Assembly: GCF_004346195.1 (NCBI RefSeq)
Contig: NZ_SMAK01000002.1
Span: 62,001 to 126,000, forward strand
Length of the DNA: 64,000 nt
Source of the DNA: Tepidamorphus gemmatus
GTDB taxonomy: Bacteria > Pseudomonadota > Alphaproteobacteria > Rhizobiales > Tepidamorphaceae
Direction: 5' to 3'
The position numbers and the translations under genes are program-made. Below, in pieces: positions 1 to 64,000 of the stretch (the stretch's first letter is position 1; the number at the start of each line of letters is the position of its first letter). The notes beneath the pieces were generated by a model. The model was not told the DNA's origin. It saw nothing but the letters and a program-made list of their open reading frames with translations, and made no database searches.

Positions 1-209
1 TTGATACGCGGCAGCAGGTCGAATGCGTTCTCGTCAGGCATCACCACGTCGGTGATGACGAGATCGCCATCCCCCTGCGCCACCCATCGCCACAGCGTCG
101 CGGCATTGCCGGTCACCCGCACATCGTAGCCCACCCGCGACAGCGCCTGATTCAGCACCGTGCGTATCGCCGCATCGTCGTCGGCAACCAGAATGCTCCC
201 CGTTGGCAT
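1..209 (-). CDS. ntrC: Nitrogen regulation response regulator NtrC, N-terminal part
   Basis: Only the first 69 or so residues lie in the window; the gene runs off the left edge. The visible part is a response-regulator receiver domain: an acidic pocket (VADDDA) near residues 8-13 and the phospho-acceptor aspartate in ITDVVMPDE at residue 54, the same number as the phosphorylated Asp of enteric NtrC. The ATG at 207-209 lies 6 bp after the ntrB stop, so it is co-transcribed with its kinase. NtrC-P activates sigma-54 promoters for nitrogen assimilation. The AAA+ and DNA-binding domains are inferred, not seen. Confidence 0.9.
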
Positions 210-215
210 CGGCGA

Positions 216-1364
216 TCAGTCCTCGCTTGCGTGCGACGGCTCGTCACGGCCGCGCGTGTAGATCGGCATCAGGATCCGGAAGGTGGTGCGACGCGGCTGC
301 GATTCGCACTCGATGACGCCGCCATGATCGCCGATGATCTTGGCGACCAGCGCCAGACCGAGGCCGGATCCCGACATCTTGGTGGTGACGAAGGGATCGA
401 ACAGATGTGGCATGAGGTCTTCGGCAACGCCCGGGCCGTTGTCGCGCACGCAGAACTCCAGAGGCAGCGAGACGCGCTCGGCATTTCCCGGCACAGACAG
501 ACGGACGCCGGGCCGGAACGCGGTGGTGAGCACGATCTCGCCATCACCCGCGGTCGGGCCGATCGCCTCCGCCGCGTTCTTGATCAGGTTCAGGAATACC
601 TGCACGAGCTGGTCCCTGTTGGCCAGGACGGGCGGCAGCGAAGGATCGTAGTCTTCGGTGAAGCGGATGTGTCGGGCAAAGCCGTTCAGCGCGATCTGCT
701 TCACACGGTCGAGCACCGCATGGATGTTGACCGGCTCGCGCTCGATCGGCCGCTGGTCGGCGAAGACTTCCATACGGTCGACCAGCTTGACGATGCGGTC
801 CGTCTCCTCCCGGATCAGGCGGGCGAGCGCGCGATCGCCCTCATCCACGGTCGACTCGAGCAGCTGCGCGGCGCCCCGGATCCCCGACAGCGGGTTCTTG
901 ATCTCGTGGGCCAGCATGCTGGCGAGCCCGGTCACGCTGCGCACGGCGGCGCGATGGGTGAGCTGCCGGTCGAACTTCTCGGCGATGGTCCGCTCATGGA
1001 CCATCACCACGACGTGTCCGGGTTCCTCGGGTACCGGCGAAACATAGATGTCGACGAGGCGCTCGCCGCCGGTGCGCGGCGTGCCGATCGCCACGCGGTA
1101 CTCGCTGACCGGCGCGTTGCGCTCGCGCACCTGGCTGATGAGATCGAACAGCGGGCTGCCGAATGGCACGAGCTCGCTCAGTGTGAAGCGCCGGAGCACC
1201 GGCAGACTCGCCTGGAAGAAGACCTCGCCGGCCGCGTTGGCAGCGACGATCCTGTCGCGCGCATCGACCGCCACGATCGGATGCGGCAAGGCGTTGAAGA
1301 CAAGTTCCGGTACCGGCATGGAGGAGCTTCCGGTCGGCAGGGACTCGATGATGTCCGCCATCAT
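216..1364 (-). CDS. ntrB: Nitrogen regulation sensor histidine kinase NtrB
   Basis: A 382-residue soluble sensor kinase with no membrane segment. A PAS-like domain covers roughly residues 20-125. The HisKA phospho-acceptor motif [11 protein letters not shown] places the histidine at residue 153. A C-terminal HATPase region carries [18 protein letters not shown] and the [11 protein letters not shown]-box. In the family it phosphorylates or dephosphorylates NtrC under PII control. The chosen ATG (1362-1364) overlaps the dusB stop by one base (TAATG), giving translational coupling; the frame stays open further upstream inside dusB, but those residues do not look native. Confidence 0.93.
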
Positions 1365-2407
1365 TACGCAGCGTCCTTGAGATCGATCTCGGCGAATGCC
1401 TCGGAGATCGCTGACAGTACGATCCTCGGGTCGTCCTCCGTCATCAGCCGCCGGCGCAGGCACGGGTCGACCGCGCAGCTGGCCGCGTGGTCGAGATACC
1501 AGCCGACATGCTTGCGGGCGACGCGCACCCCGACCGGCTCGCCGTAATGCGCCAGAATCGCCTCGTAGTGTTCCACGACGAGGCCGGCGAGATCCTCCGG
1601 CCCCGGCAGCGGCGCGCGACCCGAAAGAGCCCGGTCGATCTTGCCGACGATCCAGGGGCGGCCGCAGGCGCCCCGTCCGATCATCACTGCGTCGGCTCCA
1701 GACTCGCTGAGGGCGCGCCTTGCGGATGCAAGATCGATGATGTCGCCATTGACGACGAGCGGCAGCGAGGTCGCATCCCGCACCGCACGCACCGCGCGCC
1801 AGTCGGCCTTTCCCTTGTAGAAGTCGCAGCGCGTGCGGCCATGCACCGTGATCATCTTGACGCCGAGCAACTCGGCGCGGCGTGCCAGATCCGGCGCATT
1901 GATCGAGTTGCGGTCCCAGCCGAGCCGCATCTTCAGGGTCACCGGCACTGCCGCCGCCGCGACCGTCGCCTCGATCAGCCGACAGGCATGATCAAGATCG
2001 CGCATCAGTGCCGAGCCTGACCAACCGTTCGTTACCCGGCGCGCGGGACAGCCCATGTTGATGTCGATGATATCGGCACCTGCATCCATCGCCCGGCGCG
2101 CGCCCTCGGCCATCCAGAACGGATCGCGACCGGCGATCTGGATCACGTGCGGAACGAGACCGCGGCCCTCGGTGCGGAGCATCGTTTCGGGATGCGCCTC
2201 CGCCAAAGCCTCGCAGGCAGCCATTTCCGAGACCACGAGCCCCGCTCCGAAGCGATGGGCTAGACGCCGGAAGGGCGCATCCGATATGCCGGACATGGGT
2301 GCGAGGACGGCCCGCCCGCCCTGGGCGATGGCCGCGATCGCAACCTCTCCGCGCGATCGCGCGGCGCCGTCACTGCTCATTTCGTGTGCGATGGCCATTG
2401 TGCCCAC
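1364..2407 (-). CDS. dusB: tRNA-dihydrouridine synthase (DusB/NifR3 family)
   Basis: A 347-residue FMN TIM-barrel enzyme that reduces specific uridines in the tRNA D-loop to dihydrouridine with NADPH. Family marks are [15 protein letters not shown] near the N terminus, the active-site segment [11 protein letters not shown] with the catalytic cysteine at residue 120, KMRLGWD, TVHGRTR and NGDI. It is the first gene of dusB-ntrB-ntrC, the classical nifR3-ntrBC order of alphaproteobacteria, and overlaps ntrB by one base. Other ATGs at codons 4 and 10 could also be the start. Intact and of normal length. Confidence 0.93.
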
Positions 2408-2483
2408 ATCTTAGACATGAAGTTGTGCGACGCAACCAAAACATCGGGGTGCCGCCGACATGGTGAACACTTTCGTTGGGATC

Positions 2484-2503
2484 GATATTATCCCATTAAT
2501 ATC
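2484..2503. promoter_or_regulatory. Perfect inverted repeat between dusB and ispDF
   Basis: GATATTA (2484-2490) and TAATATC (2497-2503) form a perfect 7-bp inverted repeat with a 6-nt spacer, in the AT-rich 116-bp region between divergent dusB and ispDF. It begins 40 bp upstream of the ispDF start, so it could be an operator or part of a promoter. No regulator is assigned. Confidence 0.4.
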
Positions 2504-2523
2504 AATATGTTGATGGAGATATT

Positions 2524-3735
2524 TTGACCGATATATCAGCCATCATCGTCGCCGGCGGTCTCGGTGTGCGGGCTGGCTGGCGCGCCGACGACCCGCCGAA
2601 ACAGTATCGCAGGATCGGCAGCGACACGGTTCTTGCCCGCGCCGTCGCGCCATTCCTGTCAAACCCGCGTATCGCCACTGTCCAGGTCGTGATACGGGCA
2701 GGGCATGGCGAGGTCTATGCGGCTTCCGTCGCACCGCACGAGCGGCTGCTGCCGCCGGTCATTGGCGGCCATCGGCGGCAGGATTCGGTGCGGGCCGGAC
2801 TGGAGGCGATCGCCGGACTCAACCCCGATGCCGTGCTGATCCACGACGCGGCGCGGCCTTTCGTGGGGCCGGATCTGATCGACCGGGTGATCGATGCGCT
2901 CGTGGACCACGACGGGGTCATCCCTGTTGTCGCCGTCATCGACACCATCAAGCGCGTTTCCGCCGACGGCCTCGTCGCGGCGACCGTCGCCCGCGCCGAG
3001 CTTCGCGCCGCCCAGACGCCGCAGGGCTTTCGCTATCGGGCGATCCGCGCTGCCCATTCTCGCGCCGCCGCGTCCGGCCTAGACTTCACCGACGATGCGG
3101 CCATTGCCGAATGGGCGGGAATCGCGGTCGCCTGCGTGGCGGGCGACCCGTCGAACCGCAAGCTGACAACGGCCGAGGACTTCGACCTGGCCGAGGCACT
3201 GATGGCACGACAGGCACATGTGGGCGCATTTGAACACGGGACCTGCGAATACAGGACCGGCTCGGGGTTTGACGTGCATCGGTTCGGTCCCGGCGATCAC
3301 GTGATGCTGTGCGGTGTCCGGATCGCGCACGACCACGCGCTGATCGGTCATTCCGATGCGGATGTCGGCCTGCACGCGCTCACCGATGCCCTGCTCGGCG
3401 CCATCGCCGATGGCGACATCGGCAGCCATTTTCCGCCCTCCGACCCGAGGTGGCGGGGAGCGGAGTCGGCGCTCTTCCTGCGCCATGCCGCCGGGCTCGT
3501 GGCGGCACGCGGTGGCGAGATCATCCACGCCGATATCACGGTCATCTGCGAGACGCCGAAGATCGGCCCTCATCGCGACGCCATGCGCGCGCGCATTGCC
3601 GATATTCTCGGAATCGCTGCCAACCGAGTGGCCGTCAAGGCAACCACCAGCGAGGGTCTCGGCTTCGCCGGACGGCGCGAGGGCATCGCCGCCCAGGCGA
3701 CCGCGACCGTGCGGCTTCCGGAGCAGCGGCCTTGA
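2524..3735 (+). CDS. ispDF: Bifunctional IspD/IspF isoprenoid enzyme
   Basis: A 403-residue fusion of two steps of the MEP pathway. Residues 1-230 are 2-C-methyl-D-erythritol 4-phosphate cytidylyltransferase ([13 protein letters not shown], then PPKQY, HDAARPF and [10 protein letters not shown]). Residues 240-403 are the 2,4-cyclodiphosphate synthase, with metal ligands in [11 protein letters not shown] and [19 protein letters not shown]. The fusion is normal in alphaproteobacteria. The start is TTG, supported by GGAG at 2515-2518 five bases upstream; no ATG lies nearby in frame. It overlaps cinA by 4 bp. Confidence 0.94.
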
Positions 3736-4232
3736 TTGCGGACGAGGCGCTTATCGAGAAGGCCGCGGGCCTCTTGCAGGCCTGCCGGTCGGCGGGTGTG
3801 ATGCTGGCAACGGCCGAATCCTGCACCGGCGGGCTCATCGCAGGTTACCTCACCGAGATTGCGGGATCCTCAGATGTCGTCGAACGCGGCTTCGTGACCT
3901 ACTCCAATGCCGCCAAGCAGGAGCTGCTCGGCGTGCCTGCCGCCCTCATCGCGGCGCATGGCGCTGTCAGCGCCCCGGTGGCGCGCGCGATGGCTGAAGG
4001 GGCGATCCGGGCTTCTCATGCCGGCATAGCCGTTTCGGTCACCGGCGTCGCCGGTCCGGGCGGCGGCTCCGCGCAAAAGCCGGTCGGTCTGGTCCATTTT
4101 GGCTGCGCCAGCAGCAAGGGGCTGACGTTGCACCGCGAGCGCCGCTTCGGCGAACTCGGCCGCCATGCAATACGGCTGGCGAGCGTCGCCGAAGCCTTCG
4201 ATCTCGTCGAGGAGATGCTCCGGCTGACGTGA
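3732..4232 (+). CDS. CinA C-terminal domain protein (NMN amidohydrolase type)
   Basis: A 166-residue stand-alone CinA C-terminal (PncC-type) domain. Members deamidate nicotinamide mononucleotide in pyridine-nucleotide salvage. The signature [20 protein letters not shown] comes early and [20 protein letters not shown] later. The start chosen is TTG at 3732, overlapping the ispDF stop as TTGA; it gives the normal N-terminal length for the domain, and no ATG fits before the conserved ATAESCTGG block. The frame is open further upstream within ispDF, but that part is out of frame with the real protein there. Confidence 0.85.
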
Positions 4233-4236
4233 GCCG

Positions 4237-4731
4237 TCAGGCGGAGTGGGCCGGGCGGCCGCGCGCGGCGACCGGTCGGGACCGTCCGTAGATCGCATCC
4301 GCCCGCCGTTCGAACGCCTCGGCGAATCGCGAGAAGGCGGCATCGAACATCGCGCCCATCAGCAGCTGCAGGCTGCGGCGGCGGAACTCGTACTCGAGAT
4401 GGAAATCGACCTCGCAACCGCCGTCGTCCACCGGCACGAACCGCCAGCGGTTCTCCAGATGCCGAAACGGTCCGTCCAGATACGCGACGGAAATCTCGAG
4501 CCTGTCGCGATCGAGCGTCACGCGGCTCGTGAAGGTCTCGCGGAAGACCTTGTAGGCGGCAGTCATGTCGGCCACGAGCACCTCGCGACCGTCCTTGGCA
4601 ACGCTGCGGCTGCGTACCCTCAGGGATTCGCACAGCGGGACGAACTGCGGATACTTTTCCACGTCGGCAACGAGATCGAACATCCTCGCAGCCGAGTGCG
4701 GCACCTTGCGGCGGGTGGCGAATGTCCGCAT
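4237..4731 (-). CDS. COQ10/RatA-type START-domain protein
   Basis: A 164-residue protein of the polyketide cyclase/START fold. It begins with MRTFATRRKVPHSAARMFDL and contains the family block DVEKYPQFVPLCE, followed by a GPFRHLENRWRF strand. Bacterial homologues are annotated as the ubiquinone-binding COQ10 protein or as RatA, a proposed ribosome-association toxin; in alphaproteobacteria the COQ10-like role in ubiquinone handling is more likely (inference). It lies 9 bp after lipA on the same strand and is probably cotranscribed with it, and it ends 4 bp from convergent cinA. Confidence 0.85.
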   Translation of the reverse strand: MRTFATRRKVPHSAARMFDLVADVEKYPQFVPLCESLRVRSRSVAKDGREVLVADMTAAYKVFRETFTSRVTLDRDRLEISVAYLDGPFRHLENRWRFVPVDDGGCEVDFHLEYEFRRRSLQLLMGAMFDAAFSRFAEAFERRADAIYGRSRPVAARGRPAHSA

Positions 4732-4740
4732 CGCGAGGCG

Positions 4741-5703
4741 TCAGCGTCCGAGCCGCTCGCGGCGCGCCGCGCGCAGTGCGGCGAAATCATCGCCTGCATG
4801 ATAGGATGAGCGCGTCAACGGGCTCGCGGCAACCAGCAGGAAACCCTTGGCCTTGCCAATCGTCTCGTAGGCCCTGAACTCCTCCGGCGTGATGAAGGCA
4901 GCCACAGGATGATGCTTGCGGGTCGGCTGCAGATACTGGCCGATCGTCAGGAAATCCACGTCGGCGCTCCGGAGATCGTCCATCAGCTGCAGCACCTCGT
5001 TGCGCGTCTCGCCCAGACCGACCATGATGCCGGACTTGGTGAAGATCGCTGGATCGAGCTCCTTCACACGCTGCAACAGGCGAATCGAGTGGAAGTAGCG
5101 CGCGCCGGGACGCACGGTCAGATAGAGCGAGGGTACGGTCTCGAGATTGTGGTTGAAGACGTCCGGTCTCGCCTCGACGACGATCTCCAGCGCCCCTTCC
5201 TTGCGCAGGAAATCCGGCGTGAGCACTTCGATCGTGGTCGCCGGTGTCCGTCTGCGGATCGCGCGGATGGTCTCGGCGAAATGGCGCGCGCCGCCGTCCT
5301 CGAGGTCATCGCGATCGACCGAGGTTATCACGACGTGATCGAGCCCCAGCCGCGCGACGGCGTCGGCGACCCTGTCCGGCTCGCCTGCATCCAGCGGACC
5401 GGGAAGTCCGGTGCGCACGTTGCAGAAGGCACAGGCCCGGGTGCAGGTGTCGCCCATGATCATGAAGGTGGCGTGCCGTTTCGACCAGCACTCGCCGATG
5501 TTCGGGCAGCCGGCCTCCTCGCAGACGGTCACGAGCCCGTTCTTGCGCACGACATCGACCGTTTCACGATAGACCGGCGATCCGGGCGCCTTGACCCGGA
5601 TCCACGCCGGCTTGCGCAGGATCGGTGAATCCGGACGCTTCGCCTTCTCGGGATGGCGCGGCCGGTTCGACGGATTCGTGACGGTGTCGAGGATGGTCAC
5701 CAT
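4741..5703 (-). CDS. lipA: Lipoyl synthase
   Basis: A 320-residue radical-SAM enzyme that inserts two sulfurs into octanoyl groups on lipoyl domains of 2-oxoacid dehydrogenases and GcvH. The auxiliary-cluster cysteines are in [12 protein letters not shown] (61, 66, 72) and the radical-SAM cluster motif is CTRACAFC (87, 91, 94). The start at MVTILDTV matches the family pattern; the frame extends 20 codons upstream to 5763 but those residues look non-native. Many relatives have lpd just upstream; here ssb lies upstream instead. Confidence 0.94.
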
Positions 5704-6135
5704 GCCATTCGCTTCGCCGATTGGAGTCGCCGCGTCAAGCGCCCCCGCCCCTGCATACGCCATACCGGGAGCGCTCGGGGCGGAATCTAGGGGATATCGT
5801 CCAGCCCGCCAGGTGGTGCGCGCTCAGACGGCAGGCCCCCCACACACTGGCGAACCGTCATCCGCCGCCGCGAGAGCCATCCCGTTCAGCGCGCCACGCA
5901 GGTCGGCTGCCGCGACGCTCGAGATATCACCGGGCCTCTCGAGCGTGTCGGTCTGGCAGCTCCGGGCCGCCTGCCCGGACAGTCCTGACCGATCCTGCCA
6001 TCGCAATCTTCTGTCCCCGAACTTCTATCCCCGAACGGACCGTGGTCCGCACCATCCGCGCGGTCCGCCTCGGCACGCGGACGCGCGACCGCCATCCCGG
6101 CAATGGCCTCGGCGGACCGATCAAGTCAGCCAGGC
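5704..6135. other. 432-bp region between ssb and lipA without a convincing gene
   Basis: Both flanking genes are on the minus strand, so this holds the ssb 3' region and the lipA promoter. Short open frames exist on both strands but lack recognisable proteins. The one clear structure is a two-copy 14-bp tandem repeat at 6008-6035. An 8-bp inverted repeat (6062-6069 with 6111-6118) has a loop too long to call a terminator. Confidence 0.5.
6008..6035. repeat. Two-copy 14-bp tandem repeat
   Basis: CTTCTGTCCCCGAA (6008-6021) is followed directly by CTTCTATCCCCGAA (6022-6035), 13 of 14 bases identical. It lies between the ssb stop and the lipA start. It could be a direct-repeat protein site or a short duplication; nothing in the sequence decides this. 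Confidence 0.6.
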
Positions 6136-6624
6136 TCAGAACGGGATGTCGTCATCCATGTCGTTGCCAGCGTATGGCTGGCGCCCGCCTCCGCCGCTGC
6201 GTTCCATCGGGCCGCCGCGGCCGAAATCCGCTCCCCCGGACGATCCGTAATCGGTCTGTCCGCTTTCGCCGCCCCGGGTATCGAGCATGGTCAGTTCGCC
6301 GCGATAGCGCTGCAGCACCACCTCCGTGGTGTACCTCTCCTGGCCGGACTGGTCCTGCCATTTGCGGGTCTGCAGCTGCCCCTCGACATAGACCTTGGAG
6401 CCTTTCCTGAGATACTGCTCGGCCACGCGCGCAAGCTGCTCGTTGAAGATGACGACGTTGTGCCATTCGGTACGCTCGCGCCGTTCGCCGGACTGCTTGT
6501 CGCGCCAGGTCTCGCTCGTGGCGATCCGCAGATTGACCACCGGCTCCCCGGAGGGCAGCCGCCGGACCTCCGGATCCCGGCCGAGATTACCCACCAGGAT
6601 GACCTTGTTGACGCTTCCCGACAT
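6136..6624 (-). CDS. ssb: Single-stranded DNA-binding protein
   Basis: A 162-residue SSB that coats single-stranded DNA in replication, recombination and repair. The OB fold begins [18 protein letters not shown] and includes [12 protein letters not shown] and [14 protein letters not shown] glycine-rich linker leads to the acidic tip DMDDDIPF that recruits partner proteins. The ATG at 6622-6624 has GAGGAAG upstream; the frame extends to 6861 but that part is not conserved. It diverges from uvrA around a LexA box, so SOS control is likely. Confidence 0.95.
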
Positions 6625-7008
6625 GTCGGCTTCCTCGCTGTCCCGTTTCGCGGTGACACTAGTCACTTCCCCGCCGCCCGTCGTCGCCTGCCCACGGACT
6701 GGCGCCGTTATCCACAGGCGTTTGGCCGCCTCTGCCGAACGCGGCGCGCCCGATCGGCCATTGCCGTGCGCGCATGTTCCTATTATGTTCCGACTGCGCA
6801 CGCAAGAGCCAGGGATTCGCGACCGGGATCCGACTGCAATGTCGCCAGTTCTCAGCAGCATTGACGGCCATGCGAGATCGCGCCTTATCGGTCCGGTCGA
6901 GGCGCCCTATATTGGTCCGGGAACACCGATCCCCGCCCTTTGCCCTGGCCGATCCGGCGATGCCCGTCGCGCCGGGTCGCTCCTCGACTGACGAGAGCCG
7001 GACGCTCC
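6625..7008. other. Divergent ssb/uvrA promoter region
   Basis: This 384-bp intergenic region separates divergently transcribed ssb and uvrA. It holds a perfect LexA box (annotated separately) and presumably both promoters. Open frames run through it by extension of the neighbouring genes, but they carry no recognisable protein. Confidence 0.6.
6776..6790. promoter_or_regulatory. LexA (SOS) box between ssb and uvrA
   Basis: GTTCCTATTATGTTC is an exact GTTC-N7-GTTC direct repeat, the LexA operator of alphaproteobacteria. It lies 152 bp upstream of ssb and 218 bp upstream of uvrA, both standard SOS genes. The site is seen directly; LexA control is inferred from the consensus and the gene pair. 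Confidence 0.85.
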
Positions 7009-9885
<2,877 letters not shown>

Positions 9886-9887
9886 GC

Positions 9888-9908
9888 GGACTGCGCCCTA
9901 GCGCGTCC
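9888..9908 (+). terminator. Hairpin after uvrA
   Basis: GGAC-T-GCGC, loop CCTA, then GCGCGTCC: an 8-bp stem with a single bulged T, starting 3 bp after the uvrA stop. No T-run follows, so this is a possible, not certain, intrinsic terminator. Confidence 0.4.
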
Positions 9909-9951
9909 TGCGCATTCGCGTTGCTCGAAACGCCCGGACAGGCGCATGCTG

Positions 9952-9963
9952 CCCCCCCCCCCC
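9952..9963. repeat. Homopolymer of 12 C residues
   Basis: Twelve consecutive C bases sit in the uvrA-trmFO intergenic region, 24 bp upstream of the ATG of a DoxD-like fragment. Tracts of this length are prone to slippage and to sequencing error. Confidence 0.9.
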
Positions 9964-9987
9964 GGCAACATCCGAGGGAACCACCAC

Positions 9988-10368
9988 ATGGCCGACGCGC
10001 TCGCGCAGAAGCGGGATGACCTCGTGCCGACCGACTGGTTCTCCGTCATGGCGCTGGTCCTGCTCGGCACCCGCTTCGTACAGGGCTTGATCTTCTGGGG
10101 CGGGGCGAGCTGCAGGTTGTTCTACGACTTCCACGAGACGGCGGGCGTCGATCTTGCGGTGAAGCTCGATTTCGACAGGCCGGGGTTCGTTGTCGGCGAT
10201 CGTGGCCATTGCTTGCCTGCGTTGATGCGTCGAATCTCCTTGTCGACGGCTCATGGCACGTCTGGTTCCCTTCCCCGATCTGCCTATGAGAGGACAGCCC
10301 ATCGGGTGACCGGGGTGCCCGCACCTGCCACGAGCCCTTTGCCTTTCTCTGGCAGCACGACTAGATAG
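9988..10368 (+). pseudogene. DoxD-like (thiosulfate:quinone oxidoreductase small subunit) N-terminal remnant
   Basis: An ATG with a good ribosome-binding site (GAGGGAA, about 6 bases upstream) opens a 126-residue frame. The first 65 or so residues look like the start of the DoxD/TQO small-subunit membrane family: a hydrophobic helix with GTRFVQGLIFWGGASCRLFY, then a D-L-A-x-K-L...PGFV stretch resembling the loop that follows the first helix. After about position 10190 the similarity stops and the frame reads as non-coding sequence up to trmFO. The remaining helices of a DoxD protein are absent. Most likely a decayed gene; the family call rests on recognition of one short block. Confidence 0.42.
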
Positions 10369-10373
10369 CGCAC

Positions 10374-11777
10374 ATGGCTCACATTCACCCCGTCCATGTC
10401 GTCGGCGCCGGCCTCGCCGGCTCGGAAGCCGCCTGGCAGATTGCCGAGGCGGGGGTTCCGGTCGTCCTGCACGAGATGCGGCCCGTGCGCATGACCGAAG
10501 CTCATGTCGGCGATGGATGCGCCGAACTGGTCTGTTCGAACTCCTTCCGCTCCGACGACGCCGAAACGAATGCCGTCGGCCTGCTGCATGCCGAGATGCG
10601 CCGCTGCGGCTCGCTGATCATGGCGAGCGCCGACCGCAACCAGGTCCCTGCCGGCGGCGCGCTGGCGGTCGATCGGGTCGGCTTTTCCGATGCAGTGACC
10701 GCCGCGCTGTCGGCCCATCCGCGGATCGAGCTTCGTCGCGAAGAGATTGCGGGGCTGCCGCCAGAGGACTGGGACAGCGTCATCATCGCCACCGGCCCCC
10801 TGACCTCGCCTGCGCTCGCCGAGGCGATCCGCGCCGTCACGGGTGAGGACTCCCTTGCCTTCTTCGATGCGATCGCGCCGATCGTCTACAAGGACTCGAT
10901 CGACTTCTCGAAGGCCTGGTTCCAGTCGCGCTACGACAAGGCCGGTCCGGGAGGAACCGGCGCCGACTACATCAACTGTCCGATGGACCGCGACCGGTAC
11001 GAAGCCTTCGTCGACCTGCTGCTCGCCGGCGAGACATCGCAGTTCCGCGATTGGGAAAGGAACACGCCGTACTTCGACGGCTGTCTGCCGATCGAGGTGA
11101 TGGCAGCACGCGGCCGCGAGACGCTTCGGCACGGGCCGATGAAGCCGGTAGGACTGACCAATCCGCACGCGCCGGACGTCAAGCCCTATGCGGTCGTACA
11201 GCTTCGGCAGGACAATGCGCTCGGCACGCTCTACAATATGGTCGGTTTCCAGACCAAGCTGAAATACGGTGCCCAGGCCGCAATCTTCCGAACGATTCCG
11301 GGGCTGGAAAAGGCCGAGTTTGCCCGTTTCGGCGGCCTGCATCGCAACACCTTCCTGAACAGCCCGAAGCTGCTCGACGGCACGTTGCGGCTGAAGGCGA
11401 TGCCACGGTTGCGCTTCGCCGGCCAGGTCACCGGCGTCGAAGGATATGTCGAATCTGCTGCCATCGGGCTGCTCGCCGGTCGCTTTGCCGCCGCCGAGCG
11501 ATTTGGTCGCCCGGTCGATGTACCGCCGGCGACAACTGCGCTGGGCGCGTTGCTCGGCCACATCACCGGCGGGCATCTCGCCGAGGATGGCACGACCCGC
11601 AGCTTCCAACCGATGAACGTCAATTTCGGTCTGTTCCCACCCGTCAAGATCCCCCGCGTCCCGGGTGTCCGGCTGCGCGGCAAGGACAAGACGATCGCGC
11701 GCAGACGGGCGATGACCGCGCGGGCGCTCGCAGATCTCGACGGCTGGCTGGGCGGACCGGCGCTGGCGGCCGAATAG
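10374..11777 (+). CDS. trmFO: Methylenetetrahydrofolate-tRNA (uracil-5-)-methyltransferase TrmFO
   Basis: A 467-residue FAD- and folate-dependent enzyme that makes m5U54 (ribothymidine) in the T-loop of tRNA. The N-terminal dinucleotide-binding motif is [17 protein letters not shown]. Family blocks follow: [11 protein letters not shown], the [14 protein letters not shown] segment, [12 protein letters not shown], and [20 protein letters not shown] near the C terminus. Intact and of normal length. It stands alone on the plus strand, convergent with the NDUFAF6-like gene 25 bp away. Confidence 0.95.
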
Positions 11778-11802
11778 GCGCACGTCCGCCAGGGACACCG
11801 CT

Positions 11803-12690
11803 TCACCGCGATCGAGCCTCTCCGCAGCGCTGCGCATGACGGGCCGCGCGCCACAGCACCAGTTGCCGACGCCACTGCGGCACCACGCAGTTCGAGGCGA
11901 ACGGACGGTAGTCCGCCCGGTCCATTCGCTCGAGATAGGGCTTCACCAGCGCGATCGGCAGCAGGGCCGCCATCGCCTCCCTGCGGATGTCGGGAATGCA
12001 TCCGCCCGCATCGCAAAGATGCGCCCAAGCGACCTTGCGCAGCTCCGCGAGGGCGGCGAGCAGCTGCGGCGTCTCACGGCCGGCGAGAACGGTGGCGATG
12101 TCGGCGCCGTGCCGCGCCAACAGGTCCTCGGGCAGGAACACCTGCCCTCGAGCGGCATGGAACGGTATCGCTCGCATCAGACCCGTGAGCGCATAGGCGA
12201 CACCACCCTGCTGCGCCATGGCGGTGGCAGGCAGGCAGTCTCCGGCGCCCAGGACACGGATCCCGAGCCGCATCAGCGCCGAGGCCGTGGCGCGGCAGTA
12301 GCACTCCAGATCGGCGAGGGTTGGCATCGGATCGTCGTAGAGATCGAAGGTCCGCGCCTCGACCAGCTCCAGGAAGGGATCGAGCGGCAGATCGAACCGG
12401 TCGATAGTGTCGATCAGGGCAGCCGCGACCGGATGACGGCCGACCTCGCCGTGCCCGCAGCCGGTCAGCGCATCGCGCCACCATTGCAGGCGCATCTCGC
12501 CGGGAAGCGGATCGCTGACCAGATCCCGTACCCGCGCAACCTCGATGTTGAACGCGTAGAGCGCCTGCAGGGCCGGGCGCCGGTCGGCAGGCGCGAACAG
12601 CGTCGTGAGGTACCTGTCCTTGTCGCCGCGCCGGACGAGATCCTCACAAACCTCGAAGCTGGTCCACGACGCCGCCACTCCGCCCCTCAC
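11803..12690 (-). CDS. Squalene/phytoene synthase-fold protein, NDUFAF6-like
   Basis: A 295-residue all-helical prenyl-synthase-fold protein. The segment AFNIEVARVRDLVSDP...GEMRLQWW and the later GLMRAIPFHAARGQVFLPED match the mitochondrial complex I assembly factor NDUFAF6 better than carotenoid synthases. The first aspartate-rich motif (DDxxD type) of true phytoene or squalene synthases is missing, so prenyl-transfer activity is doubtful. The start is GTG at 12688-12690, overlapping the upstream Mth938-domain gene as GTGA. By analogy it may help build NADH dehydrogenase (inference). Confidence 0.8.
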   Translation of the reverse strand: MRGGVAASWTSFEVCEDLVRRGDKDRYLTTLFAPADRRPALQALYAFNIEVARVRDLVSDPLPGEMRLQWWRDALTGCGHGEVGRHPVAAALIDTIDRFDLPLDPFLELVEARTFDLYDDPMPTLADLECYCRATASALMRLGIRVLGAGDCLPATAMAQQGGVAYALTGLMRAIPFHAARGQVFLPEDLLARHGADIATVLAGRETPQLLAALAELRKVAWAHLCDAGGCIPDIRREAMAALLPIALVKPYLERMDRADYRPFASNCVVPQWRRQLVLWRAARHAQRCGEARSR

Positions 12691-13064
12691 GCGACTGCGA
12701 TCAGCGCCGCCCCGACCGACCGCTTCTCGGCCAGGAGAACGTTGTAGGTCCTCACTGCCGCACCGGTCGCCATCACCTCCAGCCTGATACCCTTCGACGA
12801 CAGCGCCGCCCGGAGATCGCGCGGCACCGCGACGATGTCCGCGCCGGTGCCGAGCAAGAGGAGCTCGGGGCGCGCTTCGGCCTCGAGAATTCGCACGAGA
12901 CTGCCAACGTTGATCTCGGACGGGCTCGTGACGGACCAGCCGTGAATGCCGTCCGGCGCGATCAGCAGGGATCCGCGATGCGACATGCCGGCGAACCGGA
13001 AGCCGCCATTCCCATAGGCCTCTATGGGCGCAAGGCCCGGATAGTGCGCTTCACGCATCCGCAT
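12687..13064 (-). CDS. Mth938-domain (DUF498) protein, NDUFAF3-like
   Basis: A 125-residue protein of the Mth938/DUF498 family. Diagnostic segments are LLLLGTGADIVAVPRDL and the C-terminal RTYNVLLAEKRSVGAALIAV. The human member NDUFAF3 is a complex I assembly factor. It lies 49 bp after secF on the same strand and overlaps the NDUFAF6-like gene by 4 bp, so the two are probably translated together. An alternative ATG is at codon 3. No enzymatic residues are known for the family. Confidence 0.85.
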   Translation of the reverse strand: MRMREAHYPGLAPIEAYGNGGFRFAGMSHRGSLLIAPDGIHGWSVTSPSEINVGSLVRILEAEARPELLLLGTGADIVAVPRDLRAALSSKGIRLEVMATGAAVRTYNVLLAEKRSVGAALIAVA

Positions 13065-13113
13065 GGGTCGGTCAGGGGCGGATCGCCACCCCTCTCACTG
13101 TCCGTCGTCCCGG

Positions 13114-14046
13114 TCAGCTGCTGCCCTGCGCGGCCGCCGCAGCGGCGTCGCCTCCGGGACGCAACCCGAGGTAATGCAGGATCGGCGCCGCCACGTAGAT
13201 CGAGGAGTAGGTCCCCACCAGGACGCCCCAGATCATTGCGAAAACGAAGCTGCGGATCACCTCGCCGCCGAAGACATAGAGCGCCACCAGCGCGAGCAAA
13301 GTGGTGAGCGACGTCATGACCGTGCGTGACAGCGTCTGGTTGATGCTGAGGTCGATCAGTTCGGGCACCGCCATTCGCTTGAATCGACGCGCATTCTCGC
13401 GGATCCGGTCGTAGACCACGACCGTGTCGTTCAGCGAATAGCCGACGATCGTCAGGATCGCGGCAATGCTCGAGAGGTTGAAGTCGAGCTGCAGGACGGC
13501 GAACAGGCCGATCGTCAGCACGACATCGTGAATCGTCGCGACGACGGCGCCGACGGCGTACTGCCATTCGAACCGGAACCAGATGTAGATCAGGATCGCG
13601 ATGATCGCCACGATGACGGCAATCGTGCCGGTGCGCGCCAGTTCTGCGCTCACGGTCGGTCCGACGATTTCGACGCGACGGTATTCGACGCTGTCGCCAA
13701 GTGCCTCGCGCACCTTCGTGATCACAGCCTGCTGGGCAAGTTCGCCGCCCGGCTGCTCCACCACGCGGATCAGCACGTCGTTGGGACCACCGAACTCCTG
13801 GATCTGGAGGTCGCCGAGCCCGAGCCCCGATAGCGTCGCACGCATCTGCGCGATGTCGGCGGGGCCATTCCGGGTCTGGACCTCGATCAGCGAGCCGCCG
13901 CGGAAATCGATTCCGAAATTCAGCCCGACAACCAGGAACAGCACGATCGACAACACCGACATGGCGGCCGACAGCGGCATCGTGAAGCGCCGCAGCCACA
14001 TGAAGCGGATATGGGTGTCGTCGGGAACCAGCCGAAGCAGCCGCAC
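13114..14046 (-). CDS. secF: Protein translocase subunit SecF
   Basis: A 310-residue inner-membrane subunit that, with SecD, uses proton-motive force to complete Sec-dependent export. It has an N-terminal helix, the conserved periplasmic entry GLNFGIDFRGGSLIE, and a bundle of five helices with the family block LTIVGYSLNDTVVVYDRIREN. The C terminus is alanine-rich. It follows secD by 22 bp and belongs to the yajC-secD-secF transcript. Confidence 0.95.
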   Translation of the reverse strand: MRLLRLVPDDTHIRFMWLRRFTMPLSAAMSVLSIVLFLVVGLNFGIDFRGGSLIEVQTRNGPADIAQMRATLSGLGLGDLQIQEFGGPNDVLIRVVEQPGGELAQQAVITKVREALGDSVEYRRVEIVGPTVSAELARTGTIAVIVAIIAILIYIWFRFEWQYAVGAVVATIHDVVLTIGLFAVLQLDFNLSSIAAILTIVGYSLNDTVVVYDRIRENARRFKRMAVPELIDLSINQTLSRTVMTSLTTLLALVALYVFGGEVIRSFVFAMIWGVLVGTYSSIYVAAPILHYLGLRPGGDAAAAAAQGSS

Positions 14047-14068
14047 TGTCGTGTTCCTTGTCGTCCGC

Positions 14069-15673
14069 TCAGATCGGCACCACGGATGGTCGCCGCAGGC
14101 GGACCCACTCGGCGACGATCAGCCGGTTGAACAGAAAGGCCGTGAATACGGTTGTGACGATGCCGATGGCCAGCGTCACCGCGAAGCCGCGGATCGGCCC
14201 CGATCCCAGATAGAACAGGATCACGGCGGCGATCAACGTCGTGATATTGGCATCCATGATCGTGCCGAGCGCTCGTCGGTAGCCCGAATCGATCGATGCG
14301 ATGGCGCTCTTCCCGGCCTTCTGCTCCTCCCGTATTCGTTCGTAGATCAGCACGTTGGCGTCTACTGCCATGCCGATGGTGAGCACGATGCCGGCGATGC
14401 CCGGCAATGTCAGCGTTGCCCCCAGCATCGACAGCACGCCAATGATCAATGCGATGTTGACCGCCAGTGCGATGTCGGCGAACAGGCCGAGCAACCCGTA
14501 GACCCAGAGCATGAACACGACGACGGCGAGCGTGCCGATGATCGCGGCGATCTGCCCGGCGGCAATCGAGTCGGCGCCCAGCCCGGGTCCGACAGTGCGT
14601 TCCTCGAGGATCGTCAGCGGCGCCGGCAGCGCACCGGCTCTCAGCAGGATGGCGAGATCGTTCGCCTCCTCGACGGTGAAGTTCCCGCTGATCTGGCCCG
14701 ATCCGCCCAGGATCGGCTCTCGGATCACCGGCGCGCTGATCACCTCGCCGTCGAGAATGATGGCAAAGGGACGGCCGACATTCTGCTGCGTCGCGGCGGC
14801 GAAACGGCGCCCGCCATTCGTGTTGAAGCGGAACGAGACGATGGGCTCGTTGGTGCGCTGGTCGAATCCCGGTTGCGCGTCGACGAGATCCTCGCCCGAC
14901 ACCATCACCCGGCGTTCGATCAGATATGGAACCGGCGGATCGTCGCGGGAGTAGAGGATCTCGGAGTCGGGCGGCGGACGGCCGTTCAGGGCCTCGGCCA
15001 CCGGCATCGACAGATCAACCAGCCGGAAGGTGAGCTGCGCGGTCTGACCGATCAGCGCCTTAAGGCGCGACGGATCGTCGAGACCAGGCACCTGAACGAG
15101 GATCCGGTCCGGTCCCTGGCGCTGGATGGTCGGCTCGGTCGTTCCGAGTTCGTCGATGCGCCGCCGCACGATCTCGATGGACTGCGAGACCGCCGAGCTG
15201 ATGCGCTGGTTGATGCCTTCTTCGGTCAGCGTCAGCGTGATCAGCCCGTCGCCGTCACTGGCAATGTCGACGGTGCGCCCTCCGCCACCGCCCAGCACCG
15301 ATCCGACCGGCTCGGACAGACTGCGCAGTGCCCGCAACGCCTCCTCGACCTGTCCGGGCTCGCGAATGCGCACCTGGACCGTCCGGCCCTGCCCGGTGAG
15401 CCCGGTATAGCCGATGCGACGGTCGCGCAGCGTCTGGCGCACGTCATCGCGCAGGGCGTTGAGCCGGTCGGCGACAACCGCCTCGGCATCTACCGCCAGC
15501 AGGATGTGCGAGCCGCCCTGCAGGTCGAGGCCCAGCACCAGCTGACGGTGCGGAATCCAGTCCGGCCACGCGGCGAGCTGCTCCTTCGAGAAGAAGTTCG
15601 GAATGCAGGCGAGTATCCCGACGAGACAGACGCCGAGTATGAAGAGGACGTTCCAGCGGGAGAAGTGAAGCAT
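14069..15673 (-). CDS. secD: Protein translocase subunit SecD
   Basis: A 534-residue inner-membrane protein, partner of SecF. An N-terminal helix is followed by LGLDLQGGSHILLAVD (the D1 motif), a large periplasmic P1 domain, and a six-helix RND-type bundle. The latter contains GMAVDANVLIYERIREEQ, which includes the aspartate used for proton coupling, and GTIMDANITTLIAAVILF. It sits 36 bp after yajC. Confidence 0.96.
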   Translation of the reverse strand: MLHFSRWNVLFILGVCLVGILACIPNFFSKEQLAAWPDWIPHRQLVLGLDLQGGSHILLAVDAEAVVADRLNALRDDVRQTLRDRRIGYTGLTGQGRTVQVRIREPGQVEEALRALRSLSEPVGSVLGGGGGRTVDIASDGDGLITLTLTEEGINQRISSAVSQSIEIVRRRIDELGTTEPTIQRQGPDRILVQVPGLDDPSRLKALIGQTAQLTFRLVDLSMPVAEALNGRPPPDSEILYSRDDPPVPYLIERRVMVSGEDLVDAQPGFDQRTNEPIVSFRFNTNGGRRFAAATQQNVGRPFAIILDGEVISAPVIREPILGGSGQISGNFTVEEANDLAILLRAGALPAPLTILEERTVGPGLGADSIAAGQIAAIIGTLAVVVFMLWVYGLLGLFADIALAVNIALIIGVLSMLGATLTLPGIAGIVLTIGMAVDANVLIYERIREEQKAGKSAIASIDSGYRRALGTIMDANITTLIAAVILFYLGSGPIRGFAVTLAIGIVTTVFTAFLFNRLIVAEWVRLRRPSVVPI

Positions 15674-15709
15674 GTGGGGTGCGCTGTGGGCGGGGCGGCG
15701 GCTGCCGGA

Positions 15710-16042
15710 CTAGCCTTCGTCCTTGACCGGTTCGCCCTTTGCGCGGACTTCGGCGACCATCGGACGGGCGACACGTACTCGGATCCCCTCGGCGATCTCG
15801 ACCTGGATCTCGCGCTCGTCGATCACCTTGGAGATCTTGCCGATCAGCCCGCCCGCCGTCACGATGGTATCGCCGCGGCGCAGCGAGGCGATCATCTCCT
15901 GCTGCTGCTTCATCCGGCGCTGCTGAGGCCGGAGGATCAGGAAGTACAGCACGACGAAGATCAGCACGAACGGCAGGAGCGAGATCAGGAAGTCGCCCCC
16001 TCCGCCCGCCGGCGATTGAGCGAAGGCTGGCGTGACGAACAT
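15710..16042 (-). CDS. yajC: Sec translocon accessory subunit YajC
   Basis: A 110-residue single-pass membrane protein. The helix is LPFVLIFVVLYFLILRP, followed by QQRRMKQQQEMIASLRRGD and the cytoplasmic segment IVTAGGLIGKI. It associates with SecDF. The start MFVTPAFAQ (16040-16042) is the usual alphaproteobacterial N terminus; in-frame sequence up to 16105 is not conserved. It is the first gene of the yajC-secD-secF-DUF498-NDUFAF6-like run and diverges from the DUF815 ATPase. Confidence 0.94.
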   Translation of the reverse strand: MFVTPAFAQSPAGGGGDFLISLLPFVLIFVVLYFLILRPQQRRMKQQQEMIASLRRGDTIVTAGGLIGKISKVIDEREIQVEIAEGIRVRVARPMVAEVRAKGEPVKDEG

Positions 16043-16285
16043 TCTGTCCTCCCGGTCTTGCATGCGCCCTGCGGACCCGTGCGCGGGGCAAAACTCACCA
16101 GGCACCGTCCGCAGGATGCGGGCGGCGCGAGCCGGCGGAATATAACGACGCAGCCAAGCTTTGCAAACCGGCAGACACGCATGGCGCCGCGCGTCCGTTG
16201 CGATTGACCCGCCGGGTCCGCCCCACTACCGTCCGCGCGCGGCAGCGGTGGACAACAACTGCTCGGGCCAAAGGGAGATCGGAAG

Positions 16286-17176
16286 GTGACAAGCGACGCG
16301 GATCGACTGGCGGCGCTGCTCGGCCGGATCGCCGACAGCCTGGAACGCATGGCCCCCCCGCCCCCGCCCGCCACCGATCTGAACGCCACCGATGCCTTTG
16401 TCTGGCAGACGTCGCCGCCTGGACTGATCGCGGTTCCCGCCGTCAACCGTGTAGACATGGTGCTGCTGCGCGGCATCGACCGCGCCCGCGATATGCTTGT
16501 GGAGAACACCGAACGCTTCGCCCGCGGCCTGCCGGCGAACAATGCCCTGTTGTGGGGCGCGCGCGGCATGGGCAAGAGCTCACTCATCAAGGCGGCTCAT
16601 GCCGATGTGAACGCCCGTCTGGCCCGTGAGGCCATTCGCCCGCTGAAGCTGGTCGAGATCCACCGCGAGGACATCCAGTCCCTGCCCGATCTGATGGCGC
16701 TGGCACGCGCCAGCGACTTCCGGTTCCTGATCTTCTGCGACGATCTGTCCTTCGACTTCGACGATACCTCCTACAAGTCGCTGAAGGCCGCTCTGGAGGG
16801 AGGCCTCGAGGGACGTCCTCACAACACACTGTTCTACGCCACCTCGAACCGTCGCCATCTCCTGCCCCGCGACATGATGGAAAACGAGCGCTCCACCGCG
16901 ATCAATCCGTCCGAGGCGGTCGAGGAGAAGGTGTCGCTGTCTGACCGGTTCGGCCTCTGGCTCGGCTTCCACCGGTGCAGCCAGGACGACTACCTGGAGA
17001 TGGTGCGCGGCTATGCGCGCCATTTCGGGCTCAAGGTGGATGCTGAGCAGCTCGAGCGGGCGTCGCTCGAATGGGCGACGACGCGCGGCAGCCGCTCCGG
17101 CCGCGTCGCCTGGCAGTTCATCCAGGATCTTGCTGGGCGCCTCGGGCAACGGCTGGATCCGGGCGCCGGTACCTGA
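16286..17176 (+). CDS. DUF815-family AAA+ ATPase
   Basis: A 296-residue ATP-binding protein of the DUF815 family. Walker A is WGARGMGKSSLIKA (about residues 91-104), Walker B is FLIFCDDLSFD, and sensor-type YATSNRRHLLPRDM follows. A KVSLSDRFGLWLGFH segment is typical. The cellular function is not established. It starts with GTG, preceded by AGGGAGA, and is transcribed away from yajC. A perfect hairpin lies just downstream. Confidence 0.85.
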   Translation: MTSDADRLAALLGRIADSLERMAPPPPPATDLNATDAFVWQTSPPGLIAVPAVNRVDMVLLRGIDRARDMLVENTERFARGLPANNALLWGARGMGKSSLIKAAHADVNARLAREAIRPLKLVEIHREDIQSLPDLMALARASDFRFLIFCDDLSFDFDDTSYKSLKAALEGGLEGRPHNTLFYATSNRRHLLPRDMMENERSTAINPSEAVEEKVSLSDRFGLWLGFHRCSQDDYLEMVRGYARHFGLKVDAEQLERASLEWATTRGSRSGRVAWQFIQDLAGRLGQRLDPGAGT

Positions 17177-17190
17177 CCCCGGAACGTCAA

Positions 17191-17213
17191 CAGGCCCGGG
17201 ATGCCCGGGCCTG
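17191..17213. terminator. Perfect GC hairpin between DUF815 gene and nlpD-like gene
   Basis: CAGGCCCGGG, loop ATG, CCCGGGCCTG: a perfect 10-bp stem with a 3-nt loop between two convergent genes. It can serve both strands. No T-run follows on either side. Confidence 0.65.
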
Positions 17214-17257
17214 CGGTTCGGCGGTCAATGGCGCCCGTGGTGGCGATGCCCTCGGGC

Positions 17258-18598
17258 TCAGTCCCCCGCCAGGTACTTCAGCGGATCGACCGGCGTCGAT
17301 CCCTTGCGAAGTTCGAAGTGAATCTGCGGCGTCTGCACCGATCCGGTCTGGCCCGCCTTGGCGATGACCTGACCGCGCGTCACCACGTCGCCGCGCTTTA
17401 CCAGAATGTCGCTGTTGTGCGCATAGGCCGTCACCCAGTCGTCGGCATGGCGGATCAGCACAAGATTGCCGTAGCCCTTCAGCTCGTTGCCGGCATAGGC
17501 GACGACGCCATTCTCGGCCGCCCTGACGGAGGTGCCCTCCGGGACCGAGATGTTGATGCCGTCATTCTTGCCGCCGTCGGCCTTGTCGCCGAATGCGGAG
17601 ATGATGCGACCACGCGCCGGCCAGCGGAAATTCGCTGCCGATAGGGCCGCCGGCTCCGGAATCCCGGCCCGCTTGTCGGCAGCCGCGTCACTGGCATCTG
17701 CCGGTGCGGCGTAGGCGACCTGCTGAGGCTGTTCCCCGGGCGCAGGCAGTGCATTGGCCTCGATACCCTGCTTCACCGCAGGCGGCTGTGCCGGCGCGGA
17801 GGCGATCGCCGGATCGATGCCGCGCGTCTCCCCTGCCGCCGACGGCGAGGTTGCGGCGGCGGATTGCCGGACGGGTTGGGCAGCGGCGGCGGATGCAACA
17901 GTCGTGGCACCGGGAATGCGGACCGTCTGCCCAATCTTCAGGCCGTAGGGAGGCTGCAGATTGTTGGCGGCGATGATGTCGCCCGGACGCACATTGTATT
18001 TCCTGCCGAGCGAGTAGACCGTCTCGCCCGATGTCACAGTGTGCGTCCCGCCGGAAGCGGCAGGACGCGTCTGAACCGGCGCACCGGCGGACGCGGCGAC
18101 GCTCGCCGGCGTTGGACCGGCCACCTTCACGGTGGCGCCGGCGACCTCAGGCCGTACCCAGCCGTTATGCGCCTGCGAGAACACCGGGATTACCAGTCGC
18201 TGCCCGGGCGGCACGGCGTTCGGATCGGTGATGTTGTTGACCTTCATCAACGCGGTGGTCGGAACACCGTAGCGATTGGCGATGGTGAAAACCGTCTCGC
18301 CGGGCCCTACCACGACCGAGGTGCCGTCGGAGGGTTCGAGCGGCGCCGAGGCGACGGGCAACTGACCATAGGCCGGTTGTGCGAGCGGATTGGAAGCCGG
18401 CCGGCCGTTGGTCACGTCTGCCGTCGGCGTGATCGACCCGGTAACGTCCTGATCGAACGAGCCGCCGAAGAACGAGCCGAACCGAGTAGAATCGGAGCTG
18501 CAGCCGGCGACCATCATGCCCGCCGCTCCGAGGATCGCGATCCTCGCCAGCAACGACGAGGGCAGATTGTCCAGCACCTTACGCATCGTACCACTCAC
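17258..18598 (-). CDS. LysM/M23 lipoprotein, NlpD/DipM-like
   Basis: A 446-residue envelope protein. The signal sequence ends in the lipobox MVAGC (lipidated Cys33). Two LysM domains follow (VGPGETVFTIANRYGVP and VTSGETVYSLGRKYNVRPGD), then a proline/alanine-rich linker and a C-terminal M23 (LytM) domain from about residue 325. The zinc-site residues are partly lost: the usual H...D motif reads KNDGINIS, while YAHN and QIHFEL keep their histidines. It is therefore probably an amidase activator acting in cell separation rather than a peptidase (inference from NlpD/EnvC). It lies downstream of pcm, as nlpD does in many proteobacteria. Confidence 0.88.
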   Translation of the reverse strand: MSGTMRKVLDNLPSSLLARIAILGAAGMMVAGCSSDSTRFGSFFGGSFDQDVTGSITPTADVTNGRPASNPLAQPAYGQLPVASAPLEPSDGTSVVVGPGETVFTIANRYGVPTTALMKVNNITDPNAVPPGQRLVIPVFSQAHNGWVRPEVAGATVKVAGPTPASVAASAGAPVQTRPAASGGTHTVTSGETVYSLGRKYNVRPGDIIAANNLQPPYGLKIGQTVRIPGATTVASAAAAQPVRQSAAATSPSAAGETRGIDPAIASAPAQPPAVKQGIEANALPAPGEQPQQVAYAAPADASDAAADKRAGIPEPAALSAANFRWPARGRIISAFGDKADGGKNDGINISVPEGTSVRAAENGVVAYAGNELKGYGNLVLIRHADDWVTAYAHNSDILVKRGDVVTRGQVIAKAGQTGSVQTPQIHFELRKGSTPVDPLKYLAGD

Positions 18599-18636
18599 GC
18601 CGCTCGGAAACCTCGGACACCATTAATGCGCGTTGA

Positions 18637-18653
18637 GGTAAAGATTGACTTAA
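18637..18653 (-). promoter_or_regulatory. CtrA-like site upstream of the nlpD-like gene
   Basis: Read on the minus strand, TTAAGTCAATCTTTACC fits TTAA-N7-TTAACC with one mismatch in the second half-site. It lies 38 bp upstream of the start of the LysM/M23 lipoprotein gene, a plausible cell-division target. A single imperfect match is weak evidence. Confidence 0.3.
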
Positions 18654-18857
18654 ACGCCGGTGAGGTGCGGAAACCTGTTCCGGAACGTCAATTCGGAACT
18701 TCCCCCTTTACTCATCCGGGACCCCCGCGTGGTGGCTCATGTACCGGCCTTGCGGGTCGGCCCGATTCGATGCGCCGACATCCATGCCGGCGCCCGCCTC
18801 GCCCGTCCGAAACGACGCGGGGGATCGCTGTGCCCGAGACCGGCTCGCTCTTGCGAT

Positions 18858-19526
18858 TCAGATCGCCTCGGCCTTGCCCGGCACCAGCGGCACGAAGCGC
18901 ACGGGGATCAGTTCCTCGTCCTCGTAGCTCTCGTCCGTGCGCACCAGACGGTGCAGATGCTGGGCTCCGCCGACAGGCCCGACCGGGAGCACCATGATGC
19001 CGCCGACCTTGAGCTGCTCGACCAGTGCCTGCGGCACGCGCTCGGCAGCAGCGGTCACGATGATGCGGTCGAACGGCGCCTGCTGCGGCCAGCCCTTCAT
19101 GCCGTCGCCTAGCATGGCGGTGATGTTCGCGATACCGAGCGCCTTGAACCGCTGCTCGGCCTGCCGCAACAGCGTGCTGTAGCGTTCGATCGTGTAGACG
19201 CGCCGGCACAGCCTGGCCAGCACCGCCGCCTGGTAACCCGAGCCGGTGCCGACCTCCAGCACCTTGTCGCGATCGCCGACCGACAGCTTCTCTGTCATGT
19301 AGGCGACAATGAAGGGCTGGCTGATCGTCTGACCGCAGTCAATCGGCAGCGATCGGTCGGCATAAGCGATATCGGCGTATGCGGCCTCGACGAACAACTC
19401 TCGGGGGACAGTCTCGATCGCCTTCAGCACGCGCGGATCGCGGATGCCCTGCGAGCGCAGGCCGAGGATCAGCCGTGCGACGGCGACCCTGCCCTCCCCG
19501 TCCTCGTCCAGACCTCCTGCCGCCAT
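18858..19526 (-). CDS. pcm: Protein-L-isoaspartate O-methyltransferase
   Basis: A 222-residue SAM-dependent repair enzyme that methylates L-isoaspartyl residues in aged proteins. It carries the substrate-loop motif CGQTISQPFIVAYMTE, the SAM motif VLEVGTGSGYQAAVLA, TIERYSTL, and IVTAAAERVPQALVEQL. It starts 7 bp after surE. The surE-pcm-nlpD order is widely conserved in proteobacteria. A second, more divergent paralogue lies near 41.5 kb. Confidence 0.95.
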   Translation of the reverse strand: MAAGGLDEDGEGRVAVARLILGLRSQGIRDPRVLKAIETVPRELFVEAAYADIAYADRSLPIDCGQTISQPFIVAYMTEKLSVGDRDKVLEVGTGSGYQAAVLARLCRRVYTIERYSTLLRQAEQRFKALGIANITAMLGDGMKGWPQQAPFDRIIVTAAAERVPQALVEQLKVGGIMVLPVGPVGGAQHLHRLVRTDESYEDEELIPVRFVPLVPGKAEAI

Positions 19527-19533
19527 GAGCTGG

Positions 19534-20304
19534 TCATGCCTCCTGCCCGATCGCCAGGATCTCGAGCAGCCTCGCGTGCGCGACGGTATCGGTCAAGTTC
19601 AGTGTCAGCGGCGTGATCGAAATGCAGCCGTCGTAGACGGCTCTGAGGTCGGTACCGCGCGCTGGGCTCGATTTGCGACGTTCGAAGCCTGTCCAGAAAT
19701 ACGGGTTGCCGCGGCCGTCATGACGCTGCTCGATATAGAGGAGCGACTGGTCGCGCCGCCCCTGCTGGGTGATCTCGTGGCCGCGCACATCAGCCGGAGC
19801 GCAATCCGGGAAGTTGATGTTGAGAACGACGGACGGATCGATGTCCGCCTTGAGCAGCATCCGGATGATGCGGGCGCCGTGCCGGGCGGCCGTCTCCCAG
19901 TGGATCATCGAGGGATCGCGGTATGCCTGGCTCAAGGCGAACGACCGGACGCCGAGCAGTGAGCCCTCGAAGGCGCCGGCGATGGTGCCGGAGTAGGTCA
20001 CGTCGTCGGCGAGGTTCTGACCGCGGTTGACACCCGACAGCACCAGGTCGGGGCGGCGATCCTTCATGACGTGCTTGAGGCCCATGATGACGCAGTCGGT
20101 CGGCGTGCCCTTGACCGCGAAGTGCCGGTCGCCGACCTCGCGCAACCGCAGCGGATCGTTCAGCGTCAGCGAGTGCGATGCCCCGCTCTGGTCGGTCTCC
20201 GGGGCGATGATCCATACGTCGTCGGAAAGTTCCCGGGCGATCCCTTCGAGGATCCTCAGCCCCGGCGCGTGGATACCGTCATCATTGGTGACCAGGATGC
20301 GCAT
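19534..20304 (-). CDS. surE: 5'/3'-nucleotidase SurE
   Basis: A 256-residue metal-dependent nucleoside monophosphate phosphatase of stationary-phase survival. The metal-binding start MRILVTNDDGIHAPGL is diagnostic; DQSGASHSLTL, VKGTPTDCVIMGL, LVLSGVNRGQNLADDVTYSG and VLNINFP follow. It lies between serS and pcm on the same strand. Intact. Confidence 0.96.
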   Translation of the reverse strand: MRILVTNDDGIHAPGLRILEGIARELSDDVWIIAPETDQSGASHSLTLNDPLRLREVGDRHFAVKGTPTDCVIMGLKHVMKDRRPDLVLSGVNRGQNLADDVTYSGTIAGAFEGSLLGVRSFALSQAYRDPSMIHWETAARHGARIIRMLLKADIDPSVVLNINFPDCAPADVRGHEITQQGRRDQSLLYIEQRHDGRGNPYFWTGFERRKSSPARGTDLRAVYDGCISITPLTLNLTDTVAHARLLEILAIGQEA

Positions 20305-20403
20305 GTGTCAGATATCCGTTCCGATCGCATGGGGCGAATGGACCGCAGCCGGCAACTGTCGCCAAATTCGCATCGCTCATTCCATTCGCTGTCCGTCAGG
20401 GCA

Positions 20404-21828
20404 CTATTCGCTCGCGCGAATCACCTCGAGGCCGCCCATATATGGCCTGAGTGCCTCCGGCACGATGACGGTTCCGTCGGCCTGCTGGTAATTCTCGAGC
20501 ACCGCGATCAGAGCGCGGCCGACCGCGACGCCGGATCCGTTCAGCGTGTGGACGTGGCGAACCCCGGAGCCGTCCCTGGGACGGTAGCGGGCATCCATGC
20601 GGCGGGCCTGGAAATCCCCGCAGACAGAACAGCTGGAAATCTCGCGATAGGTATCCTGCCCCGGTAGCCAGACCTCGATGTCGTAGGTTTTGCGCGAAGC
20701 GAAACCCATGTCGCCGGTACACAGCGTCACAACGCGGTAGGGCAGCCCGAGCCGCTTCAGGATCGTCTCGGCCGATTCCGTCATCCGCTCCAGTTCCGCC
20801 ATCGACTGCTCCGGCGTGGTGATCGACACTAGTTCGACCTTCGAGAACTGATGCTGGCGGATCATGCCGCGCGTATCCCGCCCCGCCGCACCGGCCTCGG
20901 CCCGGAAGCACGGCGTCCACGCGGTGACGCGCATTGGCAGCGAGTCCTCCTCGAGGATCTGCTCGCGGGCAAGATTGGTGAGTGGCACCTCTGCGGTGGG
21001 GATCAGCCAGAAATCCTCCTTCAGCGGCGCCTTCTCGATCGTCCGCTCGACGAGCTCGGTCAGGTCGATCTCGCCGCGCGCAAAGGCCTCGCGGTCGCCC
21101 TCGTCAGCATAGCCGAGCGCGCTATGCAGAAGTTCGGCGCGGGTGATCGTCCGCGTCGCGAGGAACTGGTCGTCGACGAATTTGGGCAGCTGGGCGGTGC
21201 CGAACATGGTCTCGTCACGCACAAGCAGCGGCGGGTTGACTTCGGTGTAGCCGTGCTCGGTCGTATGGATATCGAGCATGAAGGTACCGAGCGCCCGCTC
21301 GAGACGCGCCAGCATCCCCTTCAGCACCACGAAGCGCGCCCCAGACATGCGGGCAGCGGCCTCGAAATCCATCAACCCGAGCGCCTCGCCGATCTCGAAA
21401 TGCTGTTTCGGGGCAAAGTCGAATCGCTTCGGCTCACCGACGCGGCGTATCTCGACATTGCCGTGCTCGTCGGTGCCGTCCGGCACCTCGTCGAGCGGCA
21501 GGTTGGGCAAACCGGCCAGAAGGCCATAAAGCTCCGCCTCGACCGCCTTCACCTCCGCTTCCAGCGCTGGCACCTTCTCCTTGATCGCCCCGACCTCGGC
21601 GATCAGCGCTTGCGCGCGCGCCTCGTCCTTCGCCGCCTTGGCCTGCCCGACTTCCTTCGAGGCCGCGTTCCGGCGCTCCTGTAGCGCCTGCAGCTCGCTC
21701 ACGAGCGCACGCCGCTTCTCGTCGATCCCGATCAGCCGCACCGCAGTGCCGGCGAAGTCGGGCGAACGGCGCATCAGCGCCGCGTCGAAGACGTCCGGGT
21801 TCTCGCGAATCCACTTGATGTCGTGCAT
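20404..21828 (-). CDS. serS: Seryl-tRNA synthetase
   Basis: A 474-residue class II synthetase that charges tRNA-Ser and tRNA-Sec. It starts [18 protein letters not shown]. An N-terminal antiparallel coiled coil (residues about 30-110) binds the tRNA long arm. Catalytic motifs are EVNPPLLV, the motif 2 segment [20 protein letters not shown] and the motif 3 region ending [19 protein letters not shown]. It lies between tatC and surE, a conserved alphaproteobacterial order. Confidence 0.97.
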
Positions 21829-21881
21829 GGCAACCGCCGCAAGCGCGGGCCCCGGGAGGGCCGTTCAACCGGGAAAACCGG

Positions 21882-22679
21882 TCAGGACGCGGCTTCTTCC
21901 GCCTCGCGCGCGGCCTCGGCCTCGGCGCGCCGCTTTTCCACCAGCCTGACCGAAAGGATCGACAGTTCGTAGAGAAGCAGGGTCGGCAGCGCAAGCCCGA
22001 TCTGGCTGATCGGATCGGGCGGCGTCAGGAAGGCGGCAACCGCGAACGTGATGACGATCGCATACTTCCGCTTCGCCTTGAGGCCCTGCGAGGTGACGAT
22101 GCCCACCTTGCCGAGCAGCGTCAGCAGGACCGGAAGCTGGAAGCAGACACCGAAGGCGAGGATCAGCGTCATGATCAGCCCGAGATACTCACTGACCCTC
22201 GGCAAGAGGACGATCTGAGCCTGCCCTTCCCCGGTCTGCTGCATCGACAGGAAGAAGGCCATCACCAGCGGCATGGTGAAGAAGTAGACAAGTGCCGCCC
22301 CCGCCAGGAACAGCAGCGGGGTTGCCACCAGGAACGGCAGGAAGGCGTTTCGTTCGTTGCGGTAGAGCCCCGGCGCGACGAACATGTAGAGTTGCGTGGC
22401 GATCACCGGGAACGCCAGGAACACCGCCCCGAAGAAGGCGATCTTGAGCTGCGTGAAGAAGAATTCCTGCGGCGCAGTGTAGATGAGCTCGAGGTCCTCC
22501 ACCTTGCCCGTCGCCCATTCGTAGGGCTTGAGCAGAATGTTGAAGATCGGGTTGGCGAAGTAGAAGCAGAAGACGAACGCGATCGCCAGCGCGAGCAGCG
22601 ACCACATCAGCCGCTGACGGAGCTCGATCAGATGCTCGACCAGCGGGGCCTTCGTGGCGTCGATGTCATCCTGGCTCAT
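21882..22679 (-). CDS. tatC: Twin-arginine translocase subunit TatC
   Basis: A 265-residue polytopic membrane protein with about six helices that binds twin-arginine signal peptides. The N-terminal [18 protein letters not shown] is the family signature; [16 protein letters not shown] near the C terminus is also typical. The cytoplasmic tail is rich in Ala/Glu ([14 protein letters not shown]). It follows tatB by 17 bp. Confidence 0.97.
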
Positions 22680-22696
22680 TTAGGACCGGCCGGCCT

Positions 22697-23356
22697 TCAT
22701 GCTGCTGTACCGGTATCGGCGGGCTTGGCGGACTTGGCACGCGGCTTCGACGCAGGCTTCGCTTTGGCCGGCGTCGCGGCATTCTTGGCCGACGGAGCTT
22801 CCTTCGGCTTGGCTGCCGTCTTCATGGCAGCCGGTTTCGACGAAGCCTTCGCAGCAGGCTTTGCCTGAGCGCCCTTCGGCGCAGGCGAACCGGCGACACC
22901 GGCCGCGTCGGACGGGGCGACCTTCACGGAACCGGCCTTCGCCATCGCGGCAGGAGCCGGCTGCGGATGCGGCGACGCCCCGGTCGGCGGTGACGCCTGC
23001 GCGGACCCTGCGGCCGACGCAGCCGGCGCAGTGGCCGCGCCAGCCGTCTTCGGCGCAGCCGGATCCTCGATCGCCTTGCGCAGATCCTCCCCGGCCGACT
23101 TCAGCGGGTTGAGGCTGTCCTTCATCTGATTGAGCGGGTTCACCGAGCGCACGCTCTCGATGCCCTTGCGCACCTCGTCGAGTTCAGCCTCCTTCAGCGC
23201 ATCGTTGAGCTGGCGCTGGAAGTCGCCGGCCATCCGGCGCATCTGACCCACATACTTGCCGAATGTGCGCAGCATTCCGGGAAGTTCGCGCGGACCGACG
23301 ACGACCACCGCCACGATGGCGATGATCAGAAGTTCGCTCCACCCGATATCGAACAT
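22697..23356 (-). CDS. tatB: Twin-arginine translocase subunit TatB
   Basis: A 219-residue protein with one N-terminal helix (MFDIGWSELLIIAIVAVVVV) followed by GPRELPGMLRTFGKYVGQMR and an amphipathic helix, the TatB arrangement. From about residue 95 the tail is a low-complexity Ala/Pro/Lys-rich stretch, longer than in E. coli TatB but common in high-GC alphaproteobacteria. It works with TatC in substrate recognition. Confidence 0.94.
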   Translation of the reverse strand: MFDIGWSELLIIAIVAVVVVGPRELPGMLRTFGKYVGQMRRMAGDFQRQLNDALKEAELDEVRKGIESVRSVNPLNQMKDSLNPLKSAGEDLRKAIEDPAAPKTAGAATAPAASAAGSAQASPPTGASPHPQPAPAAMAKAGSVKVAPSDAAGVAGSPAPKGAQAKPAAKASSKPAAMKTAAKPKEAPSAKNAATPAKAKPASKPRAKSAKPADTGTAA

Positions 23357-23445
23357 GGAACGTCTCCCACAGGCGAGCCTCGCGCCGGCCGGATCTCGGA
23401 AAGTCCGACCGACGGCGCAGCCCCCCGGAGGGGGCAGGGCCGATC

Positions 23446-23688
23446 TCAGCCGACCTTCTTCGCGGGCTCGGCAGCCGAGCTCTTGGCCTTCGCCTCGACC
23501 GTCTCGGCGGCCTGGTGCTCGATCGTCTTGGTCGGCTCGGCCGCTGCCGACTCATCCTCGCTCATGCCCTTCTTGAAGCTCTTGATGCCCTTGGCGACGT
23601 CTCCCATCAGCTCGGAGATCTTGCCCCGGCCGAACAGCAGAACGAGCAGCACGACGACGATGAGAATCTGAAACCAACTGGGAGCCAT
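23446..23688 (-). CDS. tatA: Twin-arginine translocase subunit TatA
   Basis: An 80-residue pore-forming subunit: one helix ([18 protein letters not shown]), then [20 protein letters not shown] and an acidic/lysine tail. The start chosen is ATG at 23686-23688; the TTG five codons earlier overlaps the sequence that serves as ribosome-binding site (AGGAGAG). It is first of tatA-tatB-tatC. Confidence 0.94.
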
Positions 23689-23844
23689 ACGCGCTCTCCT
23701 CAAGTGTTCGCGATCCGGGAACGTCCGATCGGGGCTGATCCCCGGATATCAGGGTTCCGCGAGACATTATACGGGGCCCGGCCAGCCGGCAACACGCGTC
23801 TGGCCCGTTCGGTTACCACTTCCGCCGCCTGCCGCCTCCGGTTC

Positions 23845-24975
23845 CTAGACCGGAAACATGAGAACGGCCGCTTCGTCGATCAAGATGCCGACCTCGCTCC
23901 CGACGGCGGCCGTCACCGTCTGGCGCGCACGTGCCTTGATCGGCATGTCCAGCCCATCGACCGCTATCTCCAGCAGTTCGACCTCTCCGAGGAACCGGCG
24001 CGAGATCAGCCGGCCTGGCACCTGTCCGCTCCCGGCCGGCGCGACCTGGACCCCGTGCGGGCGCACGCAGACCGTTACCGCTTCGCCGTCGACCACGCCC
24101 TGTCGTCCAAAGGTTCCCAATGGCGTCGACACGACGCCGCCCGCGACGATGCCGGGAACCTCGTTGAGTTCGCTGAAGAAGCGCGCTACGGCCAGGTCGG
24201 TCGGACTGTGGTAGAGATCGGCGGCGCTGCCCGCCTGCACCACCCTGCCCGACCGCATCAACACGATCCGGTCGGCCATGCGCATCGCCTCTTCCGGATC
24301 ATGGGTGACGATGATGCAGGTCGCGCGCGTCTCGCGCAGCACCGCCAGCGTCTCCTCGCGCACATCGTCGCGCAGACGGCTGTCGAGGCCGGAAAACGGC
24401 TCATCCATCAGTAGCACGGAAGGTCGGGGCGCGACGGCGCGGGCGAGCGCGACGCGCTGCTGCTCGCCACCCGACAGGGCATGCGGATACAGATCGGCAT
24501 AGCGTTCGAGTCCGACCCGCTGCAGCGCCTTGCGGGCCTCTGCTTCCGCAACGTCGCGAGGCAGCCCTGCCAGGCCGAACTTGACGTTGGCGAGGATGCT
24601 CAGATGCGGGAAAAGGGCGAAGTCCTGGAACATCAGCCCCACTCCCCGCTTCTCGGGCGGCACGAAACGTGCCGGACCGGAGACTTCGAGCCCGTCGATC
24701 AGCACGCGGCCGGAGGCCGGTATCTCGAGACCCGCGGCGAGCTTCAGGAGCGTCGTTTTGCCGCAACCGGATGGCCCGAGCAGGCAGACGATCTCGGCCG
24801 GCTCGATCTGCAGATCGACGCGGTCCACGGCAAGCACCTCGTCATAGGCGTGCGAGACATTCTCGTAGGCGAGCCGGACCGCGATTGCGGCGCCCGTCGT
24901 TCCTCGCCGGCCCCATTGCGGGCGTGTCGAGCGGAGTTCGCTGACGGAAGATATGGCCCTGGTCGATGTGTCCAC
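23845..24975 (-). CDS. ABC transporter ATP-binding protein, FbpC/PotA-like, orphan
   Basis: A 376-residue importer-type ATPase: Walker A GPSGCGKTTLLKL, Q-loop FQDFALFPHL, signature LSGGEQQRVALARA, Walker B VLLMDEPFSGLD and the switch His in VTHDPEEAM. A C-terminal TOBE-like region (about residue 290 on) resembles iron(III) and polyamine importers. No permease or binding-protein gene is adjacent. The GTG start lies 2 bp after the scpB stop, so it is coupled to scpB, and it interrupts the common scpB-tatA neighbourhood. The substrate cannot be deduced. Confidence 0.85.
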   Translation of the reverse strand: MDTSTRAISSVSELRSTRPQWGRRGTTGAAIAVRLAYENVSHAYDEVLAVDRVDLQIEPAEIVCLLGPSGCGKTTLLKLAAGLEIPASGRVLIDGLEVSGPARFVPPEKRGVGLMFQDFALFPHLSILANVKFGLAGLPRDVAEAEARKALQRVGLERYADLYPHALSGGEQQRVALARAVAPRPSVLLMDEPFSGLDSRLRDDVREETLAVLRETRATCIIVTHDPEEAMRMADRIVLMRSGRVVQAGSAADLYHSPTDLAVARFFSELNEVPGIVAGGVVSTPLGTFGRQGVVDGEAVTVCVRPHGVQVAPAGSGQVPGRLISRRFLGEVELLEIAVDGLDMPIKARARQTVTAAVGSEVGILIDEAAVLMFPV

Positions 24976-24977
24976 GG

Positions 24978-25640
24978 TCAGTCCCCGTCCTCGCCATCGA
25001 GCTCGCTGCCGTCGAGCGGATCCTCGTCCGCCGCTGGCAGTTCGCTCGGTGTCGGCACGCTGAAATCGGGCGGCAGGCGGCTGTCGAGCAGCCCGGCGCC
25101 CTTGAGTTCGTCCAGACCCGGCAGGTCGCGCAGGCTCTCGAGCCCGAAGTGATCGAGAAACTCCGGCGTCGTGCCATAGGTAACGGGCCGACCCGGCGTC
25201 CGCCGGCGCCCGCGCATCCTGACCCAGCCAGTCTCCATCAGCACGTCCAGAACCCCCTTGGACGCGCTGACGCCGCGGATTTCCTCGATCTCGGCCCGGG
25301 TCACCGGTTGATGATAAGCGATGATCGCAAGCGTCTCGAGTGCCGCGCGCGACAGGGGGCGTTGTTCCACCGCGTCGCGCCTGAGCAGGAAGGAAAGGTC
25401 CTCCGCGGTGCGGAACCGCCAGCGGCCACCGACCTTCACCAGATTGACACCGCGATTGGCATACGCCGCCTGCAATTCGCCAAGCAGGCCCTCGACATCA
25501 GCACCCTGCGGCAGTCGACCGGCCAGCGTCGCAATGTCGAGCGGCTCGGTCGCCGCGAACAACAGGGCCTCCAGCATGCGCAGATGCTCGCGTCGGTCGG
25601 CCGGGGTGAAATCGGCGACGTTTGACGGCGCGCCGCTCAT
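24978..25640 (-). CDS. scpB: Segregation and condensation protein B
   Basis: A 220-residue kleisin-associated subunit with two winged-helix domains; it binds ScpA and SMC in chromosome condensation. Family marks are LEALLFAATEPLDIATLAGRL, LSRAALETLAIIAYHQPVTR and EIEEIRGVSASKGVLDVLME, with the GRPVTYGTTPEFLDHFGL motif. The ATG (25638-25640) overlaps the scpA stop as ATGA; the frame extends upstream to 25718 only as a shadow of scpA. Confidence 0.94.
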   Translation of the reverse strand: MSGAPSNVADFTPADRREHLRMLEALLFAATEPLDIATLAGRLPQGADVEGLLGELQAAYANRGVNLVKVGGRWRFRTAEDLSFLLRRDAVEQRPLSRAALETLAIIAYHQPVTRAEIEEIRGVSASKGVLDVLMETGWVRMRGRRRTPGRPVTYGTTPEFLDHFGLESLRDLPGLDELKGAGLLDSRLPPDFSVPTPSELPAADEDPLDGSELDGEDGD

Positions 25641-26419
25641 TGCAGACGTCCTCGCCCGCGCAGGTAGAGAGGTCCGTACGTTTCGTCCTGCCGCAGCTCC
25701 AGCACGCCTTCGCGGCACAGTTCGAGGCTTGCCGAAAACGTGCTGGCAATCGCGCTGCGTCGCATCTGCGGATCCTCGATGACTTCGCCGATGAGCTGGT
25801 CCAGCGGCATCCAGGCACCGATCGTGCCGACGAGACGTTCCAGCATCTCGCGTGCCTCCTTAAGAGACAGAACGCTGCGCGGCTCGAGCACAACGCGCCG
25901 GACGGCATGCTGGCTGCGCTGATCGCCATAGGCCTTAAGGAGGTCGTAGAGGCTTGCGACATAGATGCTGCGCCGGTCGATGCCGACGCCCTCCGGCATG
26001 CCGCGAGGAAACACGTCGCGACCGAGCCTGTTGCGGTTGACGAGCTTTGCCACCGCCTCGCGCATGGCTTCCAGCCGCTTCAGCCGGAACGCCAGCGAAG
26101 CCGCCATCTCCTCGCCGCTCGGCTCATCATCCGGCTGGCGCGGCAGCAGTAGGCGCGACTTCAGATAGGCAAGCCAGGCGGCCATCACCAGATAGTCGGC
26201 CGCAAGCTCGAGGCGCAGCCGCCGCGCAGCATTGACGAATTCCATATACTGCTCCGCCAGCGCCAGGATCGAGATCCGTGACAGGTCCACCTTCTGCGTG
26301 CGCGCCAGTGCCAGCAGCAGATCGAGCGGCCCCTCGAAGCCCTCGACATCCACGAGGAACGCATCGTCGCGGTCGGGGCGCGGTGTCGAGGCCTCGATCC
26401 AGTCCTCGGTCGCGACCAT
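25637..26419 (-). CDS. scpA: Segregation and condensation protein A
   Basis: A 260-residue kleisin that bridges SMC heads. The N-terminal motif FEGPLDLLLALARTQKVDLS is diagnostic, followed by YLVMAAWLAYLKSRLLLP and a C-terminal winged helix (IASTFSASLELCREGVLELR). It overlaps scpB by 4 bp and starts 3 bp after nagZ, so nagZ, scpA and scpB form one translational unit. Confidence 0.95.
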   Translation of the reverse strand: MVATEDWIEASTPRPDRDDAFLVDVEGFEGPLDLLLALARTQKVDLSRISILALAEQYMEFVNAARRLRLELAADYLVMAAWLAYLKSRLLLPRQPDDEPSGEEMAASLAFRLKRLEAMREAVAKLVNRNRLGRDVFPRGMPEGVGIDRRSIYVASLYDLLKAYGDQRSQHAVRRVVLEPRSVLSLKEAREMLERLVGTIGAWMPLDQLIGEVIEDPQMRRSAIASTFSASLELCREGVLELRQDETYGPLYLRGRGRLQ

Positions 26420-26422
26420 CGC

Positions 26423-27439
26423 TCAGACCTCCTCGGGCCGTGCACTCAACGCCGACAGTTCCCGCCGCGCGGCAGCGAGGTCTGCCGCCTTGCGCGCCGC
26501 CCAGGCCGTCGCCGCCGCGGCGCGCTCGGCCGCCTTGCCAGCCAGCGGCGGACAGGCAGCGGCCACCTCCGCCATCTCGCCGAGATCGCCGTTGCAGTGC
26601 AGCGCGATGTCGCAGCCAGCCGCCAAAGCGCGCGCTGCGTTCTCGCCGACACCGCCGCTCAGCGCCCGCATCGACAGATCGTCCGTCATCACCAGCCCGT
26701 CGAATCCGATCGCCCCGCGAATCACCTCCTCGATCACCCGGCGCGACAAAGTTGCCGGTTCCTGCGGATCGAAGGCGCTGTAGACAACATGCGCCGTCAT
26801 CGCCATCGGCAGCTGGTTCATCCGACGGAACGGCTCGAAATCGGCGGCCAGCGTATCGGCAGACGCATCGACGACCGGCAGCTCCAGATGGCTGTCGGCC
26901 AGTGCCCGCCCGTGCCCTGGAATATGCTTGACGACCGGCGCGACGCCAGCCGCCGACAATCCGTCGACCACCGATTCGGCGAGCGGCACGATGTCGTCGG
27001 CGCTCGCGCCATAGGACCGGTCGCCGACGATGTCGTGTGCGCCGGCGACCCGCAGATCCAGGACCGGTGCGCAGTCGACGGTGATGCCGAGCTCGAACAG
27101 ATCCTCGCCGATCAGACGTCCGCACAGCCATGCCATCCGGCGCCCGGCCTGAGGATCGGCCGCGGCCAGTTCGGAGATCGCTGCGGCTGCCGGATAAGCT
27201 GTCCAGCGTGGCGGTTTCAGACGCTGGATGCGGCCGCCTTCCTGGTCGATGAGCACCGGCGCATCGGCCCTGCCGACGATCGAACGGAATGACGCGACGA
27301 GGCGGCGGATTTGATCGGGCTCGCCGCAGTTGCGCGCGAACAGGATCAGTCCCCAGGGCTGCTCGGCGCGCAGAAACGCCCGCTCGGGCTCGGTGAGCTC
27401 GAGGCCGGAGCATCCGCATATGAAGGCTTTCGGCGCCAC
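26423..27439 (-). CDS. nagZ: Beta-N-acetylhexosaminidase NagZ
   Basis: A 338-residue cytoplasmic GH3 enzyme that removes N-acetylglucosamine from anhydro-muropeptides during peptidoglycan recycling. Seen motifs: PVLIDQEGGRIQRL, the substrate-binding KHIPGHGRALADSH with catalytic-loop histidine, and VMTDDLSMRALSG with the nucleophilic aspartate. Its product can feed the ampC-inducing pathway in bacteria that have one. No signal peptide. Confidence 0.95.
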   Translation of the reverse strand: MAPKAFICGCSGLELTEPERAFLRAEQPWGLILFARNCGEPDQIRRLVASFRSIVGRADAPVLIDQEGGRIQRLKPPRWTAYPAAAAISELAAADPQAGRRMAWLCGRLIGEDLFELGITVDCAPVLDLRVAGAHDIVGDRSYGASADDIVPLAESVVDGLSAAGVAPVVKHIPGHGRALADSHLELPVVDASADTLAADFEPFRRMNQLPMAMTAHVVYSAFDPQEPATLSRRVIEEVIRGAIGFDGLVMTDDLSMRALSGGVGENAARALAAGCDIALHCNGDLGEMAEVAAACPPLAGKAAERAAAATAWAARKAADLAAARRELSALSARPEEV

Positions 27440-27495
27440 CTTTGCGGCTTACCGCCCCGGCGTTCCCCGGTCAACCGACCAGAGTGGCGCCCGGA

Positions 27496-29268
27496 TCAGT
27501 TCCTGCGAACGAAGCAGTCGAGTCCCGAGGACTTGAGCCGGGCACACAGTGCGCCGGCGTCGCTCTGCGACGACATGGGACCAAGTCCGACGCGGTAGTA
27601 GATGCCTCGATCGCCGAGATCGGCCCGTTCGACCACCGGCGTATAGCTGCCGAGTGCCGCCGCGTAGCGCTGGCTGATCGAGGCCGCCGTGCTGCGTGCG
27701 TCCTGTTCGTTCCGGCTGGCAGCCACCTGAACGACGTAGGATCCGGGCGGGAAGCTGCCGGTGGTGGGGGCTGGCGCGGCAGAGGGCGCGGACGCGGCAG
27801 GCGCTGGCGCGCCCGCAGGCGGCGGCGACGACGCGGCGGGCAACGCGGCGACGGCGCTCGGCTGCAGCGGGATCGGCTGTCCCGCCTGCGGCGCGCTTGG
27901 CGGCACGAAGCCACTTCCCGCCGGCCGCGGGGCGGCGACCGGCGCCGTTGCGACCGGGGCGGATGCAACGGCCGCGGGCTGCCGCGGCGCCTCCGCAGAC
28001 CTCGGCAGTTCGGCCGGCCTTGGTACCGGCAGCGGAACCTCGACGCTGCTGGTCGCGGCCGCTGCGTCCTCGGTCGGCGCTTCCTGGGCGGTTTCGGCGG
28101 GACTGGCAGGGGTATCGCTGCCCGGCAGCGGTGCGGGCTGCAGGGGCACGGCCGGCTGTGGCGGAGCAACCTCGCCGACGATCGTGCCGTCAGGCCTCAC
28201 CACCACCGTGCGGACCCGGCGCGGCAGATCGTCCGACGTCGCCTCGCCCGTGGCGCCGCGCAGGCCGTCGTCCTGGTTCGTGTCGATCCTGCGAACCTGA
28301 CGGTCGCCGACATCGGCCACTGCTTCTTCGCGCGAGACAAGCCGTTCCTCGCTGCCGCTATCCGCGCCAACGCGATCATAGACCAGCTTGCCGGGCGACT
28401 GTGCCGCTGCCGCATCGCTCTCGCCGCTGCTCGGCGGCTGGATCTTCACCGGCGCGCGTTCGGCACGGATTACCGGCGGCGGAGCATCGGTGTCGCCGCC
28501 GGACAGGAATCCGTAGCCGACGACAGCGGCGCCGCCGACCACAACCAGGCCGACCATGCCGCCGGCAATCATCATGGCGCGGCGGCGATTCGATTTCGGC
28601 TCCTGGACCGGTTCGCCCTCGTAAGGGGCGAAATGTCCCGTCTGGTCAAATGCCGGATCGGTCTCGGCGTACAGCGGATCATAGGCCGGATCTCCGGGCA
28701 TGTTCGCATAGCGGGGGTCCTCTACCCAGCTGTCGGCGAGATGTCCCTCGTCGGCATAGCCGTGGTCGCCATAGAGACCGCCGGCATCCCCTTGATGCGG
28801 TTCGAACGGCTCGTCGCCATAAGCCTCCGGTTCCGGCACCGGGGTCGAACGGGGGCCGGGAAACGACGTGTAGCGCGGGGCCTCTAAGCGCGGCTCGACC
28901 CGTTCGCTCGCAGCCGCAAGTTCGGCATACAGCCTGCCGATATCCGTCGCGTCATGGTCATGGCCGTCGAACGGACCTGCCGGCTCGTCGGCATGAGGCG
29001 TATAGCCCTGACGGGTGTGATGGGTAGGCTGGGACGCCAGGCTGTCATACCCGTGTGCGGAGGGCGCGCCATAGTGACTAGGATCGCCCGACACCTCGGG
29101 CTCCCTGCGCTGGCGGTTGAAGTCGGCAAACGGATCCTCGTCGATCAGCCGCGCCAGCTCGGCCAGCGGATCATCGGACTGTACGGCATCCGTTCGGCGG
29201 CCAGGTGTCCCTGCCTCCGCGGTCGTATCCCACTGCGCGTTGCGCCCGTGGTATCGCGTATCCGACAT
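27496..29268 (-). CDS. SPOR-domain membrane protein
   Basis: A 590-residue single-pass protein. The cytoplasmic N terminus (about 230 residues) is acidic and disordered apart from a short motif DDPLAELARLIDEDPFADF. One helix spans residues 231-255. A long Pro/Ala-rich periplasmic linker leads to a C-terminal SPOR domain (GSYVVQVAASRNEQDARSTA to the end), which binds denuded septal glycan. It sits between argS and nagZ as in other Rhizobiales. It probably works in division or cell-wall remodelling; the linker is too divergent to name further. Confidence 0.88.
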   Translation of the reverse strand: MSDTRYHGRNAQWDTTAEAGTPGRRTDAVQSDDPLAELARLIDEDPFADFNRQRREPEVSGDPSHYGAPSAHGYDSLASQPTHHTRQGYTPHADEPAGPFDGHDHDATDIGRLYAELAAASERVEPRLEAPRYTSFPGPRSTPVPEPEAYGDEPFEPHQGDAGGLYGDHGYADEGHLADSWVEDPRYANMPGDPAYDPLYAETDPAFDQTGHFAPYEGEPVQEPKSNRRRAMMIAGGMVGLVVVGGAAVVGYGFLSGGDTDAPPPVIRAERAPVKIQPPSSGESDAAAAQSPGKLVYDRVGADSGSEERLVSREEAVADVGDRQVRRIDTNQDDGLRGATGEATSDDLPRRVRTVVVRPDGTIVGEVAPPQPAVPLQPAPLPGSDTPASPAETAQEAPTEDAAAATSSVEVPLPVPRPAELPRSAEAPRQPAAVASAPVATAPVAAPRPAGSGFVPPSAPQAGQPIPLQPSAVAALPAASSPPPAGAPAPAASAPSAAPAPTTGSFPPGSYVVQVAASRNEQDARSTAASISQRYAAALGSYTPVVERADLGDRGIYYRVGLGPMSSQSDAGALCARLKSSGLDCFVRRN

Positions 29269-29341
29269 TCCTCGCCCTATCCCGCTGTATGTCTGTCGCG
29301 CAGGCGGCGGAATTCAATAGTCGTCTGACCGGAAACGCGAT

Positions 29342-31102
29342 TCAACGCATTTCTTCGAGGGGCTCCACTCCGAGCACTCTCAGTCCGGCCGACAATACCG
29401 ACGCAACAGCCTGAACCAATGTTAACCGAGCTATCGTCGAAACTCGGTCTCCGAGGTTAATAAAGCGTAATTGTGGCAAGTCCTTGCCGCGATTCCATAG
29501 TCCGTGGAAATCGCTCGCGACCTCGTGAAGATAGAAGGCGAGGCGGTGCGGTTCATGCGCGGCTGCCGCCGTTTCGATCGTGCGCGGAAACGCCGCAAGC
29601 AGCTTGAGCAGCGACATCTCGGCGGGATCGGCGAGGATTGCCAGGGCCGCCGCGCCGGGGGCCGGCATCGGGTAGGAGATGTCGGGAAAGGCTTCCGCCG
29701 CCTGGCGGAACACCGAATGGGCGCGCGCATGCGCGTACTGGACGTAGAAGACCGGATTGTCCTTCGACTGTTCGGTCACCTTGTCGAAGTCGAAGTCGAG
29801 CGTCGCGTCGTTCTTGCGCATCAGCATGATGAAGCGCACCACGTCGCGTCCGACCTCGTCGACGACGTCGCGCAGCGTCACGAATTCGCCGGCCCGTTTC
29901 GACATCTTTACCGGCTCGCCACCACGCAGCAGCCGCACGAGCTGGCATAGCTTGATATCGAGCTCGGCCTCCCCGCCGCTCACCGCCTTCACCGCTGCCT
30001 TCATCCGCTTCACGTAGCCGCCATGGTCGGCGCCCCACACGTCGATCATCGTGCGGAAGCCGCGCTCGAACTTGTCGCGGTGATAGGCGATGTCGGAGGC
30101 GAAGTAGGTATAACTGCCGTCGGACTTCATCAGCGGACGATCGACGTCGTCGCCGAACGCGGTGGCGCGGAACAGCGTCTGCTCGCGATCCTCCCAGTCG
30201 TCCGGGAGCTGCCCCTTGGGCGGCGGCAGCCTGCCCTCGTAAACGAGACCGCGTGCCCGCAGCTCGTCGATCGTCGCCGCCACGCGGCCGCCATCCGGGC
30301 CGATCAGCGAGCGTTCGGAGAAGAACACATCGTGATGGATGTCGAGTGCAGCGAGGTCGTCGCGGATCAACGCCATCATAGCGTCGATCGCGAACTGACG
30401 GACCGTCGGCAGCCACTCGCTCTCCGGCCGGGCCAGCAGGCTCTCTCCGTAACGCTGAGCCAGCGCCGCGCCGACCGGCTTCAGGTAATCGCCCGGATAG
30501 AGCCCCTCGGGAATGTCGCCAATCTCCTCGCCGAGCGCCTCGCGGTAGCGCAGATAGGCAGAGCGCGCCAGCACATCCACCTGAGCGCCTGCGTCATTGA
30601 CGTAGTACTCGCGCGTGACCTCATATCCGGCGAACTCCAGAAGACTGGCCAGGGCGTCACCGAATACCGCGCCGCGGCAATGGCCGACATGCATCGGCCC
30701 GGTCGGATTGGCCGAGACGTACTCGACATTGACGCGCTCGCCGCCGCCGATCCGGCTGCGGCCAAAACCGGCGCCGGCGCGGATCAACGCATCGAGTACC
30801 TCGTGCCAGTATTCGGGCGTCAGCGTCAGGTTGACGAAGCCGGGCCCTGCCACATCGACGGATGCAACGCCGGGTTCGGCCCGCAGCCGGGAGGCCAGCC
30901 TCTCGGCGATGTCGCGGGGCTTCATGCCGGCATCGCGGGCAAGCACCATCGCCGCATTGGTCGCGAGGTCGCCGTGACTGCTCTCGCGCGGTGGCTCGAC
31001 GGCGATGCGTGCGGCATCCAGCCCCGGCGGCAGTTCGCCCGCCGCCGACATCGCCTCGACGGCGCCGGTGATGCGGGCCGTGAAATCGCGGAAGACATCC
31101 AT
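29342..31102 (-). CDS. argS: Arginyl-tRNA synthetase
   Basis: A 586-residue class I synthetase. The N-terminal tRNA-binding domain is followed by the HIGH-type motif [19 protein letters not shown], the [14 protein letters not shown] region, and [20 protein letters not shown] as the KMSKS equivalent. The C-terminal anticodon-binding domain ends [17 protein letters not shown]. It follows dgt by 54 bp. Confidence 0.97.
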
Positions 31103-31156
31103 GCTCGAAGGATCCCGGCTGGTCCCCGGGCACCGACCTGCGGGGACGCGCGCCGC

Positions 31157-32410
31157 CTAACGCAATTCCGGCGCGGCGTCAAACAGCCGGCGATGTTCGC
31201 TCAGCGCAAAGCGGTCGGTCATTCCGGCGATGTAGTCGGCCACCACCCGCGCGCGATCCTCGCCGTCACCGCGCGCGGCCGCCCGCGCCCATTCCGGTGG
31301 CATCCGTTTAGGGGAGGTCAGGAACGCCTCGAACAACCGCGTCACCGCGTCGGCGGCATCTTCCATGATCCGGTTGACGCGCTCGTGCCGGTACATCCGG
31401 GTGAACAGAAACCGGCGCAGGTCGGCGACGGCGGTAGCAGCGGTCGCATCGAAGGCAATCATGGCGCTCGATGCCGCCCGGACCGCGTCGGCGTCGGCAG
31501 GCGCAGTGGCGGCGATCCGAGCGGCGGATTCTGCCAGCGCCCGCTCCATCAATCCGGTGATCACCCGCCGCGTCGTTTCGTGGATGAGCCGCGACGTCTC
31601 CAGCCTCGGATAGCGCCCACGCAGATCCGCGACGATCGCTGCGACGAAGGGCACCTCGCCCGCCACGTCGTCGAGTGCGAACAGACCGGCGCGCAGACCA
31701 TCATCCATATCGTGGCTGTTGTAGGCGATATCGTCGGCGAGTGCGGCGGCCTGCGCCTCCAGGCCCGCCCAGGAGGCGAGCCTCAACTGGTAACGGGCAT
31801 CCTGCTCGCGGATCGAAGCCGGCACACCGGCCGCATAGGTCCCGATCCCCTCGCCCGCCGCATCGACCAGCGGCCCATTGTGCTTGACGATGCCTTCGAT
31901 CGTCTCCCAGCTCAGATTGAGCCCGTCGAACGCGGCATAGCGACGCTCGAGCAGCGTGACGACACGCAGGCTCTGAGCATTGTGGTCAAAGCCGCCGAAG
32001 TTCGCCATCGCCCGGTCGAGCGCGCGCTCGCCGGCATGCCCGAACGGCGGATGCCCAAGGTCGTGGGCAAGCGCCACCGCTTCGGCCAGATCCTCGTCGA
32101 GGCCGAGGCTGCGCGCGAGCGCACGCGACAACTGCGCCACCTCGAGCGTGTGGGTGAGGCGGGTGCGAAAGTAGTCGCCCTCGTGGAAAACGAAGACCTG
32201 CGTCTTGTACTGCAGACGCCGGAAGGCGGTGGAATGAACGATCCTGTCCCGGTCGCGCTGGAATTCGGTGCGGGTCGGGCTCGGCGGCTCGGGATGGAGC
32301 CGGCCGCGGCTGCGGGCGGGATCGGAGCCGTGCGGCTGCCGGCATCCGAACCATTCCCGAAAGACCCCTGCTCCGACGGCGGAGCGATTGACAGTCACGT
32401 CGTCCACCAT
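31157..32410 (-). CDS. dgt: Deoxyguanosinetriphosphate triphosphohydrolase-like protein
   Basis: A 417-residue HD-domain dNTPase. Diagnostic segments are SPTRTEFQRDRDRIVHSTAF, RLTHTLEVAQLSRALAR, LAHDLGHPPFGHAGERALD (the HD metal site) and ADDIAYNSHDMDDGLRAG. It hydrolyses dNTPs to nucleoside and triphosphate in the family. The start MVDDVTVNR (32408-32410) gives the usual N terminus; the longer in-frame extension runs antisense through erpA and is rejected. Confidence 0.93.
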   Translation of the reverse strand: MVDDVTVNRSAVGAGVFREWFGCRQPHGSDPARSRGRLHPEPPSPTRTEFQRDRDRIVHSTAFRRLQYKTQVFVFHEGDYFRTRLTHTLEVAQLSRALARSLGLDEDLAEAVALAHDLGHPPFGHAGERALDRAMANFGGFDHNAQSLRVVTLLERRYAAFDGLNLSWETIEGIVKHNGPLVDAAGEGIGTYAAGVPASIREQDARYQLRLASWAGLEAQAAALADDIAYNSHDMDDGLRAGLFALDDVAGEVPFVAAIVADLRGRYPRLETSRLIHETTRRVITGLMERALAESAARIAATAPADADAVRAASSAMIAFDATAATAVADLRRFLFTRMYRHERVNRIMEDAADAVTRLFEAFLTSPKRMPPEWARAAARGDGEDRARVVADYIAGMTDRFALSEHRRLFDAAPELR

Positions 32411-32474
32411 ACCTTTAGGTCGCTCCGGCGACGGAATGTCCATCCCGCATCCGCCGGACATCGAGGAGCCGCCA

Positions 32475-32816
32475 ATGATCGAGGTCGACGAACAGCAGGT
32501 CACGCTCAGCGAACGGGCCGCGCGCCAGATCGTCCGCATCCTGGCGAAGGAACCGGGCAAGACGGCGCTACGGGTCAGCGTCTCCGGCGGCGGCTGTTCG
32601 GGATTCCAGTACGGCTTCGAGCTCGATTCGTCTCCCGGCGAGGACGATATCGTCATCCAGAGGGACGGCGCCACTGTCTTCGTCGACTCGGTGTCGATGA
32701 TGTACATGGCGGGCTCCGAGATCGATTTTGTCGACGATCTGATTGGCGCCTCCTTCCAGGTGCGCAATCCGCACGCGACCGCGTCCTGCGGCTGCGGAAC
32801 GTCTTTCTCGATCTGA
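32475..32816 (+). CDS. erpA: A-type iron-sulfur carrier (ErpA/IscA family)
   Basis: A 113-residue A-type carrier that delivers Fe-S clusters to apo-enzymes. The three ligand cysteines are Cys41 (SGGGCSGFQYGF) and Cys105/107 (SCGCGTSF). The ATG at 32475 has GAGGAG six bases upstream; an earlier ATG at 32436 is less well supported. It diverges from dgt and is followed by xth. The dgt-erpA-xth arrangement is common in alphaproteobacteria. Confidence 0.92.
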   Translation: MIEVDEQQVTLSERAARQIVRILAKEPGKTALRVSVSGGGCSGFQYGFELDSSPGEDDIVIQRDGATVFVDSVSMMYMAGSEIDFVDDLIGASFQVRNPHATASCGCGTSFSI

Positions 32817-32859
32817 CCGCTGCTGCCGGCGCCGCCGGCGGTCACGCGCTGGGGGGCCG

Positions 32860-33642
32860 ATGAAGATCGCGACCTGGAACATCAATGGAATCCGCGCGCG
32901 GATCGAGCTGCTGCGGCGCTGGCTCGCCGAGGCGGACCCCGATGTCGTCTGCCTGCAGGAGGTGAAGTCGGCCGACGAGGCCTTCCCGCACGAGGCGCTG
33001 GACGGCACCGGTTACAATGTCGCCGTGCATGGCCAGAAGGGATTCAACGGCGTCGCGATCCTAGCGAAGCGGCCGATCGAGGACGTGGTCCGTGGCCTGC
33101 CCGGCGATCCCGACGACGTCCAGGCGCGCTACATCGAGGCGACGATAGCCGGCGAGCATGGCGTCGCCCGAGTCGCCTCGATCTACCTGCCAAACGGCAA
33201 CCCGGTTGGCTCCGACAAGTTTTCCTACAAGCTCGCCTGGACGAACCGACTGATCGCCCGCGCGCGAAGCCGGCTTCGCCTCGAGGAGCCGCTGGTGCTG
33301 GCCGGCGACTACAATGTCATCCCGATGCCCGAGGATGCGCGCTATCCGGAGAACTGGGTCGGCGATGCCCTGTTCCAGCCGGAGAGCCGGTCGAAGTTCC
33401 GCGAACTCCTTGCCGCCGGCTTCACCGACGCCATCCGCGCGGCGATGCCGGACAGCGATGTCTACACCTTCTGGGACTACCAGGCGGCTGCCTGGCAGAA
33501 GAACGACGGGATCCGCATCGATCATCTGCTACTCTCGCCGCAGGCAGCCGACCGGATGGTGCGGTGTGGTGTCGACAAGCACACCCGCGGCTGGGACAAG
33601 CCGTCGGACCACGCTCCCGTCTGGGTCGATCTGGAACTCTAG
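32860..33642 (+). CDS. xth: Exodeoxyribonuclease III / AP endonuclease
   Basis: A 260-residue ExoIII-family enzyme of base-excision repair, cutting at abasic sites. Motifs in order: TWNINGIRARIELL, VCLQEVKSADEAFP (metal-binding Glu), GVAILAKRP, LVLAGDYNVIP, YTFWDYQAAAWQKNDGIRID and SDHAPVWVDLEL (catalytic His). It starts 43 bp after erpA. The neighbouring convergent gene is exoR, as in rhizobia. Confidence 0.95.
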   Translation: MKIATWNINGIRARIELLRRWLAEADPDVVCLQEVKSADEAFPHEALDGTGYNVAVHGQKGFNGVAILAKRPIEDVVRGLPGDPDDVQARYIEATIAGEHGVARVASIYLPNGNPVGSDKFSYKLAWTNRLIARARSRLRLEEPLVLAGDYNVIPMPEDARYPENWVGDALFQPESRSKFRELLAAGFTDAIRAAMPDSDVYTFWDYQAAAWQKNDGIRIDHLLLSPQAADRMVRCGVDKHTRGWDKPSDHAPVWVDLEL

Positions 33643-33660
33643 CCGGCCGACTTCCGCGTA

Positions 33661-33678
33661 CCGCGTCCTGCGACGCGG
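33661..33678. terminator. Hairpin between convergent xth and exoR
   Basis: CCGCGTC, loop CTGC, GACGCGG: a perfect 7-bp stem with a tetraloop, 18 bp after the xth stop. It is placed to end transcription from both sides, but no T-run follows. Confidence 0.5.
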
Positions 33679-33704
33679 CGTCGGGGCTTGCCGGCGACCT
33701 GCGG

Positions 33705-34508
33705 CTATTCGGTGCCCTTGGTCAACCACTTCTCCGCCAGGCCGGCGGCGGCAGTCTTCTGCTCCGGCGTCAGAATCTGGCTCGCCCGATGATCGAGCGC
33801 GAGTATCCAGTCGCGGTCCTCGGGGCCGGCGTTCTCGCGCGCCACCAACAGCCACATGTAGCCCTTCTCGGGCATTGGCCGGACACCATCGCCGTAGATC
33901 AGCATCTGCCCGAGCGTCGCCTGAGCGGCAACGTGATTCTTGCGGGCGGCGAGGCTCAACCAGCGCGCGGCACGGCCGGGGTCCGGCTGCACGCCGTCAC
34001 CGTCGAGGTAGATGCGGGCCAGGTTGTACTGGGCGGATGCGTCGCCGAAATATGTTGCCGCATGGGTGAAAAGATCGACCGCACGGCCAACATCGGGCTT
34101 TATCCCGGCCTTCGCGATGCCATTCTTGTAATAGGTAGCCAGATTGACGAAGGCGTCGGCGACGACTCTCGCGGAGGGCGTGTAGGGATTGTCGTCGGCG
34201 TGTTGATCGGCGATCCGCGAGAACATCTGGAACGCCATGTAGTCATCCTCAGGCACGCCGTCGCCGCTGGCGTACATCTTGCCCAGCTTCCACTGGGCAA
34301 TGGCATGTCCCTTGGAAGCGGCGTACTGAAAGGCGTTGAGGGCCGACTGCAGGTCGCCGACGCTGTAAGCCTCCGCGCCCATCCGGAAAGCATCGACGGG
34401 AGATGCGTCGGCAGACAGAGGCAGCGATGGATCGAGCGCTCGCGCCGACGGCGCCACGAGCACGACCGAGCCCAACATCGTCACCGCAAGAACGCCCAGA
34501 GACCGCAT
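33705..34508 (-). CDS. exoR: ExoR-like periplasmic Sel1-repeat regulator
   Basis: A 267-residue secreted protein: a signal peptide ending at PSARA-LD (about residue 24), then Sel1-like repeats such as SALNAFQYAASKGHAIAQWK, LGKMYASGDGVPEDDYMAF and AQYNLARIYLDGDGVQPD. Length (ExoR of Sinorhizobium is about 268), the DAFRMGAEAYSVGD opening and the position beside xth match ExoR. In rhizobia ExoR holds the ChvG(ExoS)/ChvI two-component system inactive in the periplasm and so represses exopolysaccharide and promotes motility. No chvGI is in the window. Confidence 0.78.
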   Translation of the reverse strand: MRSLGVLAVTMLGSVVLVAPSARALDPSLPLSADASPVDAFRMGAEAYSVGDLQSALNAFQYAASKGHAIAQWKLGKMYASGDGVPEDDYMAFQMFSRIADQHADDNPYTPSARVVADAFVNLATYYKNGIAKAGIKPDVGRAVDLFTHAATYFGDASAQYNLARIYLDGDGVQPDPGRAARWLSLAARKNHVAAQATLGQMLIYGDGVRPMPEKGYMWLLVARENAGPEDRDWILALDHRASQILTPEQKTAAAGLAEKWLTKGTE

Positions 34509-34914
34509 AGTCCAGCACTTTCACCCTGCGCCGCCCGATCCGGTCGCGGCTGCCCGCAAGTGCCGCTGACCGAAGGCCCCATACGAGACCGGATACCGCG
34601 TCCGCTGACTGCCACGACGCCCGGAGGCGGGCAATACGCCACTGTCGGTTCGAGCGTCTCACGACACTGCGGCGAAGTCGAGGCGGCCTTCAGAGCATCC
34701 CGGAAACCGTCTATTTAACAGACAGTTAACAAGATGAGGTAGCTTTGTGGCATGAACTGGGCGCGGCTGCGCCCGAACACCGATCGTTGCAGATTTCCCA
34801 CGTTATGTGGCAGCTCCGCAACAGTCGCTCCAACACATCCTCACGTCATGCGCTGACCGAGGAATCCTCGGCAAGCCGATATCTGTATTATGGAATCTGG
34901 TCCCATATCGGACG
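34509..34914. other. 406-bp region between exoR and the ICMT-like gene
   Basis: Both neighbours are on the minus strand, so this holds the exoR promoter. It contains a CtrA-like site (34715-34730) and a perfect hairpin GGGCGC-GGCT-GCGCCC at 34759-34774. Short open frames on the plus strand after the CtrA site (one of 34 codons from the ATG at 34752) have no recognisable product and I do not call them genes. Confidence 0.5.
34715..34730. promoter_or_regulatory. CtrA-like site TTAA-N7-TTAAC
   Basis: TTAACAGACAGTTAAC fits the full CtrA consensus on the plus strand, and TTAA-N7-TTAA on either strand. It lies about 207 bp upstream of exoR and 240 bp after the previous gene's stop on its far side. 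CtrA is the master cell-cycle and motility regulator of alphaproteobacteria. Function here is inferred from sequence only. Confidence 0.5.
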
Positions 34915-35673
34915 TCAACGACCGGCGACGGCCAGCCATGTCGTATGCTGACGGATGAGCCTGATCGCAAGATAGGTCAGTGTTCCCAGGAAAAACAACA
35001 TCACCCAGACCGGTTCCTCGCTGATCCAGACGTCGAGGGGCAACTCCTCTACGACCACGGCCTCGAGCGCCTCGACGACCAGGAAGAACACCGTGATCAG
35101 ATAGAGCCCCGGATACTCCCGCCTCAGTACGGTCCTCAGCGAAAATGGCAGCTCGGGCCAGACCCAACCGCTGAACCGGGGCAGGATCGCGGGCGTGCGC
35201 TGCGCCCAATGGCGGTACGCGTCGCCAAACCGTTCCTCCATAAATCTCTCTTCCGCCAGCATTATGCGCTCGTAGTACAGGAAGAACGCCAGCGCGCCGC
35301 CGAGGCCGAACAGCAGGCTCTTGAAGACCAGCAGGAAACCGAGAAAGATCAGGAAGTTGGCGAAATAGAGCGGATGCCGCATCTGCGAATACATCCCGCT
35401 CGTGTTGAGAGCCTCCGCCCGCTGCATCCTGGTGGTGCGGCCCGAGCTGCCGCGTGGAACGAACCCGACGATCGCGCCACGGACTGCCAGACCGGACAAT
35501 GCAATCAGCAGGCAACCAAAATCCCAGATGTCCTCGACCCCGTCGCCGAAGGCGTGGATCACCCAGTCCGACTGCGCGAATGCGACCATCGCCACTGGCA
35601 GGATGACGAGCGGCAGGTAGGAGCGTCGGCGAAACAGCCAGTTTCCCTGCCGAACAAGTTCGTTCTCCAGCAT
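34915..35673 (-). CDS. Isoprenylcysteine-carboxyl-methyltransferase-like membrane protein
   Basis: About 252 residues with several membrane helices. The region LNTSGMYSQMRHPLYFANFL, followed by a hydrophobic stretch and ERIMLAEERFMEERFGDAY, is the SAM-binding core of ICMT/phospholipid methyltransferase (PEMT) membrane enzymes. The substrate is unknown; bacterial members may methylate lipids or other small molecules. The start is uncertain: ATG at 35671-35673 is chosen, with an ATG at 35691 and TTG at 35703 as alternatives. It follows valS by about 80 bp. Confidence 0.75.
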   Translation of the reverse strand: MLENELVRQGNWLFRRRSYLPLVILPVAMVAFAQSDWVIHAFGDGVEDIWDFGCLLIALSGLAVRGAIVGFVPRGSSGRTTRMQRAEALNTSGMYSQMRHPLYFANFLIFLGFLLVFKSLLFGLGGALAFFLYYERIMLAEERFMEERFGDAYRHWAQRTPAILPRFSGWVWPELPFSLRTVLRREYPGLYLITVFFLVVEALEAVVVEELPLDVWISEEPVWVMLFFLGTLTYLAIRLIRQHTTWLAVAGR

Positions 35674-35755
35674 GAGAGCCCCGCATGCCATCTGCGCGAC
35701 CAACCGCGCAAGGTTGCCATTCCCGCCTCATTGCGGCGAATGCGAGGCACCTCGA

Positions 35756-38476
<2,721 letters not shown>

Positions 38477-38581
38477 CGATTTTCTCGTCGCGCGCTGGAG
38501 CCGCCGGTCGGCGTGGGAACAAAGCCGAGGCGTCGCGACGAGTCAACCGAGGTGGAGATGAAACCGGAGGGCGACCGGGCT

Positions 38582-39421
38582 TCAGCGCCGGCCGCGCGAC
38601 ACTCGCTCGATTTCCTCGCGGACCAGCCGTTCGACGAGAACCGGCAGGTTGTCGTCCAGCCACTCCTTCAGCATCGGCCGAAGCATCTCCTTGACCAGAT
38701 CCTCCAGGGTCTTCGGATCACGCGAGAGAATCGTGTTGGCCAGCCTTCCGAAGGCCGCTGCAACGGCACTGTCCGTCTGCGGCGACATCAGTGGGGAAGA
38801 CGATTCGGCCACCGGCTCGGCCGGCCGGTCAGCGGCCTGCGATTGCGCCGGTGAGAATGTGTCCCGATTATCCATCTCGCGCGGCGCGGCAGCTGGCGTC
38901 GGGGCCGCAGCCGGCCGGGGTGGCGTAGAGGCCTCGATGGGTCGCTCGGCCTGGATCGACCGCCCCCCCGGTACGGTACGCATCGGTTCCTCGTCGGTTC
39001 GGAACTGCACGACTTCGGGCTCGACCAGTCGGGTTGCCGGCTCCGGGCGGGCCTGGCGCTCCTCGACCACCGGAGCGACGTCCTCCTCCGGACCGGCATC
39101 CACCGAATCGAAATCGAAGTCCGGTGCGACCGTCTCGGGCTTGGCCACCATCGCGTCGGTCAGGTCGAAGATGTCGGCATCATCCGCCGCGGTATCGGCG
39201 GCACTCCCTGCCACCGGTTCCGGCACCACTGCAGGCCGCACGGGCATCGGCGCCGCACTGCGCTGAGTGGCAGACGGCGGCGCACTACGCTGAGCCGCAG
39301 GAGGAGGCGGCGGCGGTGGTGGCGCCGAGGCCGCCATCTCGTCGCCATCGGAGATGATCCTGCGGATCGACGCGAGGATCTCCTCCATCGTCGGTTCGGG
39401 TGCCGGGTTCGGCTTGCTCAT
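38582..39421 (-). CDS. popZ: Polar organising protein PopZ (DUF2497)
   Basis: A 279-residue acidic, mostly disordered protein with the two conserved ends of PopZ: N-terminal PTMEEILASIRRIISDGDE and C-terminal LVKEMLRPMLKEWLDDNLPV followed by LVEREVREEIERV-like helices (here LVERLVREEIERVSRG). PopZ forms a polar matrix that anchors the chromosome origin and recruits cell-cycle proteins. The start MSKPNPAPEP is the family form; in-frame sequence to 39481 is not. It lies between tolC and valS, as in related genomes. Confidence 0.9.
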   Translation of the reverse strand: MSKPNPAPEPTMEEILASIRRIISDGDEMAASAPPPPPPPPAAQRSAPPSATQRSAAPMPVRPAVVPEPVAGSAADTAADDADIFDLTDAMVAKPETVAPDFDFDSVDAGPEEDVAPVVEERQARPEPATRLVEPEVVQFRTDEEPMRTVPGGRSIQAERPIEASTPPRPAAAPTPAAAPREMDNRDTFSPAQSQAADRPAEPVAESSSPLMSPQTDSAVAAAFGRLANTILSRDPKTLEDLVKEMLRPMLKEWLDDNLPVLVERLVREEIERVSRGRR

Positions 39422-39615
39422 GATCCCCCATCTCCGCCGCGAGCAACCGGGGTGCTTCGCCGAATCGTTCGGCGTTCGCATCTCAGGCGACTATGGCACG
39501 GCACCCGAGGTTCGCAACCCTGCCCGAACCAAACCCACAGCCATGAATTGCAGCGGGCCGCGACGGTGCAATGCGCTGCCCCTGCCCCGCGCTGCCGCGC
39601 GGATCCTCAGTTCCG

Positions 39616-41010
39616 CTACTGGCCGCTCGGCGTGCGCAGGCCGAACCACTTGTCGCGAACCTGCTGATAGTGGCGTTCGGGCTGGTAGTAGTCCACCGCC
39701 AGGGCAAGGCGTTCCGCACTGAGCTGCCCGACGGCCGACAACAGCGCATATGATGCGACGACCCGCGCGCTCTCGGCCTGCACCAGCGACACCCGCGCAT
39801 CGAGCAGCGTCTGCTCCGCGTTGAGAACGTCGAGCGTGGTCCGCTGACCGACATTGGCTTCTTCCCGCACACCGTTGAGCGCAATCTGGGCAGCCTTCAC
39901 CTGCGCCTGCGCCGACGCGATCGATGCAGTTGCCGCCTCGAGCGAACCCCATGCCGAGGCAACCGCCTGGCGGACATTGGCGCGCGTCGCATCGATCTGC
40001 ATCGTCCGCTCAGTCCGCAGCTCCTTGGCTTCGCGGACCTGCGAATACTCGATGCCTCCCTGATAGATCGGGATGGTCAACTGGGCCATGATGCTGGCCG
40101 AGGCCGAGCTGTCGACGGAGGCAGACGGGTTGTTCGTGTAGTCGACACTGCCCTGAAGGGTCAGGGTCGGCAGCAGCGTCCCTTCCACGACTTTCACCTG
40201 ATAGGCGGACGCCTCTTCGGCATAGACCGCCGCGATGATGGCGGGGTGATTCGCCTGGCTGAGCCGGACAGCCTCGTCGAGACTGGACGGCAGGGAGCGC
40301 GCCGGCACCGCGGGTGTCAGGTTGACCGGATCACGACCGATGATCTGCCGGTACTGCGCCTTGCTCGTCAGCAGGTCAGCTTCCGCCAGGTTGAGCTGCG
40401 TGTAGGCGCCGGACAGCGCCGCCTCCGCTTGGGCGACGTCGGTGTTGGTGACTTCGCCGACCTGAAAACGGTCACGCGTCGCGCGAAGCTGCTCGGTCAA
40501 TACCTCGATGTTCTGGCGCTGCAGTTCGACGATCGCCTGGTTGGTCAGGACCGCCATGTAGACCTGTACGCTGTCGAACAGGACGTTCTGCTCGGTATTG
40601 CTCAGAGAGGCCCGGTTGGCTCGAACCGTCGCCTCGGCCTGCTTGGTCGAATTGACCGTCCGGAAACCGCGGAACAGCGGCTGGGTGACCGTCACGCCGA
40701 TCGTCGACGTCGTAAGGTCGAGACTGCCCCCCGGGGTCGTCGAGGTGTGGCTCTGGCGGACGGCCCCTTCTCCGAAGACCTGGGGACGCCAGCCCGACAA
40801 CGCCTGCGGCACGAGTTCGTCAACCGCGCGCAGATTCGCCCGCGCAGCGTTCAACGTCGGATTGCTGACATAGGCGGAGGACAGCGCGGACATCAATGTC
40901 TCGGCTTGCGCGCCCTGCCCGGCGATCATGCCTGCAGCCAAGAGGGCCGCCGCGAGCAGATGTCTTCCCGCGCCGACCGTCAGAGCCGGACTCGAATCGA
41001 CTTTGGCCAT
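39616..41010 (-). CDS. tolC: TolC-family outer-membrane efflux channel
   Basis: A 464-residue outer-membrane factor. A signal peptide ends near GAQA-ETL (residue 36). Two OEP repeats follow, with LMSALSSAYVSNPTLNAARA, QPLFRGFRTVNSTKQAEA, VGEVTNTDVAQAEAALSGA and TLDVLNAEQTLLDARVSLVQ. It is the exit duct for type I secretion and RND pumps. It lies after a PIMT-like gene, a common Rhizobiales order, and could partner the RND pump at 44.8 kb, which has no channel of its own (inference). Confidence 0.92.
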   Translation of the reverse strand: MAKVDSSPALTVGAGRHLLAAALLAAGMIAGQGAQAETLMSALSSAYVSNPTLNAARANLRAVDELVPQALSGWRPQVFGEGAVRQSHTSTTPGGSLDLTTSTIGVTVTQPLFRGFRTVNSTKQAEATVRANRASLSNTEQNVLFDSVQVYMAVLTNQAIVELQRQNIEVLTEQLRATRDRFQVGEVTNTDVAQAEAALSGAYTQLNLAEADLLTSKAQYRQIIGRDPVNLTPAVPARSLPSSLDEAVRLSQANHPAIIAAVYAEEASAYQVKVVEGTLLPTLTLQGSVDYTNNPSASVDSSASASIMAQLTIPIYQGGIEYSQVREAKELRTERTMQIDATRANVRQAVASAWGSLEAATASIASAQAQVKAAQIALNGVREEANVGQRTTLDVLNAEQTLLDARVSLVQAESARVVASYALLSAVGQLSAERLALAVDYYQPERHYQQVRDKWFGLRTPSGQ

Positions 41011-41128
41011 CACAACCCGGCGACGCTGAACCCTGTCACGTCCGTCCTTTGCCGGACGGTTGCAGGAACTATAGCGGCTCGCGCTGTCTGGAGAAGAGAG
41101 CGCCCGCCGGCGGATGGGAATTTGCCAC

Positions 41129-41156
41129 GCCGGTGGGGTATATTCGCCACACCGGC
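41129..41156. repeat. Inverted repeat between the PIMT-like gene and tolC
   Basis: GCCGGTG (41129-41135) and CACCGGC (41150-41156) are a perfect 7-bp inverted repeat with a 14-nt spacer, about 119 bp upstream of tolC and 64 bp after the PIMT-like stop. It could be a terminator of the upstream gene or an operator of tolC. Confidence 0.4.
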
Positions 41157-41219
41157 TGCGAGTACAGTCCCGGTCGGCGGCAGCGCCGCGACGGCGCAAC
41201 GGCGACTGTCGACCAGCAC

Positions 41220-41888
41220 TCAGAACACGAACTCGACTGCCTTGCGAAATCCCGGCAGCGGCTGAACGTTGATGTCGAAGTCGACGCGTGACGAGATTTC
41301 ACCGCCGCTCTTGGTGAACAGCGTCGCCTTGCCGATCGGTCCGTGCATCACAGGCGCAACCAGCCGCCCCCCGTCGCGGAGCTGCCGCAACAGCGCCTCC
41401 GGCACGACCTCGACCGCGCCCTCTAGCACGATCACGTCGAAGGGGGCCTGCCGCGGGCATCCCGCGGACAGTTCCCCGGTCAAGACGGCGGCATTGCCGA
41501 TGCCAAGCTCGATCAGCAGTTGATCGGCCCGGGCCGCGAGTTCCGCCTCGCATTCGAGGCCGACGGCCGACTCGCCGAGGCGGGCGAGGACCGCCGTCGA
41601 GTAACCGGTGCCGCAGCCGACATCGAGCACCAGGTCCTCGGGCCGGACGCCCGCCAGCTGCACAAGCCGGGCGAACGGCATCGGTTCCATCAGCCAACGA
41701 TGGCGACCGGGCCCGCTCTCGGCGAACGGCACGTCCTCGTCGATATAGGCGAGCTCCCGAATGGTCGGCGCGACGAAGCGCTCCCGGGGGATCTCCAGCA
41801 TCGCCGCGATCAGTCGCCGGTCAGTCACATTGTTGGTTCGAACCTGCGATTCGACCATGTTGCGCCGCGCCAGTTCGAAATCGCTCAT
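41220..41888 (-). CDS. PIMT-like methyltransferase (divergent Pcm paralogue)
   Basis: A 222-residue SAM methyltransferase of the isoaspartate methyltransferase family. It starts MSDFELARRNMVESQVRTNN and has the SAM motif LVLDVGCGTGYSTAVLARLG and VIVLEGAVEVVPEALLRQL. The substrate loop of true Pcm (TISQPFIV) is replaced by RHRWLMEPMPFARLV, so isoaspartate repair is doubtful. It lies upstream of tolC on the same strand, 209 bp away. Confidence 0.85.
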   Translation of the reverse strand: MSDFELARRNMVESQVRTNNVTDRRLIAAMLEIPRERFVAPTIRELAYIDEDVPFAESGPGRHRWLMEPMPFARLVQLAGVRPEDLVLDVGCGTGYSTAVLARLGESAVGLECEAELAARADQLLIELGIGNAAVLTGELSAGCPRQAPFDVIVLEGAVEVVPEALLRQLRDGGRLVAPVMHGPIGKATLFTKSGGEISSRVDFDINVQPLPGFRKAVEFVF

Positions 41889-42074
41889 GCCTGTCTCTCC
41901 CGCCTCGACCGTCACGGCCGCACGCTCCGGCGCCCACGCATTGGCCCGGCGCGCACGCTATAGCATAGCCTGATCAGGCGCAGCCAGCCGCCGTCGTCCA
42001 CGACCGGCAAGGCTGCAGGCTGACGTTTCGCACTTGCTTAAGCGCAAGCCCCCCAATATGTATCGCTCCCGGTC

Positions 42075-42148
42075 GGCCACGTGGCGGAGTGGTGACGCAG
42101 CGGACTGCAAATCCGTGTACCCCGGTTCGATTCCGGGCGTGGCCTCCA
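42075..42148 (+). tRNA. tRNA-Cys (GCA)
   Basis: A full cloverleaf: acceptor GGCCACG (42075-42081) pairs with CGTGGCC (42138-42144), anticodon GCA at 42107-42109, T-arm CCCGGTTCGATTCCGGG, discriminator U and an encoded CCA (42146-42148). Confidence 0.95.
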
Positions 42149-42169
42149 AGCTTGATCGATTCGCGCAGA

Positions 42170-42484
42170 TCAGCGGCGGCGTTGACGCAGCCGCGTCGAC
42201 TTGCGGCCGACCCAGACGTCGGTCCTGCGGCGCATTCGCCGCACCGGCGGCAGATCGACCGACAGCAGCAGCAATCCCAACGGCGCCATCCAGAAGCCGA
42301 GTATCGGCAGGAAGCCGAACAGTCCGCCGATCACCAGCAGCACGCCCAGCATCAAACGCAGCCATCTCGAGCGCGGCACGGGAAACTGCCGTCCGGCAAC
42401 CGAGATCGTTCGCGGCCGCTCGCCAATCCGTTCCGGACCGGCTTGGGGATGTTCAGCTTCCAATCGCCCCTCCTCGGGCACCAT
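42170..42484 (-). CDS. Small membrane protein, PGPGW-like
   Basis: About 104 residues. A hydrophilic N terminus precedes a hydrophobic region WLRLMLGVLLVIGGLFGFLP then ILGFWMAPLGLLLLSVDLP, and a strongly basic tail (RRMRRRTDVWVGRKSTRLR). The arrangement resembles small PGPGW-type transmembrane proteins of Rhizobiales; function unknown. The start at 42482-42484 is chosen for the onset of plausible sequence and is not supported by a strong ribosome-binding site. It lies antisense between two plus-strand tRNA genes. Confidence 0.6.
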   Translation of the reverse strand: MVPEEGRLEAEHPQAGPERIGERPRTISVAGRQFPVPRSRWLRLMLGVLLVIGGLFGFLPILGFWMAPLGLLLLSVDLPPVRRMRRRTDVWVGRKSTRLRQRRR

Positions 42485-42599
42485 CGAGGACTGGCACCTA
42501 TATGGAGACGATCCTGGTCGCAACGAAGGTTCCGCGACAAGCGCTTTGCATCCCGGCGAAGGTTTGGTATAGGCGTCCGCGTCGGTGCCAGGCACCTGA

Positions 42600-42674
42600 T
42601 CCCCGGTAGCTCAGTGGTAGAGCAATCGGCTGTTAACCGATTGGTCGCTGGTTCGAATCCGGCCCGGGGAGCCA
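42600..42674 (+). tRNA. tRNA-Asn (GTT)
   Basis: Acceptor TCCCCGG (42600-42606) pairs with CCGGGGA (42664-42670); D-arm GCTCAGTGGTAGAGC, anticodon GTT at 42632-42634, T-arm with GGTTCGAATCC, discriminator G and encoded CCA (42672-42674). Confidence 0.96.
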
Positions 42675-42748
42675 CCCATTCCTGAACGCCTGCTCAATGT
42701 CGCGCGGTCCGATCGCCTCGAATCGGCTGCGCCGCGCCTTGCCACAGC

Positions 42749-42982
42749 CTATTCCAGAACGTAGCCACTGCCGTTCAGAACGATCCGTCGACCGTTGATC
42801 AGGGCAACCTCGGTGATGGCCCGCCCGTCCTCGTCGATCCTGTGGGTCGGGATGCCGGCGACGAGAGGGTGGAACTGCAGCAGATGCGTCCAAACCGCCG
42901 GAAACGCCAGACCCTCTGCGCGCGCAGCCTCACACGCTGCAACCAGGTCGGGAGCCCCATCCCGGGCGACGCCTTTTCGCAT
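42749..42982 (-). CDS. Conserved small protein of unknown function
   Basis: About 77 residues from an ATG at 42980-42982. The core FPAVWTHLLQFHPLVAGIPT, followed by a short strand-rich tail (ALINGRRIVLNGSGYVLE), looks like a family of short soluble Rhizobiales proteins that I recognise only as hypothetical. It lies 68 bp downstream of the BigR-like repressor on the same strand and could be cotranscribed. The frame stays open upstream through the repressor gene, as a shadow. Confidence 0.5.
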   Translation of the reverse strand: MRKGVARDGAPDLVAACEAARAEGLAFPAVWTHLLQFHPLVAGIPTHRIDEDGRAITEVALINGRRIVLNGSGYVLE

Positions 42983-43050
42983 TGTCGTACGGGTCCGATT
43001 TCGACGCGCGGCAATCTGGCGTACCTCATCAAACGGCGGATTGATCTGGA

Positions 43051-43425
43051 TCAAAGTTCGACGTTTCGATCCGAGCCCATCCTGATCATTTGCCGGACAG
43101 TCGCGACCGCGTCCGGACCACAGGTTGCATCGGGTTTGCAGAAGGCGTCGTGCAGCGCATCGACGACGACCAGCACTTCGGGTCTGGCAATCCGGTAGTA
43201 GACGGTGGTGCCGTCCCGGCGCGCCTCCACCAGACCGTCGGATCGCAGCCGCATCAGTTGCTGCGACATGCGCACCTGCTCGATTCCGAGCTCCTGCCGG
43301 AGTTCGGCAACCGATTTCTCCTGGTGACTCAGCGCGCATAGCACCAGCAGGCGCTGCGGGTGCGACAGGCTGCGCATCAGGTCGGCTGCCTGTTTCGCCG
43401 CCGGGATCAAATCCTTTACATTCAT
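43051..43425 (-). CDS. ArsR-family repressor, BigR/SqrR-like persulfide sensor
   Basis: A 124-residue winged-helix repressor. The recognition helix region is VAELRQELGIEQVRMSQQLM and the wing is RRDGTTVYYRIA. Cysteines 30 (LLVLCALS) and 96 (HDAFCKPD) are 66 residues apart, the same spacing as the redox pair of BigR and SqrR, which form a di- or polysulfide bond with reactive sulfur species and release DNA. Metal-binding ELCVC of arsenic-type ArsR is absent. It diverges from the DUF2892-RND-DUF302 operon, with an inverted repeat at its start codon. Confidence 0.85.
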   Translation of the reverse strand: MNVKDLIPAAKQAADLMRSLSHPQRLLVLCALSHQEKSVAELRQELGIEQVRMSQQLMRLRSDGLVEARRDGTTVYYRIARPEVLVVVDALHDAFCKPDATCGPDAVATVRQMIRMGSDRNVEL

Positions 43426-43452
43426 ATTCTTGAATTTAATATTTCTGAATGT
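43418..43452. promoter_or_regulatory. Probable operator of the BigR-like repressor
   Basis: ACATTCA (43418-43424) and TGAATGT (43446-43452) form a perfect 7-bp inverted repeat around an AT-rich centre that includes the smaller palindrome ATTC-TT-GAAT (43426-43435). It covers the repressor start codon and lies 87 bp upstream of the divergent DUF2892 gene, so one site could repress both directions. The match to known BigR operators was not computed. Confidence 0.6.
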
Positions 43453-43538
43453 TACATGCAAGCAAGAGGGGCGGAGTCTCCGAGCTGCCGACCGGTAGGT
43501 CCGGCCCGGACGCACACCCCAGACAGGGAGTTCGTTTC

Positions 43539-43742
43539 ATGTCGCTCGATCGTGCCGTTCTGATGTTCGCGGGCTTCGTGGTGCTCGTGTCGCTCGCGCT
43601 CGGCTTCTACGTGTCGCCGTACTGGTATCTGCTGACGGCGTTCGCCGGTCTCAACATGATCCAGGCCTCGCTGACCGGGTTCTGCCCGGCAGCGATCGTC
43701 TTCCGCAAGCTCGGCGTCAAGCCGGGCACCGCCTTCAACTGA
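43539..43742 (+). CDS. DUF2892 (YgaP-type) small membrane protein
   Basis: A 67-residue protein of two helices with the family signature LNMIQASLTGFCPAAIVFRK and a C-terminal LGVKPGTAF. It equals the membrane part of YgaP without the rhodanese domain. DUF2892 proteins commonly occur with rhodaneses and persulfide-responsive regulators in sulfur metabolism. ATG at 43539 has AGGGAG nine bases upstream. First gene of the operon facing the BigR-like repressor. Confidence 0.88.
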   Translation: MSLDRAVLMFAGFVVLVSLALGFYVSPYWYLLTAFAGLNMIQASLTGFCPAAIVFRKLGVKPGTAFN

Positions 43743-43773
43743 CCGCGACGACGCGTCCGGACGATACAGGGCA

Positions 43774-44793
43774 ATGTGTTGCGCCATGCAGGGCCTCCAA
43801 TCGCGGGCGGTCGGTCTGCTTGCCCTCGCGCTCGTCGCCGGGCCGGCGACGGCTGCCGATTTTGAGGTGAAGGAGATCACCATCCCCGAGCTCAAGGCCG
43901 TGTTCGGGCAGATCGAGAGTCGCACCGTGGTTCCCGCCCGCGCCCGCATTGGCGGCACCGTCACCGAAATCCTGGTCGACGAAGGGCGCGAGGTCAGAGA
44001 TGGCGAGGTCATCGCGCGTGTTGTCGACGACAAGATCGCCCTGGAGCTGAGCGCCGCCGAGGCCCGCATCCGCGCGCTCGAATCCCAGCTCGACAATGCC
44101 AGTACGGAGCTCGAGCGGGCCCAGCAGCTGCTCGGACGCGGCGTGACGACACAGAGTCGCGTCGACCAGGCTCAGACGACCTTCGACGTCATCACCAACC
44201 AGATCGCCGCGGCCATCGCCGACCGCTCGGTGATCGAACAGCGCAGTCGCGAGGGCGATGTCCTAGCCCCGGCTACCGGCCGGGTGCTGTCCGTGCCGGT
44301 GACGCAGGGTTCGGTGGTGCTGCCCGGCGAGCCGATAGCGCGCATCGCCACCGGCCGCTATTTCCTGCGCCTGTCGCTGCCGGAGCGCCACGCAGCCGCG
44401 ATCGTGGAGGGCGACGAGGTTATGATAGGCCGGCGAGGTCTTGCGGCCAACCAGTCCGGGCGCCTCGCAGCGGCCACGCCTGGCAGGATCGTCAAGGTCT
44501 ATCCCGAGATCGCGGACGGCCGTGTCATTGCCGACGTCGACGTCGCCGATATCGGCGACTACTTCGTCGGCGAGCGTACGCTGGTCTCGATTCCGATCGG
44601 CAGGCGCAGGGTGCTGGCCGTTCCGGCAGCCGCCGTCGTCACCCGGCACGGTGTCGACTACGTTGCGCTGCGCGCCGAGAAGGGCATCGCCGAAGTCGCG
44701 GTCATCCTCGGCGAGCGTTTCGAGGGTGAGGACGGGCCGATGGTCGAGATCCTCACCGGTCTCGAGGCGGGCGACCGGATCATCCTGCCATGA
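43774..44793 (+). CDS. RND efflux periplasmic adaptor (HlyD/AcrA family)
   Basis: A 339-residue membrane-fusion protein. A signal peptide ends near ATA-ADFEV (about residue 28). A lipoyl/barrel-sandwich motif (ARIGGTVTEILVDEGREVRD) flanks an alpha-helical hairpin (ALESQLDNASTELERAQQLL), and a beta-barrel and membrane-proximal domain follow. It links the RND pump to an outer-membrane channel. The stop overlaps the pump's ATG (ATGA). An alternative ATG start is at codon 5. Confidence 0.92.
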   Translation: MCCAMQGLQSRAVGLLALALVAGPATAADFEVKEITIPELKAVFGQIESRTVVPARARIGGTVTEILVDEGREVRDGEVIARVVDDKIALELSAAEARIRALESQLDNASTELERAQQLLGRGVTTQSRVDQAQTTFDVITNQIAAAIADRSVIEQRSREGDVLAPATGRVLSVPVTQGSVVLPGEPIARIATGRYFLRLSLPERHAAAIVEGDEVMIGRRGLAANQSGRLAAATPGRIVKVYPEIADGRVIADVDVADIGDYFVGERTLVSIPIGRRRVLAVPAAAVVTRHGVDYVALRAEKGIAEVAVILGERFEGEDGPMVEILTGLEAGDRIILP

Positions 44794-47700
44794 AGCTCGG
44801 AATCGCCGGGAACCTGACGCGGGCGTTCATCACCTCGCCGCTGACGCCGCTGTTCCTCGTCGCCTCCTTCACGGTGGGCCTGATCGCGCTGGTCACCCTG
44901 CCGCGCGAGGAAGAGCCGCAGATCTCGGTGCCGATGGTCGACATCCATGTCCAGGCCAACGGCCTCAGGGCCGAGGACGCGGTCAAGCTCGTCACCGAGC
45001 CCCTGGAAACCATCGTCAAGAGCATCGACGGTGTCGAGCACGTCTATTCGCAGACCGTCGATGACGGTGCGGTGGTGACGGCGCGGTTCCTGGTCGGCAC
45101 CAGCTCGGACGCCGCGATTCTGCGCGTGCACGAGAAGGTGCGCGCCAACATGGACCGCATTCCGGTCGGCGTGCCCGAACCTCTGATCGTCGGACGGGGC
45201 ATCGACGATGTGGCGATCGTCGTTGTCACCCTGACACCTGCGCCGTCTTCTGCCGAGCGCTGGACGGCGAACGGACTGACGCGGCTTGCCCGCGAGCTGC
45301 AGATCGAGATCGCCAAGCTGCCCGCCGTGGGCCTGACCTACATCGTCGGCGAGCAACCGGAGGAGATCCGCGTCGAACCCGACCCCGAGCGCCTGTCGCT
45401 CTACGGCATCACGCTGCAGCAATTGGCCGGCAAGATCGAGGGAGCGAACCGGGCGTTCCGGATCGGCCAGGTGCGTGATGCCGGCCAGCAGCGCGCGCTG
45501 ATCGCGGGACAGACCCTCCAGACGCTCCCGGACATCGGCAACCTGCTGCTGACCGCCCGTGACGGCCGTCCCGTATATGTCCGTGACGTCGCCGACGTGG
45601 TCCTGGCCACAGATACTCGCGAAAGTCGCGTCAGCGACATCCGTCGCACCGCCTCCGGGCTGGAGCGTACGCCCGCGGTTTCGCTCGCCATCGCCAAGAA
45701 GCCGGGAACGAACGCGGTGATGATCTCCGAGGAGATCATCGAGCGGCTGCACCAGATCCGGGGAGAGATCTTTCCCGCCGACATCGAGATGACGGTGACC
45801 CGGAACTACGGCGAGACCGCCAACGAGAAGGCGAACGAGCTGCTGTTCCATCTCGGCCTTGCGACCGTTTCCATCGTGCTGCTGGTGATGGTCTCGATCG
45901 GCTGGCGCGAGGCGATCGTTGTGGCGGTGGTGATCCCGACCACGATCCTGCTGACACTGTTCGCGTCCTGGATCATGGGCTACACCCTCAACCGTGTCAG
46001 CCTGTTCGCTCTGATCTTCTCGATCGGCATTCTCGTCGACGATGCCATCGTCGTCATCGAGAACATCGCCCGTCACTGGGCGATGCATGACGGCAGGCCG
46101 CGCGCCCAGGCCGCCATCGAAGCGGTTGCCGAGGTTGGCAATCCGACCATCGTGGCCACCCTGACCGTCATCGCCGCGCTTCTGCCGATGCTGTTCGTCT
46201 CGGGGATGATGGGGCCGTATATGAGCCCGATCCCGGCGAACGCCTCGGCCGCGATGCTGTTCTCGTTCTTCGTCGCCGTCATCCTCACGCCGTGGCTGAT
46301 GATGAAGGTCGACGGCCGCGGGCCGGGCGCGGTGCACGGAGCTGACAGCCATGGCGGCCACGGGGCGCTCGGCCGGGTTTATGTCGCGGTGGCGCGACCG
46401 ATCATCGCTACGCGCTGGCGGGCTTGGCTGTTCCTGATCCTCGTCGGGATCGCGACGATCGGCTCGCTGTCGCTGTTCTACACCCGGGACGTCACCGTCA
46501 AGCTGCTGCCCTTTGACAACAAGCCCGACCTGCAGGTCGTCGTCGACCTGCCGGAAGGCTCCTCCGTGGAAGCCACCGACCGGACGCTTCAGACCATCGT
46601 GGCCGGCCTGGCGGACGTGCCCGAAATCGTCTCGTTCCAGACCTATGCCGGCACCGCGGCGCCCTTCAACTTCAATGGACTGGTCCGTCACTACTACCTG
46701 CGCGCCGCACCGGAAATGGGCGACATCCAGGTCAATCTCGTCGAGAAGAGCCATCGCGACCGCGCAAGCCATGACATCGCCCTTGATCTTCGCGAGCGCA
46801 TACGTGCGCTGGAGCTGCCACCCGGAACCGCCGTCAAGGTCGTCGAGCCGCCGCCCGGACCGCCCGTGCTCGCCACCCTGCTGGCCGAGATCTACGGGCC
46901 CGATCCGCAGACCCGCAGAGCGGTCGCAACGAAGGTGCGCGAAGCTTTCGAAGCGGTGCCCTTCATCGTCGATGTCGACGATTCATTCGGCCAGCCCACC
47001 GAGCGGGTGCGGATAGCGGTGGATCAGGACAATCTCGAGTATCACCGCGTGGAGCAGGCGGACGTGTATGACGCGATCCGGTATCTCTACGCCGGCGCGA
47101 CGGTCGGCTATTCCCATCGCGGTGGCGGCCGACCCCCGATCCCGATCCGACTGGCGCTGTCGAAAGGAGCGCAGGTGGTGGATGCCCGCGCGCTGGCAAC
47201 CCCTGTCCCGGCCAACGCGCTGCCCGGCGAACGCGACATCATCGAGCTTGGCGATGTCGTCACGGTGTCGCGCGAGTTGTCATCCCACCCGATCTTCCGC
47301 CGTAACGGCCGTCCCGCGGAGATGGTAATGGCCGAACTCGCCGGCGACTACGAGGCACCGATCTACGGGATGCTCGCGGTCTCCGACGCCCTTGCGGCGA
47401 TCGACTGGGGAGATCTGCCGCGGCCGGAGATTGCCCTCCACGGCCAGCCAGCCGACGAATCACGGACCACGCTGCTCTGGGATGGCGAATGGGAAGTCAC
47501 CTGGGTCACGTTCCGCGACATGGGCGCAGCGTTCATGATCGCCATCCTCGGCATATACGTGCTGGTCGTCGCCCAGTTCCATTCCTTCAAGCTGCCACTG
47601 GTCATTCTGACACCGATCCCGCTGACCTTCATCGGCATCGTGTTCGGCCACTGGCTGTTCGCTGCGCCGTTCACCGCAACCTCGATGATCGGGTTCATCG

Positions 47701-48008
47701 CGCTCGCAGGCATCATCGTGCGCAACTCGATCCTGCTGGTCGATTTCATCCGCCACGCCCCGCCAGGTGCGGCAACCCTGCAGGAGGTGCTGCTGGAGGC
47801 AGGCGCCATCCGCTTCAAGCCGATCCTGCTCACCGCGATTGCCGCGATGATCGGAGCGGCGGTGATCCTGGCCGACCCGATCTTCCAGGGGCTGGCGATC
47901 TCGCTGCTGTTCGGGCTCGCCTCTTCGACCGCCCTCACCGTGCTGGTGATCCCGTCAATTTATGTCGCACTCAAGCGCGGCTACCCGCGTCGGGCAGCAA
48001 CGGTCTAG
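44790..48008 (+). CDS. RND efflux permease (AcrB superfamily)
   Basis: A 1072-residue inner-membrane proton-driven pump with the usual 12 helices and two large periplasmic loops. The proton-relay pair is seen in ILVDDAIVVIENIARHW (two Asp in the fourth helix). The N terminus MKLGIAGNLTRAFITSPLTP and the divergent porter domain place it in the branch often found with DUF302/DUF2892 genes rather than AcrB proper (inference). Substrate unknown. It overlaps the adaptor by 4 bp and is followed by DUF302. No TolC gene is in the operon. Confidence 0.93.
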   Translation: MKLGIAGNLTRAFITSPLTPLFLVASFTVGLIALVTLPREEEPQISVPMVDIHVQANGLRAEDAVKLVTEPLETIVKSIDGVEHVYSQTVDDGAVVTARFLVGTSSDAAILRVHEKVRANMDRIPVGVPEPLIVGRGIDDVAIVVVTLTPAPSSAERWTANGLTRLARELQIEIAKLPAVGLTYIVGEQPEEIRVEPDPERLSLYGITLQQLAGKIEGANRAFRIGQVRDAGQQRALIAGQTLQTLPDIGNLLLTARDGRPVYVRDVADVVLATDTRESRVSDIRRTASGLERTPAVSLAIAKKPGTNAVMISEEIIERLHQIRGEIFPADIEMTVTRNYGETANEKANELLFHLGLATVSIVLLVMVSIGWREAIVVAVVIPTTILLTLFASWIMGYTLNRVSLFALIFSIGILVDDAIVVIENIARHWAMHDGRPRAQAAIEAVAEVGNPTIVATLTVIAALLPMLFVSGMMGPYMSPIPANASAAMLFSFFVAVILTPWLMMKVDGRGPGAVHGADSHGGHGALGRVYVAVARPIIATRWRAWLFLILVGIATIGSLSLFYTRDVTVKLLPFDNKPDLQVVVDLPEGSSVEATDRTLQTIVAGLADVPEIVSFQTYAGTAAPFNFNGLVRHYYLRAAPEMGDIQVNLVEKSHRDRASHDIALDLRERIRALELPPGTAVKVVEPPPGPPVLATLLAEIYGPDPQTRRAVATKVREAFEAVPFIVDVDDSFGQPTERVRIAVDQDNLEYHRVEQADVYDAIRYLYAGATVGYSHRGGGRPPIPIRLALSKGAQVVDARALATPVPANALPGERDIIELGDVVTVSRELSSHPIFRRNGRPAEMVMAELAGDYEAPIYGMLAVSDALAAIDWGDLPRPEIALHGQPADESRTTLLWDGEWEVTWVTFRDMGAAFMIAILGIYVLVVAQFHSFKLPLVILTPIPLTFIGIVFGHWLFAAPFTATSMIGFIALAGIIVRNSILLVDFIRHAPPGAATLQEVLLEAGAIRFKPILLTAIAAMIGAAVILADPIFQGLAISLLFGLASSTALTVLVIPSIYVALKRGYPRRAATV

Positions 48009-48041
48009 ACCACAAGTCTTCTTTCGATTGAGGAGTTTACG

Positions 48042-48428
48042 ATGACCTACTACTTTGCCAGACAGCTCAGCTGCGGTTTCGACGAGGCGATCGCCCGGAC
48101 GACCGAAGCGCTGCAGAAGGCCGGCTTCGGAATCATCACCGAAATCGACGTCACCGCGACCCTGAAGAAGAAGATCGGCGCCGATTTCCGCAACTACCGG
48201 ATTCTCGGCGCCTGCAACCCGACCATCGCGCACGAGGCGCTCAAGATCGAGGACAAGATCGGCACGATGCTGCCCTGCAACGTCATCGTGCAGGACATCG
48301 GCGGTGGACAGGTGGAGGTCGCCGCCATCGATCCGGTCGCCTCGATGCAGGCGGTTGCGAATCCGGCGTTGCGCGAACCTGCCACCAGGGTGCAGGCCAT
48401 GCTGAAGAAGGTCGTGGACACGCTGTAG
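48042..48428 (+). CDS. DUF302 protein
   Basis: A 128-residue soluble protein with the DUF302 core: FDEAIARTTEALQKAGFGI, then ILGACNPTIAHEALKIEDKI and GTMLPCNVIVQDI. The two cysteines in ACNP and LPCNV are conserved in the family and could take part in thiol or sulfur chemistry (inference; no activity is established). It follows the RND pump by 33 bp and is likely the last operon member before the photolyase. Confidence 0.88.
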   Translation: MTYYFARQLSCGFDEAIARTTEALQKAGFGIITEIDVTATLKKKIGADFRNYRILGACNPTIAHEALKIEDKIGTMLPCNVIVQDIGGGQVEVAAIDPVASMQAVANPALREPATRVQAMLKKVVDTL

Positions 48429-48501
48429 CCGCTGGGCGATCCGATCGGGCAGCCGGGTCGTACCATCGGCCGGTCCGCAGCCATCTGCCCACGGAGCGAA
48501 C

Positions 48502-49941
48502 ATGTCCGATCGACCGTCGAACGACGGCCCCGCGCTGGTCTGGTTTCGCGACGATCTGCGGCTTTCCGACAATCCGGCGCTCGACGCGGCCGCCCGCAGC
48601 GGCCGGGCCGTGATCGCCCTCTATGTGCTTGATCAGACGAGCCCCGGATCTCGTCCGCTGGGCGGAGCGGCCCGATGGTGGCTGCACCATTCGCTGCGAA
48701 GCCTCGCCGCGGACCTCGACGGAATCGGCATCCCCCTGGTGCTCCGCCAGGGCAGCGCGCTGGACGAAATGCTGGATGTCGCCGACCGGTCTGGAGCAGC
48801 CGCCGTCTTCTGGAACCGCCGCTATCGGCCGGCCGAGATCGCCGTCGACAAGGCCGTGATGGCGGCATTGCGGAAGGCGGGCTGCGATGTCTCGAGTTTC
48901 CAGGCCAACCTTCTGTTCGAGCCGTGGACCGTGCTGACTGGCGCCGGGCAACCTTTCCGGGTCTTCACGCCGTTCTGGAAGGCGGCGCGCGCCAGGGGCA
49001 TCGCTCGAACGCCGCTGCCGGCGCCCCGCCCTGTCTCTCGCCGAACCTGCGCCCCCCGATCGAATAGCCTCGCCGACTGGGCGCTGCTCCCGACACGGCC
49101 AGACTGGGCAAAGGAGATCGCGTCAGTCTGGACGCCCGGCGAAACCGCTGCACAAGCGCGGGTGGCGGCGTTTGTGGACGAACGCCTTGCCACCTATGCC
49201 CGCGACCGGGACCGCCCGGCGCGGGCTGCGACCTCACGGTTGTCCCCGCACCTGCGGTTCGGCGAGATCAGCCCGCTGCAGATCTGGCATGCGGCCGGAC
49301 TGCGGCACGATTCGGCCGGCCTCGAAAAATTCCTCTCCGAGCTCGGCTGGCGCGAGTTTTCATGGCATCTGTCGTATCATTTCGGAGACTTGGAGAAGCG
49401 CAGCTTCAATCCGAAATTCGACCGCTTCCCCTGGCGCACCGACGATGCAGCCTTCCGGCTCTGGGCTCGCGGGCAGACCGGCTACCCGATCGTCGACGCG
49501 GGCATGCGGCAGCTCTGGCGCACCGGATGGATGCACAATCGGGTCCGGATGATCGCAGCCTCGTTTCTGTGCAAGGACCTGCTGATCGACTGGCGGCGGG
49601 GCGAGGACTGGTTCTGGGATACCCTGGTCGATGCCGATCCGGCCAACAATCCGGCTGGATGGCAGTGGGTTGCCGGCAGCGGCGCCGATGCCGCGCCCTA
49701 TTTCAGGGTGTTCAACCCGGTGCTGCAGGGCGAGAAGTTCGACCCCGACGGACATTACGTGCGCGAATGGGTGCCGGAACTGGCGGATCTATCCCCACGC
49801 TGGATTCATCGCCCCTGGGAAGCTCCGCAGCCGGAACTGGCCCGCGCCGGTGTCCGCCTGGGTGAGACCTATCCCGTCCCGATCGTCGATCACAACGCCG
49901 CACGTCGGCGTGCGCTGGGTGCGTTCGAGGCGCTTGGCTGA
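48502..49941 (+). CDS. phrB: Deoxyribodipyrimidine photolyase
   Basis: A 479-residue class I CPD photolyase that repairs cyclobutane pyrimidine dimers with FAD and blue light. N-terminal antenna domain LVWFRDDLRLSDNPALDAAA; FAD-binding region with SRLSPHLRFGEISPLQIWHA, WREFSWHLSYHF, GYPIVDAGMRQLWRTGWMHN and GWQWVAGSGADAAPYFRVFN. It starts 73 bp after DUF302 and may be read through from that operon or have its own promoter. Confidence 0.95.
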   Translation: MSDRPSNDGPALVWFRDDLRLSDNPALDAAARSGRAVIALYVLDQTSPGSRPLGGAARWWLHHSLRSLAADLDGIGIPLVLRQGSALDEMLDVADRSGAAAVFWNRRYRPAEIAVDKAVMAALRKAGCDVSSFQANLLFEPWTVLTGAGQPFRVFTPFWKAARARGIARTPLPAPRPVSRRTCAPRSNSLADWALLPTRPDWAKEIASVWTPGETAAQARVAAFVDERLATYARDRDRPARAATSRLSPHLRFGEISPLQIWHAAGLRHDSAGLEKFLSELGWREFSWHLSYHFGDLEKRSFNPKFDRFPWRTDDAAFRLWARGQTGYPIVDAGMRQLWRTGWMHNRVRMIAASFLCKDLLIDWRRGEDWFWDTLVDADPANNPAGWQWVAGSGADAAPYFRVFNPVLQGEKFDPDGHYVREWVPELADLSPRWIHRPWEAPQPELARAGVRLGETYPVPIVDHNAARRRALGAFEALG

Positions 49942-49949
49942 GCGTGCGA

Positions 49950-49964
49950 ATGCCGGACCGGCAT
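49950..49964. terminator. Hairpin between convergent phrB and ceramidase-like gene
   Basis: ATGCCG, loop GAC, CGGCAT: a perfect 6-bp stem 8 bp after the phrB stop and touching the stop codon of the convergent gene. Short and without a T-run. Confidence 0.35.
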
Positions 49965-50632
49965 CAGCCTGCCGCCGCGTTCTCGCCGAACCGCCGCATC
50001 AGAGCGATGATCAGGATGTACAGCACCACCGCGTTGAGGACATGCCAGAGAAAGTGCGTACCGAGCGGGAATGACCCGCAAGCCGCCATGTCGATGCTGC
50101 GCGCGCCCAGCGAGACGGCAAAGACACTCCCGGCAGCGATCAGCCTGCGGGCCGACTCGCGATCTCGGGGGATGAGGATCGCGCCGACCACCAGGATCGC
50201 GCCGAGCGCCGGCAGATAGCCGCCGGACCCGTTAAGGAAACCCGGCGGCAGCATGGCTCCGATCGCCGCCGATACCGCGAAGAAGCCGATGGTCAGCACG
50301 AGCGCGAACAGCGGGTTCAGCCCGAAGAACCGGCGCATGGCGAAGAAGAAGTAGACGTAGATGAAGATCGTGATCGGGATCACGTCCGCCAGCATCGACC
50401 AGCGGTTGGCAAAGGTATGGAACAGGAAGGATCCTAGTCCGATCGCCGTGAGCACGAGGATCAGGGTCAGGGCCGGCCGGTCCGACCGCGACTGTCTGCG
50501 CCAGGCATGGAAGGCAAGTGCGGCAGCGATCAGGAATGCCGCATTGGTGACCGCATTGACCGGCTCCGACCAGAAGCTTGCATCGGTACGTTCGCAATAG
50601 GCATCGATCGCTGCCGTCCAGCTCCTGTCCAT
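49964..50632 (-). CDS. Ceramidase-like (CREST superfamily) membrane protein
   Basis: A 222-residue protein of about seven helices. Metal-site residues of the CREST/alkaline ceramidase superfamily are in place: Ser68 and His72 (GSFLFHTF), Asp83 (LADVIPI), and His193/His197 (GTHFLWHVLN). The family includes ceramidases, GPI-remodelling PGAP3 and adiponectin-receptor hydrolases. A lipid amidase role is suggested by family only. It stands 73 bp downstream of the EAL gene on the same strand. Confidence 0.8.
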   Translation of the reverse strand: MDRSWTAAIDAYCERTDASFWSEPVNAVTNAAFLIAAALAFHAWRRQSRSDRPALTLILVLTAIGLGSFLFHTFANRWSMLADVIPITIFIYVYFFFAMRRFFGLNPLFALVLTIGFFAVSAAIGAMLPPGFLNGSGGYLPALGAILVVGAILIPRDRESARRLIAAGSVFAVSLGARSIDMAACGSFPLGTHFLWHVLNAVVLYILIIALMRRFGENAAAG

Positions 50633-50705
50633 CGCTCGGCTCCACCATCACCTCGGCCTGCGGGAACTTAGTGCCGATGTCCGGGCGGTACAGAGGAGGC
50701 TGTCG

Positions 50706-52349
50706 TCAGCCCGCCGCCCGCTCCGGTTCGCTCGCCGATTGCGGCGCATCTCGCAGCGGGATCATCGCGGCAACGAGTGCGGCGAAGGAGGCCGCCGGCA
50801 AGGGCGGGGCGAACAGGTATCCCTGCGCCTGGTCTACCCCCTTGGCCCTGAGGTAATTGACCTGATCGAGGGTCTCAACGCCTTCCGCAACCATCGCCAT
50901 GCCGAAGCTCTTGGCAAGGGCGACGAGGCTGTCGACGATCGGCGCCTGCGTGGTCGATGCGTCGATCGGATCGATGAAGAGCTTGTCGATCTTCACGATA
51001 TCCATGCCGAGCCGATGCAGCGCGGCAAGTCCGCTGTGGCCCGTCCCGGCGTCGTCGAGCGCGACCTTGGCGCCGAGAGCCTGGAGCCGGGCGATGATCG
51101 TCTTGGCCTTGGTGAAATCGGCAAGCGGGAAGCGCTCGGTGACCTCGAAGACGAGCTGGCTCGGCCGTATCGGCGACCCCGAAAAGATCTCATCCACATC
51201 ACGGACGATCTCGTCGTCACGGAAATGCTGCGCGCAGAGATTGAAGGCGACGGTAAGCTGCGGCCGCCGGGCATAGAGTTCGCCAACATCGTTGATGACA
51301 CTGTGCATGAGCTGCCGGGTCATCGGCACGATCTGTCCATCGATTTCCGCCTGCGCGATGAACGCGGCCGGAACCTCTATCGAGCCGTCGCGCCGGCGCC
51401 GTCGGACCAGTACCTCGCAGCCCTCGAGACGACCGTTGCTGATGTTGATCACAGGCTGATAGTAGGGAATGAACTCCCCCTTGCGCATGCCCGCGGCGAT
51501 GTCGTCGCTGGTCGTCGGCCCGCGGCGTGCGATGTAGACGGCGATGCCGAGAACCACCGCGGCGAACACGCTCATCGCCACCAGCGCATATGCCTTGATG
51601 CTCTGGAAATCCTGCATGACCGTTGCGCGGGCGACCCGCACCACGGCGTTGATCGGGTAACGGTTCGAGACTGCGGTGGCAACCAGTGCGTCTTCGATGT
51701 CCTCGGGCGGCTTGCCATAGAAGGCGGATTGGCGCGGCACCGTCGGGAATTCCGTTCCGTCCGTCAGCGCCAGGCGCGCCAGCCCGTTGTTCCGCCACTG
51801 CTCTGGCAGGATGTCCAGTCCGAGACTGTTGGGCGCGAAATAGGCGACGACCATCCGATCCTCGCCGACCCGGTAGCGCAAGGCGAGCGAGCGCTGGAAT
51901 GTCGCCTCGTCGACGACCACCGCCACATCGATGGCGGCGTTGACCGCATAGTCTCGCGACAGCGTCCATCGCTCGGTGTGGTAGATCGTGTCGCTGCACA
52001 GGCGTGTTCCCGCAGCATCGACCACTGCGATCTCGCGCAGCAGATATGAGTCGAAGATCGCCCTGCGCATCGCCTCCATCGACGCGGGATCGCAGCGCAC
52101 GACCCCGGCCTCCGCCAGTTGAGTCAGCACCAGGACGGCCTCGTCGAGCGTCAGCTCGAGGTGCTCGATAACCCGATCCGCATAGCCGGCGAGGTCTTCC
52201 TCGATCCGCTGGGTGGCGTTGGTCTCGAGGAAGCCGACAAAGCCCAGCGGCGGCACGCCGGCGATGACGGCGCACGCGATCAAGGCTGCAAACTTGATGC
52301 TTCGCGCGCGCACGGACCCCGATCGCTCCCGGAAGCGATATCGATCCAT
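50706..52349 (-). CDS. Membrane-bound c-di-GMP phosphodiesterase (CSS-motif/EAL)
   Basis: A 547-residue protein: helix 1 (about 19-40), a periplasmic CSS-type sensor domain with Cys86 (VVRCDPAS) and Cys118 (TRLCSDT), helix 2 (about 260-280) and a cytoplasmic EAL domain. Catalytic motifs are intact: GCEVLVRRR (E-x-L), FNLCAQHFRDDE, FEVTERFPL, LDDAGTGHSGLAAL, IVKIDKLF and AEGVET. It should hydrolyse c-di-GMP; in related CSS-EAL proteins the disulfide state controls activity. A perfect CtrA-like site lies just upstream. Confidence 0.93.
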   Translation of the reverse strand: MDRYRFRERSGSVRARSIKFAALIACAVIAGVPPLGFVGFLETNATQRIEEDLAGYADRVIEHLELTLDEAVLVLTQLAEAGVVRCDPASMEAMRRAIFDSYLLREIAVVDAAGTRLCSDTIYHTERWTLSRDYAVNAAIDVAVVVDEATFQRSLALRYRVGEDRMVVAYFAPNSLGLDILPEQWRNNGLARLALTDGTEFPTVPRQSAFYGKPPEDIEDALVATAVSNRYPINAVVRVARATVMQDFQSIKAYALVAMSVFAAVVLGIAVYIARRGPTTSDDIAAGMRKGEFIPYYQPVINISNGRLEGCEVLVRRRRRDGSIEVPAAFIAQAEIDGQIVPMTRQLMHSVINDVGELYARRPQLTVAFNLCAQHFRDDEIVRDVDEIFSGSPIRPSQLVFEVTERFPLADFTKAKTIIARLQALGAKVALDDAGTGHSGLAALHRLGMDIVKIDKLFIDPIDASTTQAPIVDSLVALAKSFGMAMVAEGVETLDQVNYLRAKGVDQAQGYLFAPPLPAASFAALVAAMIPLRDAPQSASEPERAAG

Positions 52350-52363
52350 AATAGGTCGCCGCG

Positions 52364-52380
52364 GGTTAAGCTCGGCTTAA
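52364..52380 (-). promoter_or_regulatory. Perfect CtrA-like site upstream of the EAL gene
   Basis: Read on the minus strand, TTAAGCCGAGCTTAACC is an exact TTAA-N7-TTAACC. It ends 14 bp before the annotated EAL start and overlaps the last codons of the upstream glycosyltransferase. The short distance means either that the true EAL start is downstream or that the site acts by blocking. Confidence 0.6.
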
Positions 52381-53195
52381 GAGGCCGGACTGTCGGAAGA
52401 ATTCGTCGGCGACCGGGGCGGCGAACCTGCCGCCTCGAGCAGCTTCACCACCCGCAGGAAGCGGAAGAACGCGTTGATCATCGCGAAGGTGAAACCTTTC
52501 CGTCCGCCGGTGAAATGCCGGCGCAGCAGGTAGTACTTGGTGAATGCCACCGGAAACTCGAACGGCAGGCGAAGCGCCAGCAGCGTCGGAGCCTGCTTGC
52601 GGATCGTTTTCGCTTGCAGGTCGCCGTAGGAGTTCAGCTTCTCCACCAGATAGCTGAACGAACGATAGGAGAAGTGGTACGCCACGCCGCGCAGTTGCAC
52701 CGTGCGCCCGCCGGAGGTCTGGACGGTATCGTGAACCGGACTGTCGGAAAAGCGACCTGCGCGGCGGTCATAGAGCCGGATGTAATTGTGGTAATCCGCC
52801 CACAGGCGCGGACGCGTGTCTCCGGGATAGACGAGCTTGATGCGGAACCGGTAGAACGGCGCCGGCGGCCGCCCATGATCGAACAGGGCGATCATCTCTC
52901 GGCACAGCTCGTCGGTCGGAACCTCGTCGGCATCGAGATTCAGTACCCAGTCGTTGCGACACTGATCCTCGCCGAAGCGCTTCTGTGGCCCGTATCCCGG
53001 CCAGTCATTGTGCACGACGCGGGCGCCGAGCCCGCGGGCGATGTCGATCGTGCCGTCGGTCGAGCCCGAGTCGATCACCACGACCTCGTCGACCCAGCCG
53101 ACGACGCTCTCGATGACGGGGCCGATCCGGTCGGCCTCGTTCTTGGCGATGATGAAGCAGGAGACCGGGACCGGGCTCGTCAGGCGGACCGTCAT
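52377..53195 (-). CDS. Family 2 glycosyltransferase (WaaE-like)
   Basis: A 272-residue cytoplasmic GT-A enzyme with the start VPVSCFIIAKNEADRIGPVI and the nucleotide-sugar motifs VVIDSGSTDGT and LNLDADEVP. The later WADYHNYIRLYDRR and HDTVQTSG resemble LPS core beta-1,4-glucosyltransferases (WaaE/KdtX). It probably decorates LPS or another surface glycan. It follows a zinc-ribbon methyltransferase by 18 bp. Confidence 0.87.
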   Translation of the reverse strand: MTVRLTSPVPVSCFIIAKNEADRIGPVIESVVGWVDEVVVIDSGSTDGTIDIARGLGARVVHNDWPGYGPQKRFGEDQCRNDWVLNLDADEVPTDELCREMIALFDHGRPPAPFYRFRIKLVYPGDTRPRLWADYHNYIRLYDRRAGRFSDSPVHDTVQTSGGRTVQLRGVAYHFSYRSFSYLVEKLNSYGDLQAKTIRKQAPTLLALRLPFEFPVAFTKYYLLRRHFTGGRKGFTFAMINAFFRFLRVVKLLEAAGSPPRSPTNSSDSPAS

Positions 53196-53213
53196 GACCG
53201 GCTCGGCAAACCG

Positions 53214-53930
53214 TCAGACCGGCCGGCGGGCGACATGGATCGCCTCGTCGCGCAACAACCCGTAGCGCACCTCGTCGGCCGGCGGCATGCGGAACACCTC
53301 TGTCTCGAATCCCGCCGCCGCCAGCCGCTTCTCGAAATCCCGACCGTAGAAGCGCCGGTGGTCGCGGGCGCCGAAGGCGGCGACCCGCTCCGCCTCCGCG
53401 GAGAGTCCGTCATCCTCCCAGGTTTCCATGCGCGACCAGTTCTGCGGTACCGACAGGATCGCCCGGCCGCCCGGCTTCAGCACGCGGAACAGTTCCGATA
53501 TGGCCAGCCGGTCGTCGGCAATGTGTTCGAGGACGTGATGGGCGATGGCGATGTCGAACGAGGCATCGGCAAAGCTCAGCGCCGTCATGTCCTCGCGCCG
53601 GTCGACCCCCGGCATGATCGGATCGGTTGTCACATAGCCGGGATCGCCGGCCATCAGCGCCTTGAAGAAGGCCTCGGGCGCAAAGTGCAGGATCTTCAGC
53701 CCCCGTCCAGGTCCGATCCCGGCGCGAACATAGTAGAGATAAGCCAGTCGGTGCCGCTCACGGCTGTCGCAGGCGGGACAGCGGGCGTTCCACCGCGGCG
53801 GATTGCCTGCGGCAACGAACAGCCCCCGGAACCCGCAGATCGGGCATTCGCGCGCAAGCTGGCGATGGCCGAACTGTCGCCAGTCCTTCAGCCAGGCCTT
53901 GGCATATTGCTTGGCGACCCTGAGCTTCAC
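53214..53930 (-). CDS. Zinc-ribbon SAM methyltransferase
   Basis: About 238 residues. Two CxxC pairs (ECPICGFRG, RCPACDSRERHR) form an N-terminal zinc ribbon, followed by a class I methyltransferase fold with ILHFAPEAFF, SFDIAIAHHVLEHIADD and LKPGGRAILSVPQNW. GTG at 53928-53930 is chosen: it lies just after the maeB stop and has GGAG nine bases upstream. ATG at 53963, overlapping maeB by 29 bp, is the alternative. With the adjacent glycosyltransferase it suggests surface-glycan modification (inference). Confidence 0.8.
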   Translation of the reverse strand: MKLRVAKQYAKAWLKDWRQFGHRQLARECPICGFRGLFVAAGNPPRWNARCPACDSRERHRLAYLYYVRAGIGPGRGLKILHFAPEAFFKALMAGDPGYVTTDPIMPGVDRREDMTALSFADASFDIAIAHHVLEHIADDRLAISELFRVLKPGGRAILSVPQNWSRMETWEDDGLSAEAERVAAFGARDHRRFYGRDFEKRLAAAGFETEVFRMPPADEVRYGLLRDEAIHVARRPV

Positions 53931-53934
53931 GCGC

Positions 53935-56244
53935 TCATTCTCCGCGTCGTTGTGAATCTGCATGCCCCGCGGCCTGCTGGGCCTCGGCCACTGCGACAGC
54001 AGACATGTTGATGACACCGCGAGCCGTCACCGAAGGCGTCAGGATATGCGCCGGTTTGGCCGGGCCGATCAAGATCGGCCCGACCGGCAACGCATCAGCC
54101 AGCGCCTTCAAGAGCTCGTAGGCGATGTTCGCCGCGTCGAGATTGGGCATGATGAAGACATTGGCCTGCCCCTCGAGCCGCGCGCGCGGATAGACCCGCC
54201 GGCGCAGCGCCTCGTCGAGCGCGGCATCACCATGCATCTCGCCCTCGACCTCGAGGTGCGGATCGCTCTGCATCAGGATCTCGACGGCGCGCCGCATCTT
54301 GCGGGCGCTCTCGGTGTCGGCGCTGCCGAAATTCGAGTGCGACAGCAACGCGAACTTGGGTTCCATGCCGAAGCGGCGCACGTGCGTCGCCGCCAGCCGA
54401 ACCATTTCGGCGATCTCGTTGGCACTCGGCTCAGGCGTCACGTAGGTATCGGCGAGGAAATAGGCGCCGTGCGGTAGGATCAACAGGCTCAGCGCGGAGA
54501 ACTCCTCCACTCCCGGGGCCTTGCCGATGATGTCGCGCACCCATCGCAGGTGCCGGTCGTAACGGCCTTCCACCCCGCAGATCATTGCATCCGCCTCGCC
54601 GCGGTGCACGGCCAGCGCGGCGATGACGGTGGCATTCGTGCGCACCACGGTGCGGGCAAGATCGGCCGTGATGCCCTTGCGCCCGGCAAGCTCGATCAGT
54701 GTGTCGACATAGTCACGATAGCGTGGATCGTCGTCCGGATTGACCAGTTCGAAGTCCCGGCCCGGACGGATCGACAGGCCATACCGCTCGAGCCGTGCCT
54801 GCACCACCTGCGGACGGCCGATCAGTATCGGCTGAGCGATCCCCTCCTCAATCACCGCCTGGGCGGCGCGCAGGATCCGCTCGTCCTCCCCCTCCGCGTA
54901 GATGACTCTCTTCGGATCCGTCTTCGCCCGCGCGAAGATCGGTTTCATGATGAAGCCGGACCGGAACACGAAGCGGTTCAGCCGCTCCTGATAGGCATCG
55001 AAATCCTCGATCGGACGGGTCGCCACGCCCGACGCCATGGCGGCGCGCGCAACCGCCGGCGCGATCCTGAGGATCAGCCGGGGGTCGAACGGATTCGGGA
55101 TCAGATAGTCGGCCCCGAACAGCCGGGTCTCGCCGCCATAGGCCTTGGCAGCCACCTCCGACGGCGGCTCGAAGGCAAGACCCGCGATCGCCTCCACGGC
55201 AGCGAGCTCCATCGCCTCGTTGATCGCCGTGGCTCCGACGTCGAGCGCGCCGCGGAAGATGTAGGGGAAGCACAGGACATTGTTGACCTGGTTCGGATAG
55301 TCGGACCGGCCGGTGCACATCATCGCGTCCGGCCGGACCTCGAAGACGGCCTCGGGCATGATCTCCGGAAACGGATTGGCAAGCGCCAGGATGAGCGGCC
55401 GATCGGCCATCATCTTCACCATTTCCGGCTTCAGCACGCCACCGACCGACAGGCCGAGAAACACGTCCGCGCCGGCGATCACCTCGGCAAGCGTCCGCGC
55501 CTCGGTCGCCTGCGCGAAGCGGGCCTTCCAGGGGTCCATTTCCTCCTGGCGACCTTCGTAGACCACCCCGGCGATATCGGTGACCCAGATATTCTCCCGT
55601 CGGACGCCGAGCTTGACCAGCAGGTTCAGGCAGGCGAGCGCCGCAGCGCCCGCGCCGGAGGCGACGACCTTGATGTCCCCGGCCGACTTTCCGGTGAGCT
55701 TCAGCGCGTTGGACACGGCCGCCCCGACGATGATCGCGGTGCCGTGCTGATCGTCGTGGAAGACCGGGATCTTCATCCGCTCGCGAAGGCGCGTCTCGAC
55801 CTCGAAGCACTCCGGCGCCTTGATGTCCTCGAGATTGATGCCGCCGAAGGTCGGCTCCAGCGCGGCCACCACCTCGACCATGCGGTCGACGTCCGGTGCA
55901 TCGATCTCGATGTCGAATACGTCGATCCCGGCGAACTTCTTGAACAGAACGGCCTTGCCCTCCATCACCGGCTTGCCGGCAAGAGGACCGATGTTGCCGA
56001 GTCCGAGCACGGCACTACCGTTCGAGATGACGGCGACGAGGTTGGCCCGCGCCGTCAGGTTGGCCGCCTCGGCCGGATCCTCGACGATCGCTTCGCAAGC
56101 CGCCGCGACGCCCGGCGAGTAGGCGAGCGCCAAGTCGCGCTGGTTGCCGAGCGGTTTGGTTGCCCGAATCTCCAGCTTCCCGGGTCTTCCCGACCGGTGA
56201 TAGGCGAGCGCCCCTGCCCTCAGTTCGTCGGATAGCTTGGCCAC
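53935..56244 (-). CDS. maeB: NADP-dependent malic enzyme (malic-PTA hybrid)
   Basis: A 769-residue fusion: an N-terminal malic enzyme domain that oxidatively decarboxylates malate to pyruvate ([36 protein letters not shown] and [16 protein letters not shown] as the nucleotide site) and a C-terminal phosphotransacetylase-like domain from about residue 440, which is usually regulatory. GTG at 56242-56244 is the start: GGGGAGG lies five bases upstream, and the in-frame sequence beyond is not conserved. Confidence 0.93.
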
Positions 56245-56328
56245 GCCGACCTCCCCGCTGTTACCGCCTGTCAGGATAGCCGCACAGTGCACGTGCCGTC
56301 GGATGCCGGACCGCAACCGGCCGCGCTG

Positions 56329-58098
56329 TCATGCCGGCGGCACCACCCGGATATGCAGCTCGCGGAGCTGTTTGGCCGACACCTCAGACGGTGCCCCCAA
56401 CATCAGGTCCTGCGCCTGCTGGTTCATCGGGAACATCACCACCTGGCGCAAATTCTCCTCGCCGCACAGCAGCATGACGATGCGGTCGACCCCGGGCGCA
56501 ATGCCGCCGTGCGGCGGCGCGCCGTACTGCAGAGCCCTCAGCATGCCGCCGAACTTCGCCTCCAGCACGTCCTCGCCATAGCCGGCAATCGCGAACGCCT
56601 TGCGCATGATCTCCGGCTTGTGGTTGCGGATCGCACCCGATGACAGCTCGATACCATTGCAGACGACATCATACTGATAGGCGAGGATCTCGAGCGGATC
56701 CTTGGTCTCAAGGGCCTCGAGCCCGCCCTGCGGCATCGAGAACGGGTTGTGCGAGAAATCGATCTTCTTCTCGTCCTCGTTCCACTCGAACATCGGGAAA
56801 TCGACGATCCAGCAAAACTCGAAGCGGTCCTTGTCGATCAGGCCGAGGTCCTCGCCGATCTTCCTGCGGGCATTGCCCGCGAAGGCTGCAAACAGCTTCG
56901 GCTTGCCGGCAACGAAGAACACGGCGTCGCCGTCGCCAAGCCTGAGCTGGGCGCGGATTGCTGCGGTGCGTTCGGGCCCGATGTTCTTGGCAACCGGTCC
57001 GGCGCCCTCGCCCTCGCGGAAGAAGATGTAGCCGAGCCCGGGCTGGCCCTCGCCCTGCGCCCAGGTGTTCATGCGGTCGCAGAACGCCCGGTTGCCACCG
57101 CCGGGTGCCGGGATCGCCCAGACCTCTGCATCCGGATCGCTTGCGAGAATGTTGGCGAAGACCTTGAAGCCCGAGCCGCGGAAATGCTCGCTGACCGCCT
57201 CCATCACAATCGGATTGCGCAGATCGGGCTTGTCCGAGCCATACTTGCGCATCGCCTCGGCATAGGGAATGCGCGGAAAGGATTGCGTCACCGGTTTGCC
57301 GTCTGCGAACTCCTCGAACACACCGCGCAGCACCGGCTCGACGGCGGCGAACACGTCGTCCTGGGTGACGAAGCTCATTTCGATGTCGAGCTGGTAGAAT
57401 TCGCCGGGCGAACGGTCCGCGCGGGCATCCTCATCGCGGAAGCAGGGCGCGATCTGGAAGTAGCGGTCGAAGCCCGCGATCATGGTGAGCTGCTTGAACT
57501 GCTGGGGCGCCTGCGGCAGCGCGTAGAATTTGCCCGGATGCAGCCGCGATGGCACCAGGAAGTCTCGCGCGCCTTCCGGGCTCGAGGCGGTCAGAATCGG
57601 CGTCTGGAACTCCGTGAAGCCACTCTCGATCATCCGCCGGCGCAACGAACTGATGATCGCCGAGCGCTTGACGATGTTGCGGTGCAGCCGCTCGCGACGG
57701 AGGTCCAGGAACCGGTACTTGAGCCGGATCTCCTCGGGATAGTCCGGCTCGCCGAACACCGGCAGCGGCAGCTCGGCGGCTGCACTGAGAACCTCGATTG
57801 CAGTGATGAAGACCTCGATGGCCCCGGTGGCGAGGTTGGCGTTGACGGTTTCCGGAGGACGGCGACGCACCTCCCCGTCCACCCGGATCACCCACTCCGA
57901 CCGAACCGTCTCGGCCAGCCTGAAGGCGGGCGAATCCGGATCGGCGACGCACTGCGTTATTCCGTAATGGTCGCGCAGGTCGATGAACAGCAGCCCGCCA
58001 TGATCGCGGACCCGATGCACCCAGCCCGACAGTCGCGCCGTGGTGCCGACATCGGCCTCGCGCAGCTGGCCACAGGTGTGGGAACGGTAGGCGTGCAT
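56329..58098 (-). CDS. aspS: Aspartyl-tRNA synthetase
   Basis: A 589-residue bacterial-type class II synthetase. It starts [18 protein letters not shown] (ATG at 58096-58098, with GAGGATCAA upstream). An OB-fold anticodon domain ([20 protein letters not shown]) is followed by [40 protein letters not shown], the GAD-type insertion and the motif 3 region [18 protein letters not shown]. Whether it also charges tRNA-Asn cannot be told from sequence by eye. Confidence 0.97.
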
Positions 58099-58235
58099 TT
58101 GATCCTCGTGCGGAAGGGGGGAATTGCCGCGGAGAGGCGCACAGGGGGTGCTGAAAGTCAATATGCGGACACCGCTGCTGCACGACTCGGCTCACACGGC
58201 TGGGAATCGCCGCGGCTTGATCTATACAGGACCGC

Positions 58236-59504
58236 ATGAACCTCATCTCGACGACCGCCGATCTTGCGTCGGCCTGCAAGTCCATCGCCGCCTCGGACCA
58301 CGTCGCCGTCGATACCGAATTCATGCGCGACACCACGTTCTGGCCGAGGCTCTGTCTCATCCAGATGGCGACACCGGATACCGGTGTGGTGCTTGTCGAC
58401 GCCCTTGCTACGGGCCTCGACCTTGCCCCGTTCTTCGAGTTGATGGCGGATGAGCGGGTGACAAAGGTCTTCCACGCCGCCCGTCAGGATATCGAGATCG
58501 TGTTCCATCTCGGTGGACTGATTCCCCATCCGCTGTTCGATACCCAGGTCGCCGCGGCGGTGTGCGGGCACGGCGAGTCGGTTGGCTATGAGGCTCTGGT
58601 GCGCGCCCTGACCGGCGCAACCATAGACAAGACGCATCGGTTCACCGACTGGTCGCGCCGCCCGCTGACCGAGGATCAGCTCGTCTACGCAGCCGCCGAT
58701 GTGATCCATCTGCTGCCGATCTATGCGAAGCTGCAAACCGAGATCCAGGACCTCGGCCGGCACGACTGGATCCGCGAGGAGATGGATATCCTGACCTCAC
58801 CTCAGACCTACGACACGGATCCAGAACTCGCCTGGAAACGGCTGAAGCTGAAGGTGCGCAAGCCGCGGGAATTCGCGATCCTGAAGGCGGTCGCCGCCTG
58901 GCGTGACCGCGAGGCACAGACCCGCGACGTGCCGCGCAGCCGCATTCTCAAGGACGATGCGATCTACGAGATCGCCCTGCATGCCCCCGACTCGGAGGCG
59001 GCCCTGCGCCGGTTGCGGACGGTGCCGAGCGGCTACGAGCGCTCGGCGGCCGGCCGCGAGCTCGTCGCGCTCGTCCAGGCCATACGGGCACAGCCACCGG
59101 AGGCCCTGCCGCCGGTCCCCCGCAACGACGGCCCGGCTAGGCTGCCCGGTGCAGTGAGTGATCTGCTCAAGGTGCTTCTGAAGCATGTCGCCGAACAGAA
59201 CCGGGTGGCGGCCCGTCTCATCGCCAATTCCGACGACATCGAGGCGATCGCCGCCGATGACGATGCCGACGTGCCCGCGCTGCATGGCTGGCGCCGGGAA
59301 ATCTTCGGAGAGCAGGCCCTCGCCCTCAAGCATGGCCGCCTGACCCTCGCCATCGACGGCGGCCGCATCGCCCTTGAACCGCGCGAGCCCTCCGAGCGCC
59401 CCTTGCCGAAAGCCCGCCGCCGACGCCCACGCCGGCCGGCCACCGCAAGGATGGCGGCCACCGACCCGAACAGCGACGGGCGCGCGGAGACGTCGCTACC
59501 GTGA
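58236..59504 (+). CDS. rnd: Ribonuclease D
   Basis: A 422-residue DEDD-type 3'-5' exoribonuclease that trims tRNA and other RNA 3' ends. Exo motifs are VAVDTEFMRDTTFWPRLCL, VFHAARQDIEIVFHL and LVYAAADVIHLLPIYAKL. One or two HRDC-type helical domains follow. The C terminus is about 40 residues longer than E. coli RNase D, and very basic (PKARRRRPRRPAT), possibly for RNA binding. Divergent from aspS, convergent with ppx. Confidence 0.93.
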   Translation: MNLISTTADLASACKSIAASDHVAVDTEFMRDTTFWPRLCLIQMATPDTGVVLVDALATGLDLAPFFELMADERVTKVFHAARQDIEIVFHLGGLIPHPLFDTQVAAAVCGHGESVGYEALVRALTGATIDKTHRFTDWSRRPLTEDQLVYAAADVIHLLPIYAKLQTEIQDLGRHDWIREEMDILTSPQTYDTDPELAWKRLKLKVRKPREFAILKAVAAWRDREAQTRDVPRSRILKDDAIYEIALHAPDSEAALRRLRTVPSGYERSAAGRELVALVQAIRAQPPEALPPVPRNDGPARLPGAVSDLLKVLLKHVAEQNRVAARLIANSDDIEAIAADDDADVPALHGWRREIFGEQALALKHGRLTLAIDGGRIALEPREPSERPLPKARRRRPRRPATARMAATDPNSDGRAETSLP

Positions 59505-59527
59505 CGAAAGCGGGACGCTGATATCCG

Positions 59528-61105
59528 CTACACCGTCACGATCTCGGCGCGGCGTCCGATCAGTTTGGCCAGCTGGCGCAACCTGCCGAGCACGCGGCCG
59601 CCGGCGAGATTGGCAAGTTCGCCGGGCAGATGCAGCACCACGGTGCGGTGTTCGACCGCCAGCTTGGCCTTGTCGATCACGCCCGGCATGGCGCCGCTGA
59701 GCAGATAGGCAACGCGTAAGGCCGCTCCCAGGATGCGGGCTCGGTCGATCATCCGTGCGGTTGCGAGTTCGCGGATGCGCGGGCTGAGCTGCACGTCCTC
59801 CAGCCCAGCGTGCCTGTAGTAGACGGTCAGGGCGAGGAACGCCCGGCCTGGATGGTCGATACCCGTGAAGTTCGCATGGGCGATGATGTTGAGGCTCTGC
59901 TCGCCGCGATAATCCGGATGCGCCCGCCAGCCGATGTCGGCGAGCAGGCATGCCGCATGCCGAAGGCGCCGTTCCTCCGCCGACTCCTCCAGACCGGTCG
60001 ACAGCATGAACGCGTCGGTCCAGAAGCACAGTTCCCGCGAGAACCGCGGCGAGCGGGACCGCAGATAGGACAGGTCGGCACAGGCCGCGAGCAGCGGATC
60101 CTGCGCCCTCCCCTCCGCGTCCAGCAACGTGAAGAGCAGCCCCTCGCGCAGGCCGAGCGCCGAGATCACGACCCGTTTGGGTTGCGCGCGGCGCAGCACG
60201 TGCTCGAGCACCAGAGCACCGTAGGGCAGCAGCTCCTGGCGGGCGGCATTGACCACGTCGATCGCCGACAGCGATGCGGGCTTGACCCGCCGTACCAGCC
60301 GCGCGAACTCGAGCGCCTCGCCAGCGGGAATAGCGTAGCCGTGCATCACGTTGAGCGGGTAGCCGCTCTGCGACATGTGCAGGCGGGCGAGCGCGCGGAA
60401 GGTGCCGCCGATGGCGTAGAAATCGCGTCCGCTCCCCTCGCCGAGCACTGCCGAGGCGTCCACCGCGTCGGCGACCAGCCGCTCGGCCCGCTTCATCGAC
60501 CTGCCGGCCAGATCCTTCAGACGCAGGCCACCGAGCGGCAGGGTCTCGCCCTCGCCGATATGGTTGCCCACCACCCTGACAACCTCGAAGCTGCCGCCGC
60601 CCAGGTCACCCGCGATACCGTCCGGCTCGTGCATGCCGGCGACGATGCCGTAGGCGGCGAGCTGCGCCTCCTCGGCGCCGCTGAGCACGCGGATCGGCCC
60701 GCCGAACACCTGTTCGACCCGGGTCACGAAGGCCGGACCATTGCTCGCCTCGCGTACCGCCGCCGTGGCAAGCACATGCACCTGGCGCGCGCCGATCTGC
60801 CGCGCCATCGCATTGAACCGCCTGAGAGCCAGCAGCGCATCGACGACGGCCTCCTCGTCGAGCACGCCCTTGCTGGCCACGAGACGGCCGAGCCCGCACA
60901 GCACCTTCTCATTGAAGAGCGGGGTCGGGCTTCTCGTCAGGCCTTCGTAGACGACGAGACGAACCGAATTGGAGCCGATGTCGACGACGCCGACAGGTTC
61001 GAGATGATTGAGGCGGCCGGGCGCGGTCTCCAGTGCCCGTGCGGCCTCAGCTGTCAGGGGTTGCGCCGATTGGCTTCGGGGAATGCTGTTGGAGAGACTT
61101 TCCAC
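59528..61105 (-). CDS. ppx: Exopolyphosphatase (Ppx/GppA family)
   Basis: A 525-residue phosphatase of the actin-like ASKHA fold, degrading polyphosphate and/or pppGpp. Motifs: [31 protein letters not shown], and [18 protein letters not shown]-terminal HD-like domain follows ([19 protein letters not shown]). The ATG at 61105 lies 59 bp inside the end of ppk; no ATG lies between there and the conserved region. Together with ppk it sets polyphosphate levels. Confidence 0.92.
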
Positions 61106-63326
61106 GTCCAGACAGGCTCGGATTGGTCATGAAGTAGCGATGAGCGTTGAACCTCTCCTCGCCCTCGGCCGGGATGATGCGTTTCGATCCGCCATCGGGC
61201 AAGAGCCGCCAGCTTTGCTCGTTGTCTTTCAGATTCGCCATCATGATCTGATCGAGAACCTGTGCATGGACCGTGGGGTTTGTGATCGGCGCGAGCGCCT
61301 CCACCCGCCGGTTCAGATTGCGTGGCATCCAGTCCGCCGATGTGATGTAGACCTTCGCCTTGCGCGAGGGCAGAGGCTGCCCGTTGGCGAAGGCGCAGAT
61401 GCGCGAATGCTCCAGGAACCGGCCGATGATGCTCTTGACCCGGATGTTGTCCGAAAGGCCGGGAATGCCAGGCCTCAGGCAGCAGATGCCGCGGATGATC
61501 AGGTCGATCTCGACGCCGGCGCGCCCTGCACGGTAGAGCGCGTCGATGATGTCTGGATCGACCAGCGCGTTCATCTTGGCCCAGATGGCTGCCGGCTTGC
61601 CGGCCCGCGCGTTCTCGGCTTCCTGCTCGATATGCTCGAGGATCGTCGACTTCAGGGTGAATGGCGAAACGGCCATCGCCTCGAGCCCCTGCGGTTCGGC
61701 ATAGCCGGTGATGAAGTTGAAGATCCGCGCAACGTCGCGCGTGATGGCCGGGTCCGTCGTGAAGAACGACAGATCCGTGTAGATGCGGGCGGTCACGGGG
61801 TGATAGTTGCCCGTTCCGATATGCACGTAGGAGGCAAGGTGGCCGGCCTCCCTGCGAACCACCAGCGACAGCTTGGCGTGCGTCTTAAGTTCGACGAACC
61901 CGAACACCACCTGGACACCGGCCCGTTCCAGGTCCCGGGCCCAGCGGATGTTAGCCTCCTCGTCGAACCGCGCCTTGAGCTCGACGACAGCCGTGACCGA
62001 TTTCCCGGATTCCGCCGCATCGGCGAGCGCCCGCACGATCGGTGAATCGTTGGAGGTGCGGTACAGCGTCTGCTTGATCGCCACGACATCGGGGTCGGCG
62101 GCCGCCTGCCTGAGGAACTGCAATACGACGTCGAAGGACTCGTAGGGGTGGTGGACGATCAGCTCCTTTTGCCGGATGGCCGCAAAGCAGTCACCGCCGT
62201 GATCGCGGATCCGCTCCGGAAACCGCGGGGCATAGGGCGGGAACCGCATCTTCGGCCGATCGACCGAGACGAGCTGCGAGAAGTCGGAGAGCGCCAGGAA
62301 CCCGTCGATGACCTGCACCTCGTCGTCCGAGACACCCAGCTCATCAGCTACGAAGGAGCGCAGCTGCGGGGGCATCGAGGCGGCGAGCTCCAGCCTGATC
62401 ACCGACCCGCGCCGCCGGCGCTTGAGCGCTGTCTCGAAGAAGCGGACGAGATCCTCGGCCTCCTCCTCCACTTCGATGTCGCTGTCGCGCACTACCCGGA
62501 AGGCACCACCGCCGCGCACCTTGTAGCCGGGAAACAGTCGGCCGATGAACAGCTCCACGACACTTTCCAGACGCATGAAGCGCAAGGCGGGTTCGCCACC
62601 CTGCCCCACGGTGCCGGTCTCCGGCAGCGGCACGAAGCGCTCGATCTTGTTCGGCATGCGGACCAGCGCCCGCATCACCTTGGCGTCCTCGGGGCGCACC
62701 AGTTCGAGCGCGACAGTGAAGCCGAGATTGGGAATGAACGGGAACGGATGCGCGGGATCGACCGCGAGCGGTGTCAGCACCGGGAAGACATGCTCGAGAA
62801 AGTACTGGTCTAGCCAGTCCTTGTCCGCTGCCGTCACATCCGCCGGTTCGACCAGTATGATGCCGGCTCCGGCCAGCTCCGCCAGGAGCGTGGCAAGGCT
62901 CTTCTGCTGGTCGATGGTCAGCTTGCGCACCGCTTCGGCGATCCGGGCCAGCTGCTGGCGCGGCGACAGACCGTCCTGGCTCGGCGTCGTGATCTCAGCG
63001 CGCTCCTGCCCCTTGAGGCCGGCCACGCGCACCATGAAGAATTCGTCCAGGTTGTTGGCTGAGATCGACAGGAAGCGCAGTCTTTCCAGCAGGGGATGAT
63101 CGACGTTGTCGGCCTCTTCGAGGACGCGCCTGTTGAAACCGAGCCAGGATAGCTCGCGGTTCACGAAGCGGTCGGGTGCGTGCATCCACTGCTCGAAGGC
63201 GTCCTCTGCCTGCGGATCAGCAGCCGCCACACCGGCCTCCTCGGACGCCATTGAAGCGCCGCGTTCATCGCGAGCGCGCCGTACCGCCGTTGCCTTCTTG
63301 CTGCTCGGCGCCGCCGTCTGATCCAT
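61047..63326 (-). CDS. ppk: Polyphosphate kinase 1
   Basis: A 759-residue enzyme that polymerises the gamma phosphate of ATP into polyphosphate. Domains: N ([19 protein letters not shown]), H ([20 protein letters not shown]), and C1/C2 with [19 protein letters not shown]-type motif (here [20 protein letters not shown]), [20 protein letters not shown] with the catalytic-region His, and [14 protein letters not shown]. An N-terminal Ala/Glu-rich extension of about 45 residues precedes the domain. ATG at 63324-63326 has GGAGGAG upstream. Confidence 0.95.
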
Positions 63327-63376
63327 CGTCCGCTCCTCCGACTCGCGACCAGCATATGCGACGACTGTTACAGAAT

Positions 63377-64000
63377 TCAGTCTGTCGCCGGCTCGCCCGG
63401 GGATGTTTCTGCGACCGGCAACGGCCGGCACGCCGCCAGGACGCGCGCGGCAAGGGCACGCGTCACCGGCTTGCCCTCGGCCATTGCCAGCCGGTCGGCC
63501 TGGTCGACGAATGATTGCATGGCTTCGAAGCTCCGCTCCAGTCTCGGCAGCACGTAGTCGACCACGCCCCGCTCGATCGCGATCTGCCGATCGGCGAACA
63601 ACTTGACGATCAGGGCCGCGAGCAGGTCCTCGTCCGGGGCCTGCATCACCACCGCCGGCAGACGCCGCAGCCGCGACAGCAGATCGGGGATCGTGACCCG
63701 CCAGAACCCCGGCGCCGACCGGGCCGTCAACAGCACGTCGACGCCGCGACGCTCCGCAGCATTGAGCAGATGGAACAGCGCCCGCTCGTCGACACCCGCC
63801 CCGCAATCCTCCACCGCGACGGCGCTGACGTCGTCGAGCCCGTCGACGACGTTTTCCGGCAAGGCGTCGGCCGCAAAGCGGCGCGCACCCGACCGGCGGC
63901 GCCAGACCTCGACGAGGTGCGACTTGCCGCTGCCGGTCGGTCCGATCAGCAGCAGACCGCCATCGGGCCACTCCGGCCATCCGTCGATTGCCGACACCGC
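63377..64000 (-). CDS. hdaA: HdaA-type DnaA-related regulatory ATPase, C-terminal part
   Basis: About 207 residues up to the window edge; the N terminus is beyond it. Walker [21 protein letters not shown], an AVEDCGAG Walker B segment, [20 protein letters not shown], and [20 protein letters not shown] are typical of the Hda/HdaA branch of DnaA-like AAA+ proteins. There is no DNA-binding domain IV. With the beta clamp, HdaA promotes hydrolysis of DnaA-ATP and prevents over-initiation. Its place just upstream of ppk-ppx is conserved in alphaproteobacteria. The internal ATG at 63997 is not the true start. Confidence 0.88.

Follow-up and report, generated by a model that had tools for sequence, protein, structure and literature searches.

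In Tepidamorphus gemmatus, a pair of genes encoding relatives of NDUFAF3 and NDUFAF6 lies behind yajC-secD-secF, in a cluster that is conserved and widespread in related bacteria. Within the class, the DUF498/Mth938 member of the pair nearly implies complex I, since 205 of the 208 genomes that contain it also have NuoD or NuoH. The best reading of these data is that both genes function in complex I biogenesis and probably help assemble NADH:quinone oxidoreductase.

Organization and conservation of the cluster

The window analyzed here is a 64,000-nt stretch of T. gemmatus contig NZ_SMAK01000002.1 (positions 62,001–126,000), with coordinates counted from its start (Table 1). The pairing of NDUFAF3- and NDUFAF6-family genes behind yajC-secD-secF, noted in a preliminary description of this DNA, is real: all five ORFs have the expected Pfam matches and lie on the minus strand. 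Flanking the cluster are a convergent GIDA-family gene, which we take to be trmFO, and a divergent gene for a DUF815 ATPase.

Table 1. Genes of the cluster and its immediate neighbors
Feature	Coordinates	Strand	Pfam evidence
trmFO-like gene, convergent neighbor	10374..11777	+	GIDA family PF01134, 329.6 bits
NDUFAF6-like protein, SQS_PSY fold, 295 aa, GTG start	11803..12690	-	PF00494, 220.5 bits (cut-off 26)
DUF498/Mth938-domain protein, NDUFAF3 family, 125 aa	12687..13064	-	PF04430, 115.3 bits (cut-off 33)
secF, 310 aa	13114..14046	-	PF02355, 241.3 bits
secD, 534 aa	14069..15673	-	SecDF_P1_head, SecD_1st, SecD_SecF_C
yajC ORF, 131 aa; true start perhaps internal	15710..16105	-	PF02699, 98.2 bits
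DUF815 ATPase, divergent neighbor	16286..17176	+	PF05673, 342.3 bits

The two genes were also described as overlapping by 4 bp (GTGA). These bases are present (12690–12687), but the overlap holds only if the first GTG is the start of the NDUFAF6-like gene. A second in-frame GTG, 12 bases on at 12678 and preceded by the purine-rich AGGGGCGG, may be the real start, in which case the genes would be 8 bp apart without overlap. Because of this alternative we do not treat the overlap as settled; with either start, the genes are tightly packed.

The DUF498 protein has the domain in full (positions 1–109 of 109 in PF04430), as is found in the NDUFAF3 (C3orf60)/Mth938 family, and has PDB relatives in 2fi9 (E 1.4e-37) and 2fvt (E 9.8e-36). 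The family is wider than NDUFAF3, with the Mth938 domain also described for AAMDC, and our provisional assignment of the protein to the NDUFAF3 family rests on the domain family together with the gene neighborhood.

How widely is the arrangement kept? Among 80 named loci, chosen by similarity and mainly from Hyphomicrobiales, DUF498 lies next to the NDUFAF6-like gene in 77, and SecF, SecD and YajC occur around that gene in 78, 76 and 75, respectively. This recurrence of the same gene order in related genomes indicates that the arrangement is more than chance. One possibility is that it is a frozen ancestral order with no functional coupling, as might be suspected from the similarity-based choice of loci and from the conservation of flanking genes that are probably unrelated in function (trmFO-like match in 60 and DUF815 match in 70 of the 80). 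However, where a class genome has DUF498 and the NDUFAF6-like gene on one contig, the two lie within 10 kb in 97 of 100 cases. In 73 of those 100 the two matches begin 1.35 to 10 kb from each other, so that linkage has been kept despite other sequence between them. Given this distribution and the tight spacing in the window, we regard a merely frozen order as quite unlikely.

The NDUFAF6-like protein and its synthase relatives

Both DxxxD motifs are replaced in the NDUFAF6-like protein, by AxxxD (residues 52–56) and AxxxH (residues 174–178). Thus the loss of the first Asp-rich motif, as originally described, holds, but it is not the only one, since the second is lost too. The same two replacements are reported for human and Arabidopsis NDUFAF6 in PMC12470011, which gives other replacements for Drosophila and nematodes, so the pattern is not universal. 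Like NDUFAF6 (C8orf38), then, the window protein combines an SQS_PSY fold with AxxxD and AxxxH; it differs in being bacterial and of predicted function, and the likeness is drawn through reported motifs.

The motif loss extends to the bacterial orthologues. Sixty-one of 112 orthologue ORFs were kept (below 65% identity), and the alignment comprises 59 rows, in which the window protein stands in for L047, and L099 and L184, a short ORF, are omitted. A complete DxxxD motif occurs in none of the 59. Asp is found at residue 52 in none, at 174 in one (L155) and at 178 in one (L144), and the two Asp of the second motif never occur together. AxxxD/E is combined with A/SxxxH in 37, and residue 56 is E or D in 58. 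In a quick tree search with bacterial rows only, 29 of these orthologues formed one side of a branch (SH-aLRT 100) against 27 paralogue ORFs hand-picked from L001–L045; some near-identical or incomplete ORFs were omitted, and 15 rows were marked as unusual in composition. The CrtB-like protein of the window's own genome and the other Hpn/CrtB-type paralogues fell outside the orthologue clade.

The AF2 model of the protein (pLDDT 95.9) has as its best PDB fold matches a CrtM-like protein, dehydrosqualene synthase and HpnC; NDUFAF6 was not found among the PDB matches. Although fold and Pfam family are thus shared with HpnC, HpnD and CrtB, the window protein lacks the catalytic Asps and belongs to a separate clade. 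It also scores below every NCBIfam equivalog cut-off matched (HpnD, 153.4 against 278.6 bits; HpnC, 76.5 against 250.45; cyanobacterial CrtB, 70.3 against 550). Since the CrtB-like paralogue of the same genome likewise falls under its best NCBIfam cut-off (414.3 against 500 bits), the cut-off alone is not decisive. That paralogue is a separate gene with intact Asp motifs, located beside an amine-oxidase-family ORF that we take for a crtI-type desaturase.

Could the protein still be an enzyme of the squalene or phytoene synthase type, acting on an isoprenoid diphosphate? Its PF00494 match, intact fold and nearly invariant acidic residue 56 would be compatible with activity. However, the near-absence of Asp at residues 52, 174 and 178 among orthologues, the missed NCBIfam cut-offs and the presence of a separate, motif-intact CrtB-like gene all argue against it, as does the inactivity of a nematode NDUFAF6 relative as either SQS or PSY, reported in PMC12470011, and we consider an active synthase very improbable. 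The warning in the preliminary description that "phytoene synthase" would be a misleading label is therefore borne out by motifs, scores and the separate CrtB-like gene. Its proposal that the two proteins are related to NDUFAF3 and NDUFAF6 is likewise supported, by Pfam families, fold and motif replacements. As the all-helical isoprenoid-synthase fold is kept while the Asp pairs that hold Mg and diphosphate are lost, the synthase-fold protein most likely acts at the membrane as a chaperone or binding protein rather than as a synthase.

Co-occurrence with complex I

Of 345 class genomes with NuoD, NuoH or both, 205 contain DUF498, versus 3 of 40 with neither. All three exceptions are drafts: G011 (77% complete), G253 (68%) and G383 (96%, in 130 contigs), the last of which has a NuoD-bearing congener, G114. 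The converse fails, as a DUF498 match is absent from 135 of 333 NuoD-positive class genomes, among them members of f29 (G026, G158 and G334) and f100 (G098, G207, G297 and G375), and the E. coli control has a NuoD match and no DUF498 match. The Caulobacter vibrioides control has matches to NuoD, DUF498 and, at the level of the Pfam family, SQS_PSY. Most class genomes that lack NuoD are small, and the association is weaker once size is matched: among good genomes of at most 2 Mb, DUF498 occurs in 13 of 84 with NuoD versus 0 of 27 without (one-sided p 0.02, kinship ignored). In the phylum sample, scored for NuoD alone, DUF498 is present in 73 of 128 genomes with NuoD and 2 of 12 without (G619 and G673). 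The G619 assembly is 100% complete, and its DUF498 gene neighbors two that encode radical-SAM/SPASM proteins.

Close relatives of T. gemmatus offer no contrast, since NuoD is present in 189 of 190 good genomes sampled from its order. G256, a member of f29 without NuoD, NuoH or DUF498, is uninformative because its NuoD-bearing relatives (the three named above) lack DUF498 too. For the NDUFAF6-like gene, the phylum sample gave no match better than 5.8e-45 in any genome beyond the class, and such matches are probably Hpn-type paralogues. In G070 and G066, DUF498 has divergent matches next to it, at about 1e-32 to 1e-34, which shows that an E-value limit alone misses members; we therefore give no count of absences. 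The window's genome itself has NuoD and a PF02636 protein, a family linked to NDUFAF7.

Alternatively, the two proteins could serve Sec-dependent biogenesis of membrane proteins in general, as accessory factors for which complex I is one large client, the link with it being indirect. Among 13 class loci fetched by DUF498, SecF is present in 10, SecD directly in 2 and neither in 1, and outside the class DUF498 follows secF in 2 of 8 stretches fetched (G599 and G679) with no neighboring NDUFAF6-like match. Yet DUF498 is rare in class genomes without complex I, although SecDF is a general factor that would be expected there, and both eukaryotic relatives are listed as complex I assembly factors in PMC10910544. 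On balance, a general Sec role seems rather unlikely.

Proposed role and significance

If the pair serves complex I, the most likely site of action of both proteins, as for their eukaryotic relatives, would be the Q module together with NuoH, the proximal membrane subunit that corresponds to ND1. The two are most likely made along with the Sec accessory complex; they may be transcribed with it as an operon and may have a physical link to SecDF. In eukaryotes, the evolutionary rates of NDUFAF3, C8orf38 and C2orf56 co-evolve, according to PMC3436739.

The preliminary description went further, proposing a membrane-insertion step for NADH dehydrogenase through SecDF. We can only infer such a step, and its support is undercut by the secF-DUF498 stretches of G599 and G679 and by the many NuoD genomes without DUF498. 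SecDF also serves general clients. The suggestion that the step predates mitochondria fits the bacterial distribution, within a scope of bacterial sequences only. More speculatively, the Mth938 protein and the pseudo-synthase of alphaproteobacteria could make up a station, coupled to SecDF, that takes over NuoH just after its insertion, with the former polyprenyl cavity of the pseudo-synthase holding quinone or another isoprenoid lipid while the quinone chamber closes, and mitochondria keeping the two soluble factors but not SecDF; we think this unlikely.

The cluster and its link to NDUFAF3 and C8orf38 are already known: linkage with SecF, SecD and YajC, and the inference of membrane insertion, were reportedly set out by Saada and colleagues in 2009. 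The genes and inference here are the same; what we add is one more genome, motif and clade tests, and figures for how far the occurrence of the genes follows that of complex I and where the two part. The available parts of PMC8007014, PMC10910544, PMC7050145, PMC3436739 and PMC12470011 yielded no account of the SecDF cluster. Literature searches on NDUFAF3, NDUFAF6 and Mth938 in a bacterial or Sec context yielded no study of these genes in a bacterium among the matches listed, which does not imply absence in print. If complex I is indeed what the bacterial genes act on, "phytoene synthase" labels within the cluster should be corrected, and culturable alphaproteobacteria would provide a genetically simple setting in which to study two human disease genes.

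Gene order and its conservation

On the minus strand, yajC-secD-secF is followed by genes for a DUF498/Mth938 protein (NDUFAF3 family) and an NDUFAF6-like protein of the SQS_PSY fold, confirming the preliminary description (ORF list, Pfam). The gaps from yajC through secD and secF to the DUF498 gene are 36, 22 and 49 bp. The 4-bp overlap (GTGA) also claimed for the last two genes requires translation to begin at the first GTG; it is possible but unproven, because a second in-frame GTG at 12678 is preceded by a stretch that looks more like a ribosome-binding site. The further neighbours at 17258-20304 are ordinary (LysM/M23 peptidase, PCMT methyltransferase, SurE).

Genes of the cluster and its flanks in the window
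Feature	Coordinates	Strand	Basis
yajC	15710-16105	-	ORF list, Pfam
secD	14069-15673	-	ORF list, Pfam
secF	13114-14046	-	ORF list, Pfam
DUF498/Mth938 protein, 125 aa	12687-13064	-	ORF list, Pfam
SQS_PSY protein (NDUFAF6-like), 295 aa	11803-12690	-	ORF list, Pfam
GIDA-family (trmFO-like) gene, flanking	10374-11777	opposite to cluster	ORF list, Pfam
DUF815 ATPase, flanking	16286-17176	opposite to cluster	ORF list, Pfam

The cluster is real and well conserved. Among 80 named loci fetched by similarity, mainly from Hyphomicrobiales and some cut by contig ends, the NDUFAF6-like gene has DUF498 (77/80), SecF (78/80), SecD (76/80) and YajC (75/80) nearby, as well as the flanking DUF815 (70/80) and trmFO-like (60/80) genes. 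Where DUF498 was found in these loci it adjoins the NDUFAF6-like gene among the genes sought, the ends of the two matches lying no more than 198 bases apart. Of 385 evenly sampled genomes of the class (Alphaproteobacteria, judging by the named relatives), 120 were common to the best 150 matches for each of the two proteins; both genes lie on one contig in 100 of these 120 and within 10 kb in 97 of the 100 (exceptions: G105, G164, G175). Outside the class, 47 genomes had a DUF498 match; of eight stretches fetched there around DUF498, two have yajC-secD-secF preceding it (G599, G679) and none has an NDUFAF6-like match.

The neighbourhood varies. In several genomes of the class a membrane-like ORF of ~170-240 aa adjoins DUF498 or the NDUFAF6-like gene (L004:1921-2526, L012:980-1489 and L044:2489-3109 are examples), and in loci L007, L008, L010, L011 and L185 it sits between them. 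It is often, though not in every case, encoded on the opposite strand; in the three such ORFs tested, the match to Urate_ox_N (PF06181) is confined to the later part of that family. This Urate_ox_N-like ORF, which could be a further partner, occurs in 8/11 loci scored by eye (L003-L013), in 4/7 class stretches searched with tblastn (L184-L190) and in 0/80 named loci; the window has no room for it between the two genes. The NDUFAF6-like proteins beside DUF498 in L184 (2388-3122; G070) and L185 (G066) are divergent or shortened, the SQS_PSY match in the former spanning positions 5-157 of 263. In three loci secD directly adjoins DUF498 (L006, L007) or the Urate_ox_N-like ORF (L188), and no strong secF match separates them; these genomes seem to carry secF at another place.

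Loss of the synthase motifs

A second, CrtB-like SQS_PSY gene in the same genome, adjoining an amine-oxidase-family ORF that we take for a crtI-type desaturase, carries DDAVD and DVGED. An alignment with its product and other paralogues shows A-RVR-D and A-IPF-H in the window protein where the two motifs would stand. Among 59 orthologues, 48 have A at residue 52 and none has Asp there; position 56 carries E in 46 sequences and D in 12; 48 have A at 174 and 48 have H at 178, with D at each of these two positions in a single sequence (L155 and L144, respectively). Motif 2 never keeps its two Asps together in the 59, and 37 of them combine AxxxD/E with A/SxxxH. The first Asp-rich motif is thus gone, as had been noticed, but the second is gone too.

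In a quick maximum-likelihood tree, a branch with SH-aLRT 100 separates 29 orthologues from 27 paralogues. The window protein falls under all five NCBIfam equivalog cut-offs matched, as does the CrtB-like paralogue under its own. An AF2 model of the NDUFAF6-like protein (59 sequences; pLDDT 95.9) matches CrtM-like, dehydrosqualene synthase and HpnC structures (five best TM-scores by query, 0.71-0.81), and therefore the fold is kept. Judged by sequence, the window protein is not a phytoene synthase but most likely a pseudo-synthase, to which a label taken from the family gives the wrong name. The suspicion that this label misleads is borne out by the lost motifs, the missed cut-offs and the presence of a separate CrtB-like gene in the genome.

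The A-RVR-D and A-IPF-H of the window protein fit human and Arabidopsis NDUFAF6, which have AxxxD and AxxxH/SxxxH according to PMC12470011; the same paper gives other letters for Drosophila and nematode NDUFAF6 and reports that the nematode protein is without SQS and PSY activity. PMC8007014 describes both motifs as absent from NDUFAF6 and its orthologues.

Co-occurrence with complex I

In the class sample, the complex-I marker NuoD is found in 333/385 genomes and DUF498 in 208/385. Searches of 66 genomes, the 52 lacking NuoD and 14 in which its match is weak, found DUF498 in 12, SQS_PSY in 26 and a second marker, NuoH, in 21. DUF498 is present in 205/345 genomes with NuoD or NuoH versus 3/40 with neither (Fisher p 8e-11, kinship ignored). 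The NuoD-positive count includes five genomes with weak NuoD and no NuoH (G024, G092, G156, G254, G333); since none has DUF498, reclassing them adds no exceptions. None of the three exceptions is convincing as complex-I-free, because they are incomplete or fragmented or have congeners with NuoD: G011 is 77% complete; G253 is 68% complete, with NuoD in congeners G023 and G332; and G383 is 96% complete in 130 contigs, with NuoD in congener G114. NDUFAF6-like matches better than 1e-50 give the same picture: among the 40 genomes with neither marker they occur only in G011, G383 and G372, the last 77% complete and with NuoD in its family f93 relatives G091, G202 and G294.

Among good genomes scored by NuoD alone, DUF498 occurs in 181/286 with NuoD versus 1/29 without. 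But 27 of these 29 are <=2 Mb, and within that size the contrast weakens to 13/84 versus 0/27 (one-sided p 0.02, kinship ignored). In the phylum sample, again by NuoD alone, the counts are 73/128 with and 2/12 without. The latter two, G673 (93% complete, 60 contigs) and G619 (100%), indicate that the family is not tied to complex I everywhere. In G619, DUF498 (L181:156-554) adjoins two radical-SAM/SPASM proteins, another setting for the family. The pair might instead comprise general accessory factors of Sec-dependent biogenesis with complex I as one client, a reading made slightly more likely by G673, which is a further exception to the link with complex I, but still improbable beside a role in complex-I assembly. 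Coupling of the pair to SecDF is unproven.

The genome also has a protein of PF02636, a domain linked to C2orf56/NDUFAF7. NDUFAF3, C8orf38 and C2orf56 form a tightly co-evolving triple according to PMC3436739, which cites Saada et al. 2009. A table of PMC10910544 assigns NDUFAF3 to the Q module and NDUFAF6 to the proximal pump module, naming Lemire 2017 on NDUFAF6.

DUF498 matches are absent from 135 of the 333 NuoD-positive class genomes, and the control E. coli has NuoD without DUF498; the genes are therefore at most helpers of complex I, not universal requirements. The central idea has reportedly been published already: the abstract of Saada et al. 2009 is reported to connect NDUFAF3, by gene order, to SecF/SecD/YajC and C8ORF38. 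The NDUFAF3/NDUFAF6-like pair likely acts in complex-I assembly.
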